DNA of 53,110 nucleotides, taken from Syntrophaceae bacterium. Its GTDB lineage: Bacteria; Desulfobacterota; Syntrophia; Syntrophales; UBA2185. Numbering within the stretch: position 1 is the first letter of the stretch; each line of letters begins with the position of its first letter. This document shows positions 1 to 53,110 of the stretch, one piece after another. The notes beneath the pieces were generated by a model, which saw nothing but the letters and a program-made list of their open reading frames with translations, was not told the origin of the DNA and did not search any database. The DNA is taken from the NCBI GenBank assembly GCA_003153775.1, contig PMBI01000041.1, positions 3,805-56,914 on the forward strand. Direction: 5' to 3'. The position numbers and the translations under genes were made by a program.

Positions 1-251
1 TGGTTCATCTCCTGAAGGTCGCGGTCGGCTTCAATCGCAGCACCATGAAACTTAGAGATAGCCTTTGCGGTTTCATACGCGCGTCTTAGTGGGCTTGACA
101 CGATCCTTTCGATCTGCTCGCCCTTGAGTGACTCTGCAAGTTTATCTGCCTGCATGCGGCCATAGTCGCTAAGCTCCGTATCGGTTATCCCCTGGACCCT
201 GTTTTCCCTGTTCAACAGCGTCTCTCCATGCCTGACCAGAATCAGCTTCAA
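1..251 (-). CDS. Histidine phosphatase family protein (phosphoglycerate mutase-like), 3' end cut off by the window
   Basis: Partial gene: the N-terminal 83 codons are present and the rest lies left of base 1. The protein opens with KLILVRHGET, the RHG phospho-histidine motif of the histidine phosphatase superfamily, and continues with SSPLRRAYETA, the second conserved block that follows in cobalamin-phosphatase/PGM-type members. The start is a TTG at 249-251, preceded by GGAG about 8 bases upstream. The ATG at 263 is followed by a stop after five codons and is not the start. The gene begins 18 bp after the hrpA stop on the same strand, so it is probably co-transcribed with hrpA. Substrate cannot be assigned: alpha-ribazole phosphatase, PGM-like and broad phosphatases share these motifs. 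Confidence 0.85.
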   Translation of the reverse strand, partial: MKLILVRHGETLLNRENRVQGITDTELSDYGRMQADKLAESLKGEQIERIVSSPLRRAYETAKAISKFHGAAIEADRDLQEMN

Positions 252-269
252 AGATGCGTCTCCATGCAA

Positions 270-3200
270 TCAGATGATGCGTTCAATTTCCTGCCTTTTC
301 GTTTCGAGACGCTTTCTCGAAACGGGAAAGGCGGTCTTCAGTTCCTGCGCAAATAGCGACACTTTGTATTCCTCAATCATCCACCGGTATTCTTCAATCA
401 GTTTCATTCTTTCATCGGATACGCCGGTGCTGCAGCTACTTATCATACATTGAAGATTATCGGAAAAAATATTTACCTCTTTGATCCTTTCCATTGCCTT
501 TTCCAGATGGGCGATTCCTCTTTCAGCGCGAATGCCGATTGCCTTCAGATACCTCATGACGTGGGTCAGTCTCGCGCTGTCATAGTGTATCAAAAAATCA
601 CCCGGCAGGAGCTGATTCATTTCTCCCCTGAGATATTCAAGATAGCGGAGCGCCGGTTTGTTTGCGCGATTGGCGTGCCTGAGCGTTTGAAGAAATGCAG
701 AAGTGTCGTAGTAGGATCTTATGGCAGGTCCGCACGCATGCATGATATCCTGGCCGTGAGGCAGTAAGCGGGTCCTGATGTCTTCTGCATGCCTGATGAA
801 TACATCCTGTGATCTGATGTGCTTTGAGAAAAGATCATGCACCAGCTTATCGAGTATGGCACTTTCTACTGATTTTACACCGCCGAATGAATCAGCCCAC
901 CTCTTCATATCTCCGCTGAGAGAGATGGATTTCTTAAGATACTTAAGCTCGTTCTTGAAATAAATTTTATAGAGCGCTCGAACGCCCTTCTTATGCAATA
1001 CCTCCGCCTCATGTTTGTTCTTGTATAGACGAATGTTGACGCACCCATGGGCAGCTTCGAGTCCGGGGTATGCGTAGCCCTCCAATTGGCCTCGACTATC
1101 GAGGGCGATGGCGTCGGGGAGATCCCCGAAATCCCAGGCTGTCACATTTGCCTTTTCCCAGGACTTGCGCGCCTTATCGAAGGCGCTTGACTGGGCTTCG
1201 GCGATGATGTCTTGCTGAAGGCGGCTGATGTCGCGGCTCGCAGTAAGTTCCGATCCCCTGTCATCTATAACGGCAAAGCGCGGCTGCAGACGGTCGTCGA
1301 CGGCGTCTGTATTCCATGATGACGCCGGTATATTCACGCCGAACCGTCGATGGATAAATTTACCGAGGGCGGAGATAAGGAGGTCTCCTTCATCCGTCAT
1401 TTCGGCCATGATGAAATCGCAGGTTTGTGAGAGAGGGAGAAGTTTCTTCCTGTACTCCTTGGGGAGCCCTTTCAAGAGAGAAGTGACTCTCTCCTGCATG
1501 AGACCCGGGACGATCCAATCGACGGAGGCTGCCGGAACCGTTGAGATCATATGGAGGGGAACCTTCACGGTTACTCCGTCTTTGGGATGACCGGGTTCAT
1601 AGTGGTAGTCGCATCTGAAGCGATGGCCTGCAAGAGTGACGTCATCCGGGTACTGGGCGAATTCCTCCTCCTCCGGAATGCGTGCGAGGACGTCTTCTTC
1701 CCGCATCCGGAGAAATTTATCGCTTCCTCTGTCCCTGATCAGTTTCTGAAGGGACCTGGCGTCATATATGCACGGGAGCCTTTCCTGATAGAAGCGTGCG
1801 AGTTCGTCCTCTCCGGCAAGGAGGTTGCGTCTCCTGATCTTATCCTCCATACGGGATATTTGCTCGATCACTCCCTGATTGTGAAGCAGGAAAGGGAAGG
1901 GCTTCTTCAAGTCCGCTTCGACGAGGGCGCTGCGGATAAAAATCCCGGAAGCTTCATCCGGATTTATCGGCCCGTAGGAAACGGGCCTCCCTGTGACTAT
2001 CACGAGGCCGAACAGGCTGACCTGTTCATAGGCAACGACTTCGCCGCGGTCCCGGCTCCAGTGCGGCTCGGAATAGGTTCTCCGGCACAGGCTGCCTCCG
2101 AGCTCCTCGAGCCATTCCACCTTGATATTGGCGGCCGTGCGTGCAAACAGCCGTGAAGTCTCGATCATCTCGGCAGCGACGATCCAGCTTCCCCCTTTGC
2201 CGAAAAGCCCGGACCCGGGGAAGATCATCACATCCTTTCCCCTTGCCGCCGCATAGATATTCTTTTCTTTTCTCATCGCGATATTGGAAAGATAGCCGCT
2301 CAGGATAGATTTATGTATGCCGTCGTAGATTGGCTTATCATCGTCTTCCCTTCTCTTCCTTATTTTCCATCCCTGTTCTTCCAGTATCGCCTTGAGCTGA
2401 TCGTAGACATCAACCCACTCCCTCATCCTCCTTATGGAAAGATAATTCTCCCGGCAGAATTTCTTCATCCGGCCCTTGCTTCTTACGGTTTGCATGAGGC
2501 CGTGGTATTGATTCCAGATGCGAAGCAGGGTCACGAAATCCGAGGTAGGGTCGGCAAAGCGGGCATGGACCTTGTCGGCCTCCTTCTCCATTTCGAGGGG
2601 CCGTTCCCTCGGGTCCTGGACGCTGAGCGCGGAAGAGATGATCAGGATTTCGTTCACGCATCCTTCCCGCTCCGCTTCGATGATCATACGTGATATCCGC
2701 GGATCAATGGGCAGGCGCGCCATCATCCTCCCTCTTTCCGTCAGCGAAGAGCGCTTGCCATCGCTCGCCTCTCCATTCTTTATGTCCGTTGTGATGGCCC
2801 CGAGCTCCCTGAGAATATCTGTGCCGTCCCTGATGCTCTTCGGGTGCGGCGGATCGATAAAGGGGTACGTCGATATGTCCCCGAGATTGAGGAAAAGCAT
2901 TCGCAGAATGACCTCCGCCAGGTTTGATCTGAGAATCTCCGGTTCCGTAAACAGCGGGCGGTTTTCAAAGTCGGCCCGATCGAACAGACGGATACAAACC
3001 CCGTTCTGTACGCGGCCGCATCTTCCCTTCCTCTGATCGGCACTGCTTTTCGAAATCGCCCTCACGGGCAGGCTTGTCGTGCGGGAGCGGGGGTTGTACT
3101 CTGAGATACGCGCCAGGCCCGTATCGATTACGTATCTGATTCCGGGAATGGTAATGGATGTCTCCGCAACATTAGTTGCCACCACGATCTTTCTTCGCGA

Positions 3201-4094
3201 TGCCGGTTGAAAGATGCGGCGCTGTTCCCTCCAGGGCAGACGGGCAAACAGGGGAAGAACGGCGGCTCTGTGATCGAGCTTCGCCTCAATCAGCTGGCAG
3301 GTCTCCCGTATATCCCGCTCCGTGGGCATAAATACGAGAATATCGCCTTCCGATCTGTCTTTCAGCACCTTTTCGAGGGCTTTCACGGCGCCGTCAACAT
3401 AAGTTATCTCGCCTTTTTCCTCGAGTTGATGATCAAGAGGCTGGTAGCGGACGTCAACAGGGTACATGCGCCCGGAGACCTCAATTATCGGGGCATGGAA
3501 GGCGCGGGAGAATTTTTCCGTATCGATGGTCGCCGACGTGATGATTACCTTGATATCGCTTCTTTTCCTGACGAGAGTCAGGAGAATGCCTAAGACAAAA
3601 TCGATATTGAGACTTCTTTCATGGGCCTCATCCACGATGACGGTGTCGTACCTGCGGAGGTAAGGATCATTCTGTGCTTCGTTCAGGAGAATTCCGTCTG
3701 TCATGATCTTTATGTAATTGTTCCTGCCGGAGCGGTCTTCAAAACGGATCTGGTAGCCGACGGAGCGGCCGATCTCCTCGCCAAGCTCTTCCGCTATGCG
3801 GTGTGCCACGGTCACGGCAGCCACCCTCCTCGGCTGGGTGCATCCTATGACACCCAAAAGCCCCCGGCCGGCCTCGATGCACATCTTCGGTATCTGCGTC
3901 GTCTTTCCTGATCCGGTTTCTCCGGTTATGACGACGACGCGGTGCTTTCTTATGGCCTTGACGATGTCATCACGTCGTACTGTAATCGGGAGAGCTCCCG
4001 GGTAGGTAATTACCGGCATATTGCGGAGACGGAGGCCTCTTTTATCAGGGGCAGTCCCAAGTTTGTTCTGCTTCAAGATGCGGTTCTCAGTCAT
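270..4094 (-). CDS. hrpA: ATP-dependent RNA helicase HrpA (DEAH box)
   Basis: DEAH-box RNA helicase, about 1270 residues, close to the roughly 1300 of E. coli HrpA. Counting from an upstream TTG at 4133: Walker A GETGSGKT at 71-78, DEAH at 168-171, SAT at 200-202, and a QRKGRCGR motif VI near 370. A helicase-associated/OB region and a long C-terminal DUF3418-type domain follow, as in HrpA. The family acts on RNA in the cytoplasm and has been linked to rescue of stalled ribosomes. Three in-frame starts exist: TTG 4133, ATG 4094 and ATG 4019. A TTGACA-18-AATAAT promoter spans 4133-4104, so the TTG would lie inside the -35 box and is unlikely. ATG 4094 is chosen, but it has no Shine-Dalgarno and would be almost leaderless. 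ATG 4019 starts just before the conserved TYPGALPI block and is equally possible. Confidence 0.93.
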   Translation of the reverse strand: MTENRILKQNKLGTAPDKRGLRLRNMPVITYPGALPITVRRDDIVKAIRKHRVVVITGETGSGKTTQIPKMCIEAGRGLLGVIGCTQPRRVAAVTVAHRIAEELGEEIGRSVGYQIRFEDRSGRNNYIKIMTDGILLNEAQNDPYLRRYDTVIVDEAHERSLNIDFVLGILLTLVRKRSDIKVIITSATIDTEKFSRAFHAPIIEVSGRMYPVDVRYQPLDHQLEEKGEITYVDGAVKALEKVLKDRSEGDILVFMPTERDIRETCQLIEAKLDHRAAVLPLFARLPWREQRRIFQPASRRKIVVATNVAETSITIPGIRYVIDTGLARISEYNPRSRTTSLPVRAISKSSADQRKGRCGRVQNGVCIRLFDRADFENRPLFTEPEILRSNLAEVILRMLFLNLGDISTYPFIDPPHPKSIRDGTDILRELGAITTDIKNGEASDGKRSSLTERGRMMARLPIDPRISRMIIEAEREGCVNEILIISSALSVQDPRERPLEMEKEADKVHARFADPTSDFVTLLRIWNQYHGLMQTVRSKGRMKKFCRENYLSIRRMREWVDVYDQLKAILEEQGWKIRKRREDDDKPIYDGIHKSILSGYLSNIAMRKEKNIYAAARGKDVMIFPGSGLFGKGGSWIVAAEMIETSRLFARTAANIKVEWLEELGGSLCRRTYSEPHWSRDRGEVVAYEQVSLFGLVIVTGRPVSYGPINPDEASGIFIRSALVEADLKKPFPFLLHNQGVIEQISRMEDKIRRRNLLAGEDELARFYQERLPCIYDARSLQKLIRDRGSDKFLRMREEDVLARIPEEEEFAQYPDDVTLAGHRFRCDYHYEPGHPKDGVTVKVPLHMISTVPAASVDWIVPGLMQERVTSLLKGLPKEYRKKLLPLSQTCDFIMAEMTDEGDLLISALGKFIHRRFGVNIPASSWNTDAVDDRLQPRFAVIDDRGSELTASRDISRLQQDIIAEAQSSAFDKARKSWEKANVTAWDFGDLPDAIALDSRGQLEGYAYPGLEAAHGCVNIRLYKNKHEAEVLHKKGVRALYKIYFKNELKYLKKSISLSGDMKRWADSFGGVKSVESAILDKLVHDLFSKHIRSQDVFIRHAEDIRTRLLPHGQDIMHACGPAIRSYYDTSAFLQTLRHANRANKPALRYLEYLRGEMNQLLPGDFLIHYDSARLTHVMRYLKAIGIRAERGIAHLEKAMERIKEVNIFSDNLQCMISSCSTGVSDERMKLIEEYRWMIEEYKVSLFAQELKTAFPVSRKRLETKRQEIERII

Positions 4095-4103
4095 ATGTGT
4101 GGC

Positions 4104-4133
4104 ATTATTCCATGAAGTTGGCCGGGATGTCAA
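4104..4133 (-). promoter_or_regulatory. Sigma-70-type promoter for hrpA
   Basis: On the minus strand TTGACA (4133-4128) is followed by an 18-base spacer and AATAAT (4109-4104). The -35 is a perfect match and the -10 has one mismatch. It lies directly upstream of the ATG at 4094, so transcription would begin within a few bases of that codon. Confidence 0.5.
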
Positions 4134-4340
4134 TAATCCGACGCGTGATTACTTATTCTGCAAGCGGAGCAAGGCGAAAATATTCAACGCTGACGACCGG
4201 TGCGAGGGCTGTGGCACGGCGCTGCGCGCGCTTCCGGGTGCTATTTCCCAACCCTTGAAAGACGCTGCTGTATCTGTTTTTCCACCCTTGGGTCCTCTGC
4301 CTGCCGCACAGCATTCTTCTCTTAGGCTGTAATACTTCCA
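4134..4340. other. Intergenic stretch between divergent hrpA and the glycogen fusion gene
   Basis: About 380 bases separate the two divergent genes. The AT-rich part at 4341-4380 holds a promoter. The remainder, roughly 4150-4330, is noticeably GC-rich, with short open frames on both strands (62 codons minus, parts of a frame plus) that lack ribosome sites and familiar motifs. No known RNA family was recognised in it. Confidence 0.4.
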
Positions 4341-4369
4341 TTTACAGTTATCTTAAAAAGTTATATACT
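4341..4369 (+). promoter_or_regulatory. Sigma-70-type promoter for the GH57/GT5 gene
   Basis: TTTACA (4341-4346), a 17-base spacer and TATACT (4364-4369) sit in an AT-rich patch. Transcription would start near 4376, giving a leader of about 140 bases before the chosen ATG at 4519. Confidence 0.6.
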
Positions 4370-4518
4370 AATTACAAGCAGGCAGGAATATTGCAAGAAA
4401 AAACGGATATCTAAGAACTCGATCCCCGTATCCCGCCGGTAAGAAGTTGGGAATGATTACCATACCTGAAGCCGACAGAAAATCGGCCGATGGCGATGAG
4501 ACAGAAAAGGGTTTTGAA

Positions 4519-7221
4519 ATGCCGCTCACCACATTTTGCTTTCACCTCCATCAGCCTTTCCGGCTCCATCCGGAAAGACACGAGTTCCTGTGGGAAGAAA
4601 AGAACAGGGATGTCTTCATCAAGGTCTCGGAAAAGTGTTACCTCCCCGCGATCTCCATGTTTACGGACCTTATCTCGCGCTACGATGGATTCAAGATTGC
4701 CTTCAGCATGTCCGGTACATTTCTCGAACAGGCTGAGCTTTACCAGCCCGATGTAATCAAGAGCTTGCAGGGATTGGTTGAAGCGGGAAGGGAAAGCCGC
4801 CAGGTGGAATTGCTCGACGAAACCTATTATCATTCTCTTGCCAGCCTGTTTGCCGATCCCCAAAAACAGGAGTTCCGGGACCAGGTGACGCTTCACAGGG
4901 AGCAGATACATAAACTGTTTGGTGTTCTGCCGACTGCATTCAAGAATACGGAGCTTATGTACAACGGCAGTATTGCGGAAGTTGTTTCTGATATGGGGTA
5001 TCTTGCGATTCTCTGCGAAAAGAGAGACGACATGTTCGTGGAGAAGAGCGGCCCCATTTCCTCCAATGCAATCTTCAGGGCTAAGGGAAGTAATTTGATC
5101 GTCATTCCGAGAGATAGGGAATTGAGCGATGAAATCGCTTTCAGGTTTCCGTATGTCTATGTATCTCCGGATGAGTATGCATCGCGTATAGCGAAAGTCG
5201 AGGGCGAAGCCGTCTTGTTGGGTTATGAACTGGAGCACATAGGCGAGTACATACGTAAGGACAAGGGCATATTCGAGTTCTGGAAAGGATTGCCGGAAGC
5301 CCTCACAAAATTTCCGGACATTATTGTGAGCAATCCATCGGAGACTGCCGGACGATACTCGGATGCTGATTTGCCGGTCATATCCATTCACGATTTATCT
5401 CCATCATCATGGGATGATAAGGCGAGAGATACCTTTGGATGGCTCAGCAATCCCACACAGGAGGACCTATTCAGAGACATCGAAAGTATGGAGAAGGATG
5501 TGAGAAGAGCGGGCGGAGAACTTCTGACGAAATGGCGGCAATTAACCACCTCGGATCATCTCTATTTCCTCCATGAAAAGATTGGTGAAGATCATGCGGT
5601 TCATTTCTATTTTAACCCGTATGATGGATCGATGGGCCAGCCCGCTCATATATTGACGAGGAAGATAGATGACATCCAGATGCTCATAAAAAGATTCCAT
5701 ATCTTAAAACACGGCGGTAAGACGGCCCTCTTGATGATAACGCCGGAAACCGCAAGACTGCCGCAGGATATGGGGGCTCTGGCAAGATACATTACCGGGA
5801 AAAGCGGGGGGCAGGGAGAGGTAATTTCCGCACTGTGCGAGGGTCTGACGGAGAGGGGCATTGATGTCCATCTGGTGACCTTGAATCTGAAAAAAAGGTT
5901 TCAGAGAGAAATGCATTTGGATGAGCAGCAGTGGCGGGAAATAAGGTACAAAATCGATCCCGAAAAGATTCACCTTATCAGCTCCGCCATTTTTGCGGAC
6001 AATCTCAGCGCCTATTCCGGCGATCCACTGATGACCGCGGCGGAATTTCAAAAAGAGATCGTCAATAATCTGATCAAGGACGTCAGGGCGAAGCATGGAG
6101 GCAGGGTTATCATCCACAGCCATGACTGGATGGCGGGTGGCGCCATAACTGCCTATGCCAAGGCCACCGGAATACCAGTTCTGCATACGGTCCATAACGT
6201 GTTTACGGAAAATGTACCTGTTGAGTTTCTTAGAGGGATCAATCTTAGGAACATAGCCGATTACGTCTATTTTTCTGAACAGAATGGAAAGAAAGCGATA
6301 GACTGCCAGGCGACAGCAATAAAGAATGCGACTGTCGTCAATTTTGTGGGGAAGAGATTCTTGGAAGAAGTCGTTGATGATTACTTCATGGACAGGGTCC
6401 TTGTGCCTCCAAGTGTGCGCCAGGAAGTAAAGGCGAAATATTACCAGGACTCTGCCAAGGCCATCATCAATGCTCCCTCCCGCGCGATGTATCCGGAGCA
6501 TTGTGAATACTGTGTGAGGACGTTCGGCCCGGATGGCCCGTTTATGGAAGCAAAGAAAGAGAATCTCGTTGAATTTCAGAAGAGGACGGGTCTCCAGATT
6601 AATCCGGACGCGATCTTGTTCTTCTGGCCTTCGCGGCTTGATCCCTTCCAGAAGGGGGTGGATCTCTTTGAGCACATTGCGCAGCATTTTGTGACGGTGA
6701 ACGGCGATGCGCAAATTGCGATTGTCGCTGATGGCGTGGGAAACGATCGTACGCATGTGGATATTTTGGGGAGAATCGCCTGTGGATCAAGCGGCAAGAT
6801 TACCTACCAACCCTTCAGCGAAAGTCTTTCCATGCTGGGGTACGCCGCTGCGAACGATGTATTCGGTGCGTCGCTTTATGAGCCCTGCGGTCAGATCGAT
6901 CAGATAGGAAACCTCTTCGGGGCCACAGCCACCAACCGCGATACAGGCGGGTATCATGACAAGATAAGGGAACTCAGGTTGAAGAGGGATGGATCTCCCC
7001 ACGATGTAGGCAATGGTTTTCTTTTCAGAAATTATGACCCGGGAGGCCTGTGGTACGGTTTGACCAGGAGCATTGCCTTTCACAGGAGAGCTTTGAAGAT
7101 CAGAGAAACGCAGATCAAGCGCATCATGAAGGAGGCGCGCGAAAGATACGACCTCGGAAGCATGATTGACGAGTACGTCAGAATCTATGAGAGGCTGAAC
7201 GGCGGGAGGCCGCTGGCTTAG
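4519..7221 (+). CDS. GH57 glycoside hydrolase-like / GT5 glycogen synthase fusion protein
   Basis: Two-domain alpha-glucan protein of 900 residues. Residues 1 to about 400 form a GH57 domain: HLHQP at 10-14, the LLDETYYHS block near 98-106, and the nucleophile motif KNTELMY with Glu145. The acid/base motif, D-Y-E-x-F-G-E-H in active GH57 alpha-amylases, reads LLGYELEHIGEY here, so Gly235 replaces the Asp. From about residue 402 a GT5 glycogen/starch synthase follows, with KSGGQGE (428-434), a SRLDPFQKG motif and YEPCGQIDQIG. GT5 enzymes transfer glucose from ADP- or UDP-glucose to a growing glucan. The start is ATG 4519 because AAAAGG lies 8 bases upstream and the conserved GH57 sequence begins immediately; TTG 4447 and ATG 4453 upstream have poor ribosome sites. 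It converges with glgB, the natural partner enzyme. The GH57 half may now bind glucan rather than cut it (inference). Confidence 0.88.
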   Translation: MPLTTFCFHLHQPFRLHPERHEFLWEEKNRDVFIKVSEKCYLPAISMFTDLISRYDGFKIAFSMSGTFLEQAELYQPDVIKSLQGLVEAGRESRQVELLDETYYHSLASLFADPQKQEFRDQVTLHREQIHKLFGVLPTAFKNTELMYNGSIAEVVSDMGYLAILCEKRDDMFVEKSGPISSNAIFRAKGSNLIVIPRDRELSDEIAFRFPYVYVSPDEYASRIAKVEGEAVLLGYELEHIGEYIRKDKGIFEFWKGLPEALTKFPDIIVSNPSETAGRYSDADLPVISIHDLSPSSWDDKARDTFGWLSNPTQEDLFRDIESMEKDVRRAGGELLTKWRQLTTSDHLYFLHEKIGEDHAVHFYFNPYDGSMGQPAHILTRKIDDIQMLIKRFHILKHGGKTALLMITPETARLPQDMGALARYITGKSGGQGEVISALCEGLTERGIDVHLVTLNLKKRFQREMHLDEQQWREIRYKIDPEKIHLISSAIFADNLSAYSGDPLMTAAEFQKEIVNNLIKDVRAKHGGRVIIHSHDWMAGGAITAYAKATGIPVLHTVHNVFTENVPVEFLRGINLRNIADYVYFSEQNGKKAIDCQATAIKNATVVNFVGKRFLEEVVDDYFMDRVLVPPSVRQEVKAKYYQDSAKAIINAPSRAMYPEHCEYCVRTFGPDGPFMEAKKENLVEFQKRTGLQINPDAILFFWPSRLDPFQKGVDLFEHIAQHFVTVNGDAQIAIVADGVGNDRTHVDILGRIACGSSGKITYQPFSESLSMLGYAAANDVFGASLYEPCGQIDQIGNLFGATATNRDTGGYHDKIRELRLKRDGSPHDVGNGFLFRNYDPGGLWYGLTRSIAFHRRALKIRETQIKRIMKEARERYDLGSMIDEYVRIYERLNGGRPLA

Positions 7222-7424
7222 CGACAAAGAAGTCACTTCCTATATCTTCTGCATACGAAACATTCACATTTGTAACTTCTTAGAAAGTCCCTTGGTTCCT
7301 TTCTCCTCTGCTTTGTATTTAGGTGAAGAGCTTCGTTAAGATCTATAAACGCGTTGCGTTCTGGTTCTCACGGACTGCAGGCATCGTGGGATGATAGGGA
7401 TGGCAGGGATCAACATTTGCAAGC

Positions 7425-9452
7425 TCAGATCCTGCGGAGGACCAGTGCCGTGCGGGTCGGCAGATAAACGGTGGAGCGATTGCGCAGAGCGCCGTCTGGC
7501 AGTGGCATAGGTCTGGTAAAGTAGGTCTGTTCGGGCTCGATGCGTCCATGCCCGCCGAAGGCCTTCGCATCGCTGTCGAGTATGAGATTATACTGGCCGG
7601 GATGAAGATCAACGGGATAATCGGGAAAGGACTGCGCAGGATTGAAGCTGAAAAGGAAGACAAGGCCGGCACGCTCGAATCCCAGCAATTGATTCTCCTG
7701 ATGCTCGAGGATTAGGTTTATCGCTTGCGTATCGAGAAGGGCGTATTCGGACGCGAGACGCATCATGGCCTTGTCGAATTCGCCGAGAAACCGGTAGAGA
7801 AGACTGTCATCATCGCGCAGGTTCCACTGGCGGCGCGCATACCTGTATGACCAGTTGTTCCCCTCGCGGGGAAAATCGACCCATTCCGGATGTCCGAATT
7901 CATTGCCCATGAAGTTCAGGTAACCGCTGCCGGCGGTAGCCAGGGTAAGGAGGCGGATCATCTTGTGCAGGGCCACGCCGCGCTCCACCCTTAAATTTGA
8001 CTTAAAGATGTTCATGTGGTCATACATGTCGGCATCAATGAGCCGGAAGATAAGCGTCTTGTCGCCAACGAGCGCCTGGTCGTGGGATTCAACGTAGCCG
8101 ATGGTCTTCTCGTCTGCGCGGCGATTGGTCAGCTCATAATAAAGGCTCCCCATAGGCCACCGCTCATCAGGTATCTCCTTGACAATCTTAATCCAGTAAT
8201 CGGGCACCCCCATGGCAAGGCGGTAATCGAAACCATAGCCGCCTTTCTCGATGGGAACGGCCAGTCCCGGCATGCCGCTCACGTCTTCAGCAACGGTGAC
8301 CGCAGCCGGCTTGACGGTGTGTATGACCTTGTTGGCAAGGGTGAGGTAGACGAGGGCGTCATCATCGACATTCTTTCCGAAATAGTCTTGGTAGGAGGCA
8401 AATATCCTCTCCAAACCATGGTCGAGATAAAGCATGCTTGTCACACCGTCGAAGCGGAAGCCGTCGAAATGGTACTCGTCCAGCCAGAAGCGGCAATTGG
8501 AAAGGAGAAAATGGAGGACTTCGGGTTTGCCGTAGTCGAAACAGCGGGAATCCCATGCCCAGTGGAAGCCCCGCGGGCCATTATGAAAATACTGATAAAA
8601 CGTGCCGTCAAAACGGCTGATCCCCTCTTGCTCATTGCGCGCCGCATGGGAGTGCACGATATCCATGAGCACGGAAATGCCCGACGCGTGCGCGGCATCG
8701 ACCAGCGCTTTCAGTTCCTCCGGCGTGCCGAAGCGGGAAGAAGCGGCAAAAAAGCTGGAAACATGGTAGCCGAAGGAACCGTAATACGGGTGTTCCTGGA
8801 TGGCCATCAGTTGCAAGGCGTTGTATCCGGCGTCGACCACGCGGGGCAGGATTTTCTCCCGGAACTCGTCAAAGGTTCCGATCTTTTCCTCAGTCTGGGC
8901 CATGCCTACGTGCGCTTCATAAATTCTTGGCGCTTCCGGCGAGGGAACGAATGAACTCTTCCGCCACTGATATGAGGCGCCGGGTTCCCACACCTGGGCG
9001 GCAAACAGTTTGGTATGCTGGTCCTGGACCGTACGGCGGACGTATGCGGGAATACGTTCGCCATGTCCGCCGGGCCAGTGGACAGATAGTTTATAAAGCT
9101 GGCCGTGATTGAGTTTGGTGCGGGGGAGCCTCAGTTCCCAGTTCCCCTCGTCACTGATCCGGTGGAGGGCAAATTCCTGTTCCTTTCGCCAGCCGTTGAA
9201 ATCACCGATGAGAAATACAGCCGTGGCATAAGGCGCCCATTCCCGGAACACCCATTCGTCTCCATCGCGATGGAGACCGAAGTATTCGTGACCGGAGGCA
9301 AAGTCCGCAAGCGACATACGGCCGCCCGTAAGGCGCCGTTCCGTCGCCTTGATTTTTTCGTATCTCTCATGGAGCACCGCTGCAAAGGGTTCAAGGAAAG
9401 GATCGCGCAGTATCATATGAGCGGTGTGATCGGCCTCGCCTTTTTTTTTCAT
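7425..9452 (-). CDS. glgB: 1,4-alpha-glucan branching enzyme (GH13)
   Basis: Glycogen branching enzyme of 675 residues, the usual length of the eukaryote-like bacterial GlgB type. An N-terminal CBM48-like module (FREWAPYATAVFLIGDFNGW) precedes the GH13 barrel. The barrel has region I MDIVHSH, region II GFRFDGVTSM with the Asp nucleophile, region III AEDVSG with the general acid Glu, and region IV ESHDQ, so the catalytic triad is intact. It introduces alpha-1,6 branches into the glucan made by the convergent GT5 fusion. The ATG at 9452 is preceded by AGGAA 8 bases upstream. The second to fourth codons are AAA in a run of nine A, a possible slippage site. The 200 bp between the two convergent genes contain no feature I can name. 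Confidence 0.95.
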   Translation of the reverse strand: MKKKGEADHTAHMILRDPFLEPFAAVLHERYEKIKATERRLTGGRMSLADFASGHEYFGLHRDGDEWVFREWAPYATAVFLIGDFNGWRKEQEFALHRISDEGNWELRLPRTKLNHGQLYKLSVHWPGGHGERIPAYVRRTVQDQHTKLFAAQVWEPGASYQWRKSSFVPSPEAPRIYEAHVGMAQTEEKIGTFDEFREKILPRVVDAGYNALQLMAIQEHPYYGSFGYHVSSFFAASSRFGTPEELKALVDAAHASGISVLMDIVHSHAARNEQEGISRFDGTFYQYFHNGPRGFHWAWDSRCFDYGKPEVLHFLLSNCRFWLDEYHFDGFRFDGVTSMLYLDHGLERIFASYQDYFGKNVDDDALVYLTLANKVIHTVKPAAVTVAEDVSGMPGLAVPIEKGGYGFDYRLAMGVPDYWIKIVKEIPDERWPMGSLYYELTNRRADEKTIGYVESHDQALVGDKTLIFRLIDADMYDHMNIFKSNLRVERGVALHKMIRLLTLATAGSGYLNFMGNEFGHPEWVDFPREGNNWSYRYARRQWNLRDDDSLLYRFLGEFDKAMMRLASEYALLDTQAINLILEHQENQLLGFERAGLVFLFSFNPAQSFPDYPVDLHPGQYNLILDSDAKAFGGHGRIEPEQTYFTRPMPLPDGALRNRSTVYLPTRTALVLRRI

Positions 9453-9582
9453 CGGGTGTTCCTGACTGCTGTCGAGATCATTCTCTCGAAGGCCTTTTCC
9501 GGCCTCTTCGCAATACGGGGAGGCGAGGGCCGCTGTTCAATTTCTTTAGTGAGGGCAAGTGTTCGGAAACCTCCAGTGATCG

Positions 9583-11154
9583 TCATTGTCTCCATCCAAG
9601 ATCCAGATCCATATTCTTCGGCGCTTCAATCCTTACGGTCATGAATAAGGATTTCTTTTGTCCTCCCGGAATATCCATATCCCAGGTCAATGACGATGGA
9701 GTCTTCTCTGCGGGTTCAGGTTCATATTTTCCTGTCACTGAGATGTGTTCGTCCCTGGACTGCGGATTCGGCTCCTCTACAAGGACCCTGACGGCGGCAT
9801 TTCTGGAATTCTGAATATCCGTGCGCCAATCCCAGGTGTATGTCTGCTTGTCCTGCAGGAATGTCTTCTCGCCGGATTTCTTGGATATTAACTGTGTCCG
9901 CGCGGTGACAAGGGGATCGATGCCAAAGAATATGACCGCCTCCTGCCCGGCGAGAGCAAATGAGCGTTTCCCCAATATGGCGCCGTCGACGACGTATAAG
10001 CTGCTCCCCGAGGGGATATCTTTGGGTTCCGGAAGGTTCACCTTCGCCCTGAGAAAGACCTGGCTGCTCTGGGATGGCCTTGCGAGGTATGTGAATTCCG
10101 CGAACCAGATCTCTTCCGCGATCTTTACCTTCTGTTTCGTTCCGGCAGGTACGTTTCTCTTGCCTACCTGCCAGATGGAATACGAGGTCTGTCTTACCTC
10201 TCGAGCGCCGAAGGCGGCTTCGGCAGCAGCAGGGGCTTCCATCTGGTCTGCCGCCGCAGCAGACTTCAGAGACTTTTGCCTTACCCCTTCCCTGCGGAAC
10301 TGAGGGCGGGGTTTGATAATCCACGGTGTCAACTCAGCCGGAGAAACGGAAGAGGGCGGCTTCAAAGTTGCTAAATTGATGCTCACGTTATTCCAGTCCT
10401 GGCCGGAGCTCTGCCAGATTTCCGCTTCCCAGGTAAATGTTATCTGCCTGTCTTTCGGTTTTGCCTCAAGACGATACAGGGGATGCCAGCCACAGCCAGC
10501 CAAGGAGTATGTGTATGTGAGAGTCGCCTCGGGACCGCGCGATCCGGAAAGAATAACAGTCACCTCCCATGCGGTTTCTTTCGTTCCCGCAGCGCGGTCA
10601 ATATCATCCTGCGCCTTCTTTATCTCTTTGTCGAGTTTTTCGAGCTCGGTTTCTCTCGACAGTTTGTCCTGGTAGGCTTTCTGTATATTCTTGCCGATGG
10701 CAGCGGACATATTGTACACATCCGCCATAGTTTTTAACTTCGCTTTAGTCTGCAACTGCCAGAACTGAATCTGCGTATCGAGGCCGCGGATGGTCGCTTG
10801 CAGGCTCTTACGCGTCTCTCTTAGTTTCTCAAGCTGCTTCATGAGGCTTGCTATCTTCTCATCATTGGGGCGGCTTACCTGTCGCCAGCTTATATCATCG
10901 ATTCGCGTTTTCGGATCATTGGCTGCGCGGACTACGAGTGAGTCGGGATCCGCCTGTCCGGGGAGTATGATGAGAGCCTTCGCCTGTTCTGTTCCGTGAG
11001 GCAAAAGCTTCACTTTCGCAATTTCGGAAACCTGTGCAGAGCCGGGGAATAATGTGACTTCGCGGGGAAGGGACCAGGAACTCGCAGGATGGAATAAAAG
11101 AAAAATTACAACTGCCGATATGCACTTCTTTGCAGAGATTTTCCTGTCAGTCAT
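9583..11154 (-). CDS. DUF4139/DUF4140 domain protein (mucoidy inhibitor MuiA-like), exported
   Basis: Protein of 523 residues with an N-terminal signal peptide: basic start, hydrophobic AVVIFLLF stretch near 15-22, Ser-rich cleavage region. A DUF4140-type beta domain follows (FPGSAQVSEIAKVKLLPHG), then a coiled coil at about 100-185 rich in Lys/Glu/Leu heptads, then the large DUF4139 beta region, including WHPLYRLEA and WNNVSINLATLKP. A low-complexity Ala/Glu-rich linker lies near 285-300. This architecture matches the mucoidy-inhibitor/MuiA family of periplasmic or surface proteins, whose molecular function is not established. The ATG at 11154 has GGAGG 7 bases upstream. It is the last of a minus-strand run after the deaminase genes. 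Confidence 0.8.
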   Translation of the reverse strand: MTDRKISAKKCISAVVIFLLFHPASSWSLPREVTLFPGSAQVSEIAKVKLLPHGTEQAKALIILPGQADPDSLVVRAANDPKTRIDDISWRQVSRPNDEKIASLMKQLEKLRETRKSLQATIRGLDTQIQFWQLQTKAKLKTMADVYNMSAAIGKNIQKAYQDKLSRETELEKLDKEIKKAQDDIDRAAGTKETAWEVTVILSGSRGPEATLTYTYSLAGCGWHPLYRLEAKPKDRQITFTWEAEIWQSSGQDWNNVSINLATLKPPSSVSPAELTPWIIKPRPQFRREGVRQKSLKSAAAADQMEAPAAAEAAFGAREVRQTSYSIWQVGKRNVPAGTKQKVKIAEEIWFAEFTYLARPSQSSQVFLRAKVNLPEPKDIPSGSSLYVVDGAILGKRSFALAGQEAVIFFGIDPLVTARTQLISKKSGEKTFLQDKQTYTWDWRTDIQNSRNAAVRVLVEEPNPQSRDEHISVTGKYEPEPAEKTPSSLTWDMDIPGGQKKSLFMTVRIEAPKNMDLDLGWRQ

Positions 11155-11175
11155 GTGCCAACCTCCAGAGAGAGA

Positions 11176-12510
11176 TTAATTAGCCGCGATTGATTTAGCG
11201 ATGCCCCTTACCTCTTGCATGATTGAAGGCAAGTCAACCAACCGGAGCTTTCTGTCCTGCATAACGATCCTGCCGCCTATGATGCTTGTCTTAACGTCCG
11301 CGCCGGAAGCCGCGTACACGAGCTGTGAGTAGTAGCTGTGCATCGGCGTCAGATGGGGTTTCTTAGTATCTACTATGATGAGATCGGCCGATTTTCCCGG
11401 TTCAATGGAACCGATCCGGTCATCCAAACCGAGACATTTTGCCCCGGTGATCGTTGCCATCTTCAAGACCGTCCTGGCGTCCATCACTGTAGAATCCATT
11501 TGGATGACCTTGTGCAGCTTGGCTGCCGTGCTCATCTCCCCAAACATGTCCAGATCATTGTTGCTGGCGCTGCCGTCGGTTCCCAGTCCAACTGCAATCC
11601 CTCTTTCAATAAGAGTCGGTATGGGCGCACAGCCGGCGGCCAGTTTCATATTGCTTTCCGGATTGTGAGATATCTTCACAGTTAAGGAACGCAGTATATC
11701 CATTTCGTGCTCGCAAAGCCAGATGCAGTGAACAGCCAATGTCCTGTCATCCAGTATATCTATATCTTTAAGATACTGGAGAGGAGTCTTCCCAAACCTT
11801 TCTTTCACTATGGCAACTTCATCTTTTGTTTCTGCGACGTGGATACTGAAGAGCACATCTCGCTTTCGTGCTGCGGCCTTTACGCTCTTGAGGGTATCGG
11901 GTGAACACGTATAAGGCGAATGACAGGCAAGAGCGGGTATAATCAGGGGAGATTTCAACTGCCATCTGCTTACGAATCTTTCCGCGATATCAGCAATTGT
12001 TTGTGGGTCGGTTGGTTTGGGGAAATCGATGAATCCCTGTGAGACAACGGCGCGCATACCGGAATCAAAGGCGGCGCGGGCGACCTCGCTCTCATAAAAA
12101 TAGGCGTCGCAGAAGGTCGTCGTACCGGAAAGAATCATTTCTGCAATAGCAAGCATGGACCCGGCATAAACCATATCCCGCGTCACGAATTTTGCTTCCG
12201 CCGGAAATATGTGGTCATGGAGCCACTCCATGAGGGGAAGATCGTCGGCAAGCCCCCGGAAACAGACCATAGGCAAGTGCGTGTGCGTGTTGATTAGCCC
12301 GGGCATAACAATGCAGCCGTGCGCGTTGATGACCTCTCCTGCGATGTATGAATTTGCTGTATGGATATCCCCGCCTCTGATAAATGCGATCTTTCCGTCC
12401 TTGATGCCGATTAACGGATTTTCTATTACATCCATGGTCTCCGACATGGTGAGCAACGTACCGCCTTCGATTATGATATCCAGTCCACTCTTGTCGTGAG
12501 CATTGTCCAT
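11176..12510 (-). CDS. mtaD: Amidohydrolase, 5-methylthioadenosine/S-adenosylhomocysteine deaminase family (copy 1)
   Basis: Metal-dependent amidohydrolase, 444 residues, usual family length. Zinc and catalytic motifs are complete: NTHTHLPM, CHSPYTCS, the SIHVAETKDE His-Glu motif, LAVHC, and GLGTDGSASNN with the catalytic Asp. The combination CFRGLADDLPL near residue 80 and YTCS is typical of enzymes that deaminate 5-methylthioadenosine and S-adenosylhomocysteine to the inosine forms. A related use on adenosine or other aminated purines cannot be excluded. ATG 12510 lies 2 bases after the stop of the upstream paralogue and has only a weak ribosome site, so translation is probably coupled. With mtnP, apt and a purine permease close by, a role in methylthioadenosine and purine recycling is likely. 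Confidence 0.85.
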   Translation of the reverse strand: MDNAHDKSGLDIIIEGGTLLTMSETMDVIENPLIGIKDGKIAFIRGGDIHTANSYIAGEVINAHGCIVMPGLINTHTHLPMVCFRGLADDLPLMEWLHDHIFPAEAKFVTRDMVYAGSMLAIAEMILSGTTTFCDAYFYESEVARAAFDSGMRAVVSQGFIDFPKPTDPQTIADIAERFVSRWQLKSPLIIPALACHSPYTCSPDTLKSVKAAARKRDVLFSIHVAETKDEVAIVKERFGKTPLQYLKDIDILDDRTLAVHCIWLCEHEMDILRSLTVKISHNPESNMKLAAGCAPIPTLIERGIAVGLGTDGSASNNDLDMFGEMSTAAKLHKVIQMDSTVMDARTVLKMATITGAKCLGLDDRIGSIEPGKSADLIIVDTKKPHLTPMHSYYSQLVYAASGADVKTSIIGGRIVMQDRKLRLVDLPSIMQEVRGIAKSIAAN

Positions 12511-12512
12511 GG

Positions 12513-13841
12513 CTAATTCTTACCGAATTGTTTTCTGATTCTGATCGCCGTCTCTTCCACCGTTGCCACTATCTCGTCTTCGTGAATGGTGAGAAGTGTG
12601 CGGTTCCTCATCACAACCCTGCCGTTTATCAGGACCGTGTCGACATCGGCGCCATTTACCGCGTAAACGATATGGGAATATTCATTATAGAGCGGAGTAA
12701 GGTGGGGCTTGTTCATGTCAATGACGATAATATCCGCCTTCATCCCGACTTGAAGAGAGCCGACGATATCTCCCATGCCGAGGGCCTTGGCCCCTTCATG
12801 GGTGGCCATCCGCACGACCGTCCTCGCATCCATTACAGTGGGATCAAGGTTCGCAACTTTATGAAGCTTGGCCGCCGTATCCATTTCCTGGAACATGTCC
12901 AGATTGTTGTTGCTTGCGCAGCCATCCGTCCCCAGACCCACGGTGATGCCTGCGCTCATCATTTCCGGCACAGGAGCGATGCCTGAGGCAAGTTTCATAT
13001 TGCTCTCAGGATTGTGCACCACCTTACAGCCGTGGTCGGCGAATATCTGTATATCTTCTTCCTCCATATATACACAGTGAAGGGCAATGAATTGGTCAGA
13101 AAGATACCCGATATCCTTTAGGAAGGATGTTGGAGATTTTCCATATTTTGCTGCGAGTGTTTCCTTTTCTGACTTGGTTTCCAGATAATGAGTAGCTACG
13201 GGAACACCATACCTGTCGGCAAGTCTTCTCAAATCTCTGAGCAGGTTGCGAGAACATGTATAGAGGGCGTGAGGCTCAATAACAATATTCACGAGCCGAT
13301 CATTTGCCCACTTCTCGATAAGCATTTCTGTGTATTTCAGACCCTGCTGTGGTGTTTTGAGGTTAGGGGACGGAGAATCAAAGAGTGCCTCACCTATGAG
13401 GCAGCGCACGCCTGCGGATTTTGCCGCCATTGCTACATCATCTTCAAATATGTACATGTCACAAAAAGTTGTTGTTCCTGATTTAATCATCTCTGCACAG
13501 GCAAGCAGGCTCCCCAGATATGAGAATTCGCCGTTTACAAATCTGGCCTCATCGGGGAATATGTAATTGTTCAGCCAGTCCGTAAGTTCAAGATCATCGG
13601 CCAACCCCCTGAAATACGTCATAGGCGCATGGGTATGACAGTTTATAAGGCCGGGCATCACCAGAAAGCCTTCTGCATTGATGATCTCACTGGAAATGTA
13701 CCGGTTCTCGATATCCTCTTTTTCTCCTACGGCGATAATGTTCTCTCCTTTAATCGCCACGGCGCCGTTCCTGATCGTTTGGTCATCGTCATCCATCATC
13801 AATATCGTGCCACCAGAAATGATTCTGTCGACTTTCTGCAC
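12513..13841 (-). CDS. mtaD: Amidohydrolase, 5-methylthioadenosine/S-adenosylhomocysteine deaminase family (copy 2)
   Basis: Tandem paralogue of the downstream gene, with the same motif set: NCHTHAPM, PHALYTCS, ATHYLETKSE, IALHC, and GLGTDGCASNN. Differences from copy 1 around the metal and substrate pocket (ALYTCS versus SPYTCS, THYLET versus IHVAET) suggest a diverged substrate range. The longest frame starts at TTG 13859. GTG 13841 is preferred because GGGG lies 7 bases upstream and the mapped promoter would leave only about 14 bases before the TTG. First gene of the minus-strand operon whose -10/-35 lies at 13880-13908. Which of the two copies acts on methylthioadenosine and which on another nucleoside cannot be told from sequence. 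Confidence 0.85.
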   Translation of the reverse strand: MQKVDRIISGGTILMMDDDDQTIRNGAVAIKGENIIAVGEKEDIENRYISSEIINAEGFLVMPGLINCHTHAPMTYFRGLADDLELTDWLNNYIFPDEARFVNGEFSYLGSLLACAEMIKSGTTTFCDMYIFEDDVAMAAKSAGVRCLIGEALFDSPSPNLKTPQQGLKYTEMLIEKWANDRLVNIVIEPHALYTCSRNLLRDLRRLADRYGVPVATHYLETKSEKETLAAKYGKSPTSFLKDIGYLSDQFIALHCVYMEEEDIQIFADHGCKVVHNPESNMKLASGIAPVPEMMSAGITVGLGTDGCASNNNLDMFQEMDTAAKLHKVANLDPTVMDARTVVRMATHEGAKALGMGDIVGSLQVGMKADIIVIDMNKPHLTPLYNEYSHIVYAVNGADVDTVLINGRVVMRNRTLLTIHEDEIVATVEETAIRIRKQFGKN

Positions 13842-13879
13842 CTTGCAGCCCCGTTTCAAGAAAATTCGCGTACGTGTGG

Positions 13880-13908
13880 GTTATACCATCCAATTAAAAT
13901 CTTGACAC
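13880..13908 (-). promoter_or_regulatory. Promoter for the deaminase operon, overlapping the tRNA-Leu promoter
   Basis: On the minus strand GTGTCA (13908-13903), a 17-base spacer and TATAAC (13885-13880). The -35 occupies almost the same bases as the TTGACA of the divergent tRNA-Leu promoter. Confidence 0.45.
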
Positions 13909-13930
13909 GTTTTTTTAAAAATAATATGGA
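13902..13930 (+). promoter_or_regulatory. Probable promoter of tRNA-Leu(UAA)
   Basis: TTGACA (13902-13907) is followed after 17 bases by TATGGA (13925-13930), a weak -10, with an A/T-only tract in the spacer. The tRNA begins 21 bases downstream. Confidence 0.4.
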
Positions 13931-13951
13931 TTTCTCCTACTTTCAAATCGT

Positions 13952-14039
13952 GCCTGGGTGGCGGAATTGGTAGACGCAAGGGACTTAAAATCCCTCGATA
14001 CTTAGTATCGTGCCGGTTCGACTCCGGCCCTAGGCACCA
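13952..14039 (+). tRNA. tRNA-Leu (anticodon UAA), CCA encoded
   Basis: Class II tRNA of 88 bases including a genomically encoded CCA. The acceptor GCCTGGG pairs with CCTAGGC, with one G-U. The D-arm contains GGTAGACGC, and the anticodon stem AGGGA/TCCCT encloses loop CTTAAAA, giving anticodon TAA. A long variable arm (CGATACTTAGTATCG) is as expected for leucine. The T-arm GGTTCGACTCC is canonical. It is followed by an intrinsic terminator, so it is a single-gene unit. Confidence 0.96.
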
Positions 14040-14047
14040 GCGATATT

Positions 14048-14087
14048 AATGGCTTATGGATTCCACTCACCATAAGCCATTTTGTTT
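14048..14087 (+). terminator. Rho-independent terminator after tRNA-Leu
   Basis: A perfect 12-bp stem, AATGGCTTATGG (14048-14059) with CCATAAGCCATT (14070-14081), encloses a 10-base loop and is followed by the T-rich TTGTTT. Confidence 0.85.
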
Positions 14088-14102
14088 AATCACGTAGGGC
14101 TC

Positions 14103-14240
14103 AATTCCCCGGAGCTTGCTCTCGGTTAGTTCATCGAGTCTTTGTCTGTTTCAAATAGACATCCTAAGAAAGCAGTTAGACGAATTGTCCCTGAGAGAAA
14201 CGAATCGAAGGGTCTTTGGTCTAATTCTCCTCAGCTTGCT
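14103..14240. repeat. Imperfect direct repeat 120 bp apart, possibly remnants of a dispersed palindromic element
   Basis: AATTCCCCGGAGCTTGCT at 14103-14120 recurs as AATTCTCCTCAGCTTGCT at 14223-14240 (15 of 18 identical). Between them lie a short inverted repeat (TGTCT...AGACA, about 14144-14162) and CTGAGAGAAACGAATCGAAGGG. Both resemble GC-rich dispersed intergenic repeats seen in many bacteria. No open frame or promoter is evident here. This is the only content I can see between the terminator and the permease gene. Confidence 0.35.
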
Positions 14241-14321
14241 GCATGATACTGACGCAATTTCTTCTTTAATTTTTCCCTAAATGGTTCTATATTGCCCAAC
14301 ATTATATTAAGGGAGGAAAAA

Positions 14322-15623
14322 ATGCTGAGAGAATTTTTCCAACTGGATGAACTTGGAACAAATATAAAGCAGGAGATTCTTGCCGGTGTCACAACTTTTG
14401 TTACGATGGCTTACATCATAATTGTTAATCCAAAGATACTCGAAGCCGCCGGCATTCCTTTTGGTCCCTCAATGGTTGCTACTATATTAACGGCATTTTT
14501 CGGAACTTTGACCATGGGCGTTTATGCGAAAAGGCCATTTGCTATAGCGCCTTACATGGGTGAGAATGCTTTTATTGCTTTTACGGTAGTAAAAGTTCTT
14601 GGTTACAGCTGGCAGACAGCAATGGGGGCCATTTTTATCGGGGGACTCCTTTTTACGATTATAACCGTTATGAAGATAAGAAGCTGGCTGGCGAACGCCA
14701 TACCCGAAGGGCTTAAAATCGGCTTCATTGTGGGGATTGGTTTGTTCCTGACTTTTATCGGCTTGAATGAAACCGGCATCGTTTCCTTAGGCGTGCCGGG
14801 AGCGCCTGTCCACGTGGGCAATCTTAAAGATATAAAGGTGATCTTATCCATATCAGGATTTCTTCTCATCAGTTTATTGATGATCAGAAAAATCAAAGGG
14901 GCCATACTTATAGGTATTGTTGCCGTTACTTTTTTATCTTTTCCCCTGCAAATAATTGCAGTGCCTGAGAGATGGATGAGCATGCCGCCCTCTATCCTTC
15001 CCATATTTTTGAAGTTGGATATATTGGGTGCACTGACCTGGGGATTCTTCGCCGTTATCCTGACAATATTTGTAATGGATTTCGTTGACACCATGGGTAC
15101 GTTAATAGGATTGTCGTACAGGGCAAATCTATTGGACAAGAACGGAAATTTACCTGAGATCGAAAAGCCGATGCTGTGCGATGCACTCGCCACGGTTCTT
15201 GCCGCGCTCTTGGGCACGTCAACAGCAGGAGCTTATATTGAGTCGGCAACAGGTATAGAAGCAGGCGGCAGGTCAGGGTTAACAGCCGTTGTTACTGCAT
15301 TTCTCTTTCTCGGTGCACTTTTTTTTGCACCGTTTTTTACAGTCGTTCCTCCCTGCGCATATGGTCCTGCATTGATTATTGTGGGAATGCTCATGCTGTC
15401 TCCCATTACAAAAGTAAACTTTGATGACCTGACCGAAGTTGTTCCCATATTCTGTATCATTATTATGATGAGCTTTACTTATAATATAGGGATCGGTATG
15501 ACTGCCGGGTTCGTTGTTTATCCTTTAGTGAAGGTCCTCTCCGGAGGATTTAAAGAAATCTCATCGGGGCTGTGGATTTTGGCGGGGTTATCCGTGGTTT
15601 TTTTTATTTTTTATCCTTATTGA
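14322..15623 (+). CDS. Purine permease, AzgA/NCS2-like family (adenine/guanine/hypoxanthine uptake)
   Basis: Integral membrane transporter of 433 residues with about 12 to 14 hydrophobic segments. Signature stretches of the AzgA branch are present: AGVTTFVTMAYIIIVNP near the N-terminus, APYMGENAF, PEGLKIGFIVGIGLF, and DFVDTMGTLIG in the central functional region, then GTSTAGAYIESATGIEAGGRSGLT (first 20 residues diagnostic). The family takes up adenine, guanine or hypoxanthine with protons. ATG 14322 follows GGGAGG with 5 bases spacing; an upstream TTG at 14292 is ignored. Neighbouring apt and mtnP point to adenine as a relevant substrate. It converges with apt (43 bp gap). Confidence 0.88.
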   Translation: MLREFFQLDELGTNIKQEILAGVTTFVTMAYIIIVNPKILEAAGIPFGPSMVATILTAFFGTLTMGVYAKRPFAIAPYMGENAFIAFTVVKVLGYSWQTAMGAIFIGGLLFTIITVMKIRSWLANAIPEGLKIGFIVGIGLFLTFIGLNETGIVSLGVPGAPVHVGNLKDIKVILSISGFLLISLLMIRKIKGAILIGIVAVTFLSFPLQIIAVPERWMSMPPSILPIFLKLDILGALTWGFFAVILTIFVMDFVDTMGTLIGLSYRANLLDKNGNLPEIEKPMLCDALATVLAALLGTSTAGAYIESATGIEAGGRSGLTAVVTAFLFLGALFFAPFFTVVPPCAYGPALIIVGMLMLSPITKVNFDDLTEVVPIFCIIIMMSFTYNIGIGMTAGFVVYPLVKVLSGGFKEISSGLWILAGLSVVFFIFYPY

Positions 15624-15666
15624 CACAGACAAATATAAAGATAGGGGAATTTCGTATATGATATTC

Positions 15667-16200
15667 TTAATCTCCTTCAAATTCCGTCAAGAAATAGGCA
15701 TTGTAGCCCTTATCTTTTAACTTCTTGTACCCGCCGACATCCGGGAGATTAACGATAAATGCCATCTCGGTAACAGTACCGCCGAGTTTTTCAATAAGTG
15801 CAGCGGCGGCAAGGGCTGTACCGCCTGTGGCAAGCAAGTCATCAACCAATAGGATTCTTGAGCCTTTTGTTATTGCATCTTTATGTACCTCGACCGTATC
15901 CGTGCCGTATTCAAGCTCGTATTCGTGTCGCACTACCTCTGCCGGCAGTTTGCCTCGTTTTCTGATGGGGACAAAACCCTTTCCCAGCGTATAGGACAAG
16001 GCCCCGCCAATTATAAAGCCACGTGCCTCGATGCCGACTATAAGGTCAAAATTAATATCACCCTTTATGTATCTTTGTGTAAAATTATCAATAACCAGCC
16101 TGAATCCAACAGGGTCTTTAATTAGGGTAGTTATATCGCGGAACATGATTCCCTTCTTAGGGTGATCCTGTATAGTCCTGATTCTAGATTTTATAGACAT
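15667..16200 (-). CDS. apt: Adenine phosphoribosyltransferase
   Basis: Type I phosphoribosyltransferase of about 177 residues, normal for Apt. The DHPKKGIMFRDITTL N-terminal block, GIEARGFIIGG, PIRKRGKLP, EYELEYGTD and the PRPP loop ILLVDDLLATGGTA are all in place. It converts adenine and PRPP to AMP and pyrophosphate in the cytoplasm. GTG 16203 and ATG 16200 are adjacent in frame; the ATG is chosen because GAGGAG lies 8 bases upstream. It lies 19 bp downstream of mtnP in the same operon, so adenine released from methylthioadenosine can be salvaged directly. Confidence 0.95.
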   Translation of the reverse strand: MSIKSRIRTIQDHPKKGIMFRDITTLIKDPVGFRLVIDNFTQRYIKGDINFDLIVGIEARGFIIGGALSYTLGKGFVPIRKRGKLPAEVVRHEYELEYGTDTVEVHKDAITKGSRILLVDDLLATGGTALAAAALIEKLGGTVTEMAFIVNLPDVGGYKKLKDKGYNAYFLTEFEGD

Positions 16201-16219
16201 CACAGCTGCTCCTCTTAAT

Positions 16220-16984
16220 TTATTTTATGCAGACGTCGTTATAATCTCTGATCTTTGGTATTACCTCTAAAAACAACTTTATAACATTGTCAGCATTTTT
16301 TTTCATGGTCTTCATTATTATCTCCCACGTTACCGATTCCTCCCCCTCTCTCCAACAGTCGTAATCTGTAGACATGGCAATTGATGCATAATGCATTTTC
16401 TTTTCCCTGGCAAGATTGACTTCCGGTACAGTACTCATATTGATGACATCAGCATTCCAACTTCTAAACATGTTACTTTCAGCTTTTGTGGAAAATCTTG
16501 GGCCTTCAATTGTAATTACAGTTTTGTTTTTATGGAAGGGTATTTGCAGTCGTCCTGCAGAAGTTGAGCACAATTCTATAAGGTTGGAGCAAAAAGGCTC
16601 TGCCATTGGTGTATGAACTACGACGTCTTCATCGAAAAAGGTCGTGTCTCTTTCTTTTGTATGGTCTATGAACTGATCCGGAAATACAAGGTGGCCTGGT
16701 TCTATCTCTTCCCTTAGTGAACCTACCGCAGTTGAAGCAAGGACGTGTGTACAACCCTGTTCTTTAAGTGCCCAAATATTAGCCCTAAAATTCACTCCGG
16801 AAGGAAATATGGAGTGGTCTTTGCCATGTCTTGCTATGATGACAACTTCAACACCTTCAATCATACCACGTGTGAGTTGAGATGTAGGGAGGCCATAAGG
16901 AGTTTCAACCTTGACTTCCACCGCTTTCCTTAAAATTGTCGGATTATCAAGTCCGGAACCTCCAATAATTCCTATCTTTACCAT
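16220..16984 (-). CDS. mtnP: S-methyl-5'-thioadenosine phosphorylase
   Basis: Nucleoside phosphorylase of 254 residues. KIGIIGGSGLDNP and the phosphate-binding RHGKDHSIFPS open the protein; then STAVGSL, IEGPRFSTKAES, and the substrate motif INMSTVPEV...STDYDCW. The Asp-Tyr-Asp in that last motif is what MTA phosphorylases use to read a 6-amino purine. Enzymes specific for methylthioinosine replace these Asp residues, so the natural product here should be adenine plus methylthioribose-1-phosphate. ATG 16984 has GGGAG 6 bases upstream. A good promoter precedes it. No mtnA or mtnB gene is in the window, so the fate of methylthioribose-1-phosphate is not shown. Confidence 0.93.
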   Translation of the reverse strand: MVKIGIIGGSGLDNPTILRKAVEVKVETPYGLPTSQLTRGMIEGVEVVIIARHGKDHSIFPSGVNFRANIWALKEQGCTHVLASTAVGSLREEIEPGHLVFPDQFIDHTKERDTTFFDEDVVVHTPMAEPFCSNLIELCSTSAGRLQIPFHKNKTVITIEGPRFSTKAESNMFRSWNADVINMSTVPEVNLAREKKMHYASIAMSTDYDCWREGEESVTWEIIMKTMKKNADNVIKLFLEVIPKIRDYNDVCIK

Positions 16985-17024
16985 AGACCGCTCCCTTTGT
17001 ATTCAGTCACTTTCATGTTTTGGA

Positions 17025-17053
17025 AGTCTAAGGAAAAGGGGGTCGAGTGTCAA
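17025..17053 (-). promoter_or_regulatory. Promoter of the mtnP-apt operon
   Basis: On the minus strand TTGACA (17053-17048), exactly 17 bases, then TAGACT (17030-17025). The leader to the ATG would be about 35 bases. Confidence 0.65.
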
Positions 17054-17228
17054 GAAATAATGAATATAAAAACGCACCAAATGATTCCAACTTATACAAA
17101 TGTTATGAAAATCAGATTAATTTGACGTCCAATCTCAATGTGACGAGCTGTCTGGGAAGATATTAACTTCTACAAATGAATACATTTGTATTACAAACCC
17201 ATCATTTCGATTTAAGCTATTTTCTAAT

Positions 17229-18230
17229 TCACGCTGAAATACATGCTTGTGCGAAGAGACTGACATTCTTATCTTCGCCGAGAGCTATAAGCTTGTCCCC
17301 TTTTGAAATGACGTAACTTGCCATGGGGTTGAACATCATCTGTCCGGAATCTTTTTTGACGGCCACAATTATCAGGCCGTATCGTTGTCTGATTTCCGAT
17401 TCTTCAAGAGATTTTCCGCTAACCGGCGAGCTCTCGCCGATATCGATTTCCTCCATCCTGAGTTCAAGGCTCTGCCTCCTTGTTGTTATTTCTATAAAGT
17501 CAAGCATGGCCGGCCGTGAGATTGCCATAGCCATTCTCATGCCCCCGAGGACGTACGGAGAGATGACGCGGTCTGCACCGGCTCGGAGAAGCCGATGTTC
17601 AGATTCGATTTCCTCAGAGCGGGAGAGTATGTAGATATCCGGGTTGAGCTCTTTAGCCGTCAGTATCACATAGAGATTTTGCGCATCGGAGGGAAGAGCG
17701 CAAACAATACCCCTGGCCCTTTTTATACCCGCTGCGATGAGAATCTTATCCTGGGTGGCGTTCCCCTTATAATAAATGAAGCCCTCCTCTTCTATCTTCT
17801 GAATGATCTCTGGATTGTCGTCAATGACCACGAAATCGATTTTCTCTTGAGATAATTCCTTGCATATCAGATAGCCGATCCTGCCGCAGCCGCAAATTAT
17901 ATAATGACGATTAAGTTTTTTTATCATTTTTTCCAATTTACCCCTTCCCATAAGTGATCTAAAACGGGCGTCCACCATGGTCTCAGTGAGAAGACCAATC
18001 GTATAGAGCATCGTCCCAACGCCGAAAATAACGAGGACAACGGTGAAAAGCCTCCCTGCGGCAGTTTCCGGATAGAAGTCCCCATATCCAACCGTAGAAA
18101 GAGTTATAACCGTCGTATAAAGGGAGTCCGTCAGGCTCCATCCCTCAATGAAATGGAAGCCCAGAGTGCCGATCATGAAAATTGAGATTAATGCTAATGC
18201 GGCAATTCTCAGTTTTTTCGTTGGTATCAA
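17229..18230 (-). CDS. Potassium channel with RCK (TrkA-N/TrkA-C) domains, MthK-like
   Basis: Ion channel subunit of 333 residues. A first membrane helix (about 8-28), the pore loop with selectivity filter TVGYGD at 46-51 and a second helix (about 60-85) form the pore. A cytoplasmic TrkA-N/RCK domain begins at HYIICGCGRIGYLICKEL with the Rossmann G-x-G-x-x-G, followed by a TrkA-C domain (about 245-333). This is the layout of ligand-gated prokaryotic K+ channels such as MthK, which assemble as tetramers with RCK gating rings. The start is TTG 18230, supported by GGAG 6 bases upstream. The gene is transcribed alone, divergent from the sigma-54 regulator. Confidence 0.93.
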   Translation of the reverse strand: MIPTKKLRIAALALISIFMIGTLGFHFIEGWSLTDSLYTTVITLSTVGYGDFYPETAAGRLFTVVLVIFGVGTMLYTIGLLTETMVDARFRSLMGRGKLEKMIKKLNRHYIICGCGRIGYLICKELSQEKIDFVVIDDNPEIIQKIEEEGFIYYKGNATQDKILIAAGIKRARGIVCALPSDAQNLYVILTAKELNPDIYILSRSEEIESEHRLLRAGADRVISPYVLGGMRMAMAISRPAMLDFIEITTRRQSLELRMEEIDIGESSPVSGKSLEESEIRQRYGLIIVAVKKDSGQMMFNPMASYVISKGDKLIALGEDKNVSLFAQACISA

Positions 18231-18239
18231 GCAAAGCTC

Positions 18240-18592
18240 CTGAATTATAATTATGCATTAAGAAAAAGAACGGCTATACAAGATGAGTTATGGTGCGATC
18301 ATTGCGATGAATGGGATGATAATGCAATCCCATAGAAAATTCAAACCAAATTCGGCGGGGACAACATCGGGACTAACAAATTATCTCTCCTTGCATATGC
18401 ATTCTGCGATGCCGTGAAGCATCAATGAAGAAGCCCCTCATTATTGTGAACATGATAATCGCATAAGTTACGCCATCTATTGCCATCAATTTCATTGTTA
18501 TGGGGCGTTTATTGTGATACTGAATCGGGCGTCAGCGTGTTTCAAGTCATGCAAATTCTGGGTAGGGCATATATCGAAGGGCGAGGTTTGTT
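18240..18592. other. Intergenic region between the divergent K+ channel and sigma-54 regulator genes
   Basis: About 350 bases of mostly AT-rich sequence with no open frame that has a ribosome site. A TATAAT on the minus strand (18249-18244) is too close to the channel start codon to be a normal promoter and has no clear -35. TTGTTA near 18495 with a weak -10 17 bases later could serve the regulator but is not convincing. Confidence 0.35.
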
Positions 18593-19978
18593 ATGGTGTC
18601 CAAGGAAGTTAGCATCCTGCAGGAGAAGGTGAGGCTATATGAAGCCGTTTTGAATAATATTCTGAGCGGAGTAATAATCACTGATCCCGACGGCTCCGTC
18701 ATCTTCTTCAGTGAAACGTATGGCAGATTTCTGGGAATGAATCCCCAAAAGAAGATAGGCAGACATTGTACAGAGGTGATCGAAAATACGCGGATGCATA
18801 TCGTGGCTCAAACGGGAATCCCGGAAATCAACCATCCGCACCGCATCATGGATCAAGATATGGTTGTACAGCGTCTTCCTATTTGGATAGACGGAAAATT
18901 GGTAGCCGTCTTCGGCCAGGTCATGTTTGAGGATGTAAAAGACGTAAGCGTCCTCGCAAGTAAACTCAGCTTATTGGAATCGAAGGTAGAACTCTTTCAA
19001 AAGGAATTGGTGAACCTAAGATCGTCGAGATATTCAATAAGTAATATTCAGGGAAAGAGCAAGATCATCGCGGAATTGAAAAGATTAGCCCTGAAGGCAG
19101 CCACCGTAAATTCAACGGTATTGTTAATGGGGGAAAGCGGCACTGGCAAAGAACTTTTTGCTCATGCCATTCATGACGCAAGCATGCGCAGACTTAATCC
19201 CTTTATCCGGATCAATTGTGCGGCGATTCCCAAAGATCTGTTGGAGGCTGAACTTTTCGGTTATGAGCCCGGCGCTTTTACAGGGGCGACCAGGTCCAAA
19301 CCGGGGAAGTTCGAGCTTGCACATCGCGGGACATTATTTTTAGATGAGATTACCGAACTGCCGTTGGAAATGCAGCCAAAGCTCCTGCGCATTTTGGAGG
19401 ACAGGGAGGTGGAAAGATTAGGAGGAACCCGCGTAACGAGATGCGATTTTCGACTAATTGCCGCCACTCATGAAGATCCGGAGGAACTGATAAAACAGGG
19501 CAGATTCAGGGAAGACTTGTACTATAGATTGAATGTCATTCCCCTCAAGATACCGCCTCTCAGAGAGAGGAAGGAAGACATTTCCATACTGGCTGAGAAT
19601 ATTCTTGCGAGACTTGGAAGAGACTTGGGAAGGACGGTAACGAAGATCTCCGATGACGTATTGAAGACCTTCGAAAACTATGACTGGCCGGGCAATATTC
19701 GCGAATTGTCCAACATGCTGGAAAGAACCCTCTGCTCCATGGAAGGAGTTGATGATACAGTCAGGCTCGATCATCTACCCGTCATATTTCAGACCCGGTC
19801 TGAAAGGTCTCCACGGCGGCACGCCTCGTCATTGAGGAATATTAAAGACGTATCGGAGAAGGAGGCTCTCATGCAGGCGCTGCATGCCTCAAATAATAAC
19901 AAACAGAAGGCGGCGCAAATCTTGGGCATACACAGGACGGCCCTCTATAAGAAAATGAAAAAATTTAATTTTTCTTGA
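18593..19978 (+). CDS. Sigma-54-dependent transcriptional activator with N-terminal PAS domain
   Basis: Enhancer-binding protein of 461 residues in three parts. A PAS sensor (about 12-115) has an NNILSGVIITDPDG start. The AAA+ domain (about 150-390) has Walker A GESGTGKE at 180-187, the sigma-54 contact loop GAFTGA at 227-232, a Walker B-type LFLDEI and RxDLYYRLNV. A Fis-type helix-turn-helix ends the protein (KQKAAQILGIHRTALYKKMK). All parts needed to drive sigma-54 polymerase are present. There is no receiver domain, so the PAS domain presumably senses a small molecule or redox state. ATG 18593 follows GAGG with 6 bases spacing. A -24/-12 promoter sits about 190 bp downstream, in front of the permease gene, the likely target. 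Confidence 0.93.
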   Translation: MVSKEVSILQEKVRLYEAVLNNILSGVIITDPDGSVIFFSETYGRFLGMNPQKKIGRHCTEVIENTRMHIVAQTGIPEINHPHRIMDQDMVVQRLPIWIDGKLVAVFGQVMFEDVKDVSVLASKLSLLESKVELFQKELVNLRSSRYSISNIQGKSKIIAELKRLALKAATVNSTVLLMGESGTGKELFAHAIHDASMRRLNPFIRINCAAIPKDLLEAELFGYEPGAFTGATRSKPGKFELAHRGTLFLDEITELPLEMQPKLLRILEDREVERLGGTRVTRCDFRLIAATHEDPEELIKQGRFREDLYYRLNVIPLKIPPLRERKEDISILAENILARLGRDLGRTVTKISDDVLKTFENYDWPGNIRELSNMLERTLCSMEGVDDTVRLDHLPVIFQTRSERSPRRHASSLRNIKDVSEKEALMQALHASNNNKQKAAQILGIHRTALYKKMKKFNFS

Positions 19979-19985
19979 CAAAAAA

Positions 19986-20020
19986 TATGTCTACAATAAG
20001 CTACATGTAGATATATGTCT
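19986..20020 (+). promoter_or_regulatory. Candidate upstream activator site (palindromic cluster)
   Basis: A dense set of repeats: the palindrome CTACATGTAG (20001-20010), the arms TCTACA and TGTAGA 10 bases apart, and two copies of ATATGTCT. It lies about 150 bp upstream of the -24 element, a normal position for an enhancer bound by a sigma-54 activator. Function is inferred from position and symmetry only. Confidence 0.4.
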
Positions 20021-20088
20021 CTTCAAGTTGTAAACCATCGATATAAGATAATATTTTTTGACACAGAGACTCAATTGCAGAGGGTAGT

Positions 20089-20102
20089 ACTCGCTTGCGA
20101 GT
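20089..20102 (+). promoter_or_regulatory. Second palindrome upstream of the sigma-54 promoter
   Basis: ACTCGC-TT-GCGAGT, a 6-2-6 inverted repeat, lies about 65 bp upstream of the -24 element and is an alternative or additional activator site. Confidence 0.35.
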
Positions 20103-20166
20103 TATTTCATTAATCATTCACTATAAAGAAGCCTATTATTTTCATATATTTAGAAATTTCTGATGC

Positions 20167-20182
20167 TGGCATCATTGTTGCC
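20167..20182 (+). promoter_or_regulatory. Sigma-54 (-24/-12) promoter of the permease operon
   Basis: TGGCATCATTGTTGCC: the GG and GC dinucleotides are separated by exactly 10 bases, and the surrounding bases match the TGGCAC-N5-TTGC consensus closely. Transcription would start near 20193, 205 bases before the permease ATG. Confidence 0.75.
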
Positions 20183-20219
20183 TGTGACACGGTCGCAATA
20201 GCACCATGGAGGGGAGGTG

Positions 20220-20273
20220 ATGGGCGAAACGTTTGCTCGTGTTTGGGTTACACAACAAATTCCTTACAACTAA
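20220..20273 (+). CDS. Possible 17-codon leader ORF
   Basis: ATG at 20220 is preceded by GGAGG with 7 bases spacing, a textbook ribosome site. It encodes MGETFARVWVTQQIPYN and then stops. It lies in the leader between the sigma-54 promoter and the permease gene. It has no family match I recognise; it may be a regulatory leader peptide or chance. Confidence 0.25.
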   Translation: MGETFARVWVTQQIPYN

Positions 20274-20295
20274 ACCAAGACGAGGAGGGTGATCT

Positions 20296-20346
20296 TTGAG
20301 ATTGGAACTGGCGTTAAGGTTCCCCGTGATACTGAATTTTTTATAG
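20296..20346 (+). CDS. Possible 16-codon leader ORF
   Basis: TTG at 20296 is preceded by GGAGG with 7 bases spacing and encodes MRLELALRFPVILNFL before a TAG. It is hydrophobic and Leu-rich. It is the second ribosome-site/start unit in the permease leader, 51 bp before the permease ATG. It could be a leader peptide or a decayed gene start. Confidence 0.22.
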   Translation: MRLELALRFPVILNFL

Positions 20347-20397
20347 TATATGCAAACTGAGAGAGATTTCGTATTCTGACTAATAAGGAGGTTCAAA

Positions 20398-21801
20398 ATG
20401 GAAGTATTAGGTATCTTGTTGAGTCTTTTCTTGTTGATGTTCATGGCGTACATGGGCTTTTCCGTTATTTTATTTGCACCTGTGTTCGCCCTCCTTGCAG
20501 CGGCCCTGCAGGGACTGCCGGTCATGCCCTCCTATACGGAGCTGTTTATGGCCAAAGCGGTTGTATATGTAAAATTATTTTTCCCCGTGTTTATGTTAGG
20601 GGCGGTCTTTGGCAAGGTCATGGAAGATACGCTTCTCGCAAAGGGGATATCTCACGCCATCATGGAAAAACTCGGTCATAAACACGCCGTCCTCGCAGTT
20701 GTCCTTTCTTGCGCCATTTTGACGTATGGCGGCGTGAGCCTTTTTGTTGTCGTTTTTGCAGTCTATCCTTTTGCAGCGGCCCTCTTCAGGGAAGCGAATA
20801 TTCCCAAGCGGCTCATTCCGGGATGTATCGCACTCGGCTCATTCACTTTTACTATGGACGCTTTCCCCGGTACGCCGCAGATACAGAACATTATTCCTAC
20901 AAATTTCTATGGAACAAATGCTTATGCGGCGCCGATTGCCGGCATCGTCGGCGGTGTCCTGATTTTCATCATCGGGATGTGGTGGCTCGAATGGCGGAAG
21001 AAGAAGGCGGTGAACAAGGGCGAGGGCTACGGTGAACATACGCTCATGGAGCCCGGTCCCGCTGCCGCCGATATCAAGCTGCCGAAATGGTACGTTGCGG
21101 TTCTGCCGTTGGTTCTGGTCCTGGCTGTCAATTATTACCTGTCACGGGTTTATACCTGGGATCCTGCAATCCTCGCGCCTTTAAGCGGCATGAAGCTTCC
21201 CTTGATGGCACCCGCCGTGAAGAATGTCATCGGCATCTGGGCGCTCGTTATCGGTCTTGTTTTGGGCATCGTTCTGGCACTCGCACTTGGTTTCAAGAAT
21301 ATACCTAAGGACGGCGGATTGCAGAAGGCATTGAATGTCGGCGCCATCGGATCGCTTCTCGCGATCATGAACACGGCTTCCGAAGTTGGTTATGGTAATG
21401 TCATTGCTGCGTTGCCGGGATTCAAATCCATCGCCGCATTCCTTCTCGGAATCAAAATCGGTGGTACGCCCCTCGTCTCCGAAGCGGTTTCGGTTACGAC
21501 CCTTGCAGGCATCACGGGCTCCGCATCGGGAGGTATGTCAATTGCCCTTGACCTTATGTCGAAGGACTGGCTTGCCTGGGCAAACTCCATAGGGATGTCG
21601 CCGGAGATTTTGCACAGAGTTGCATCGATGGCTTCAGGAGGTTGCGATACCATGCCCCATAACGGCGCGGTTATTACGCTGCTCGCGGTGTGTGGTCTGA
21701 CACATAAGACATCTTACATCGATATTTTTGCCATGACGGTAATCAAGACCTCCATGGTTTTTGTGGTCATTGCACTCTACCTTCTCACGGGGATATACTA
21801 A
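20398..21801 (+). CDS. GntP-family permease (gluconate/hydroxy-acid type symporter)
   Basis: Membrane transporter of 467 residues with about 12 hydrophobic segments, a cytoplasmic Lys/Glu-rich loop near 200-220, and conserved features of the gluconate:H+ symporter/ion-transporter superfamily: GFSVILFAPVFALLAA at the start, TYGGVSLFVVVFAVYP, TMDAFPGTPQIQNIIPT and ASGGCDTMPHNGAV near the end. Family members carry gluconate, D-3-hydroxybutyrate, glycerate or similar acids. The next gene is a hydroxyacyl-CoA dehydrogenase, which favours a hydroxy-acid substrate (inference). ATG 20398 follows AAGGAGG with 6 bases spacing. It is probably switched on by the upstream sigma-54 activator through the promoter at 20167. 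Confidence 0.85.
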   Translation: MEVLGILLSLFLLMFMAYMGFSVILFAPVFALLAAALQGLPVMPSYTELFMAKAVVYVKLFFPVFMLGAVFGKVMEDTLLAKGISHAIMEKLGHKHAVLAVVLSCAILTYGGVSLFVVVFAVYPFAAALFREANIPKRLIPGCIALGSFTFTMDAFPGTPQIQNIIPTNFYGTNAYAAPIAGIVGGVLIFIIGMWWLEWRKKKAVNKGEGYGEHTLMEPGPAAADIKLPKWYVAVLPLVLVLAVNYYLSRVYTWDPAILAPLSGMKLPLMAPAVKNVIGIWALVIGLVLGIVLALALGFKNIPKDGGLQKALNVGAIGSLLAIMNTASEVGYGNVIAALPGFKSIAAFLLGIKIGGTPLVSEAVSVTTLAGITGSASGGMSIALDLMSKDWLAWANSIGMSPEILHRVASMASGGCDTMPHNGAVITLLAVCGLTHKTSYIDIFAMTVIKTSMVFVVIALYLLTGIY

Positions 21802-21827
21802 CAACGAAATTGAAAAGGAGAACAGCT

Positions 21828-22733
21828 ATGAAAAAACCGTTTAAGAAAGTTGCCGTGGTTGGCACCGGTATATTGGGAACGCAGATTGCCATGCTGGCCG
21901 CGAACGTCGGGTACAAAGTGAAGGTCTATGATCCCCGGGAAGGGGCCTTCGAGCTTGCCTTCAACAACCGCAAAGCGGAGCTCAAAGGGAAGAAGATTAC
22001 GCCGTTCATTCCCTGGGAGAGATGGGAGCGCATCAGGAAGGCCGTTGTACAGGTGACGGACCTTCGCGAAGCGGTAAAGGACGCCGATTTCGTGATTGAG
22101 GCTGCACCGGAAAATATCGAACTGAAGAATAGGGTCTTCAAGCAGCTGGGGGCCATGGCGCCCAAGAACTGTATTCTGGCTACCAACAGCTCGTCCATCC
22201 CTGTGTCAAAAATGGAAAAGAGCAGCGGCAGACCGGAGCGCTGCCTGAATGTTCATTTCTATTTTCCCCTTCAGGGCACCAATATGGTGGATATCATGGG
22301 CGGGACGAAGACGCTGCCCGCAGTGATGAAGAAGGGAAGGGAGTGGATCATATCGATTGGCTGCATTCCGCTCACCGTGAACAAGGAAATCCTCGGGTTC
22401 TGTTTCAACCGCGTATGGCGCGCCATCAAGCGTGAAGTCCTCTATATGTGGGGAAACGGGTTCGTGGATTTTCGCGACTCCGATCGCGGGTGGATGGTGT
22501 TCACGAAGATGAAGGAAGGTCCTTTCGGGCTCATGGATAAGGTCGGGCTCGATGTGGTCTACGATATCGAGATGGTCTATTACAACGAGTCGAAGGATCC
22601 TAAGGACAAGCCTCCGGCAGCGTTGCTCAAGATGGTCAAGGCGGGAAGGCTCGGTGTGAAAAGCGGGAGGGGATTTTATACCTACCCGAATCCCGAATTT
22701 CTGCGGAAGGATTTTCTCAAGCCCAAGGGCTGA
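21828..22733 (+). CDS. 3-hydroxyacyl-CoA dehydrogenase family protein
   Basis: NAD-dependent dehydrogenase of 301 residues. The Rossmann motif VVGTGILGTQIA (residues 10-21) is followed by ATNSSSIP and by NVHFYFPLQGTNMVDIMGG, the catalytic block. His143 matches the catalytic His, but the dyad Glu found 12 residues later in L-3-hydroxyacyl-CoA dehydrogenases is Asp155 here. A C-terminal 3HCDH domain ends with GVKSGRGFYTYP. The family oxidises 3-hydroxyacyl-CoA or related 3-hydroxy acids. ATG 21828 has AAGGAG 7 to 8 bases upstream; a TTG at 21810 is less likely. It lies 26 bp after the permease gene and is very likely in its operon. The substrate is not determined. Confidence 0.87.
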   Translation: MKKPFKKVAVVGTGILGTQIAMLAANVGYKVKVYDPREGAFELAFNNRKAELKGKKITPFIPWERWERIRKAVVQVTDLREAVKDADFVIEAAPENIELKNRVFKQLGAMAPKNCILATNSSSIPVSKMEKSSGRPERCLNVHFYFPLQGTNMVDIMGGTKTLPAVMKKGREWIISIGCIPLTVNKEILGFCFNRVWRAIKREVLYMWGNGFVDFRDSDRGWMVFTKMKEGPFGLMDKVGLDVVYDIEMVYYNESKDPKDKPPAALLKMVKAGRLGVKSGRGFYTYPNPEFLRKDFLKPKG

Positions 22734-22750
22734 GTATTGTCATGCTTTAC

Positions 22751-22794
22751 TGACCCCAGGGCCGCTATCTCATAGACTAAGGTCCCTGGGGTCA
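22751..22794 (+). terminator. Inverted repeat after the dehydrogenase gene, possible terminator
   Basis: TGACCCCAGGG (22751-22761) pairs perfectly with CCCTGGGGTCA (22784-22794) around a 22-base loop. The bases that follow are TTAAAAAAAG, not a T-run, so it may be a factor-dependent stop or mRNA 3' stabiliser rather than a classical intrinsic terminator. Confidence 0.4.
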
Positions 22795-22902
22795 TTAAAA
22801 AAAGCCTTGTGGATACAGGAAGGCGCCGGGAACGCATTACCGGCCCCTGAGGATGCGGGTGTCTGTTCATATCATCGGTTATTTTTTAGGAGGTGGAAGC
22901 TC

Positions 22903-23115
22903 ATGGAGAAAGTGAAATTCAAAGTCCCGAATATGGAATGTAAATCCTGCGCGAATGCAATTGAGAAAAAATTGAAGTCCATGGCAGGAGTCAAAGCGGT
23001 CGATATCGATATTCAGAAAAAGATGATCAGCATACAGCACGAGAATCCCAACCTGTGCCAGGAAGACCTCACCTGCGCAGTGGAAGATATGGGTTACAAG
23101 GTTCAAGTGCCGTAA
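22903..23115 (+). CDS. Heavy-metal-associated (HMA) domain protein, CopZ-like
   Basis: Single-domain protein of 70 residues with the ferredoxin-like HMA layout. The metal motif NMECKSCANAI has Cys13 and Cys16, and the typical VDIDIQKKMISIQ second strand follows. CopZ-like proteins bind Cu(I) or another soft metal and hand it to a P-type ATPase. No such ATPase or CsoR regulator is in the window. Two extra cysteines (Cys52, Cys58) lie in the second helix region, which is uncommon for CopZ. ATG 22903 has AGGAGG 9 bases upstream. The longer in-frame extension from 22807 lacks homology and is excluded. Confidence 0.85.
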   Translation: MEKVKFKVPNMECKSCANAIEKKLKSMAGVKAVDIDIQKKMISIQHENPNLCQEDLTCAVEDMGYKVQVP

Positions 23116-23322
23116 GCGGTCACACACGCATGCGCGGGTTTGAGGGATCAGTCCCTTCGTCAAGAACTACTTTCAGCAGATTGAGAGTTGTCTAAGGCAG
23201 TCGTGTATATCCTCACGGGGAAGAGCCGTTTTTCCGCATGAATGAAGAAGTCTTAGGCTGCTATGATCTACGATACTATTTAAATGTACCTTCACTAATT
23301 GGACAGGGGGGTCTTGATATTA

Positions 23323-23751
23323 ATGATAAACGAGCGGAGCAGCTTCACTATCGGAGAAGAAGCATCGCTAACAAAGCTTGTCAGCGATGAAGATATCAAG
23401 GCATTTGCCCGAATATCGGGTGATCACAATCCTGTTCACATAAACGAAGAATATGCGAAAGGCACGATGTTTGGCGGCCGAATAGCGCATGGGATGCTTG
23501 TTGCGAGCCTGATATCCGCTGTTCTCGGAACAAGGCTCCCGGGGCCGGGGGCAATTTATCTCCGCCAACAGTTAAGGTTCCTTGCTCCCGTGAGTCCGGG
23601 TGACGAGGTCACGGCCCGCGCCAAGGTCATCGCCTGGGATCCTGCAAAGGGTCGTGTTACGTTGTCTACGGAAGTCATAAATAAGAAAGGCATTGCCGTC
23701 ATAGCAGGGGAGGCACAACTCGCCATGTCATCATTCCTGAAGAAAAAATGA
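23323..23751 (+). CDS. MaoC-family dehydratase, (R)-specific enoyl-CoA hydratase-like
   Basis: Hot-dog fold protein of 142 residues. The hydratase-2 motif SGDHNPVHINEEYA supplies Asp34 and His39, the catalytic pair of PhaJ-type enzymes, followed by FGGRIAHGMLVASLIS. Such enzymes hydrate trans-2-enoyl-CoA to (R)-3-hydroxyacyl-CoA. ATG 23323 has a GGGGGG tract 11 bases upstream; a TTG at 23299 would add eight unconserved residues. Its placement near a hydroxyacyl-CoA dehydrogenase and a possible hydroxy-acid permease suggests a shared beta-oxidation-type pathway. The 207 bp upstream contain no recognisable gene. Confidence 0.88.
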   Translation: MINERSSFTIGEEASLTKLVSDEDIKAFARISGDHNPVHINEEYAKGTMFGGRIAHGMLVASLISAVLGTRLPGPGAIYLRQQLRFLAPVSPGDEVTARAKVIAWDPAKGRVTLSTEVINKKGIAVIAGEAQLAMSSFLKKK

Positions 23752-23764
23752 AGAGGTATAAATA

Positions 23765-23980
23765 TTGAAGATCAAGCCCGACAACCAGAAGATTACGGTC
23801 ATAGCGCTTGTGCTTTATGGACTAATTATGCTGTCCTTAATTTTAATCTATCGCGATTTTCTGATAACGATCACGGCAGTGACGATCATGGCGGTGTTAT
23901 TGGTGCAATATTTTGTGCCGTTGTTAAAAGAGAGAAAAAAAGAGAAGGAAGAAGCTGTTCCACCCAGTGAAAAGGAATAG
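23765..23980 (+). CDS. Small membrane protein of unknown function (71 aa)
   Basis: No family recognised. One or two hydrophobic segments (about 10-28 and 31-52) are flanked by a basic N-terminus (MKIKPDNQK) and a highly charged C-terminal tail rich in Lys and Glu (KERKKEKEEA). The start is TTG 23765 with AGAGG 8 bases upstream, 13 bp after the MaoC stop, so the two are probably translated from one mRNA. Confidence 0.6.
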   Translation: MKIKPDNQKITVIALVLYGLIMLSLILIYRDFLITITAVTIMAVLLVQYFVPLLKERKKEKEEAVPPSEKE

Positions 23981-24076
23981 GCTCTCTGTGCACATCGCTA
24001 TTTCAATAAAGTGAAATTTCTGCAATTTTCCCCCTAATCCTTTATTTCGAAGAGATTCAGAAGAGAATTTGGACTT

Positions 24077-24107
24077 ATTCGCGCGACTAATGAGTATGTG
24101 CGCGAAT
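24077..24107 (+). promoter_or_regulatory. Inverted repeat upstream of cstA, possible operator
   Basis: ATTCGCGC (24077-24084) and GCGCGAAT (24100-24107) form a perfect 8-bp inverted repeat around 15 bases. It lies just upstream of a candidate promoter and could bind an activator or form an RNA hairpin. Confidence 0.35.
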
Positions 24108-24118
24108 TCAAATATCTC

Positions 24119-24147
24119 TTGAATATAAAACGATTGTATATTATAGG
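24119..24147 (+). promoter_or_regulatory. Candidate promoter of the cstA-arsA operon
   Basis: TTGAAT (24119-24124), 17 bases, TATAGG (24142-24147) in a strongly AT-rich stretch. The leader to the cstA ATG would be about 80 bases. Confidence 0.35.
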
Positions 24148-24235
24148 CACGTTCCTAAGGTGATATTGCCGTCCGTGAGGGTAGTTGGCATATATATCAA
24201 ATGTTACTACAAATTTCGGGGAAGGAGGGTAAGGC

Positions 24236-25921
24236 ATGAATTCAGTATACGTTTTAATATTAGGTTTTATTGTCGCTTTCCTGGGTTATCGTGTGTACGC
24301 TAAGTATATCGATACAAAAGTCATGAAGGCTGATCCGAAGAGGGCTACTCCGGCCACTATGTACATGGACGGAGTGGAGTTTATGCCGACCAACAAGAAT
24401 ATTCTTTTCGGTTATCAGTTCAAATCGATTGCAGGTGCCGCGCCGATAATCGGCCCGATTATTGCCATCCAGTGGGGATGGCTGCCCGCGTTGATCTGGA
24501 TACTGGGAGGGGCTTTCTTCATCGGCTGGGTTCATGATTATTCAAGCGCCATGATCGCCATGAGGAATGACGGCGCCTCTTTCGGCGGCTTGAGTCACAA
24601 GCTGATCTCGCCACGGGCAAGAATGATCCTACTCTCATTCGTATATTTTTATCTCCTCCTCATAGCCGGGGCATTCGGCAATGTCGTTGTCAGTACGGCC
24701 ATCGGTCTGAAGGCTTCCCCGATGGCATGGCTGCTTCTTACAATCGGCGGCATTCTGGCAGGACAGATGATTTATCGCTGGAAAAAGGATATAATCCTGA
24801 CGACAGTAGTTACGGTAGCTATCGCATTGCTTGGTATCTATCTGGGGACAATCGCCCCCTCCAACGCTATTTTGGGAGACGAACTCGCGAACAGCCGGTT
24901 CCTATGGGCGGTTGTGGCATTTGTCTTTTGTTACTTCGCGGCCGTTTTGCCCATCTGGAGATTCGCGCTCCCGATTAATTACGTGGCGTCGTATATTGTC
25001 TTTCTTGGCCTTTTCTTCGGAATTATCGGAATCTTCGTACTCCACCCTGATTTTACGCTTCCCGCTTACACTGACTTTACGATCAAAATAGGCCCCATAT
25101 GGCCGATCATGTTTGTGACCATTGCCTGCGGCGCAATATCGGGCTGGCACAGCATAGTGTCCAGTTCAGGTACCGCCCGACAACTGGAGAGTGAAATGGA
25201 TGCCCGTCCCGTTGGGGGCGGTGTTATGTTTGTGGAAATGATGCTTGCCGTGTTCGCCTTGATTATAGCCGGGACTATTTACGCGTCACCCGCCGAATAT
25301 GGAGTGGCTATTGCTAAAGGACCTGGCGCCGTATTCGCAGCCGGTGTATCGAAATTCCTCGGCGTCTTAGGGATGCCGTCGGATGTGGGACGCGCCTACG
25401 GCAGCGTCATGATGATTGTTCTCGCAATCACGATCATGCAGTTGGTCATTCGGTTTATGAGGATTGCGACTTCGGAACTGTTGAGCGATATAAGTCCGAT
25501 ATTTAAGAACGCCCATGTGGGGACTGTTATTGCCAGCGTGCTGGGCATCACAGTCGTCCTGACCGGGTGGTGGCAATATCTGTGGGTGCTCTTTGGTGGG
25601 GCAAATCAGTTGATGGCTTCGCTGGCCCTCATGCTTATTACCGCTTATCTGATGTCCGAGGGCAAGCCGTATGCGTGGGCATTCTACCCGATGATATTCA
25701 TGTTCGTCACCACGATCGCCGCACTTCTATACACTTCCGTTACCCTGCTGCAAAAGGTATTTTCCGGCGCGGTGAAGGGAGAGGCATTAGTTGGAAATAC
25801 TATGATGGGCGTTGTCGGTATCTTCCTCGTGATCGCGGCGCTCACATTGGGCTTTGAAGGACTAAAAGCATTTAAACGTTATCGAAAACTGAGATTGCAA
25901 CCAAAACCGGCTTCCGCGTAG
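24236..25921 (+). CDS. CstA-family carbon-starvation/peptide transporter (short form)
   Basis: Polytopic membrane protein of 561 residues with about 14 to 16 hydrophobic segments. The CstA signature is clear: LGYRVYAKYID near the start, then ATPATMYMDGVEF, FGYQFKSIAGAAPIIGPIIA, WGWLPALIWILGGAFFIG, VHDYSSAMIAMRNDG, and later CGAISGWHSIVSSSGTARQL. E. coli CstA and BtsT (about 700 residues) import peptides or pyruvate; this is the shorter type found in many anaerobes. ATG 24236 has GGAGGG about 6 bases upstream. It is the first gene of a set with an 88-aa protein and two ArsA-type ATPases, an arrangement not needed by the characterised CstA proteins. Confidence 0.92.
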   Translation: MNSVYVLILGFIVAFLGYRVYAKYIDTKVMKADPKRATPATMYMDGVEFMPTNKNILFGYQFKSIAGAAPIIGPIIAIQWGWLPALIWILGGAFFIGWVHDYSSAMIAMRNDGASFGGLSHKLISPRARMILLSFVYFYLLLIAGAFGNVVVSTAIGLKASPMAWLLLTIGGILAGQMIYRWKKDIILTTVVTVAIALLGIYLGTIAPSNAILGDELANSRFLWAVVAFVFCYFAAVLPIWRFALPINYVASYIVFLGLFFGIIGIFVLHPDFTLPAYTDFTIKIGPIWPIMFVTIACGAISGWHSIVSSSGTARQLESEMDARPVGGGVMFVEMMLAVFALIIAGTIYASPAEYGVAIAKGPGAVFAAGVSKFLGVLGMPSDVGRAYGSVMMIVLAITIMQLVIRFMRIATSELLSDISPIFKNAHVGTVIASVLGITVVLTGWWQYLWVLFGGANQLMASLALMLITAYLMSEGKPYAWAFYPMIFMFVTTIAALLYTSVTLLQKVFSGAVKGEALVGNTMMGVVGIFLVIAALTLGFEGLKAFKRYRKLRLQPKPASA

Positions 25922-25932
25922 GATGAGTTATT

Positions 25933-25982
25933 CAGGCGCTCGAATGGTGTTGGGGAAGAAGCTTGACCCATGCGAGCGCCTG
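25933..25982 (+). repeat. Long intercistronic hairpin between cstA and the 88-aa gene
   Basis: CAGGCGCTCG (25933-25942) pairs with CGAGCGCCTG (25973-25982). An inner ATGG/CCAT pair extends the stem after one mismatch. No T-run follows, so it is unlikely to be a strong terminator. It may protect the cstA message or set its level relative to the genes downstream. Confidence 0.6.
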
Positions 25983-26010
25983 CAAAATGTAAAAGAGGAG
26001 ACATAATTTT

Positions 26011-26277
26011 ATGAAAGAGAAGAAGAAGGGGGGATTCTTTAAGGCAGCTAAAGAATTTGCTTACGGTGTTGCCGCTCATGATTCCGCTCGATTTGCTCTG
26101 AAGACGAGAGCAAGCATGGAGCATCTCTTCATCCTGATTACCATGGGAGATATGCTGGGTGTACCCATACTACCTCCCTACTATTCGTTGCGTCTACTGC
26201 CTTATGTGGTGCCACAGATCGCCACGTGGAAGAGACGCATGTTGAGAGAAAAGGATTTGACGGACGCCTTAGCCTGA
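26011..26277 (+). CDS. Unrecognised 88-aa protein between cstA and the ArsA-type ATPases
   Basis: I do not recognise this family. The N-terminus is very basic (MKEKKKGGFFKAAKEF), followed by a mixed helix and then a hydrophobic region at about 36-70 (EHLFILITMGDMLGVPILPP, then YYSLRLLPYVVP). It closes with a basic/acidic tail (WKRRMLREKDLTDALA). The Pro-Pro in the hydrophobic part argues against a simple single transmembrane helix and fits a hairpin or membrane-associated segment. ATG 26011 is preceded by AGAGGAG, 10 bases away. It ends 9 bp before the first ATPase gene. Its place between a transporter and two Get3/ArsA-like ATPases suggests an adaptor or client of the ATPases (inference). 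Confidence 0.75.
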   Translation: MKEKKKGGFFKAAKEFAYGVAAHDSARFALKTRASMEHLFILITMGDMLGVPILPPYYSLRLLPYVVPQIATWKRRMLREKDLTDALA

Positions 26278-26286
26278 AAGAAAGGG

Positions 26287-27276
26287 GTGATTAAGATTTC
26301 ATTAGAGAAGATATTCGACCAGTATCCGGACAGACGTTACATAATGTTCGGCGGGAAGGGCGGCCTCGGGAAAACGACTTTCTCCGCTGCCACGGCATTT
26401 TACCTTGCAAAAAAAGGCAAACGTGTTCTTGTATTCTCGGTAGATCCTCAGGCTTCCCTGAGCGATATATTTAAAGTAAATATCTTCGGGAAGGGGCCAA
26501 CGGAAATTATGCCGAACCTCTTTGCACAGGAGATAGATGCAGACCGCCGCGTGAAGGAGTACCAGCAGGAAATCCGCCAGAAGATTCTTGACAGGTACGG
26601 CATGGATAAAATTCCCGATGAGATCGAGAGCTACATCCAGGCAGCTGCCGCCGAGCCTGCCATGGAAGAGAGCGCCATATTTGATGAGGTCGTTGATATC
26701 GTTGTTACCGGCGGCTATGACTATTACATATACGATCTGGTGCCTCTCGGACATGCCCTCTACTATCTTTCCATGGCCTCAGTATATGACGCCTGGATAG
26801 ACAAGATAACTGGCCTCAGGGAACAGATGCGGGAATATGACCAGGTTGCCGCCGTGATCCGCCGCGAGAAGGAACTCGATGAAGACGCCATTCTCAACGA
26901 ACTTCTGTACATAAAAGAGCGCATCAACAAATCATCAAGCATCCTGACGGATAAGGCAAAGACAGCCTTTTTCTTTGTTCTCACGGCAGAAGAGATGATA
27001 ATCAAGGATACGCAGAAAGCGGCCGAGCTCTTTGCCAAATTCGATGTGCCGTTAAGCGGCTACATTATTAACCGTGTCTTGCCCGCGGACTTGAAAGGCA
27101 AGGGCATTCCCGAATATTTGAAAAATCGTCTCACCATGCAGGAACATTATTTGAAGGTGATCGACGCCACATTCAAGGATCAGATACTGGCCTCCGTGCC
27201 GGAGATGGAACGTGATGTCACAGGACTGCCGATGATCGAGAAAATGGCAAAAGCGATGTTCGGAGATCTCAAATAG
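26287..27276 (+). CDS. ArsA/Get3-family ATPase 1 (switch I Asp retained)
   Basis: P-loop ATPase of the SIMIBI class, about 329 residues, one ArsA domain. The deviant Walker A FGGKGGLGKT has the signature Lys24 (22-30 from the GTG). Switch I reads VDPQASLSD, with catalytic Asp53 kept although the usual DPAHS is altered. Switch II reads DLVPLGHAL (150-158), keeping Asp and Gly-His. ArsA proteins energise arsenite export and Get3 proteins chaperone tail-anchored membrane proteins. Neither an ArsB pump nor the Get3 CxxC zinc pair is evident. The start is uncertain: GTG 26287 overlaps the only ribosome site (AAAGGGGTGAT), whereas the ATT at 26296, ideally spaced, begins the segment conserved with the next gene. 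Confidence 0.88.
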   Translation: MIKISLEKIFDQYPDRRYIMFGGKGGLGKTTFSAATAFYLAKKGKRVLVFSVDPQASLSDIFKVNIFGKGPTEIMPNLFAQEIDADRRVKEYQQEIRQKILDRYGMDKIPDEIESYIQAAAAEPAMEESAIFDEVVDIVVTGGYDYYIYDLVPLGHALYYLSMASVYDAWIDKITGLREQMREYDQVAAVIRREKELDEDAILNELLYIKERINKSSSILTDKAKTAFFFVLTAEEMIIKDTQKAAELFAKFDVPLSGYIINRVLPADLKGKGIPEYLKNRLTMQEHYLKVIDATFKDQILASVPEMERDVTGLPMIEKMAKAMFGDLK

Positions 27277-27298
27277 AACGAATAGAAGGAGTTTGACA

Positions 27299-28282
27299 GT
27301 GGATCAAATCACGCTGGGCATGAAGAAATATTTGGAGAATAACCCCAAATTGAAATATATCTTTTTCGGAGGCAAGGGCGGAGTCGGAAAGACGGTGATG
27401 GCCGGAGCTGCCGCTCTCTGGTCTGCGAAACAGGGGAAAAGAACCTTGCTGGCATCAACAAATCCGGTGCATAGTCTCTCAACTCTCTTTGAGAAAGACG
27501 TCTTCGGAAAGGTTGCGTGTGTCTGCGATGAAGAGAAGTGCTATGCTTTCGAGATCGACACGAAGGATACGATCGAGCGTTCCAAGAAAGAAATCAGAGA
27601 GAAGATCAATTGGTTTCTCAAATTTGCGGATATCACGACAAAGGCAGAGGACTTCATAGAATCGGCCACGATGAATCCTGCGTTTGAGGAGTCCGCCATG
27701 TTCGAGAATATGATGGATATCATGTTCAAGGATGAATACGATTTTTATGTATTCGATACGGCGCCCACTGCAAATGCGAGAAGGCTCTTAGGCATGTCTA
27801 AAGTTTATTCCCTCTGGGTGGATAAGATGCTGAAGAGCAGGGAGGAGGCAAAATCTCTGAGAGAAATGCTTTCTTTTTCCAAGAAAGTGGAGAAGGATCC
27901 TCTCATGGATTATCTTCTGGGCTTCAAGGACAGGATGGCACATGCGAAGGACCTTCTCACCGACGATCAACTTACGGCGTTCTTCTTCGTGACATTGCCG
28001 GAGAGCCTTCCTATCGCCGTTATTACGAGGTTCATCAACTGGTTTCACGAATTCGGGATACCGGTGGGAGGCGTTATAGTGAACGGCGTCATTCAGAAGG
28101 ACCAGGTGGGTCCGGATGCCGTGGAGTTTGTACGGAATCGCGTGCAAATGCAGGATGAACATATGGCGGAGATATGGGAGATTTTTGGAGACAGGGTGAG
28201 GGCTGTCTTGCCGCTCTTCGAGACGGAAGTAAAGGGCGCAAAGATGCTGACGCGGCTTACGGACCACCTTTTTGCGTCTTAA
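27299..28282 (+). CDS. ArsA/Get3-family ATPase 2 (switch I Asp replaced by Asn)
   Basis: Paralogue of the preceding gene, about 327 residues. Walker A FGGKGGVGKT is intact (24-32 from the GTG). Switch I is STNPVHSLS: Asn55 stands where Get3/ArsA have the catalytic Asp (STDPAHS). Switch II is DTAPTANAR, with Gly-His replaced by Ala-Asn. A Cys-x-Cys-x4-Cys cluster (VACVCDEEKC, Cys74/76/81) is present here but absent from copy 1. The protein should bind nucleotide but hydrolyse it poorly, so it may act as the regulatory half of a heterodimer (inference). GTG 27299 has AAGGAG 7 bases upstream; a TTG at 27293 is too close. It ends 13 bp from the convergent dehydrogenase gene. Confidence 0.88.
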   Translation: MDQITLGMKKYLENNPKLKYIFFGGKGGVGKTVMAGAAALWSAKQGKRTLLASTNPVHSLSTLFEKDVFGKVACVCDEEKCYAFEIDTKDTIERSKKEIREKINWFLKFADITTKAEDFIESATMNPAFEESAMFENMMDIMFKDEYDFYVFDTAPTANARRLLGMSKVYSLWVDKMLKSREEAKSLREMLSFSKKVEKDPLMDYLLGFKDRMAHAKDLLTDDQLTAFFFVTLPESLPIAVITRFINWFHEFGIPVGGVIVNGVIQKDQVGPDAVEFVRNRVQMQDEHMAEIWEIFGDRVRAVLPLFETEVKGAKMLTRLTDHLFAS

Positions 28283-28295
28283 GATATGCCGATGC

Positions 28296-29282
28296 TCACA
28301 AGCGTCGATGTGATAGAACATCAGGGTTGACGATGTTCGGGGGGACCTTGCCGCTCAGGCCGGCGATGAGATTTTCAACCGCCATGCTGGCCATCCTGTA
28401 ACGCGTTTCGAGCGTACCGCTCCCCACGTGAGGGAGCAGGATGACATTATCCAGTTCCGCCAGTCCGGGTGTGAGGGCAGGTTCATTTTCATAGACATCC
28501 AGACCTGCGCCGCCTATCTTCTTTTTCTTCAGCGCCTGAAGCAGGGCCATTTCATCTACAACGGGACCTCTTGACGCATTAATCAGATATGCCGTAGGCT
28601 TCATCAGGGAGAGTTCTTTGTTGCCTATCAGGTGCCTGGTCTCTTTTGTGAGAGGGACGTGCAGGGATATGAAGTCCGATTGCGAAAGCAATGTTTTCAT
28701 GTCCACGTATTTTGCCATGAGTTCCTTTTCTTCGGATTCGCTCATCCTCTTGCGGTTGTGATACAGGACAGGCATATGGAAACACCTGGCTCTTTGCGCC
28801 ACAGCCTTTCCGATTTTTCCCATACCGATGACCCCGAGTGTTTTACCGGTAACTTCACGGCCGAGGAAGAGCATAGGCGCCCAGCATCGGAAACGTCCTT
28901 CCCTGGTCATCCTGTCGCCTTCCACGAGCCTCCGGGAAATAGCCAAGATCAATGCAAAGGCGAGTTCCGCAGTTGCATCCGTAAGCACACCGGGCGTGTT
29001 TGAAACAGGTATTCCCAGTCTCGTGGCTGCCGCCACATCTATGTTATTGTAGCCGACGCCAAATTGGGCGATCATTTTTAAATGATCTGCACGGTCGAGT
29101 GCCTCCTCATCGACAGTATCCGTTATCATGGAGAGAAGGCCCTCTTTATCTCTGATCCCCTCAAGAAATTTTTCCCTCGCGAAAGGCTTGTCTTCAATAT
29201 TTATATCCGCCTCATGTTTCTTCACGAGGTCCGTCATGATATCTTGCGGGAGACGCCCTGTGACCAGTATTCGTTTTTTCAT
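28296..29282 (-). CDS. D-isomer-specific 2-hydroxyacid dehydrogenase (glyoxylate/hydroxypyruvate reductase-like)
   Basis: NAD(P)-dependent dehydrogenase of 328 residues. It has the flavodoxin-like substrate domain at both ends and a central Rossmann domain opening with TLGVIGMGKIGKAVA. The catalytic set is complete: Arg in NASRGPVVDE, Glu in VYENEP, His in LPHVGSG. The sequence AQFGVGYNNIDV and the loop NTPGVLTDATAELAF resemble glyoxylate/hydroxypyruvate and D-glycerate dehydrogenases. ATG 29282 has GAGG 5 bases upstream. It is a single gene convergent with ArsA-like 2. The exact 2-keto acid cannot be fixed by eye. Confidence 0.9.
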   Translation of the reverse strand: MKKRILVTGRLPQDIMTDLVKKHEADINIEDKPFAREKFLEGIRDKEGLLSMITDTVDEEALDRADHLKMIAQFGVGYNNIDVAAATRLGIPVSNTPGVLTDATAELAFALILAISRRLVEGDRMTREGRFRCWAPMLFLGREVTGKTLGVIGMGKIGKAVAQRARCFHMPVLYHNRKRMSESEEKELMAKYVDMKTLLSQSDFISLHVPLTKETRHLIGNKELSLMKPTAYLINASRGPVVDEMALLQALKKKKIGGAGLDVYENEPALTPGLAELDNVILLPHVGSGTLETRYRMASMAVENLIAGLSGKVPPNIVNPDVLSHRRL

Positions 29283-29475
29283 CGCTGCCTCGATAATTTA
29301 TGATTTGATTTTGTGAAAGACACTGTACGTATTTATACACTATTTTTTCACCTTGAGAAAGCGTGATTTGTACGTAGAATGGCGGGACCGCGATGCAGGG
29401 AGCTTGATTTAAGCGAAAAAATATGACATTCTCCAATAAGGTAAATACGGGAAGAACGGCCACACTTTTGGATAT

Positions 29476-30837
29476 ATGGACTACCGGGTTATAATAGTCG
29501 GCTGCGGGCCGGCGGGTATATTTACGGCGCTGACCCTTATGGAAAGCGGCATCGATGGCTTAGTCCTGCTTGACCAGGGCAACGACCTCGAAAGACGTGA
29601 ACGTGGTGCCGTAAGAGACGTGCTCTGCGGATGGGGAGGAGCCGGCGCCTTCAGCGACGGCAAGCTCAACATCTCTACTGAGGTTGGAGGGTACCTGTCG
29701 GAGTTTCTCGACAAGAGCGCATTAATAGAGCTGTTGCATAGCACGGACAGGATCTTCGTCAAATATGGCGCACCGAACCGCATCTTCGGCGATTCAGCGA
29801 TTTCGGTCGAGGAAATTGCGGATCAAGCCCGCGTGGCGGGTCTCGAATTTATTCCTACGATTATCCGCCATATAGGCACGGAAAACTGCAAGCTTATCTT
29901 AAATAACATGAGAAAAGTCCTTGATGGTAAAGCCGAGGTAAGGACATGCAGCCAGGTGCAATCATTGCTCGCAGAAGATGGAGCGATCAGAGGCGTGAAA
30001 CTCGCCGGTGGCGAGGTGATAAAGAGTGATTTCGTTGTCGTTGCCCCCGGGAGGGTGGGCGCCAACTGGATGAAGGGAGAGGCAGATGCGTTGGGACTTA
30101 CAACAATGACGAGTCCCGTAGACATCGGCGTCCGTGTGGAGCTGCCGGCGGCGATTCTCAAGAGGATTACTGATGTCACCTATGAACCCAAGCTGATTTT
30201 CTATTCAAAGACATTCGATGACAAGGTGCGCACCTTTTGCATGAACCCGTACGGCGAGGTTGTAATTGAGGAAAGCGAGGGCATCACTACCGTAAATGGT
30301 CACAGCTATGCGAGAAGAAAGAGTGACAACAGCAATTTTGCCATTCTCGTAAGCAGTACCTTTACGGAGCCTTTTCGTGACCCCATCGCATACGGCCGCT
30401 ACATTGCGAGACTGGCAAATCTGTTGGGCGGCGGGGCGATAATTCAGAGGCTGGGAGACCTGCTTGCCGGAAGGCGATCCACGCGGGAACGCATCGACCA
30501 CTGCGTAACAAGACCTACACTCCTTAAGGCTACACCGGGCGACCTGAGCTTCGTATTTCCGTATCGTCACCTGCAGAGCATCATCGAGATGCTGCAGGCC
30601 CTCGACAAACTTGCCCCTGGCGTTTTTTCCCGGCACACCCTGCTGTATGGAGTGGAGGTTAAATTTTATTCTAATCGTATAGAAGTATCGCCGGAAATGG
30701 AAACAAGGGTAAAGAATCTTTTTGCCATAGGCGACGGAGCCGGAATCACGAGGGGGTTGTTGCAGGCAGCGGCCAGCGGAGTAATGGCGGCAAGGGCTAT
30801 TTCCGCGCGTATAACGGGGAGTCGTCCCGGCAAATAG
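29476..30837 (+). CDS. FAD-dependent dehydrogenase, COG2509-like
   Basis: Flavoprotein of 453 residues. An N-terminal dinucleotide-binding motif VIIVGCGPAGIFTALTL is followed by the distinctive GGAGAFSDGKLN. A second FAD-contact block FAIGDGAGITRGLLQAAASG near the C-terminus is typical of the uncharacterised COG2509 group of oxidoreductases. The substrate is unknown. ATG 29476 has only a weak upstream GGA, but the sequence becomes conserved immediately, so no other start is likely. The 193 bp before it separate it from the divergent hydroxyacid dehydrogenase and show no clear promoter. Confidence 0.88.
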   Translation: MDYRVIIVGCGPAGIFTALTLMESGIDGLVLLDQGNDLERRERGAVRDVLCGWGGAGAFSDGKLNISTEVGGYLSEFLDKSALIELLHSTDRIFVKYGAPNRIFGDSAISVEEIADQARVAGLEFIPTIIRHIGTENCKLILNNMRKVLDGKAEVRTCSQVQSLLAEDGAIRGVKLAGGEVIKSDFVVVAPGRVGANWMKGEADALGLTTMTSPVDIGVRVELPAAILKRITDVTYEPKLIFYSKTFDDKVRTFCMNPYGEVVIEESEGITTVNGHSYARRKSDNSNFAILVSSTFTEPFRDPIAYGRYIARLANLLGGGAIIQRLGDLLAGRRSTRERIDHCVTRPTLLKATPGDLSFVFPYRHLQSIIEMLQALDKLAPGVFSRHTLLYGVEVKFYSNRIEVSPEMETRVKNLFAIGDGAGITRGLLQAAASGVMAARAISARITGSRPGK

Positions 30838-30909
30838 GATTTGAATTCAGTCTTCAAGTCGGGAAATTGCCATCTGTGAGTGGCTGATTTTCCGTAGTCA
30901 GGAGGGGAA

Positions 30910-32421
30910 ATGAAAATTGTTGTTAAGAGAGGCGAGATTACCGGGTTCAGGACAGAGGCGGTGATTTTACCATGCTTTGAAGGTGGAGAAGGGCTGCAAG
31001 GCAAAGTGCGGCTTCTTGATAAGAAGAGTGGTGGACTGATAAAAGACATTCTCGGCACGGGCGATTTTGAAGGCAGATATCTTCAGGTATCCGTGACATA
31101 TACAGGGGGAATCATACCCGCGAAACGCATTGTCCTCGTGGGTGTCGGTAAGAAAGCGGATTTGACGACGGATAGATTGAGAGGCGCATTCGCGACGGCG
31201 GCGCGGTACGTAAGATCACTCAAGATTAAAGAGTTCTCCACATCGCCGGATTTCATATTTCTCAATAAACCGCTTGTGGAGATAGTCAGGGCCGTAGTAG
31301 AGGGCGTCTCGCTCGGCCTTTATCAATATACGCCCTTTAAGACGATCGACAGGGATAAGATAAAGGCGGTGAAGGCATTTACAATAATTGAGGAAAAAGA
31401 GAAGGCATATAATATTATAAGAGCTGCGGCGAAGGAGGCAGAGATAGTCTCATCTGCAGTATCCTTCGTGAGAGATATGGTCTCTGCTCCGGGAAATGAA
31501 ATGACGCCTTCGGATATGGCTCGTGAAGCGCGTAAGATCGCCAAGAGAAGGAATGTCAAACTGAAGGTGCTTGAAGAGAAGGAGATGCATAAGATCGGCA
31601 TGAGCGCCTTTTTGGGCGTCGCCAGGGGAAGCGAGGAGCCGGCGAAGTTCATCATCCTGGAATATCGGGGTGGTAGTAAGTCTGAGTCCCCCGTAGCTCT
31701 GGTCGGCAAGGGATTGACCTTCGATAGTGGAGGCATATCAATAAAACCATCGGAGAAGATGGAGGAGATGAAATCGGACATGGCAGGGGGCGCGGCGGTA
31801 ATGGGCGCCATAATGGCAGCGGCCGATTTACGTCTGAAAGTCAATGCTGTTGGTCTGATACCCGCTACGGAAAACCTCCCTGGCGGACGGGCGTATAAGC
31901 CAGGTGATATTTTAAAATCATTGTCGGGTCAGACTATTGAAGTCCTAAGCACGGACGCAGAAGGCCGCCTGATTCTCGCCGACGCACTGACGTATGCCGG
32001 AAGATTCAAGCCTGCGGCTATAATTGATCTTGCCACATTGACCGGCGCCTGCGTCATCGCGTTAGGTGAGGACGTGACGGGGATGATGGGCACGGATGAA
32101 GCGCTGAAGCAGAATATCCGGCGCGCAGCAGATGCCACAGACGAGAGAGTCTGGGAGCTCCCCCTGTGGGCCGATTATCACGAAATGATAAAGAGCGATG
32201 TTGCGGATTACAAAAATCACGGGGGCAGACCCGGCGGGGCCATAACGGCCGCTGCATTCTTAAGCAAGTTCGTAGGCAACTACCCGTGGGTGCACTTGGA
32301 TATAGCAGGTCCGGCATGGCTTACGAAGGACAAACCATATATCCCCAAAGGGGCTTCCGGTGTTGGTGTCCGTTTGATGGTGCAATTTCTGAAGGACCGG
32401 CAGAAACGGAGCAAGAGTTGA
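30910..32421 (+). CDS. pepA: Leucyl aminopeptidase (M17)
   Basis: Cytosolic M17 metallo-aminopeptidase of 503 residues. An N-terminal macro-like domain (about 1-160) precedes the catalytic domain with the two-metal motifs GKGLTFDSGGISIKPS, MKSDMAGGAAV and STDAEGRLILADAL. These supply the Lys, three Asp and Glu ligands plus the catalytic Arg. The usual Asn before TDAEGRL is Ser here. It removes N-terminal residues from peptides and normally forms a hexamer. ATG 30910 follows GGAGGGGAA. Two oligopeptide-transporter ATPase genes start 6 bp later, so uptake and hydrolysis of peptides are probably linked. Confidence 0.95.
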   Translation: MKIVVKRGEITGFRTEAVILPCFEGGEGLQGKVRLLDKKSGGLIKDILGTGDFEGRYLQVSVTYTGGIIPAKRIVLVGVGKKADLTTDRLRGAFATAARYVRSLKIKEFSTSPDFIFLNKPLVEIVRAVVEGVSLGLYQYTPFKTIDRDKIKAVKAFTIIEEKEKAYNIIRAAAKEAEIVSSAVSFVRDMVSAPGNEMTPSDMAREARKIAKRRNVKLKVLEEKEMHKIGMSAFLGVARGSEEPAKFIILEYRGGSKSESPVALVGKGLTFDSGGISIKPSEKMEEMKSDMAGGAAVMGAIMAAADLRLKVNAVGLIPATENLPGGRAYKPGDILKSLSGQTIEVLSTDAEGRLILADALTYAGRFKPAAIIDLATLTGACVIALGEDVTGMMGTDEALKQNIRRAADATDERVWELPLWADYHEMIKSDVADYKNHGGRPGGAITAAAFLSKFVGNYPWVHLDIAGPAWLTKDKPYIPKGASGVGVRLMVQFLKDRQKRSKS

Positions 32422-32427
32422 GGGCCT

Positions 32428-33405
32428 ATGGGGATGCTTCTTGAAATCAAAGACCTCAGTACCCATTTCCATACGGACTTCGGTGTAATAAAGGCTGTCG
32501 ATCGTGTCGACCTTTCTATAGATGAAGGTGACACACTGGGGGTCGTCGGCGAGTCGGGCTGCGGAAAAACGGTGCTTGCTCTGTCGATCATGCGTTTGAT
32601 ACCAACCCCGCCCGGCAAGATCGTGTCCGGCAACGTCATCTTTAATGGCGTGGATCTTTTAAGTCTCGATAGCGCAGAGATGCGGAAGATCAGGGGCAAG
32701 GATATCTCCATGGTTTTCCAGGAGCCGATGACGTCACTGAACCCTGTCTTGCGTATCGGCGATCAGATTACGGAGATTATAAAGCTCCATTTGGGGCTCG
32801 GACGGGAAGAGGCCATGGCCCGTGCCATAGAAATGCTCTCGCTTGTGGGTATGCCTTCGCCCGAGACAGCCATCCGGAATTACCCCCATCAGATGAGCGG
32901 CGGCATGCGCCAGAGGGTCATGATAGCCATGGCCTTATGCTGTGGTCCCAGGCTTATGCTTGCGGATGAACCGACAACAGCCCTCGATGTGACCATCCAG
33001 GCGCAGATTCTGGAACTGATAGGAAGACTGAAACACGATATAGGAACGTCGGTGATTCTGATTACCCATGATCTCGGTGTGATAGCCGAAGCTGCGGAGC
33101 ATGTGGCCGTGATGTATACCGGACAGGTTGTTGAATACGCCTCTGTCGAGAACCTCTTCGCGACACCGCTCCACCCGTATACAGTGGGTCTCATGGAATC
33201 GATTCCGAAAATTGACGCTCCTTGGGGACGAGACGTGCATCTGAAAGTGATACCCGGCGCTGTTCCGAGTCTTGATGATCTTCCCAAGGGATGTACTTTT
33301 CAAGACAGATGTGCCCACACAATGCAAATTTGCAGGGAGAAGGAGCCGCAATTGAAGGAATATATGCCGAAGCACAGAGTACACTGCTGGCTCTATGAAA
33401 AGTAA
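32428..33405 (+). CDS. Oligopeptide/dipeptide ABC transporter ATP-binding protein, DppD/OppD type
   Basis: ABC ATPase of 325 residues with Walker [10 protein letters not shown]-loop [12 protein letters not shown], signature MSGGMRQRV, Walker [13 protein letters not shown] and switch His in LITHDLG. The C-terminal oligopeptide extension has the Cys-rich block [10 protein letters not shown]...C that often binds an iron-sulfur cluster in this family. It pairs with the next gene to power a peptide importer. ATG 32428 lies 6 bp after pepA; ATG 32434 is also possible. No permease or binding-protein gene is adjacent. Confidence 0.93.
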
Positions 33406-34373
33406 TGACGATGGTCCTGGTCGATATTCAGGGAATAAAAAAATACTATAGCGCCCGTGCCGAACTCCTCGCGAAAGAACAGGTCTCGGTCAAGGCTGTT
33501 GACGGCGTGTCCCTCCAAGTATACAGCGGCGAAACGCTCGGGCTTGTGGGAGAAAGCGGTTGCGGGAAATCCACGCTCGCGCGGCTGATTATGAGGCTCG
33601 ATCTGCCTACAGCCGGCAGGATTTTTTTTGAAGGTGAAAATATCTTCAAATTATCCGGTAAGGATCTGAAAGGCTACCGCAGGAAGGTTCAGATTATATT
33701 TCAGGATCCATATGCATCCCTGAATCCCCGAAGAACTGCGGGGAGCACCATCGGGGAGCCTCTCCTGATCAATCAAATGTATGATCGAGAGGGAAGGGCA
33801 CTTGAGGTCGCACGCATTATGGATGTCGTCGGGTTGACAAAGGAACAGAAGGGTCGATATCCTCATGAATTCAGCGGTGGTCAGAGACAGCGTATCGGCA
33901 TCGCCAGGGCCATTATTCTCAAACCACAATTGATCGTTGCCGATGAGCCGGTTTCGGCGCTCGATGTGTCGATCCAGGCTCAGATATTGAATCTTCTCAA
34001 AGATCTGCAGAAAGAATTTAATTTGACCTACATATTTATTTCGCACGATCTCAGTGTGGTACGGCATGTGAGCGACAGGATTGCGGTGATGCATTTCGGT
34101 AGAATCGTCGAACTTGCAGAGAACCGCGAACTCTATGAGCATCCACTGCACCCGTACACCGTGGAACTTCTGTCAGCAGTGCCCGCGCCTGATCCCGGAA
34201 GAAAGAAGGAGCGGGTGATACGGGAGAGGGAGGTAACAGGCGCGACCAACGGTCAGGGAAAATGTCCGTTCCATCCCCGGTGCCCTGTTCGGGTCGAGGT
34301 ATGTGAGAAGGACGAGCCGGAATTGACAGACAGGGGCGGCGGACACTTCGTGGCATGCCATGGGGACGCATAA
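33405..34373 (+). CDS. Oligopeptide/dipeptide ABC transporter ATP-binding protein, DppF/OppF type
   Basis: Second ABC ATPase, 322 residues. Walker A GESGCGKST, Q-loop IIFQDPYASLNPR, signature FSGGQRQRIGIARA, Walker B LIVADEPVSALD and FISHDLS are all intact. The C-terminal block CPFHPRCPVRVEVC is the family Cys motif. The start ATG shares its A with the stop TAA of the upstream gene (TAATG), so translation is coupled. It ends 7 bp from the convergent MATE gene. The membrane subunits must be encoded elsewhere. Confidence 0.93.
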   Translation: MTMVLVDIQGIKKYYSARAELLAKEQVSVKAVDGVSLQVYSGETLGLVGESGCGKSTLARLIMRLDLPTAGRIFFEGENIFKLSGKDLKGYRRKVQIIFQDPYASLNPRRTAGSTIGEPLLINQMYDREGRALEVARIMDVVGLTKEQKGRYPHEFSGGQRQRIGIARAIILKPQLIVADEPVSALDVSIQAQILNLLKDLQKEFNLTYIFISHDLSVVRHVSDRIAVMHFGRIVELAENRELYEHPLHPYTVELLSAVPAPDPGRKKERVIREREVTGATNGQGKCPFHPRCPVRVEVCEKDEPELTDRGGGHFVACHGDA

Positions 34374-34379
34374 AGGGCG

Positions 34380-35729
34380 TCAAATCTTTTCTTCCATCAT
34401 GCGGAATTCCCTTTTCTTCCAGAATAAGATGATAAAAAAAGCAACGAGATTCGAGATGGGTTGCGCCGCCCATACGCCCGTTAAGCCAAAGAACGCCGGA
34501 AGAAAAATAAGCATCGGTATAAGAAGCAGGGTGTCGCGCGTCATCAACAGCAGCATGGATGTTAAACCCTTCCCCAAGCCGATAAACATATTGATCCACA
34601 CAAGATTAGGACCGACCACGAGGAGCATGGTGGCAAATATCCTCACGGCAGGAACAGCTATGTCCAAGAGCTCCCGGTCAGTCGTGAAAAGAAGGAGAAT
34701 AGGGTAGGCAAGTACCTCGAGAACCACAAAGGCCGTTACTGAGAAGAGGACAGATATCTTGACGGCAACATTAACCGTTTCCATGAGACGTTTATGGAGT
34801 CCGGCGCCTTCGCTGAAGCCAACCATCGGCATTATGCCGTGTCCCATACCAAACAATACCATGATAACAAGCTGATTGATCCGGAAACACAGACCAAGGG
34901 CTGCAATAGCCATGGGTCCGAAGGCCCCCAGGACATGGTTGTAAATTATCATGACGAGACTGAAGACGAAATTCATTATGACTGAAGGGAATCCCGTCTG
35001 ATAGATAGAGGCTATTATGGAGAAATTCGGACTCATGTGCGACCAGCTTAGATTATACCTGGACGCATTCAATCTCAGATAATAGAGGGAGAGAAGGCTC
35101 GCCAGAAAATATGAAACGATAGTCGAGATTGCAGCACCCAGAATGCCGAGTGTGGGGAACAAACCAAGGCCAAAGATGAGGAAAGGATCGAGGATCGCGC
35201 CGGTCGATGACATGACGAGTATGACGTACATCGATGCCTTGGGATTTCCCTCCGCCCTAAGCAGGTTATTGGAAATCATGAGGAACAGCAAAAAGGGTGA
35301 ACCAAATACGACAGCGGTGAGATATTGTCTCGACAGGGGAAGAATATCTCCGGTGGCGCCGAAAATTTCCAGTATTTTATCCTGATAAGCAAGCGTAATT
35401 ATGATGATGACCAAGCCGAGGAAGAAGGAAAGAAGTACACCCTGACCGGCGGTTTGACTGGCCTTCGCATGCTGTCCGGCGCCGAACATGCGCGCGGCAA
35501 ACGAACCGGCGCCGACGCCCGTACCAACGCCGATGGCACCAAATATTATTTGAATGGGGAAACACACGGTTAATGCAGCAACAGCGCGGGGGTCAAACCG
35601 TGTGAGCCAGAAAGTATCGATAAGATTGTAGAGGGCCATCGCAAACATTGCGGCTATGGAGGGCCAGCTCATCTTCAGAAGGAGAGGCAGAATAGGACCT
35701 TTAGCGAGGTCAAGAGTATTATTCTTCAT
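34380..35729 (-). CDS. MATE-family multidrug/metabolite exporter
   Basis: Membrane transporter of 449 residues with 12 predicted helices in two repeats. Motifs of the MATE family are visible: LKMSWPSIAAMFAMALYNLIDTFW at the start (first 20 residues diagnostic), GTGVGAGSFAARMFGAG in the first bundle, LRAEGNPKASMYVIL, and FGMGHGIMPMVGF opening the second half. Such proteins use Na+ or H+ gradients to export drugs or cations. ATG 35729 has only a weak GGA upstream. It is a single gene, divergent from miaA. The 260 bp between them contain no clear promoter or gene. Confidence 0.92.
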   Translation of the reverse strand: MKNNTLDLAKGPILPLLLKMSWPSIAAMFAMALYNLIDTFWLTRFDPRAVAALTVCFPIQIIFGAIGVGTGVGAGSFAARMFGAGQHAKASQTAGQGVLLSFFLGLVIIIITLAYQDKILEIFGATGDILPLSRQYLTAVVFGSPFLLFLMISNNLLRAEGNPKASMYVILVMSSTGAILDPFLIFGLGLFPTLGILGAAISTIVSYFLASLLSLYYLRLNASRYNLSWSHMSPNFSIIASIYQTGFPSVIMNFVFSLVMIIYNHVLGAFGPMAIAALGLCFRINQLVIMVLFGMGHGIMPMVGFSEGAGLHKRLMETVNVAVKISVLFSVTAFVVLEVLAYPILLLFTTDRELLDIAVPAVRIFATMLLVVGPNLVWINMFIGLGKGLTSMLLLMTRDTLLLIPMLIFLPAFFGLTGVWAAQPISNLVAFFIILFWKKREFRMMEEKI

Positions 35730-35990
35730 GCGTCCATCCGGGAATGTGAGGCGTCATGCGTTATACGATTTTTGGAAATGCAAGGGACCGATCACGAAGG
35801 AGCGGAGAATTGCCCGGTGAGCCTGAATTCTGCGGACATGGAGAGACAAGTCTTTTGACAAACGGTCTGCAAATCTCCGCATTCTTAGCCGCATAGTAAT
35901 ATAGAAAGGTGTTTCGCATATACGAGTTCGCGTCAATGTAGTATAAGCACGAGAGAACTATATTTGCAAGTTACGGGGTTATGAAAAACA

Positions 35991-36902
35991 ATGCATTTCA
36001 ACTTGATTGTCATATTGGGGCCTACGGCTTCGGGCAAGACACGGTTGGCTGCCCGGCTGGCAAGGGAGAGGGGCTCGGAGATTATATCGGCGGACTCACG
36101 GCAGGTTTACCGGGGTATGGACATTGGAACAGGCAAAGACCTCAGGGAATATGTGGTCGACGGGTTGGCTGTTCCATATCACCTTATAGATATTGTAGAC
36201 CCGGACTATGAATTCAGCGTCTTCGATTATCAGACGAATTTTTTGCGCGTCTTCACCGACATTTCGTCGAGAGGCATAGTTCCGATCATGGTCGGTGGAA
36301 CGGGTCTGTATATTGAAGCGGCAATAGAAGGATACCGGCTGTTACCTGTTCCGGCAAATCCTTCCCTGAGGCGTGAACTGGACAAGGAAGGAATGAAGGA
36401 ATTGAGGAACCGGCTTATTGAGCTCAAACCTGAAGTCCACAATACTACGGATCTCTTGGATCGAAAACGTCTGATGCGCGCCATAGAAATCATGGAATTT
36501 ACGAAGATTCATAATAATCACGAATCTCATTCTCGCCCGGTAGTTGCGTTGGTTCTCGGTCTCCGCTGGGAACGTTCCGTATTACGAGAGAGGATTACGG
36601 ATCGCCTCCATAAGAGGCTTAAGACCGGCATGATCGAAGAAGTGGAACGGCTGCATCGGTCCGGCATAGGGTGGGAAAAACTCGACTTTTTCGGTCTTGA
36701 ATACCGGTATATCGGACTCTATCTCAGAGGGATGATGACCTATAGTGAAATGCTTCAAAAGCTCAATACTCGCATTCATCAATTTGCAAAGAGGCAGGAA
36801 ACGTGGTTCAGGCGCATGGAGAAAAAAGGCACTGCGATTCACTGGATAAACGGCGATGATTATGGGAAAGCGGCAGAGGTCATAGACGGGCTGATGAAAT
36901 AA
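35991..36902 (+). CDS. miaA: tRNA dimethylallyltransferase
   Basis: MiaA of 303 residues, normal length. P-loop LGPTASGKTRLA at 9-20, then SADSRQVYRGMDIGTGK, the YHLIDIVDPDYEFSV block, MVGGTGLYI, and KRQETWFR near the C-terminus, typical of the family. It attaches a dimethylallyl group to A37 of tRNAs that read UNN codons; tRNA-Leu(UAA) in this window is a likely substrate. ATG 35991 is chosen because the P-loop motif begins right after it; the GGGG upstream is 12 bases away. Confidence 0.95.
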   Translation: MHFNLIVILGPTASGKTRLAARLARERGSEIISADSRQVYRGMDIGTGKDLREYVVDGLAVPYHLIDIVDPDYEFSVFDYQTNFLRVFTDISSRGIVPIMVGGTGLYIEAAIEGYRLLPVPANPSLRRELDKEGMKELRNRLIELKPEVHNTTDLLDRKRLMRAIEIMEFTKIHNNHESHSRPVVALVLGLRWERSVLRERITDRLHKRLKTGMIEEVERLHRSGIGWEKLDFFGLEYRYIGLYLRGMMTYSEMLQKLNTRIHQFAKRQETWFRRMEKKGTAIHWINGDDYGKAAEVIDGLMK

Positions 36903-37025
36903 AACGTGCATTTGTCCACATAAGGGGATACAATAAAAAAGTTGTCTGCTTGGCGAAATATTCAGCCGGGGGTGGGGTTGAAAGGTTCAAATGCAGATAA
37001 TGTTATTCCACAGTGGAGGACTACG

Positions 37026-38111
37026 ATGAGAGACAAAAAATATATCCGCACCCTGGTTATCCTTTTCTGCCTTGTCATCCTTGCACTTGGTGGCTGCGGA
37101 TCAAAAGACGAAAAACAGGTGAGCACACAAACTGAAGTTCAAAAGCCGGAGGCGCCGCCGTCTGAGGAAAACGTTTCTGCAAACCCTCCTGCGCCGGGCG
37201 TTACACCAACCGGAGGATCTGCGGTTGTCATAGATGTAGATGGCTCAAAGCTTACCCAGGGTCAAGTCGATAAAGAGATCAAGAGAATAATGTCTGTAAT
37301 GAAAAAGCAGGTGCCTGCCGGCCGTCTCGAGCAGTCGAAGGAGAATGCGCGCAGGCAGGTCCTCACCGACTTTACTGCAAAGACACTCCTGACAAACGAG
37401 ATGAAGAGACTGAGCATCAGCGCCAGCGATGCGGAGCTCAAAGAGGCCGAAGAGCAGGTGAAGAATGATCTTCCTAAAGGCACGACTATTGAGGATCTCA
37501 TGAAGAAGAATAGGATCACCAAGGAAGAGATGCAGGAAGATCTGCGCTTCAGGATAAAGATCGGCAAACTCGTAATGATGCAGATGTCGGGTAAATCCAA
37601 ACCGACGGATAAGGAAATAAATGAATTCTATCAAAAGAACAGAGACAAATTCAAAATGCCTGAGGCCGTGCATGTCAGACATATCCTGATAGCAAAAGCG
37701 GCAGGAGACGATGATAAGATCAAGGCGGAAAAGAAGGCAAAGGCGGAGGATCTTCGTAGACAGTTGCTCGCAGGAGCGAATTTTGCGGAAATAGCGAAAA
37801 ATAATTCTGACTGTCCCAGCAAGGAAACCGGCGGAGATCTTGGTGTATTTTCGCGAGGCGAGATGGTGAAGCAATTTGAGAATGCTGCGTTCTCACAGGA
37901 GGTCAATGCCATAGGGCCGGTCGTGGAGACCGAATATGGTTTCCACATAATTCAAGTGCTGGAGCGTCATGCTTCCAAGGCGCTTGCCCTTGATGACAAG
38001 ATGAAAGCAAATATTTCGGCCTTTCTTGCGCAACAAAAACAGCAGGAATCCTTTGAGGCAATTCTAAAAAAGCTGAGGGACAAGGCCAAAATCACAGTTT
38101 ATAGAAACTGA
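37026..38111 (+). CDS. Parvulin-type peptidyl-prolyl isomerase lipoprotein (PrsA/SurA-like)
   Basis: Secreted folding factor of 361 residues. The N-terminus has a basic start, a hydrophobic core (LVILFCLVILALGGC) and a lipobox LGGC, so the mature protein should be lipid-anchored at the Cys. A Pro/Glu-rich linker follows, then a SurA-N/PrsA-like chaperone helix region (about 70-190) and a rotamase domain (about 205-310) with VRHILIAKA, GGDLGVFSRGEMV and TEYGFHIIQV. Members assist folding of exported proteins. ATG 37026 has GGAGG 6 bases upstream. A longer frame from 36942 lacks a ribosome site and would bury the signal peptide. Confidence 0.9.
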   Translation: MRDKKYIRTLVILFCLVILALGGCGSKDEKQVSTQTEVQKPEAPPSEENVSANPPAPGVTPTGGSAVVIDVDGSKLTQGQVDKEIKRIMSVMKKQVPAGRLEQSKENARRQVLTDFTAKTLLTNEMKRLSISASDAELKEAEEQVKNDLPKGTTIEDLMKKNRITKEEMQEDLRFRIKIGKLVMMQMSGKSKPTDKEINEFYQKNRDKFKMPEAVHVRHILIAKAAGDDDKIKAEKKAKAEDLRRQLLAGANFAEIAKNNSDCPSKETGGDLGVFSRGEMVKQFENAAFSQEVNAIGPVVETEYGFHIIQVLERHASKALALDDKMKANISAFLAQQKQQESFEAILKKLRDKAKITVYRN

Positions 38112-38384
38112 GGGAGCGTCGGTCGCCCTATGCAGGATTTGAGATGACGCGTCGACTCAAGCCATGCATTCGCATCGTCGAGAAGTTTTTCACCTCCATA
38201 TATTATTAAACGGCAAATATCGTTTGTAACCGCACCATGCATGTCATCCACTACGCACTATGCATAGACTAGAGATGAAACTAGAAAAAAAGATATCCCT
38301 CTAATTATTTTCTATGGTGAAGAGAACCCTTAAATACGGGATATAGTTATCGTCGATAAGTAGTCATGTCCGAGGATACTCCAC

Positions 38385-40553
38385 ATGGAAAGAAGCAATA
38401 CATGCAAAGAGATTGAAAAGAACGGCTTAATCATAATATCCATTGCTGCCGTATTGGTATATTGGTTCTTTGATTCATTGCTTTCGGGTGTTGTTTTCGT
38501 GCGTCTGTTAATAGCGAGTCTGATCGTTACCTACGGCACGTTTACCCAGTATCTGATTAATTCTCATAAGGCCGTTCAGAGCGCGCTGCAGAGGGCACAT
38601 AACGGCATGGAAGCGCAAGTGAAGGCGAGAACCGCCGAATTGGTGACGTCAAATGAGGAATTAAAGAGAAGCGAGAAATTATTTCACACCCTGGCGCAGG
38701 TATCCCCTGTCGGTATCTTTCGCACGGATGCTGAAGGCGATTATATATACGTTAACGACCGCTGGTGTGACATTGCCGGCATGCCGATGGAAATTGCGCT
38801 GGGAAAGAATTGGGCAGACGCCGTTCGCTCCGAAGAGAGGGAAAGCGTCGTCAGAAAATGGTACGGAAGCGTCCGGGGAAACCGTCCGTTTAATCTCGAA
38901 TATCAATTTTGCAGACCGGACGGGACTTCAACGTGGGTGCTGGGCCAGGTTACCGCCGAGTTCAGCGATGCGGGAGAAATAAGCGGTTATGTCGGGACCA
39001 TCACGGATATTAGTGAGAGAAAACGCGCTGAAGAAGAGCGCATGCACCTTGCCATGGCTATTGACCAGACGGCAGAGGGTCTTATAGTAACTAATAGAGA
39101 TTGGGTAATCCAATACGTCAACCCGGCTGTCGAGCGCATGACGGGTTACAGTAAGAGTGAGCTCGTAGGGAAACATAGCCGGATCCTCAAGAGTGATAAG
39201 CATAACAGGGCCTTTCATAAGAATATACGGGACACGCTCGCGCGCGGCGAGGTATGGGCAGGGCATCTTGTGAACAGAAGGAAGGATGGTGCTCTCTACG
39301 AAACAGAGGTCACGTCTTCGCCGGTGCTGGACAGCGCCGGTGATTTAATAAATTATGTAAGCATCCACCGTGATATCACGCGTGAGGTGCGACTTGAGAG
39401 GGAGCTCCGCCAGGCGCATAAGATGGAGGCCATAGGTACGCTCGCCGGCGGTATAGCGCATGACTTTAACAACATACTGATGGCTATAATCGGATACACG
39501 GAGATGGCGCTTTACAAAATTCCCGAAGGAACAACTCAGGTGCGGCGTGACCTGGAGCAGGTGCTCAAGGCCGGTTATAGGGCAAGGGACCTCGTGAATC
39601 AGATCCTTACATTCAGCCATCAGTCCGATCAGGAGCGAAAAGTCATAGATATAGTGCCTACCGTCAAAGAGGCGCTCAAGCTCCTGCGCTCTTCATTGCC
39701 GAGCACCGTTGAGATTCGTCAGGACATCGCAATACCACCCGAAAAAGGGGTAATTCTGGCTGATCCAACCCAGATACATCAGGTGTTGATGAACCTTTGC
39801 ACTAACGCGGCTCATGCAATGCGGGATAAAGGCGGTGTATTGAGTGTGAGTTTGTCGAGTGTCAAGGCCGATGCGTATCTCGTTTCCCGGTATCCTGATC
39901 TGAAGCCCGGGCCTTACGTGAGACTGACAGTCGGAGATACGGGCCATGGAGTGGACCCGGCGATTTTGGAGCGGATATTCGATCCATACTTTACCACAAA
40001 AGGGCCTGGTGAGGGAACGGGGATGGGGCTTGCCGTCGTACAGGGCATTGTGAAGAGACATGGAGGAATGATAACTGTTCAGAGTGAAATCGGCAAAGGG
40101 ACAACATTTCATGCGATTTTTCCGAGGATCGAGCAGGAGATTACGCCGGAAGCTAAGGTGGTGGAAGCGCTGCCCACGGGGACTGAGAGAATCCTGTTTG
40201 TTGATGACGAGAAACCCCTTGTTGAGCTGGGGAAAGGAATGCTGGAGTCGCTCGGTTACAGTGTCACCATCAAAACGAATAGCCTGGAAGCCCTGGAAAC
40301 CTTCCGCGCCAAGCCAGACGCATTTGACCTGATCATCACCGACGTAACTATGCCGGGCATGACGGGCATAGAGTTGGCAAAGGAACTGATGGCCATCCGG
40401 CCTGATATGCCAATTATATTATGTACCGGGTTCAGCGAGCTCATAAATGAAAAGCAGGCCAAAGAAATGGGGATTCAGGAGTTTGTCATGAAGCCCTTTG
40501 TCATTGGCAAACATGCCAAGACTATTCGCAAGGTACTGGAGCAGAAGCGATAA
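38385..40553 (+). CDS. PAS-containing hybrid histidine kinase with C-terminal receiver domain
   Basis: Sensor kinase of 722 residues. Two N-terminal membrane helices (about 14-31 and 36-56) with almost no periplasmic loop are followed by a coiled coil (65-98) and two PAS/PAC domains (about 98-212 and 220-335). HisKA carries His359 in GGIAHDFNNIL. HATPase shows the N box NLCTNAAHAM, GDTGHGVD and GEGTGMGLAV. The receiver domain (602-720) carries phospho-acceptor Asp653 in ITDVTMPGM. The two-helix anchor suggests intracellular sensing through the PAS domains. No separate response regulator lies next to it. GAGG sits 9 bases before the ATG. Confidence 0.93.
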   Translation: MERSNTCKEIEKNGLIIISIAAVLVYWFFDSLLSGVVFVRLLIASLIVTYGTFTQYLINSHKAVQSALQRAHNGMEAQVKARTAELVTSNEELKRSEKLFHTLAQVSPVGIFRTDAEGDYIYVNDRWCDIAGMPMEIALGKNWADAVRSEERESVVRKWYGSVRGNRPFNLEYQFCRPDGTSTWVLGQVTAEFSDAGEISGYVGTITDISERKRAEEERMHLAMAIDQTAEGLIVTNRDWVIQYVNPAVERMTGYSKSELVGKHSRILKSDKHNRAFHKNIRDTLARGEVWAGHLVNRRKDGALYETEVTSSPVLDSAGDLINYVSIHRDITREVRLERELRQAHKMEAIGTLAGGIAHDFNNILMAIIGYTEMALYKIPEGTTQVRRDLEQVLKAGYRARDLVNQILTFSHQSDQERKVIDIVPTVKEALKLLRSSLPSTVEIRQDIAIPPEKGVILADPTQIHQVLMNLCTNAAHAMRDKGGVLSVSLSSVKADAYLVSRYPDLKPGPYVRLTVGDTGHGVDPAILERIFDPYFTTKGPGEGTGMGLAVVQGIVKRHGGMITVQSEIGKGTTFHAIFPRIEQEITPEAKVVEALPTGTERILFVDDEKPLVELGKGMLESLGYSVTIKTNSLEALETFRAKPDAFDLIITDVTMPGMTGIELAKELMAIRPDMPIILCTGFSELINEKQAKEMGIQEFVMKPFVIGKHAKTIRKVLEQKR

Positions 40554-40601
40554 TATCGTGGGATCTGCAAGTGTGCCGCAGTCCGTACAAACAGAACTGC
40601 A

Positions 40602-41417
40602 TCAGAATGAGTGTTTCTTTTCGGGAAAGACCCCTGTTCTCACTTCCTCAATATATTGACTGACGGCGTCCTTCATCTGTACATTGAGGTGTGCATATGC
40701 CTTGACAAATTTTGGTATGAATTTGTCAAACATCCCGACCATATCATGAAGTACCAGCACCTGACCGTCACAGTCAACACCGGCACCTATGCCTATTGTG
40801 GGAATTGTGAGGGATTGCGTCACAGCCTTTGCCAGCGCTGCCGGCACACATTCCAATACGATGGAAAATGCCCCGGCTTCTTCAAGGATTTTTGCATCTT
40901 CCATGATTCTCTTGGCTGCCTGTTCCTCTTTTCCCTGAACCTTGTATCCCCCAAACTGATGAACAGATTGCGGCGTGAGGCCGAGGTGTGCGACGACGGG
41001 AATCCCCGCAGAGGCCATTCTTCTGGTGATTCCGGCCACCTCCCTGCCTCCTTCCAGCTTGACTCCCTGGGCGCCTGCTTCTTTAAGGAAACGGCCGGCG
41101 TTATAAAGCGCATCGTCAGGAGATACCTGGTAGGACATGAAGGGCATATCGCCGACGACCATGGCATGTTTCACGGCACGGGACACCGCCTTCGTATGAT
41201 GAATCATCTCATCCATGGTAACGGGGACTGTGCTGTCGTAGCCTAACATTACCATGCCCAACGAATCTCCGACGAGGACGACATCTATCCCTGCTTCGTC
41301 CACAATGAGAGCTGTGGGAAAATCGTAGGCGGTTAACATGCATATTTTTTCATTCTTCTTTTTCATGTCGCGAATCACGGCAGTAGTGATCCTATTCGTG
41401 CTGGTCTGCTTGCTCAT
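40602..41417 (-). CDS. panB: 3-methyl-2-oxobutanoate hydroxymethyltransferase
   Basis: PanB of about 271 residues. The TIM-barrel motifs [36 protein letters not shown] (first 20 residues diagnostic; Asp and Glu bind Mg2+), [21 protein letters not shown]-like AHLGLTPQS and [13 protein letters not shown] are present. It makes ketopantoate from alpha-ketoisovalerate and methylene-tetrahydrofolate, the first committed step to pantothenate and CoA. ATG 41417 is preferred, with GAGG 8 bases upstream; GTG 41426 lies inside that ribosome site. It lies 10 bp after the stop of the DUF2520 gene, which supplies the next step. Confidence 0.95.
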
Positions 41418-41427
41418 GTTATTCACC

Positions 41428-42312
41428 TCACTTAAGTAATTCTTTAATTAGCCGGGCGGTTTCCGGTGACAAAGTCTTCTTCTGCAATCCAAGCTCGCAA
41501 GTTAAGATGCCGAGTGCGCTGTACGCCTGCAAAAGGTGGGGAAGCTTTTGTCGCAAGGCAGCTGCATGTTTTCTTATAGTACCTGCGTCCCCGCGCGCTA
41601 CAGGCCCAGTCAGCGCTTGAACAGTGCCCTTTGACTCGATATTGCCAATGGTACCCATAACAAGGGGCCAGATGGCGCGAATGCTATCCTCTCGGTTCAA
41701 GCCAAGGGATTGATAAATCTCTTCCGCCATATGGATAAGGGTCGCCAAATAGTTTGATGCAATACAGGCTGCGGCATGATAAAGGGGTTTGTCAGCATCG
41801 GAAACGAAGAACGGTATACCGCCGAGATCCCTGACCACTTGTACGGACCAGTTCCTGATCTCATCTCCCGAAGTAATTCCAAATGTGCTGCCGGGAAGGT
41901 TCCTGACAGCGCTCTCTACATCAGCAAAGGACTGCAGCGGATGTATGCACGCGATTTCGGCTCCGGCATCCCGGGCAGATCCAAGAAGATCGAGACCGCC
42001 CGCGCCGCTCATATGGATAACCTTAGCGCCGGGCCTTACGCTTCCTTCCTTCGATATTCGTTCGCATACCTGCGCAATAGCGTCATCCGGGGTTGTTATA
42101 ATAATGCAACTGGCCGTGAGTGCGGCCTCGGAGAAATTCAGATACGGTCTGCCCCCTGTATAGACTATGCCCTGAGACAGGGATGCCTTCGACCTGCCGG
42201 CAGCAGCAACTATCCTGTATCCCGCTTGGCGCAGCAGAAAACCAACCGCCGTACCCACCTTGCCGAGGCCGAGGATGGCAACAGTATCCCCTCTTATTTC
42301 TTGAGTATTCAT
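41428..42312 (-). CDS. Rossmann/DUF2520 protein, probable ketopantoate reductase (PanG-like)
   Basis: NAD(P)-binding protein of 294 residues. The Rossmann motif [18 protein letters not shown] (residues 10-27) starts the N-terminal domain. The DUF2520 half contains [31 protein letters not shown] and a helical C-terminus. Proteins of this type are reported next to pantothenate genes in several bacteria, and I recall a ketopantoate reductase named PanG being assigned to such a family. That link is knowledge plus context, not proof. ATG 42312 has no Shine-Dalgarno. It lies directly downstream of an intrinsic terminator and 2 bases after an open frame that runs through the hairpin, suggesting regulated expression. 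Confidence 0.8.
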
Positions 42313-42322
42313 AATTAAAAGT

Positions 42323-42366
42323 TTATAAAATCAAAAAGGCCTTCCGGATAAACGCCGGAAGGCCTT
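42323..42366 (-). terminator. Intrinsic terminator immediately upstream of the DUF2520-panB operon
   Basis: A perfect 12-bp stem, AAGGCCTTCCGG (42336-42347) with CCGGAAGGCCTT (42355-42366), has a 7-base loop. On the minus strand it is followed by TTTTTGATTTT. It points toward the operon and ends about 11 bases before its first ATG, so it acts as an attenuator or ends a short independent RNA. Confidence 0.85.
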
Positions 42367-42387
42367 AAGATAAAAACACTCTTAGTT

Positions 42388-42413
42388 GACCATTCCGTCT
42401 CGGTCCATTCCGT
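42388..42413. repeat. Tandem 11-bp repeat in the pantothenate leader
   Basis: GACCATTCCGT (42388-42398) and GTCCATTCCGT (42403-42413) on the plus strand, 15 bases apart, one mismatch. Confidence 0.7.
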
Positions 42414-42563
42414 TGCGGATCCAAGCGGACAGCCGCCTATTAGCATAAAGTGTTTCAAACAGTCAATAGAGGAAATTAGCGGGACAGACAGAGTTATTGT
42501 CACCTTGTAATTGCCTGACCCGTCGTATATAAGAACGCTTATGGAATCCGGAGAACGTGTAAG

Positions 42564-43208
42564 ATGAAACATATCGAACTCATGATATTTGATTTGGACG
42601 GGACCCTTGTCAACTCGGGAGGGGACATCGTGGCATCCGTCAATTACACCCTCAAGACTCTGGATATACGAACAAAAAGTCAGGAAGAAATTCTCACTTT
42701 CGTGGGAGATGGCGTCGACAAAATGATCGAAAGGGCCCTCGGGAAAGATTTTCAACATCTGTTCGATCGGGCTATGGAGATCTTTTCGGATTACTATGCA
42801 AGGCACATGCTGGATACGACATGCCTGTGCGATTACGTGATCGAAGTACTCGACCATTTTCACGAGAAGAAGAAATTTATTATCACGAACAAGCGGAAAT
42901 ATTTTACGGTCAAGATGACAGACGCCCTCGGCATCTCAAAATACTTCGAAGAAATTATCGGGGCTGACAGCACAGCATACAAAAAGCCGGATCCCCGCTT
43001 GTTTATTCCTCTTCTTGAAAGGGTTAATGCCGTCTATAATGACACAGTCATGATAGGCGATGGTATAAACGATATAATGCTCGCAAAGAATACAGGCGTG
43101 TTGAGTTGTGCCCTGTTGAACGGGCTTACACGCAGAGATATCCTGCTTGGCCTTGAGCCGGATTACGCGTGTGAAGGACTCCGGGAACTGATTAAGATAT
43201 TTGATTGA
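42564..43208 (+). CDS. HAD-family hydrolase, phosphoglycolate phosphatase-like
   Basis: HAD phosphatase of 214 residues. Motif I is FDLDGTLVNS (nucleophile and acid Asp), followed by a helical cap domain with FVGDGVDKMIERAL as in Gph proteins. Motif II Thr is in IITNKR, motif III Lys in YKKPDPRLF, and motif IV is MIGDGINDI, where the usual second acidic residue reads GDGIND. Gph removes phosphate from 2-phosphoglycolate, but the family is broad. ATG 42564 has GGAG 10 bases upstream. It lies 25 bp before tilS on the same strand. Confidence 0.88.
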   Translation: MKHIELMIFDLDGTLVNSGGDIVASVNYTLKTLDIRTKSQEEILTFVGDGVDKMIERALGKDFQHLFDRAMEIFSDYYARHMLDTTCLCDYVIEVLDHFHEKKKFIITNKRKYFTVKMTDALGISKYFEEIIGADSTAYKKPDPRLFIPLLERVNAVYNDTVMIGDGINDIMLAKNTGVLSCALLNGLTRRDILLGLEPDYACEGLRELIKIFD

Positions 43209-43233
43209 AATCTGAGCTATATCGTATACAAGT

Positions 43234-44631
43234 ATGATTAGAAAAATTAACCACGCCATAGAAGAATATCATCTCCTCGACCCGGGGGAAAAGGTCGTTG
43301 TGGCGGTCTCCGGTGGACCTGATTCCGTTGTCCTGTTGAAAGTACTGGAGATGCTCTCCTCCGAATACGGGCTCACTCTAATTGTTGCGCATCTTAATCA
43401 TGGCCTCAGGGAAAACGCTCCCGCCGAAGAGCGATTCGTACGCAGATTGGCCCAAGACATGGGACTTGTATTTGAAAGTAAATCTGTCGACGCCGGATCG
43501 TTACGCCGGAGAACCGGTAAAGGCATAGAAGATACGAGCCGGGAAGTGAGATACAATTTTCTGAATGACGTTGCCAGGAAACATGGTGCGCGGAAAATTG
43601 CCCTGGGGCATCATAGCAATGATCAGACCGAGACAGTGCTGATGAATTTCTTGAGGGGAAGCGGTCCGACAGGATTAAAGGGCATGCTGCCCGCGAGAGA
43701 TTCAACATATATCAGGCCCCTTCTTGGTGTGACGAGGATTGAAATAATATCGTTTCTCGAACGCCATGGATTGCAGTTTGTCACAGATGCGTCTAATGCC
43801 GATCAGCGTTACCTGCGAAACCGGATAAGGCATACATTGATGCCTCTGCTCACGGCGAGATACAATCCGAAATTGGACGAAAGCATCAATAGTATGGCTG
43901 AGATCATGCGTATGGAAGACGATTATATGGGAGTGGCAACCGCTAATGCGCTGTCCTCATTAGGTGTGGCGCCGGCTGATAGTAAGTTCAAGATTCTTAT
44001 ATGTGACTTCTTAGAATATCACGAAGCTATGCAGAGAAGGATTATGAAACATCTGCTGGAAGGGTTAAGCCCGAATGGCAAGGGTATTGGATTCAAGCAC
44101 ATAAAAGCCGCTCTTGGGCTCTTCCGTTCCGATCACCCGGGTGTGCGCGTGAACCTGCCCTGTAAGATCGAGGCAAGGCGCGAATACGATACTGTTGTCA
44201 TTTCCAGGGAGAAAGCAGGCGAAGAAGGAATTTCGATTAAGGGTTGCGACGATCTCTATTACGAGTTTACCCCTCCGGGTACGGTGAAAATGGCTGAGTT
44301 GGGAAAGAAGATGACATTTGAGCTTGTGGATGGCCCGATTGATGTTAAAACGAACGATCGAGACGTCGTTTTTATGGACTACGGCAGGATATCCCCGCCC
44401 TTGGTCATAAGAGCTGTCAGACCGGGTGACAGGATGCAGCCCCTTGGCATGAAAGGAATGAAGAAAATAAAGTGTGTCATGATTGACGGAAAGATACCAC
44501 TTGTCCATAGGAGAAAAATTCCCCTCGTACTGGATCAGGAAGCAGTGCTCTGGATTGCCGGGCTACGGCTTAGTGAACGTGTTAAGATAACAGAAAAAAC
44601 AAGACAGATACTGAAAGTAGAATTTGTTTGA
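43234..44631 (+). CDS. tilS: tRNA(Ile)-lysidine synthase
   Basis: TilS of 465 residues. The PP-loop VAVSGGPDSVVLL (SGGPDS at 26-31) lies in the N-terminal ATPase domain, with HLNHGLRENAPAEE and ALGHHSNDQTET blocks. The middle TilS domain is followed by a C-terminal substrate-binding domain with VRPGDRMQPLGMKG-type sequence. It converts the wobble C of tRNA-Ile(CAU) to lysidine so that it reads AUA, an essential function. No clear ribosome site precedes ATG 43234. In many bacteria tilS lies directly before ftsH, as here. Confidence 0.95.
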   Translation: MIRKINHAIEEYHLLDPGEKVVVAVSGGPDSVVLLKVLEMLSSEYGLTLIVAHLNHGLRENAPAEERFVRRLAQDMGLVFESKSVDAGSLRRRTGKGIEDTSREVRYNFLNDVARKHGARKIALGHHSNDQTETVLMNFLRGSGPTGLKGMLPARDSTYIRPLLGVTRIEIISFLERHGLQFVTDASNADQRYLRNRIRHTLMPLLTARYNPKLDESINSMAEIMRMEDDYMGVATANALSSLGVAPADSKFKILICDFLEYHEAMQRRIMKHLLEGLSPNGKGIGFKHIKAALGLFRSDHPGVRVNLPCKIEARREYDTVVISREKAGEEGISIKGCDDLYYEFTPPGTVKMAELGKKMTFELVDGPIDVKTNDRDVVFMDYGRISPPLVIRAVRPGDRMQPLGMKGMKKIKCVMIDGKIPLVHRRKIPLVLDQEAVLWIAGLRLSERVKITEKTRQILKVEFV

Positions 44632-44726
44632 AATAATGCCCTTGTTAATGTAATTGTAGTTTAATAACCTGGAAACGGTATTTTATTGTCATTCGCGCAC
44701 ACGCGGGAGGCCACGGGGAGGTAATA

Positions 44727-46559
44727 TTGAATTCATTGCAGAAAAACATAGCGCTCTGGCTCTTTATCAGTCTGGTTTTCGTGCTGCTCTACCATCTTTT
44801 CAATCAGCCGAAGAGCGCACAGGAGAATATCATCTATAGCGATTTTGTCAGCTATGCTGAAAAGGGGCAGATTGTTGAAGTGACCATACAGGGCGAGAGT
44901 ATCTCCGGCAAGCTCAACAGCGGCAAGAACTTCAAGACATATGCGCCGAAAGATGCGGGGCTGCTTCAGATCCTGAAGGATAAGGGTGTACGGATTGCAT
45001 CAAAGCCCGCAGAAGAGTCTCCCTGGTACATGAATGTCCTGATTTCCTGGGTCCCCATGCTGTTGCTCATCGGAGTATGGATATTCTTCATGCGCCAGAT
45101 GCAGGCCGGCGGCGGCAAGGCAATGGCGTTCGGCAAGAGCAAGGCCCGCCTCGTTACCGACAAATCGAAGAAAGTGACCTTTGCCGATGTGGCGGGCATA
45201 GACGAGGCCAAAGCAGAGCTCGAGGAAGTTATTGACTTCCTCAGGGATCCCAAAAAGTTCACACGGCTGGGCGGAAGAATCCCCAAGGGTCTGCTACTCG
45301 TCGGCCAGCCGGGCACGGGGAAGACGCTGCTCGCGAGGGCGATTGCCGGCGAGGCAGAGGTGCCCTTTCTGAGCATAAGCGGCTCTGATTTTGTCGAGAT
45401 GTTCGTCGGAGTAGGCGCTTCGCGTGTACGGGACCTTTTCGATCAGGGCAAGAAGAATGCGCCATGTATAATCTTTATAGATGAGATTGATGCGGTGGGA
45501 AGGCACAGGGGCGCCGGTCTCGGCGGGGGTCATGATGAGAGAGAACAGACCCTGAATCAGCTTCTTGTGGAAATGGACGGGTTTGAATCCAATGAAGGGG
45601 TAATTCTCGTTTCCGCGACGAACCGGCCCGATGTACTTGATCCGGCACTCCTGAGGCCCGGCAGGTTTGACCGGCAGGTTGTCGTTCCGCTTCCCGACGT
45701 CAAAGGGAGGGAAAAGATACTGGAGGTGCATACCAGAAAAACGCCGCTCGCGGAGGACATTGATTTTGCCGTGATAGCAAGAGGGACACCGGGGTTTTCC
45801 GGCGCAGATATAGAAAATCTTGTTAATGAGTCGGTTCTTTATGCTGCGAGATACGGTAAAGATAAGGTGCACATGAGCGACTTCGAGTTTGCCAAAGACA
45901 AGGTCATGATGGGCGCAGAAAGAAAGAGCATGGTGATAAGTATTGAGGAGAGGAAGAACACAGCTTATCACGAATCAGGCCATGCCCTGGTGGCGAGACT
46001 CTTGCCGGGCAGTGATCCCATCCATAAGGTTACAATAATTCCGCGGGGGATGGCGCTGGGCCTTACACAGCAATTACCTGTCGACGAAAAACATACTTAT
46101 CCTAAACAGTATCTCTTGAACAATATAACCATTCTGTTAGGGGGCAGGGCAGCGGAAGAGCTGATATTGAATGAATTTACAACCGGTTCAGGAAACGACA
46201 TCGAGAGGGCGACGAACCTCGCAAGGAAAATGGTCTGTGAATGGGGCATGAGCAACGAAATGGGGCCGCTTAGCTACGGGAAAAAAGAAGAGCAGATATT
46301 TCTCGGTCGTGAATTTGCCACGCATAAGGATTACAGTGAAAAAACAGCTCAGAGGATCGATAAGGAAGTAACGCGCCTGGTCTCGGAGAGCTACGAAAAA
46401 GCAAAGAAGCTGTTATCAGACCACATCGATATTTTGAACAGGATTGCATCGGGGCTTCTCGAGAAAGAGGTATTGAACAGCGTAGAACTCGACGAAATCA
46501 TAGAAATGAAGAAGGAGGATGTGGCGGGCGGCGGTAATACGATACCGAGCGAGCATTAG
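44727..46559 (+). CDS. ftsH: ATP-dependent zinc metalloprotease FtsH
   Basis: Membrane-bound AAA protease of 610 residues. Two membrane helices (about 7-24 and 103-122) flank a small extracytoplasmic domain. The AAA module has Walker A GQPGTGKT at 193-200, Walker [12 protein letters not shown], and [24 protein letters not shown]. The peptidase domain has the zinc motif HESGH at 415-419. It degrades misfolded membrane proteins and regulators as a hexamer. The start is TTG 44727, supported by GGGGAGG 5 bases upstream. Confidence 0.97.
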
Positions 46560-46594
46560 TCTGCTAAAGCCCCGCTCTCTGTATTTCTTTTACA

Positions 46595-47806
46595 ATGTCA
46601 GATAAGAGTCGTCCCAGATTGCTCCAACTAAGATCGTCATATGAGGCCATTGAGGTCTTAAGGAAGATCGATTGCGATCCCTATGGCATTGACGCAATGC
46701 TGCCGAAGATGGTTCATCATAATATATTACTTGAAGGTATCAAATGTAACGTAGCGAATATTATAAAGCAGGAAATGCTCTCTGTGGGCGGTGATGCCGC
46801 TGTTTCTCGTTCTACGGTATCGTGCAGCGTGAACGAAACGGGTTGTGTCATCATGGGCACTGCGAAGCAGATTCAGCGTTTATCCGATAAGATTTCAATT
46901 CAGCCCCTCGGGTTAAGCATCATATCGAAGGCCGTCAAAGAACTCCTCGCAAATGTTTCGAAAAATATTTTTATCCTCAAAACATGCAGAAGGGAAATTG
47001 TGCTGGGAGAGAAGACTGAGATCATGGGAATACTCAACGTAACTCCCGATTCGTTCTCTGACGGCGGTCTTTTCAAAGATGCGGGTGATGCAGTCGAATA
47101 TGGTTTGAAAATGATGGAAGAGGGCGCTGACATCATAGATGTTGGAGGAGAATCTTCACGTCCCGGTGCGGCACCGGTTTCTCCTGAAGAAGAGATTGCC
47201 AGGGTAATTCCCGTCATAAAGGGACTGGAGAGGTCTATCAAGATTCCAATCTCAGTTGACACGACAAAGGCAGAAGTTGCGAGACTTGCCATAGACAACG
47301 GCGCTGATATTGTTAATGACATAAGCGCCATGACGAATGATTGCAACATGGCGAATACTGTCGCGGAGACGGGCGCCGCAGTTATCCTGATGCACATGCG
47401 TGGAACCCCGGGAAACATGCAGGAAGGGGATCTGTCGTATGAATCTCTCAGGGCGGACATCATCTCGTTTCTGGAAGACAGGATGGAAGAGGGCCAAGGC
47501 GCAGGAATATCCCCCGAGCAAATCATGGTGGACCCGGGCATTGGTTTCGGTAAGACCCAGGAAGACTCGATGAGGCTCATAAAATATCTGTCGGAATTCA
47601 AGGTCCTAGGAAGACCCATTGTGGCGGGGCCTTCCAGGAAGGCCTTCATAAGCAAAATAACCGGCGGCGGGCCGATGGAGCGCATGGAGGGTACAGCGGC
47701 AGCGGTGACAGCAGCCGTCCTGAACGGGACAAACGTAGTGCGGGTGCATGACGTGAAGTGCATGAAAAAAGTGGCCGCAGTGGCTGATGCGATTCTGAGG
47801 GCGTAA
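46595..47806 (+). CDS. folP: Dihydropteroate synthase with N-terminal extension
   Basis: DHPS of 403 residues, longer than the roughly 280 of E. coli FolP. The first 135 residues form an extra domain with MLPKMVHHNILLEGI and MLSVGGDAAVSR, seen in the long DHPS type of deltaproteobacteria and some Firmicutes. The TIM barrel starts at EIMGILNVTPDSFSDGG (142-158), with DVGGESSRPGA, SVDTTKAEVA, MHMRGTP and a final phosphate-binding VAGPSRKAFI. It joins p-aminobenzoate to the pterin in folate synthesis. No ribosome site is evident before ATG 46595. Confidence 0.94.
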   Translation: MSDKSRPRLLQLRSSYEAIEVLRKIDCDPYGIDAMLPKMVHHNILLEGIKCNVANIIKQEMLSVGGDAAVSRSTVSCSVNETGCVIMGTAKQIQRLSDKISIQPLGLSIISKAVKELLANVSKNIFILKTCRREIVLGEKTEIMGILNVTPDSFSDGGLFKDAGDAVEYGLKMMEEGADIIDVGGESSRPGAAPVSPEEEIARVIPVIKGLERSIKIPISVDTTKAEVARLAIDNGADIVNDISAMTNDCNMANTVAETGAAVILMHMRGTPGNMQEGDLSYESLRADIISFLEDRMEEGQGAGISPEQIMVDPGIGFGKTQEDSMRLIKYLSEFKVLGRPIVAGPSRKAFISKITGGGPMERMEGTAAAVTAAVLNGTNVVRVHDVKCMKKVAAVADAILRA

Positions 47807-47846
47807 GCACGAACTTAAGATTACAGGTATATCTGATAAGTAACCG

Positions 47847-48227
47847 ATGATGATTCACGGAATAGGGACAGATCTTGTAGAGGTTTCGAGGATTGAAAGA
47901 ATTCTCAAGAAATGGGGAGACCGGTTCCTATACAGGGTTTATGCCGATGACGAAATCGAATATTGCAGGAATAAGGCATTTCCGGCAATGCATTTTGCAG
48001 CAAGGTTTGCGGCAAAGGAATCCTTTTTGAAGTCCCTTGGTATCGGACTGGGCATGGGGGTCAAGTTAAGAGAAATTGAAGTGAGGAACAATGAGCTGGG
48101 AAATCCGGTACTGAAAATGAATGAAGAAATAAGCAATATCCTCGAGAGCTTCGGCGTGAAGGCCATCCATGTCAGCATGACGCATACGAGGGAGCAAGCA
48201 CACGCAATTGTAGTTCTTGAAAAGTGA
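47847..48227 (+). CDS. acpS: Holo-[acyl-carrier-protein] synthase
   Basis: AcpS of 126 residues, usual length. The N-terminal GIGTDLVEVSRIER supplies the Mg2+-binding Asp, and ARFAAKESFLKSLG carries the conserved Glu and Lys. VSMTHTREQAHAIVVLE closes the fold. It transfers 4'-phosphopantetheine from CoA to acyl carrier protein, linking it to the CoA precursor genes upstream. Two ATG codons are adjacent (47847 and 47850); the ribosome site is weak. Confidence 0.95.
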   Translation: MMIHGIGTDLVEVSRIERILKKWGDRFLYRVYADDEIEYCRNKAFPAMHFAARFAAKESFLKSLGIGLGMGVKLREIEVRNNELGNPVLKMNEEISNILESFGVKAIHVSMTHTREQAHAIVVLEK

Positions 48228-48316
48228 GGAAGCCTGCGGGGACCGGGACTTGTCGTGAAACGATGTGTTTATGACGGGTGAGATAAGAGACAGGTTCAGG
48301 CCCGAGGAAAACAATT

Positions 48317-48835
48317 ATGTCAAGTGTTGAAAATGCCATGAGTGAGCCTGCCTCCAACCTGACGGTTACCTCTCGGAATCCCGAGGAAACTTTTCGTATA
48401 GGCAGGATTATTGGACGGAATCTGATCGAAAGGGATGTAGTTGCCCTTGTTGGCGAATTGGGCGCAGGAAAGACTTGCCTCACTCAGGGCATCGCGAGAG
48501 GTCTTGGGGTGCCGGATGAGTATCAGATAACCAGCCCGTCGTTTACATTGATAAACGAATACCAGGGAAGAATGATGCTGTATCATTTTGATCTGTACCG
48601 ATTAGCGCGAGCCTCAGAGATGGATGACATGGGATATGAGGAGTATATTTTTGGACGTGGCGCGACTGTTATCGAATGGGCTGACAGAGCGACAGGCATT
48701 CTGCCCGATGAAACGTTGTTTGTCTCGATAAATTACACTGATGAGGGCGATGAGAATGAGCGTGACATAATCATATCCGGACAAGAGAAGAAAATAGCCA
48801 TAATTTCGGACGAATTGGGAAATGGAGGTTCTTAG
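48317..48835 (+). CDS. tsaE: tRNA threonylcarbamoyladenosine biosynthesis ATPase TsaE
   Basis: Small P-loop ATPase of 172 residues. ALVGELGAGKTCLTQGIARGLG is the Walker A region, TSPSFTLINEY the switch region, and YHFDLYRL and VIEWADR are further family motifs. With TsaB, TsaC and TsaD it makes the t6A modification at position 37 of ANN-reading tRNAs. ATG 48317 has GAGGA 8 bases upstream. It sits 3 bp before lysC. The 89-bp gap from acpS holds the position where many relatives have the NAD(P)H-hydrate epimerase gene. Confidence 0.93.
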   Translation: MSSVENAMSEPASNLTVTSRNPEETFRIGRIIGRNLIERDVVALVGELGAGKTCLTQGIARGLGVPDEYQITSPSFTLINEYQGRMMLYHFDLYRLARASEMDDMGYEEYIFGRGATVIEWADRATGILPDETLFVSINYTDEGDENERDIIISGQEKKIAIISDELGNGGS

Positions 48836-48838
48836 GGG

Positions 48839-50056
48839 ATGGCCCTCGTTGTGCAAAAATACGGAGGCACTTCAGTTGCGGATATTGGCAAGATGGAGAA
48901 TGTGGCCAGGCGCGTATTGAAGTCAAAAGAAGCAGGAAATGATATTATTGTTGTGCTTTCGGCCATGGCTGGTGAGACAGACAGACTGATACAACTGGCT
49001 CATAAGGCCGCTGAAGAGCCCGATGAAAGGGAGTATGACGCCCTTATCTCCACAGGTGAGCAGTTGACTGTAACGCTTCTCTCCCTAATTCTGAACAGAA
49101 TGGGCTTCCGCGCCAAATCTTTGCTGGGATATCAGGTAAAGATTGTCACCGACAAATCCTATACAAAGGCAAGAATCTTCCGCATCGACACAAAGAGGAT
49201 AGACGAGGAACTGAAAAAGGGAACTATTGTTGTTGTGGCCGGCTTTCAGGGTGTGGATAAGGACGGCAATATCACAACCCTCGGGAGAGGCGGTTCCGAT
49301 ACCAGCGCTGTTGCCTTGGCAGCAGCCATGAAAGCGGATGTATGCGAAATTTACACTGATGTTGACGGCGTTTATACTGCGGATCCGAGCATATGCAGAA
49401 AGGCACGGAGGTTGAACAGAATCTCGTATGATGAAATGCTTGAACTCGCAAGGGCGGGAGCTAAGGTACTTCAACCCCGTTCCGTGGAACTCGCAAAGAA
49501 ATACGAGGTGCCGGTCTACGTAAGGTCATCATTTACTGATGAAGGGGGCACACTGGTGACGAAGGAGGATGTGGAGATGGAGAAGGAGGTGGTGTGTGGG
49601 GTAACTTATGACCGTGATCAGGCGAAGATTACAGTGGTTCGCGTTCCTGACCGGCCTGGCATTGCGGCAGGGCTGTTTACCCCGCTTGCGCAGCATAATA
49701 TCATGGTCGACATGATTATACAGAACGCGAGCCTGGAGGGCTACACGGACTTGACATTCACTGTCTCGCGCAAGGAAATAAAGAAGGCTCACGAACTGGT
49801 CGAAGAAGTGGCAAGAGAAATAGGCGCAGCGAGAGTAGAGGTTGATGCGGATGTTTCGAAGATATCCATCATTGGTGTGGGGATGATCAGTCATTCGGGC
49901 GTGGCCGCAAAGATGTTCTCATCCTTAGCCAAGGAAGGCGTGAATATATTGATGATCAGTACTTCTGAGATCAAGATTTCGTGCGTCATACAGGCAAAAT
50001 ATACGGAACTTGCCGTATCCGCCCTGCATGATGCATTCGAATTAGATAAGGGATGA
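48839..50056 (+). CDS. lysC: Aspartate kinase
   Basis: Aspartokinase of 405 residues, standard for the single-function form. [13 protein letters not shown] begins the kinase domain, [26 protein letters not shown] forms the ATP/aspartate site (first 20 residues diagnostic), and [14 protein letters not shown] and [12 protein letters not shown] complete it. Two ACT domains at the C-terminus (about 260-405; [14 protein letters not shown] and [17 protein letters not shown]) are where lysine or threonine inhibit related enzymes. It makes aspartyl phosphate for lysine, threonine and methionine synthesis. GGAGG lies 10 bases before ATG 48839. Confidence 0.96.
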
Positions 50057-50127
50057 GTTCTTCGAAGATAGAGTGAACAGTCACAATAGCCGTTTTGCGA
50101 TACTGCAGAATCTATTAAAAGACGAAT

Positions 50128-50712
50128 ATGCAGAGTACCGAAGGACAGCGTGACGGAGCCATCGTTATAGTTGTTATTGCGGTAATTTTTTTAACAATTT
50201 CCTATCTCTCTTCACAATTTCCGCCTCAAGTAAACAATATTCCCTTTGGCGATAAGAGCTCTGGCCCTGTAATCGCCGAGATCAGCGGCACTGCGGGCTT
50301 CAATGGTATCTTTTATCTACCCGTGAAAGCAAGAGTATGTGATATCGTGGCGGCTGCCGGCATCGGAAATACCGAAGCGTTTGATGAGAATACGCTGAAT
50401 CGGCGGCTTTCCACAGGGGAGGCCGTTGTCATTGAATCGTATGGACGCTTGAGAATACAGCAAATGAATAATGAAAATAAGGTGGCCCTCGGCATTCCGA
50501 TTGACATCAATAAGGCCAGCCTATATGACCTTACGCTGATTAACGGCATCGGCGAGGAGACTGCATGGCAGATCCTTCAATTCAGAGAAAAGTCGGGAAG
50601 GTTCGAGAGAGTTGAGGACCTGATGAAGATTCACGGTATCAAAGATAAGAAATTCCAAAAGCTCAAGGGCTATTTCTGCACGGATGATGTGCCTCAAAAA
50701 CACGAGCATTAA
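50128..50712 (+). CDS. Membrane-anchored SLBB/helix-hairpin-helix protein, ComEA-like
   Basis: Protein of 194 residues with one N-terminal membrane helix (about 10-27), an SLBB-like beta-grasp region (about 45-110, with ARVCDIVAAAGIGNTEAF) and a C-terminal helix-hairpin-helix pair (DINKASLYDLTLINGIGEET... and FERVEDLMKIHGIKDKKFQKL). That layout matches ComEA, the DNA receptor of natural transformation, though SLBB/HhH proteins also occur without competence genes. ATG 50128 has no strong ribosome site. It follows lysC by 71 bp. No other competence gene is in the window. Confidence 0.85.
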   Translation: MQSTEGQRDGAIVIVVIAVIFLTISYLSSQFPPQVNNIPFGDKSSGPVIAEISGTAGFNGIFYLPVKARVCDIVAAAGIGNTEAFDENTLNRRLSTGEAVVIESYGRLRIQQMNNENKVALGIPIDINKASLYDLTLINGIGEETAWQILQFREKSGRFERVEDLMKIHGIKDKKFQKLKGYFCTDDVPQKHEH

Positions 50713-50727
50713 AGAGATGGAGTTTCA

Positions 50728-51303
50728 TTATCTGAATCTATCGAGATAACTGAGGACCCTCTGTATATATACTTGCGTTTCGCGATAGGGCGGGACGCCC
50801 CTGTGCCTGATTACGGCATTCTCGCCTGCATTATAGGCTGCCAGGGCTAAGGGAAGATTCCCGTTGAAATAATTCAAGAGATACCGCAGGTATTTTACGC
50901 CGCCTTCAATATTATTTTCCGGGTGGAAGGAATCCTGCACTTGCAATGACGAGGCGGTTGCCGGCATCAATTGCATCAGTCCCCTTGCCCCTTTTGGAGA
51001 TACAGCACGATGGTTGAAATTTGATTCTGCTTTTATGATAGCTTTAATCAAGGCGGGTTCTATTTTGTGTTTTTCCGATGCCTTGATAATCAAGTCATCA
51101 TATTGTGAGATATTATCGCCCAGCTTCCTGTCGAGAAGAACTCGCTTCTCCCTCATGATAAGAACATATTTGACGCCGCTTTCGGTAGGCACATTTGTGA
51201 GATGGATGACCCCCTGTGTATCTTCATACTTGTATATATCCGCACAAGCCGGTGAGGCGATGCTTAAAGTGATTAGTAATGTAACGAGGACAAATAACCG
51301 CAC
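50728..51303 (-). CDS. Lytic transglycosylase (SLT domain) with N-terminal DUF4124-like segment
   Basis: Exported protein of 191 residues. A signal peptide (LFVLVTLLITLSIASPACA) is followed by a DUF4124-type region (YKYEDTQGVIHLTNVPT) and an SLT domain from about 75. The catalytic Glu lies in IKAESNFNHRAVS; then GARGLMQLMPATA and LPLALAAYNAGENAV, all typical of Slt70/MltC-like enzymes that cleave peptidoglycan glycan strands. The start is GTG 51303 with GAGG 5 bases upstream. A good promoter lies about 60 bp further up. Confidence 0.93.
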   Translation of the reverse strand: MRLFVLVTLLITLSIASPACADIYKYEDTQGVIHLTNVPTESGVKYVLIMREKRVLLDRKLGDNISQYDDLIIKASEKHKIEPALIKAIIKAESNFNHRAVSPKGARGLMQLMPATASSLQVQDSFHPENNIEGGVKYLRYLLNYFNGNLPLALAAYNAGENAVIRHRGVPPYRETQVYIQRVLSYLDRFR

Positions 51304-51362
51304 GGTAACCTCAGCTTTAGTCGTCTTGGTTCAAGATAAATTCTAATGCCGCCATCTGCATT

Positions 51363-51391
51363 AGCATAAAACTACTACATAGCCATCTCAA
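51363..51391 (-). promoter_or_regulatory. Promoter of the lytic transglycosylase gene
   Basis: On the minus strand TTGAGA (51391-51386), 17 bases, TATGCT (51368-51363), leaving about 50 bases of leader. Confidence 0.5.
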
Positions 51392-51444
51392 TTTCAAGAA
51401 CTTTGTGCAATTGGCAAAAGCGAAGATACTCGCTTTCATAGTCC

Positions 51445-51473
51445 TTGACAGAGTCATGGCATGGTGTTAGTAA
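51445..51473 (+). promoter_or_regulatory. Promoter of tRNA-Pro
   Basis: TTGACA (51445-51450), 17 bases, TAGTAA (51468-51473), ending 26 bases before the tRNA. Confidence 0.5.
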
Positions 51474-51499
51474 GGGTACAAATATCGTTCATTAAATGT

Positions 51500-51576
<77 letters not shown>

Positions 51577-51672
51577 TATGAAGCAATCGTCTTTCTTATT
51601 GAAAAACTTTAGCGGAGGATTGAAAATAGGCTGTCTTAGATCTATTCTTCTTGTCTCATTCTGTCCTAATCA

Positions 51673-52371
51673 ATGCTGCAAGTAAAACAATTCCGATATC
51701 ATCTTGATAATTTAGGTTATCTTCTTTACGGTGAGAAATATGCTATGGCCGTTGATGGGGGAGCGTTTGACGAGATATTGTCTTTTGCCGAGGGCCATCG
51801 CCTAAATCTGATTTTAGTCGCAAATACACACGAACACGTGGATCATACGAGTGGCAATGCCTACCTTCTTAAAGGATCAGCTGCCCGACTCATGCGCCGC
51901 GAAGACATACATACGAATGAAATTGAATTGGAAGGCCAGAAAATCAGAATCTATGACACCCCAGGACATACTATCGATTCCCTTTGTTTTCATATTGATA
52001 ACGTCTTAATTACCGGAGACACCCTCTTCAATGGGACTATCGGTAATTGCTTCTCAGGCGATTTGAAAGGTTTCTATCAGTCCATCAAGAAGATTATGTC
52101 CCTGTCTGGAAGCACGGTCATTTACGCAGGCCATGACTATGTGCATGAAGCGATGGGCTTTGCAAGGAGACTTGAACCGGGGAACGAGTATATAGAAACA
52201 TTTTTGGAGAATTATAAGCCCGACCATGTTTTTTCCCGATTGACGGATGAGCTTAGAGTCAATCCTTATCTTCGTTTCAATGAACCTGGTATCATTGATA
52301 TCTTGAAGAAGAACGGCCTACCCGCGAATACGGAGTGGCAAAGATGGCAATCTTTAATGACGATAGATTAG
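51673..52371 (+). CDS. MBL-fold metallo-hydrolase (glyoxalase II-like)
   Basis: Metallo-beta-lactamase-fold hydrolase of 232 residues. Metal ligands are in NTHEHVDHTSGN (THxHxDH), DTPGHTIDSLCF (third His), TGDTLFNGTIGN (bridging Asp) and YAGHDYVHEAM (last His). The layout is that of hydroxyacylglutathione hydrolase, which splits S-lactoylglutathione and similar thioesters; persulfide dioxygenases share the fold. No glutathione gene is nearby, so the substrate is open. ATG 51673 has no ribosome site, but conserved sequence begins there. Confidence 0.88.
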   Translation: MLQVKQFRYHLDNLGYLLYGEKYAMAVDGGAFDEILSFAEGHRLNLILVANTHEHVDHTSGNAYLLKGSAARLMRREDIHTNEIELEGQKIRIYDTPGHTIDSLCFHIDNVLITGDTLFNGTIGNCFSGDLKGFYQSIKKIMSLSGSTVIYAGHDYVHEAMGFARRLEPGNEYIETFLENYKPDHVFSRLTDELRVNPYLRFNEPGIIDILKKNGLPANTEWQRWQSLMTID

Positions 52372-52418
52372 AGAGAGGGGAGGAAGGAAGGCACCAAACC
52401 GCTATCCTTGGCGCAATG

Positions 52419-52856
52419 TCAGGCGATAGGACTTATCATATTCACAGGATTGTATGATTCTTTTGGCTGTGCGAGATTTAGAAGTTTCATATCGCTTTCT
52501 TTGTTGATGTACTCGCAGCCGGCGAAGAGATGTTCGGCACGTTCGTTATCGAGGAACTGATATAATCCCTTTATCGACGCATGTGCCTTTTCGAAATTAA
52601 GTACACCCATCGTGTCGGTAAGACGCGAGCCGATTCCGAAGGCACAGACTACTCCGTCTATACGAATGAGAATCCCCTTAACCTCCAATGCGTCAATATT
52701 CTTAAGGGCATTCATTGTTGCCATTTTTTCGCAGGCGAGACTCTCACCGTTGTCTACATGGCATTTTCGCGGTTCACACCACACTTGAAGGAAATTGACG
52801 CATTCCCCGTTGTTGCCGCCATATATCGATTCTATGTCCACTTTGCATCTGGTCAA
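52419..52856 (-). pseudogene. Truncated DUF2156 (LPG_synthase_C-like) gene remnant
   Basis: Only 145 codons from TTG 52856, with a stop (TGA) 27 bases further up in the same frame. The remaining sequence looks like the C-terminal half of DUF2156 proteins: LQVWCEPRKC, ESLACEKMATMNAL, ILIRIDGVVCAFGIGSRLTD, GVLNFEKAHASIKGLYQFL, then YINKESDMKLLNLAQPKESYNPVNMI. Full-length members have about 290 residues and belong to the GNAT-like fold related to aminoacyl-phosphatidylglycerol synthases. The N-terminal half is not visible in any frame upstream, where a tRNA gene begins on the other strand. It is therefore probably a decayed gene, although a short functional form cannot be excluded. Confidence 0.65.
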
Positions 52857-52981
52857 GGTATCTGCCTCGAATATCGTGAAAAGTCAACAGATGACGCGGG
52901 AATCGCGCAAGAAGTATGCTGATGGCTAATTGGCGCACTTTGTGCACATCAAATCGGAGAAGCTCCAGTAAATAATAGCCG

Positions 52982-53010
52982 TTGACAATCCCAGATCTAA
53001 TGAATATATA
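52982..53010 (+). promoter_or_regulatory. Strong promoter of tRNA-Leu(UAG)
   Basis: TTGACA (52982-52987), exactly 17 bases, TATATA (53005-53010). Transcription would begin about 2 bases before the mature tRNA. Confidence 0.7.
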
Positions 53011-53018
53011 GTCAATGA

Positions 53019-53105
53019 GCGAGAGTGGCGGAACTGGCAGACGCACTGGACTTAGGATCCAGCCCGCCTCAGCGGATAGGGGTTCAAATCCCCTCTCTCG
53101 CACCA
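53019..53105 (+). tRNA. tRNA-Leu (anticodon UAG), CCA encoded
   Basis: Class II tRNA of 87 bases. The acceptor GCGAGAG pairs with CTCTCGC. The D-arm contains GGCAGACGC, and the anticodon stem CTGGA/TCCAG holds loop CTTAGGA (written across the stem boundary as CTGGACTTAGGATCCAG), giving anticodon TAG. The variable arm CCCGCCTCAGCGGAT is long, as for leucine, and CCA is encoded. Confidence 0.95.
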
Positions 53106-53110
53106 GATTC

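Follow-up and report, generated by a model that had tools for sequence, protein, structure and literature searches.

Why should a gene for a CstA-type carrier be followed by a gene for an 88-aa protein and two genes for Get3/ArsA-type ATPases? The arrangement occurs in a window of 53,110 nucleotides, the whole stretch of Syntrophaceae DNA analysed here. The first-pass annotation had listed four plus-strand genes, and all four open reading frames lie where it placed them (Table 1), separated by gaps of 89, 9, and 16-22 bp. The arsA2 frame opens at TTG 27293; judged from the DNA, its start is probably GTG 27299 instead, because this codon better fits the ribosome-binding site AAGGAG at 27286-27291.

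Table 1. Genes of the four-gene unit and the two diagnostic codons of its ATPases (window coordinates)
Feature	Position	Strand	Description	Evidence or context
cstA	24236..25921	+	561-aa membrane carrier, divergent CstA subfamily	PF02554, E 5.5e-139
cstX (X1)	26011..26277	+	88 aa, small membrane-associated coupling candidate	between cstA and arsA1
arsA1	26287..27276	+	single-domain Get3/ArsA-type ATPase, 329 aa, GTG start	PF02374, E 2.7e-71
arsA2	~27299..28282	+	second Get3/ArsA-type ATPase, ~327 aa	PF02374, E 3.1e-65
ArsA1 Asp53	GAT codon 26443..26445	+	equivalent of yeast Get3 catalytic Asp57	
ArsA2 Asn57 (numbering from TTG 27293)	AAT codon 27461..27463	+	natural counterpart of Get3 D57N mutation	

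Is the system new? It had been annotated as possibly undescribed, an idea that falls with the work of Castillo and Saier (2010; PMC2963123), who found cstA-cstX-arsA operons by database mining, named CstX, and already noted adjacent arsA pairs (Cluster 15). Co-evolution of the ArsA, CstA, and CstX trees was published there, together with the proposal that ArsA, by way of CstX, supplies CstA with energy from ATP hydrolysis. The window conforms to this operon type, with cstA, a cstX of ~90 aa, and single-domain arsA genes of ~330 aa on the same strand with gaps of 9-89 bp. As annotated, ArsB and ArsC neighbours are lacking: a search of ten proteins from the region turned up neither these nor ArsR or other ars gene products. 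In the open-access literature, we found only the 2010 paper relevant to CstX with CstA or to CstA with ArsA, and no experimental test of the unit. New relative to that paper are a fixed Asp/Asn asymmetry between the ATPases, their division into ArsA1 and ArsA2 clades, and a second CstX in most genomes.

What is the 88-aa protein? The annotation considered it unrecognised, and it indeed has no Pfam match, but by size and context it is the CstX of PMC2963123. Its score against NCBIfam NF041419 "cory-CC-star" (36.4 bits, E 3.9e-9, cut-off 80 bits) makes it a distant relative, not a member, of that family. A search against solved structures returned no match better than E 1. Its hydrophobic stretch (approximately residues 37-58), which includes GDMLGVPILPP, is central, with ~30 residues after it. 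Twenty-nine of the 42 genomes carrying this CstX, the window's genome included, have a second one; both this copy and the published operon type had been overlooked in the annotation. The second copy is often unlinked, as in the window's genome, where it lies on another contig (C56, 64161-64394), and CstX copies are also found away from cstA; two CstX proteins were likewise reported in Pyrobaculum arsenaticum (PMC2963123). The tree addressing a single origin of CstX2 has few columns and long branches. In three genomes, CstX seemed to be fused to a protein of 583-587 aa, but these matches arose by chance and involve a different membrane protein that is not CstA.

Do the four genes belong together? 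Collecting loci purely by similarity to CstX yielded 80. In 62/63 loci with enough sequence, arsA1 and arsA2 lie downstream of cstX, and the single exception to this order (1/63) is an effect of ORF calling. Immediately upstream of cstX, cstA is present in 52 of 59 testable loci; in the other 7, it is nearby on the opposite strand (5) or missing (2). Hosts are Desulfobacterota and metagenome-assembled genomes labelled Chloroflexota, Bacillota, Latescibacterota, Planctomycetota, and others. The flanking genes are unrelated between loci: no ars gene recurs recognisably in the relatives' flanks, and no recurrent family there hints at a substrate, the best being a generic ABC ATPase family at 14 loci. 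A chance neighbourhood is rejected by these counts. On gene order, cstA, cstX, arsA1, and arsA2 are inherited together, an association far beyond chance. The suggestion of one dedicated four-gene unit is thus strongly supported, and the lack of conserved co-occurrence that the first-pass annotation named as fatal to it is clearly not what the loci display.

Why two ATPases rather than one? ArsA1 and ArsA2 both score above the TIGR00345 Get3/ArsA cut-off and are 34% identical to each other. The ArsA1 P-loop GGKGGLGKTT, switch I SVDPQASL, and switch II DLVPLGHALYYL are invariant or nearly so among 73 sequences, and ArsA2 retains the P-loop GGKGGVGKT; the signature lysine of the deviant P-loop (GKGGxGKT) is present in 73/73 ArsA1 and 71/71 ArsA2 sequences. 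At the position of Get3 Asp57, all 73 ArsA1 proteins have Asp, as do the single-ArsA versions of the operon, and all 71 ArsA2 proteins have Asn (19/19 in a second, partly overlapping set), so that, contrary to what defines Get3/TRC40, the catalytic switch I Asp is not found in every subunit. Hydrolysis by Get3 requires D57, and the standard mutant D57N traps ATP (PMC12506534). Given Asn in every ArsA2 and Asp in every ArsA1, the pair resembles a heterodimer in which only one site hydrolyses, ArsA1 being the predicted hydrolytic subunit and ArsA2 the predicted ATP-holding subunit. Against this, switch II of ArsA1 is also altered, from DTAPTGH to DLVPLGH, and ArsA1 could therefore be the slow site. 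In the tree, ArsA1 and ArsA2 form separate sister clades (ArsA2, 100/99), closer to archaeal Get3 than to the single ArsA of other operons; by this phylogeny, they derive from one ancient duplication.

A model in which a short linker joins the two ATPases into one read-through chain (pTM 0.62), from a program trained on ArsA, superposes on both ArsA halves over 525 residues at 4.0 Å. Its best Foldseek match is closed ArsA (TM 0.76 by target), and Get3 chains top its VIA-align list. ArsA1 and ArsA2 are accordingly predicted to assemble as the ArsA halves do. Of the complexes proposed for prediction in the annotation, this arrangement was recovered; CstX was not confidently placed next to the ATPases or CstA in either model, with block pLDDT values of ~40-76 and the absence of an interface judged from pLDDT alone.

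Could the ATPases instead be a dedicated membrane-insertion chaperone, a Get3-like dimer carrying its client, CstX or perhaps CstA, to the membrane? Their proximity to archaeal Get3 in sequence and tree, the Get3 chains heading the structural list, and a small, hydrophobic candidate client favour this reading. Yet the Get3 zinc CxxC, which the annotation had not seen in the window, is missing from all sequences (0/73, 0/71, and 0/25; 0/169 in all), the central position of the CstX stretch means that it is no tail anchor, and a single-client chaperone co-inherited with both client and carrier would be uneconomical. The insert following switch II contains ~1 Met, against 3 in one archaeal Get3 protein and 6 in another, with overall hydrophobicity alike. 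We consider such a chaperone quite unlikely.

What does the carrier itself tell us? The window CstA is ~33% identical to two canonical CstA proteins of the same genome and falls far below the PRK15015 cut-off (192 versus 1188 bits). It has 13 hydrophobic peaks and no match in a sequence search against solved structures. Modelling of a relative (L134) gave an APC/LeuT-type fold (Z ~24), from which CstA is predicted to be an ion-coupled secondary carrier of the LeuT type. The analogy with E. coli CstA, the only guide here, points to pyruvate or another small carboxylate or peptide as the probable substrate. The annotation's statement that characterised CstA and BtsT carriers need no ATPase is consistent with the literature, but E. 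coli CstA does require the small partner YbdD (PMC5847655).

A predicted complete secondary carrier invites another reading, in which the ATPase pair, as a slow switch between ATP and ADP states, would control the opening and closing of CstA via CstX without powering transport. One predicted dead site is typical of switches, and no DNA-binding regulator is conserved within the unit. The same sequence data fit energising equally, however, and ArsA shows that a carrier capable of working alone can be ATP-driven. Such a nucleotide-sensing regulator is possible, if doubtful.

The reading we adopt, with about an even chance of being right, is a two-ATPase version of the Castillo and Saier CstA-CstX-ArsA transport unit, in which CstX would couple the ATPase pair to CstA and one-site hydrolysis would drive or gate transport. 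CstX, with its hydrophobic segment, would dock the dimer onto CstA, and ATP binding would close the dimer. Hydrolysis would occur at the ArsA1 site alone, the ArsA2 site keeping its ATP for a structural or timing role. The cycle would then drive or gate CstA as ArsA turns the carrier ArsB into an ATP-driven pump. More tentatively, a LeuT-fold, pyruvate-type secondary transporter might be made into a pump by an obligate heterodimer of ArsA1 and ArsA2, hydrolytic at one site and permanently ATP-bound at the other, with a matching pair of CstX proteins (X1 and X2); we would not expect this fuller version to hold. That E. coli CstA already relies on a small partner speaks for the mechanism. Against it stand the published accounts of E. 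coli CstA and BtsT, which include no ATPase, the poor placement of CstX in both models, the 7 loci without cstA directly upstream, and the CstX copies away from cstA. If an ArsA/Get3-type ATPase does power or gate a LeuT-fold carrier, this would be a second route, besides ArsAB, from secondary to primary transporter. The natural D-to-N subunit offers a ready-made dissection of two nucleotide sites, and the spread over anaerobic syntrophs makes the unit relevant to small-acid uptake or export at low energy. Two clear predictions, a heterodimer and a single active site, open a proposal made 15 years ago to direct testing.

How does the unit compare with known systems? Like ArsA of the ArsAB arsenite pump (PDB 1f48, 9nbw), it has two non-identical ArsA units, in the same predicted arrangement, beside a carrier; unlike ArsA, these are two separate chains. 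An arsenite-type export ATPase that came to lie beside cstA by chance would share the Pfam family PF02374. This reading, already contradicted, is extremely improbable: ArsA1 has no Cys, the metalloid cysteines are not conserved and find no aligned counterpart in ArsA2, the ATPases score below the TIGR04291 cut-off, no ars gene products lie among the ten nearby proteins searched, a double-domain ArsA is encoded separately on another contig, and linkage to cstA and cstX is kept across phyla. Arsenic resistance is rejected.

In both sequence and tree, archaeal Get3/TRC40 (PDB 3ug6, 3zq6) are the nearest relatives with solved structures, with P-loop and signature lysine in common; the window pair differs in lacking CxxC, in the expected heterodimer in place of a homodimer, and in its tie to cstA and cstX. 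The Get3-like proteins A and B of M. tuberculosis, BagA/BagB (PDB 6bs3), are likewise a pair of Get3-like ATPases, crystallised together; the window ATPases reach at most 51.5 and 43.6 bits against NCBIfam cut-offs of 400 and 521. The E. coli CstA-YbdD pyruvate importer (PMC5847655) also consists of a CstA-family carrier dependent on a small partner and, unlike the window unit, has no ATPase. Likened by gene layout, the Castillo and Saier operons (PMC2963123), especially Cluster 15, share cstA, a ~90-aa cstX, an adjacent pair of ~330-aa one-domain ArsA proteins, and the lack of cstY; to these, the window unit adds new host lineages and a second CstX that is mostly present and often unlinked.

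The four plus-strand genes proposed by the first-pass annotation are present as it described them. The Pfam search assigned CstA to PF02554 (E 5.5e-139) and the pair ArsA1 and ArsA2 to PF02374 (E 2.7e-71 for ArsA1, 3.1e-65 for ArsA2); both ATPases also score above the cut-off of the TIGR00345 Get3/ArsA model. The 88-aa protein, CstX, matches no Pfam family and scores 36 bits against the NCBIfam model NF041419 'cory-CC-star' (cut-off 80), which makes it a distant relative of that family and not a member. Is the system undescribed, as had been suggested? It is not: cstA-cstX-arsA operons with adjacent ArsA pairs were published in 2010 by Castillo and Saier (PMC2963123), who counted 26 instances in which cstA accompanies an arsA homologue, a ~90-aa 'CstX' in 24 of them, and trees of CstA, CstX and ArsA that are alike. 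In Pyrobaculum arsenaticum and Symbiobacterium thermophilum, ArsA pairs lie side by side with cstA and cstX (PMC2963123). The operon in the window thus adds a new member to this known type. In their proposal ArsA supplies CstA with energy and CstX connects the two (PMC2963123); we found no experimental follow-up in the open-access literature.

Features of the operon, its surroundings and related loci
Feature	Location	Remark
Membrane transporter, 467 aa	window 20398-21801	adjoins 3-hydroxyacyl-CoA dehydrogenase gene; weak GntP match (E 0.0018); no Pfam match
Membrane protein, 71 aa	window 23765-23980	between MaoC-like dehydratase gene and cstA; no convincing family
cstA	window 24236-25921 (+)	
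cstX	window 26011-26277 (+)	
arsA1	window 26287-27276 (+)	
arsA2	window ~27299-28282 (+)	start probably GTG 27299, seven bases past AAGGAG
Second cstX	G000:C56:64161-64394 (L052:7036-7410)	other contig of the window's genome
Double-domain arsA	G000:C9:7259-9103	664-aa frame, window's genome
cstX-arsA1 gap genes	L138:6365-6712; L126:6956-7369	examples from relatives
Aldehyde:ferredoxin oxidoreductase-like gene	L114:8494-10299	one of eight such loci

Among 155 genomes of the window's order searched for CstX relatives, six others hold close relatives, each preceded by cstA and followed by both ATPase genes; more distant relatives lie in operons of cstA, the small gene and a single arsA. An alignment that combined the small protein with its paralogues was scanned against ~85,000 species genomes and yielded 426 relatives, the best 80 of which were read. 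Because cstA and arsA were absent from the query, the neighbourhood is an independent result. Within these best 80, 63 loci extend far enough downstream, and in 62 of them both ATPase genes follow cstX (the lone exception, L144, is an ORF-calling overlap), and a same-strand cstA lies directly upstream of cstX in 52/59; five of the remaining seven have cstA nearby in opposite orientation and two have none in the locus. Median gaps are 87 bp (cstX-arsA1) and 16 bp (arsA1-arsA2). The four-gene linkage is conserved, and flanking genes in these loci showed no conservation, so cstA-cstX-arsA1-arsA2 is a self-contained unit. Window-type CstX occurs in 42 of 395 genomes sampled from the phylum (hand count). 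In one lineage (L126, L135, L138 and relatives) the cstX-arsA1 gap is ~1-1.7 kb and holds two small genes resembling, by eye, an MNT nucleotidyltransferase/HEPN toxin-antitoxin pair. The oxidoreductase-like genes, likewise recognized by eye, come immediately downstream in their eight loci and run mostly in the opposite direction.

Why encode two ATPases? ArsA1 and ArsA2 share 34% identity, and both keep the deviant P-loop and signature lysine. At the switch I position of yeast Get3 Asp57, ArsA1 has Asp53 (Asp in 73/73 sequences, SVDPQASL) and ArsA2 has Asn57 (Asn in 71/71, STNPVHSL); a second, partly overlapping set gave 19/19 for each, and Asp is retained where another cstA-cstX operon encodes only one ArsA (SLDPAHNL). 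In Get3, hydrolysis requires Asp57, and D57N locks the ATP-bound dimer (PMC12506534); of this Asp, Castillo and Saier wrote, offering no interpretation, that it 'can be substituted only by N' (PMC2963123). We infer from sequence that the pair combines one hydrolytic and one ATP-holding site, the hydrolytic subunit most simply being ArsA1. Switch II differs as well (DLVPLGH in ArsA1 versus DTAPTAN in ArsA2), and its change in ArsA1 leaves room for a slow ArsA1. The two proteins form one clade each (support 100/99), sister to one another (98/94), in a grouping with archaeal Get3 that excludes the lone ArsA proteins encoded by other cstA-cstX operons (100/100; root drawn at the midpoint). The double-domain ArsA of the same genome is distinct from this pair. 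The window CstA is ~33% identical to the genome's two canonical CstA and likewise to CstA of a single-ArsA operon.

Complexes were modeled as single chains. In a read-through CstX-ArsA1-ArsA2 chain from the relative L129 (mean pLDDT 71, pTM 0.62), whose best Foldseek match is ArsA (target TM 0.76), both ATPase halves together superpose on ArsA 9nbw (525 residues, 4.0 A, Z 27), supporting a predicted ArsA1-ArsA2 heterodimer, with the reservations that the chain is covalently linked and that ArsA was in the training set. In a CstA-CstX chain from L134 (pLDDT 80, pTM 0.77), CstA resembles APC/LeuT-type carriers (Z about 24 over 360-390 residues). CstX is of low confidence in the former (pLDDT blocks 42-71) and placed only slightly better in the latter (37-76), with no confident interface to ATPases or CstA. 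The best-supported reading is a transport unit in which CstX would join the asymmetric dimer to the carrier, ATP binding would close the dimer, and hydrolysis at a single site would drive or gate transport; gating and energising both fit these data. A Get3-like chaperone role, also raised earlier for these Get3/ArsA-family ATPases, is less likely: the zinc motif is missing, as had been noted, CstX carries its hydrophobic stretch internally, and both ATPases are bound up with one transporter. Arsenic transport by these ArsA-type proteins is, judging from their sequences, very unlikely. A pyruvate-type substrate would be only an analogy with E. coli CstA.

The second CstX of the window's genome is 53% identical to the first and showed no conserved neighbourhood among the relatives looked at. 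At E 1e-8 or better, 29 of the 42 genomes with window-type CstX have a second copy, 11 in tandem and 18 elsewhere in the genome (hand counts); the tandem order is cstA-X2-X1-arsA1-arsA2 (X1 and X2 being the first and second CstX) where the contig includes the ATPase genes. The CstX tree did not resolve a single origin of X2. As a hypothesis, two ATPases may be matched by two CstX. Pyrobaculum arsenaticum, a paired-ArsA organism of the earlier survey, likewise has two CstX (PMC2963123). That survey stated that CstX never occurs without CstA (PMC2963123); the unlinked CstX of the window's genome, and the second copy in most paired-ArsA genomes, contradict this.

Follow-up and report, generated by a model that had tools for sequence, protein, structure and literature searches.

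Our analysis of a 53,110-nucleotide stretch of DNA from a Syntrophaceae bacterium, referred to here as the window, indicates that its DUF2520-panB operon is very probably preceded by a transcription attenuator of the pan type, built on a single hairpin that lies directly behind the promoter and is followed by a strong intrinsic terminator. The original prediction of a pan-like leader with an attenuator in front of these genes is supported by a covariance match and by conserved, covarying structure in relatives. We also consider it likely that the leader acts in cis, at the 5' end of the DUF2520-panB mRNA, and switches by the strand exchange proposed below. What is new is a widespread single-hairpin form of pan that lies below the Rfam cut-off and is coupled to an attenuator, together with a specific, testable antiterminator. 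The pan motif is known upstream of panB, panC, and panD (aspartate decarboxylase) genes, as stated in the paragraph on it in Weinberg et al. 2010 (PMC2864571), and since 2010 it has figured in the searchable literature as a candidate regulatory RNA without an explanation; our search, mostly of open journals, found no paper naming a ligand or mechanism for it, and in transcriptome papers it is listed for Bacillus and Paenibacillus, with no mechanism given. The leader and the genes that follow it comprise these features:

42461-42466, minus strand: -35 element TTGACT (sequence)
42439-42444, minus strand: -10 element GCTAAT, with a spacer of 16 (sequence)
near 42432, minus strand: transcription start, predicted from the position of the -10 element
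42395-42428, minus strand: single pan-type hairpin (Rfam RF01749, R2 model, covariation)
42428-42417, minus strand: 5' strand of the hairpin, CCGCUUGGAUCC
42406-42395, minus strand: 3' strand of the hairpin, GGACCGAGACGG
A42420 and A42398, minus strand: bulged A, one per hairpin strand
42388-42397, minus strand: basal 3' strand and tail, CGGAAUGGUC, the proposed antiterminator 5' arm (from complementarity to 42364-42356)
42356-42364, minus strand: GGCCUUCCG, part of the terminator 5' arm and the proposed antiterminator 3' arm
42336-42366, minus strand: intrinsic terminator stem-loop (42366-42355 with 42347-42336; folding)
42337-42327, minus strand: terminator U-tract, UUUUUGAUUUU
41428-42312, minus strand: Rossmann-like/DUF2520 protein (PF10728, 119 bits, 1e-34; PF10727, 58 bits)
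40602-41426, minus strand: panB, ketopantoate hydroxymethyltransferase (PF02548, 404 bits, 3e-121; TIGR00222 above cut-off)

The domain matches bear out the earlier assignment of the genes to DUF2520 and PanB, and the organism is a deltaproteobacterium in the old sense of that name, as had been supposed, the closest named relative being a Syntrophaceae bacterium whose DUF2520 protein is 88% identical. Genomic context suggests that the DUF2520 protein may be a ketopantoate reductase; none of the NCBIfam equivalogs names it, and a role as the sole ketopantoate reductase is unsupported, as the genome also carries two ApbA/PanE-type genes (PF02558). The upstream neighbor, a gene for a HAD-family phosphatase (42564-43208, plus strand), is divergent, and the leader must therefore have its own promoter. 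The -10 element ends 16 nt upstream of the GGATC core of the hairpin. The strong terminator that had been noted is present, with a perfect 12-bp stem and a U-tract; the last U of the tract lies about 14 nt from the ATG (42312), compared with the earlier estimate of about 11. No recognizable Shine-Dalgarno sequence was seen at the DUF2520 start codon (window positions 42312 to 42340).

When all Rfam families were searched with permissive settings, as a covariance-model check of the original prediction, pan (RF01749) was the top-scoring match at the locus, with 24.3 bits. RF01749 is a two-hairpin model with a gathering cut-off of 36.2 bits, and both the window leader and a second match in the genome, directly upstream of panC-panD on contig C37 (24.1 bits), fall below it; the window leader is thus a pan variant, short of full RF01749 membership. 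Of the features that define the family, the position upstream of panB/panC/panD operons was found both in the window and on C37, and the tandem arrangement of most, though not all, members was not, since only one hairpin is present. The hairpin portion of the Rfam alignment is excellent: CCGCUUGG-A-UCC pairs with GGACCGAG-A-CGG, with one bulged A per strand, which the 2010 paragraph gives as a defining feature of the motif (PMC2864571). The full alignment (42391-42516), with an upstream "first hairpin," was rejected because this upstream part overlaps the promoter and fits poorly, and other sub-threshold families at the locus (SpF01, U7, and L10 leader) were set aside as terminator look-alikes or chance. 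A third Rfam match in the genome (L003, 17.5 bits) lies inside an unrelated open reading frame and was likewise discarded. We also used two covariance models beyond Rfam: R1, of the single hairpin, and R2, built without the window's genus and most of its family. R2 found the window hairpin at 48.2 bits (E value of 2e-11), far beyond chance, with the rest of the window at no more than 14 bits; because of how R2 was built, this match is not circular.

The claim that did not survive is the tandem layout. The two near-copies on which it was based exist, ACGGAAUGGAC at 42413-42403 and ACGGAAUGGUC at 42398-42388, each of 11 nt, but both copies of ACGGAAUGG lie within one hairpin and form an internal repeat: copy 1 spans the apical loop and upper 3' strand, and copy 2 the basal 3' strand with the tail. 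Relatives, in which the loops measure 5 to 12 nt and differ in sequence, do not keep copy 1; copy 2 (CGGAANGGUC) is kept in many DUF2520-panB leaders. The copies were accordingly rejected as tandem pan units, and a second pan hairpin would have no room upstream, because the promoter abuts the hairpin.

The same single-hairpin leader recurs in the window's genome and well beyond it. R1 finds exactly two strong matches in the genome (53.4 and 51.7 bits; the third best scores 15.1), one before DUF2520-panB and one before panC-panD, each with a terminator. With the Rfam pan model at an E value of at most 1, matches were found in 52 of 60 related genomes, and only 2 among the relatives' matches listed reached the Rfam cut-off. 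From these matches, 73 single-hairpin leaders were collected, the two of the window's genome included, all of which precede DUF2520(-panB) (32 leaders) or panC(-panD) (41 leaders). Of 247 genomes drawn from across the phylum, 109 have R1 matches, and at nearly all of the 30 loci retrieved in this way the leader runs into panB or panC. A pipeline using the Rfam cut-off would miss nearly all such leaders, which the R1 and R2 models recover.

Conservation of the structure was followed in two sets. Pairing holds for 93.4% of cells of the RNA-selected set, with changes on both sides in 12 cells. The other set was gathered through the DUF2520 protein and not through the RNA (80 named loci, 36 of them with R1 matches); here 94.9% of cells are paired, 7 of 12 pairs are changed on both sides, and none of 500 shuffles was as good, with the alignment having been fitted to the model, which favors this result. 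The bulged A42420 and A42398 are kept in all 73 leaders, which were collected with a regular expression that required these bases; it fixed several core bases, so that invariance at those positions is partly by construction. The bulged bases are also supported by the Rfam alignment, which is independent of the expression, and by the gene-selected set. The anatomy around the hairpin is similarly constant: a -35 element with 5 to 6 of 6 matches to TTGACA lies upstream in 70 of the 73 leaders, and in nearly all of them the -10 element ends 11 to 19 nt ahead of the GGATC core; transcription should therefore start at or just before the hairpin, probably by a few bases. A terminator was detected automatically in 71 of 73 leaders and starts 23 to 73 nt (median, 36) past the GGAC...GAC core. 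This compact arrangement, a single hairpin whose start lies beside the promoter with a terminator shortly downstream, offers a minimal construct for finding what pan senses. In one family of relatives (L089, L099, L101, and L102), a conserved insert of ~60 nt, apparently an extra hairpin, lies between the pan hairpin and the terminator, about 20 to 80 nt past the hairpin.

How the leader might switch is suggested by the complementarity of CGGAAUGGUC to GGCCUUCCG, the former element (42388-42397, minus strand) overlapping the pan basal helix. RNA polymerase would make the pan hairpin first. With nothing holding the hairpin closed, the emerging terminator 5' arm would invade the basal helix, using the tail GGAAUGGUC as its foothold; the pairing made in this way would constitute the antiterminator, and transcription would run on into the genes. 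A signal of sufficient vitamin B5 or coenzyme A (CoA) would instead bind across the two bulged As and lock the basal helix, the terminator would fold, and the operon would be off. That binding turns the operon off, rather than on, seems probable to us, and an end product is the likeliest signal, for instance pantothenate, one of its phosphorylated derivatives, or CoA. DUF2520-panB and panC-panD together cover most of the pathway to pantothenate, and a shared end-product signal with the same bound-is-off logic is the simplest reading for both copies. The antiterminator would explain the conserved unpaired GAAGG just 3' of the hairpin, and it predicts exact compensatory mutations. Such a layout is familiar from metabolite-responsive OFF attenuators, the terminator-controlling riboswitches, in which an aptamer-like 5' domain, an alternative antiterminator, and an intrinsic terminator precede a biosynthetic operon. 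The window leader is arranged likewise, with the difference that its aptamer-like domain, a candidate sensor, is a single hairpin of ~34 nt. It differs from most described pan RNAs, which are tandem, in having one hairpin right behind the promoter, and the terminator/antiterminator wiring proposed here is absent from the 2010 paragraph on the motif (PMC2864571).

The same wiring could be worked by a protein. A pathway-sensing RNA-binding protein might recognize the hairpin and its two bulged As and block the antiterminator, which would leave the switch unchanged and replace only the sensor; we regard this as a serious competitor, a little short of an even chance, and rate sensing of a metabolite by the RNA itself and sensing through an RNA-binding protein as about equally probable. 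The small size of the hairpin, only about 34 nt, speaks for a protein, as does the discoverers' remark, in their paragraph on the motif, that the simple, usually tandem structure hints at a dimeric protein-binding motif (PMC2864571). The collected leaders, however, have a single hairpin beside the promoter, so that a dimer of sites is not needed, and no candidate protein emerged from the analysis. The single-hairpin form thus weakens, without excluding, the argument from tandem layout for a dimeric partner. More tentatively, and with the balance of our judgment against it, the ~34-nt hairpin could by itself be a complete sensor of pantothenate/CoA status that flips as its basal helix and the terminator arm exchange strands, the tandem form having been elaborated later or the single form having arisen by reduction; if this is true, it would be among the smallest metabolite-sensing switches.

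Constrained folds are consistent with strand exchange in the window leader. In the partial transcript up to the terminator loop, little separates the pan form (-23.2 kcal/mol) from the antiterminator form (-24.2 kcal/mol), and in the full transcript the pan hairpin with the terminator is favored (-39.6 versus -27.1 kcal/mol). To form the antiterminator, only the three pairs at the base of the hairpin, beneath the 3' bulged A, have to open. In leaders of the panC type, complementarity to the terminator arm, CCUCCCGUCUC, covers nearly all of the 3' strand, GAGACGGAAGG. With the hairpin 5' strand masked, 69 of 71 leaders fold an antiterminator of 6 bp or more; in most leaders, under a masking that penalizes the alternative form, the hairpin form is the more stable by a few kcal/mol, and antitermination would therefore be at least partly kinetic.

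A less favorable reading, which we consider improbable, holds that the terminator is an ordinary constitutive terminator or partial attenuator, that the conserved hairpin is unrelated to it, and that the complementarity of tail and terminator is coincidental. In the window leader the terminator is clear, and the complementarity taken for that leader alone is unremarkable and not significant (shuffle P of 0.16; 19% of unrelated terminators pair as well); it is in aggregate that the pairing rises above controls. Own tail/arm pairs are stronger than dinucleotide shuffles (mean z of -1.81, compared with 0.19 for the hairpin 5' strand and 0.0 for the spacer as controls). In 117 distinct leaders, the mean for own pairs is -15.4 kcal/mol, versus -10.2 kcal/mol with 385 unrelated terminator-like hairpins, and in 110 of the 117 the own pairing surpasses the median control. 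Coincidence would also have to account for the joint presence of hairpin and terminator in 71 of 73 leaders and for the conservation of the terminator 5' arms, which match the tail: CCYYY occurs in 100 of 117 of these arms and in 61 of 385 control terminators. Terminator 5' arm sequences are normally free to vary. The difference between own and swapped tail/arm pairs holds in both operon types, at 12/5000 within the DUF2520-panB group and 6/5000 within the panC group, the leaders having been taken irrespective of relatedness; it was not significant in the distant named set (1828/10000).

Two further explanations are very improbable. Leader-peptide attenuation, in which a ribosome on the short frame AUG GAC CGA GAC GGA AUG GUC AAC UAA in the hairpin would control the terminator, draws on an eight-codon frame (MDRDGMVN) that does overlap the hairpin, but it was rejected because conservation of this frame is lacking (AUG GAC UGA stands at this place in L015 and other relatives in the family); the frame has no recognizable ribosome site upstream, and conservation tracks RNA pairing, not codons. 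Translational control, with the hairpin or terminator hiding the ribosome-binding site and transcription not stopped, could point to the Shine-Dalgarno-like appearance of the conserved GGAAGG-like tail, but in most leaders about 60 to 100 nt separate that tail from the start codon downstream of it, and a U-tract terminator lies in between.

In the Firmicutes and Chloroflexota, the window-type hairpin is the second of two, and the leaders are often above the Rfam cut-off. The tandem leaders of DUF2520 operons in these phyla (for example, L124, L138, L140, L139, and L148) resemble the window leader in the second hairpin, in the kind of gene downstream, and in the terminator, and they differ from it in having a first hairpin, of the GGGUGGUAUC...GAACCRCACC type. 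One relative, G043, has both forms, a tandem leader before a separate panB-like gene (L005, 1501 to 1720; 40.7 bits, above the Rfam cut-off) and a single-hairpin leader before DUF2520-panB (L034); the tail of its tandem leader, CAGGGUAG, likewise matches the terminator arm, CUAUCCUG. In Fuchsiella alkaliacetigena (L164, 1331 to 1371), the pan hairpin is divergent, CGCUGGGAUCC...GGACUUAGACGG, and the otherwise nearly invariant U-G wobble is replaced by G-U. In several pan-controlled operons of the Chloroflexota (L148, L159, L165, and L168, from Dehalococcoidia), the tandem pan leader is separated by an additional gene from DUF2520, panD, and panB. In L148 (485 to 1492), this gene encodes a Peptidase_S58 family protein (PF03576, 171 bits), and the genes in L159, L165, and L168 begin with similar sequence; its location suggests an extra enzyme of the vitamin B5 pathway, which perhaps supplies beta-alanine.
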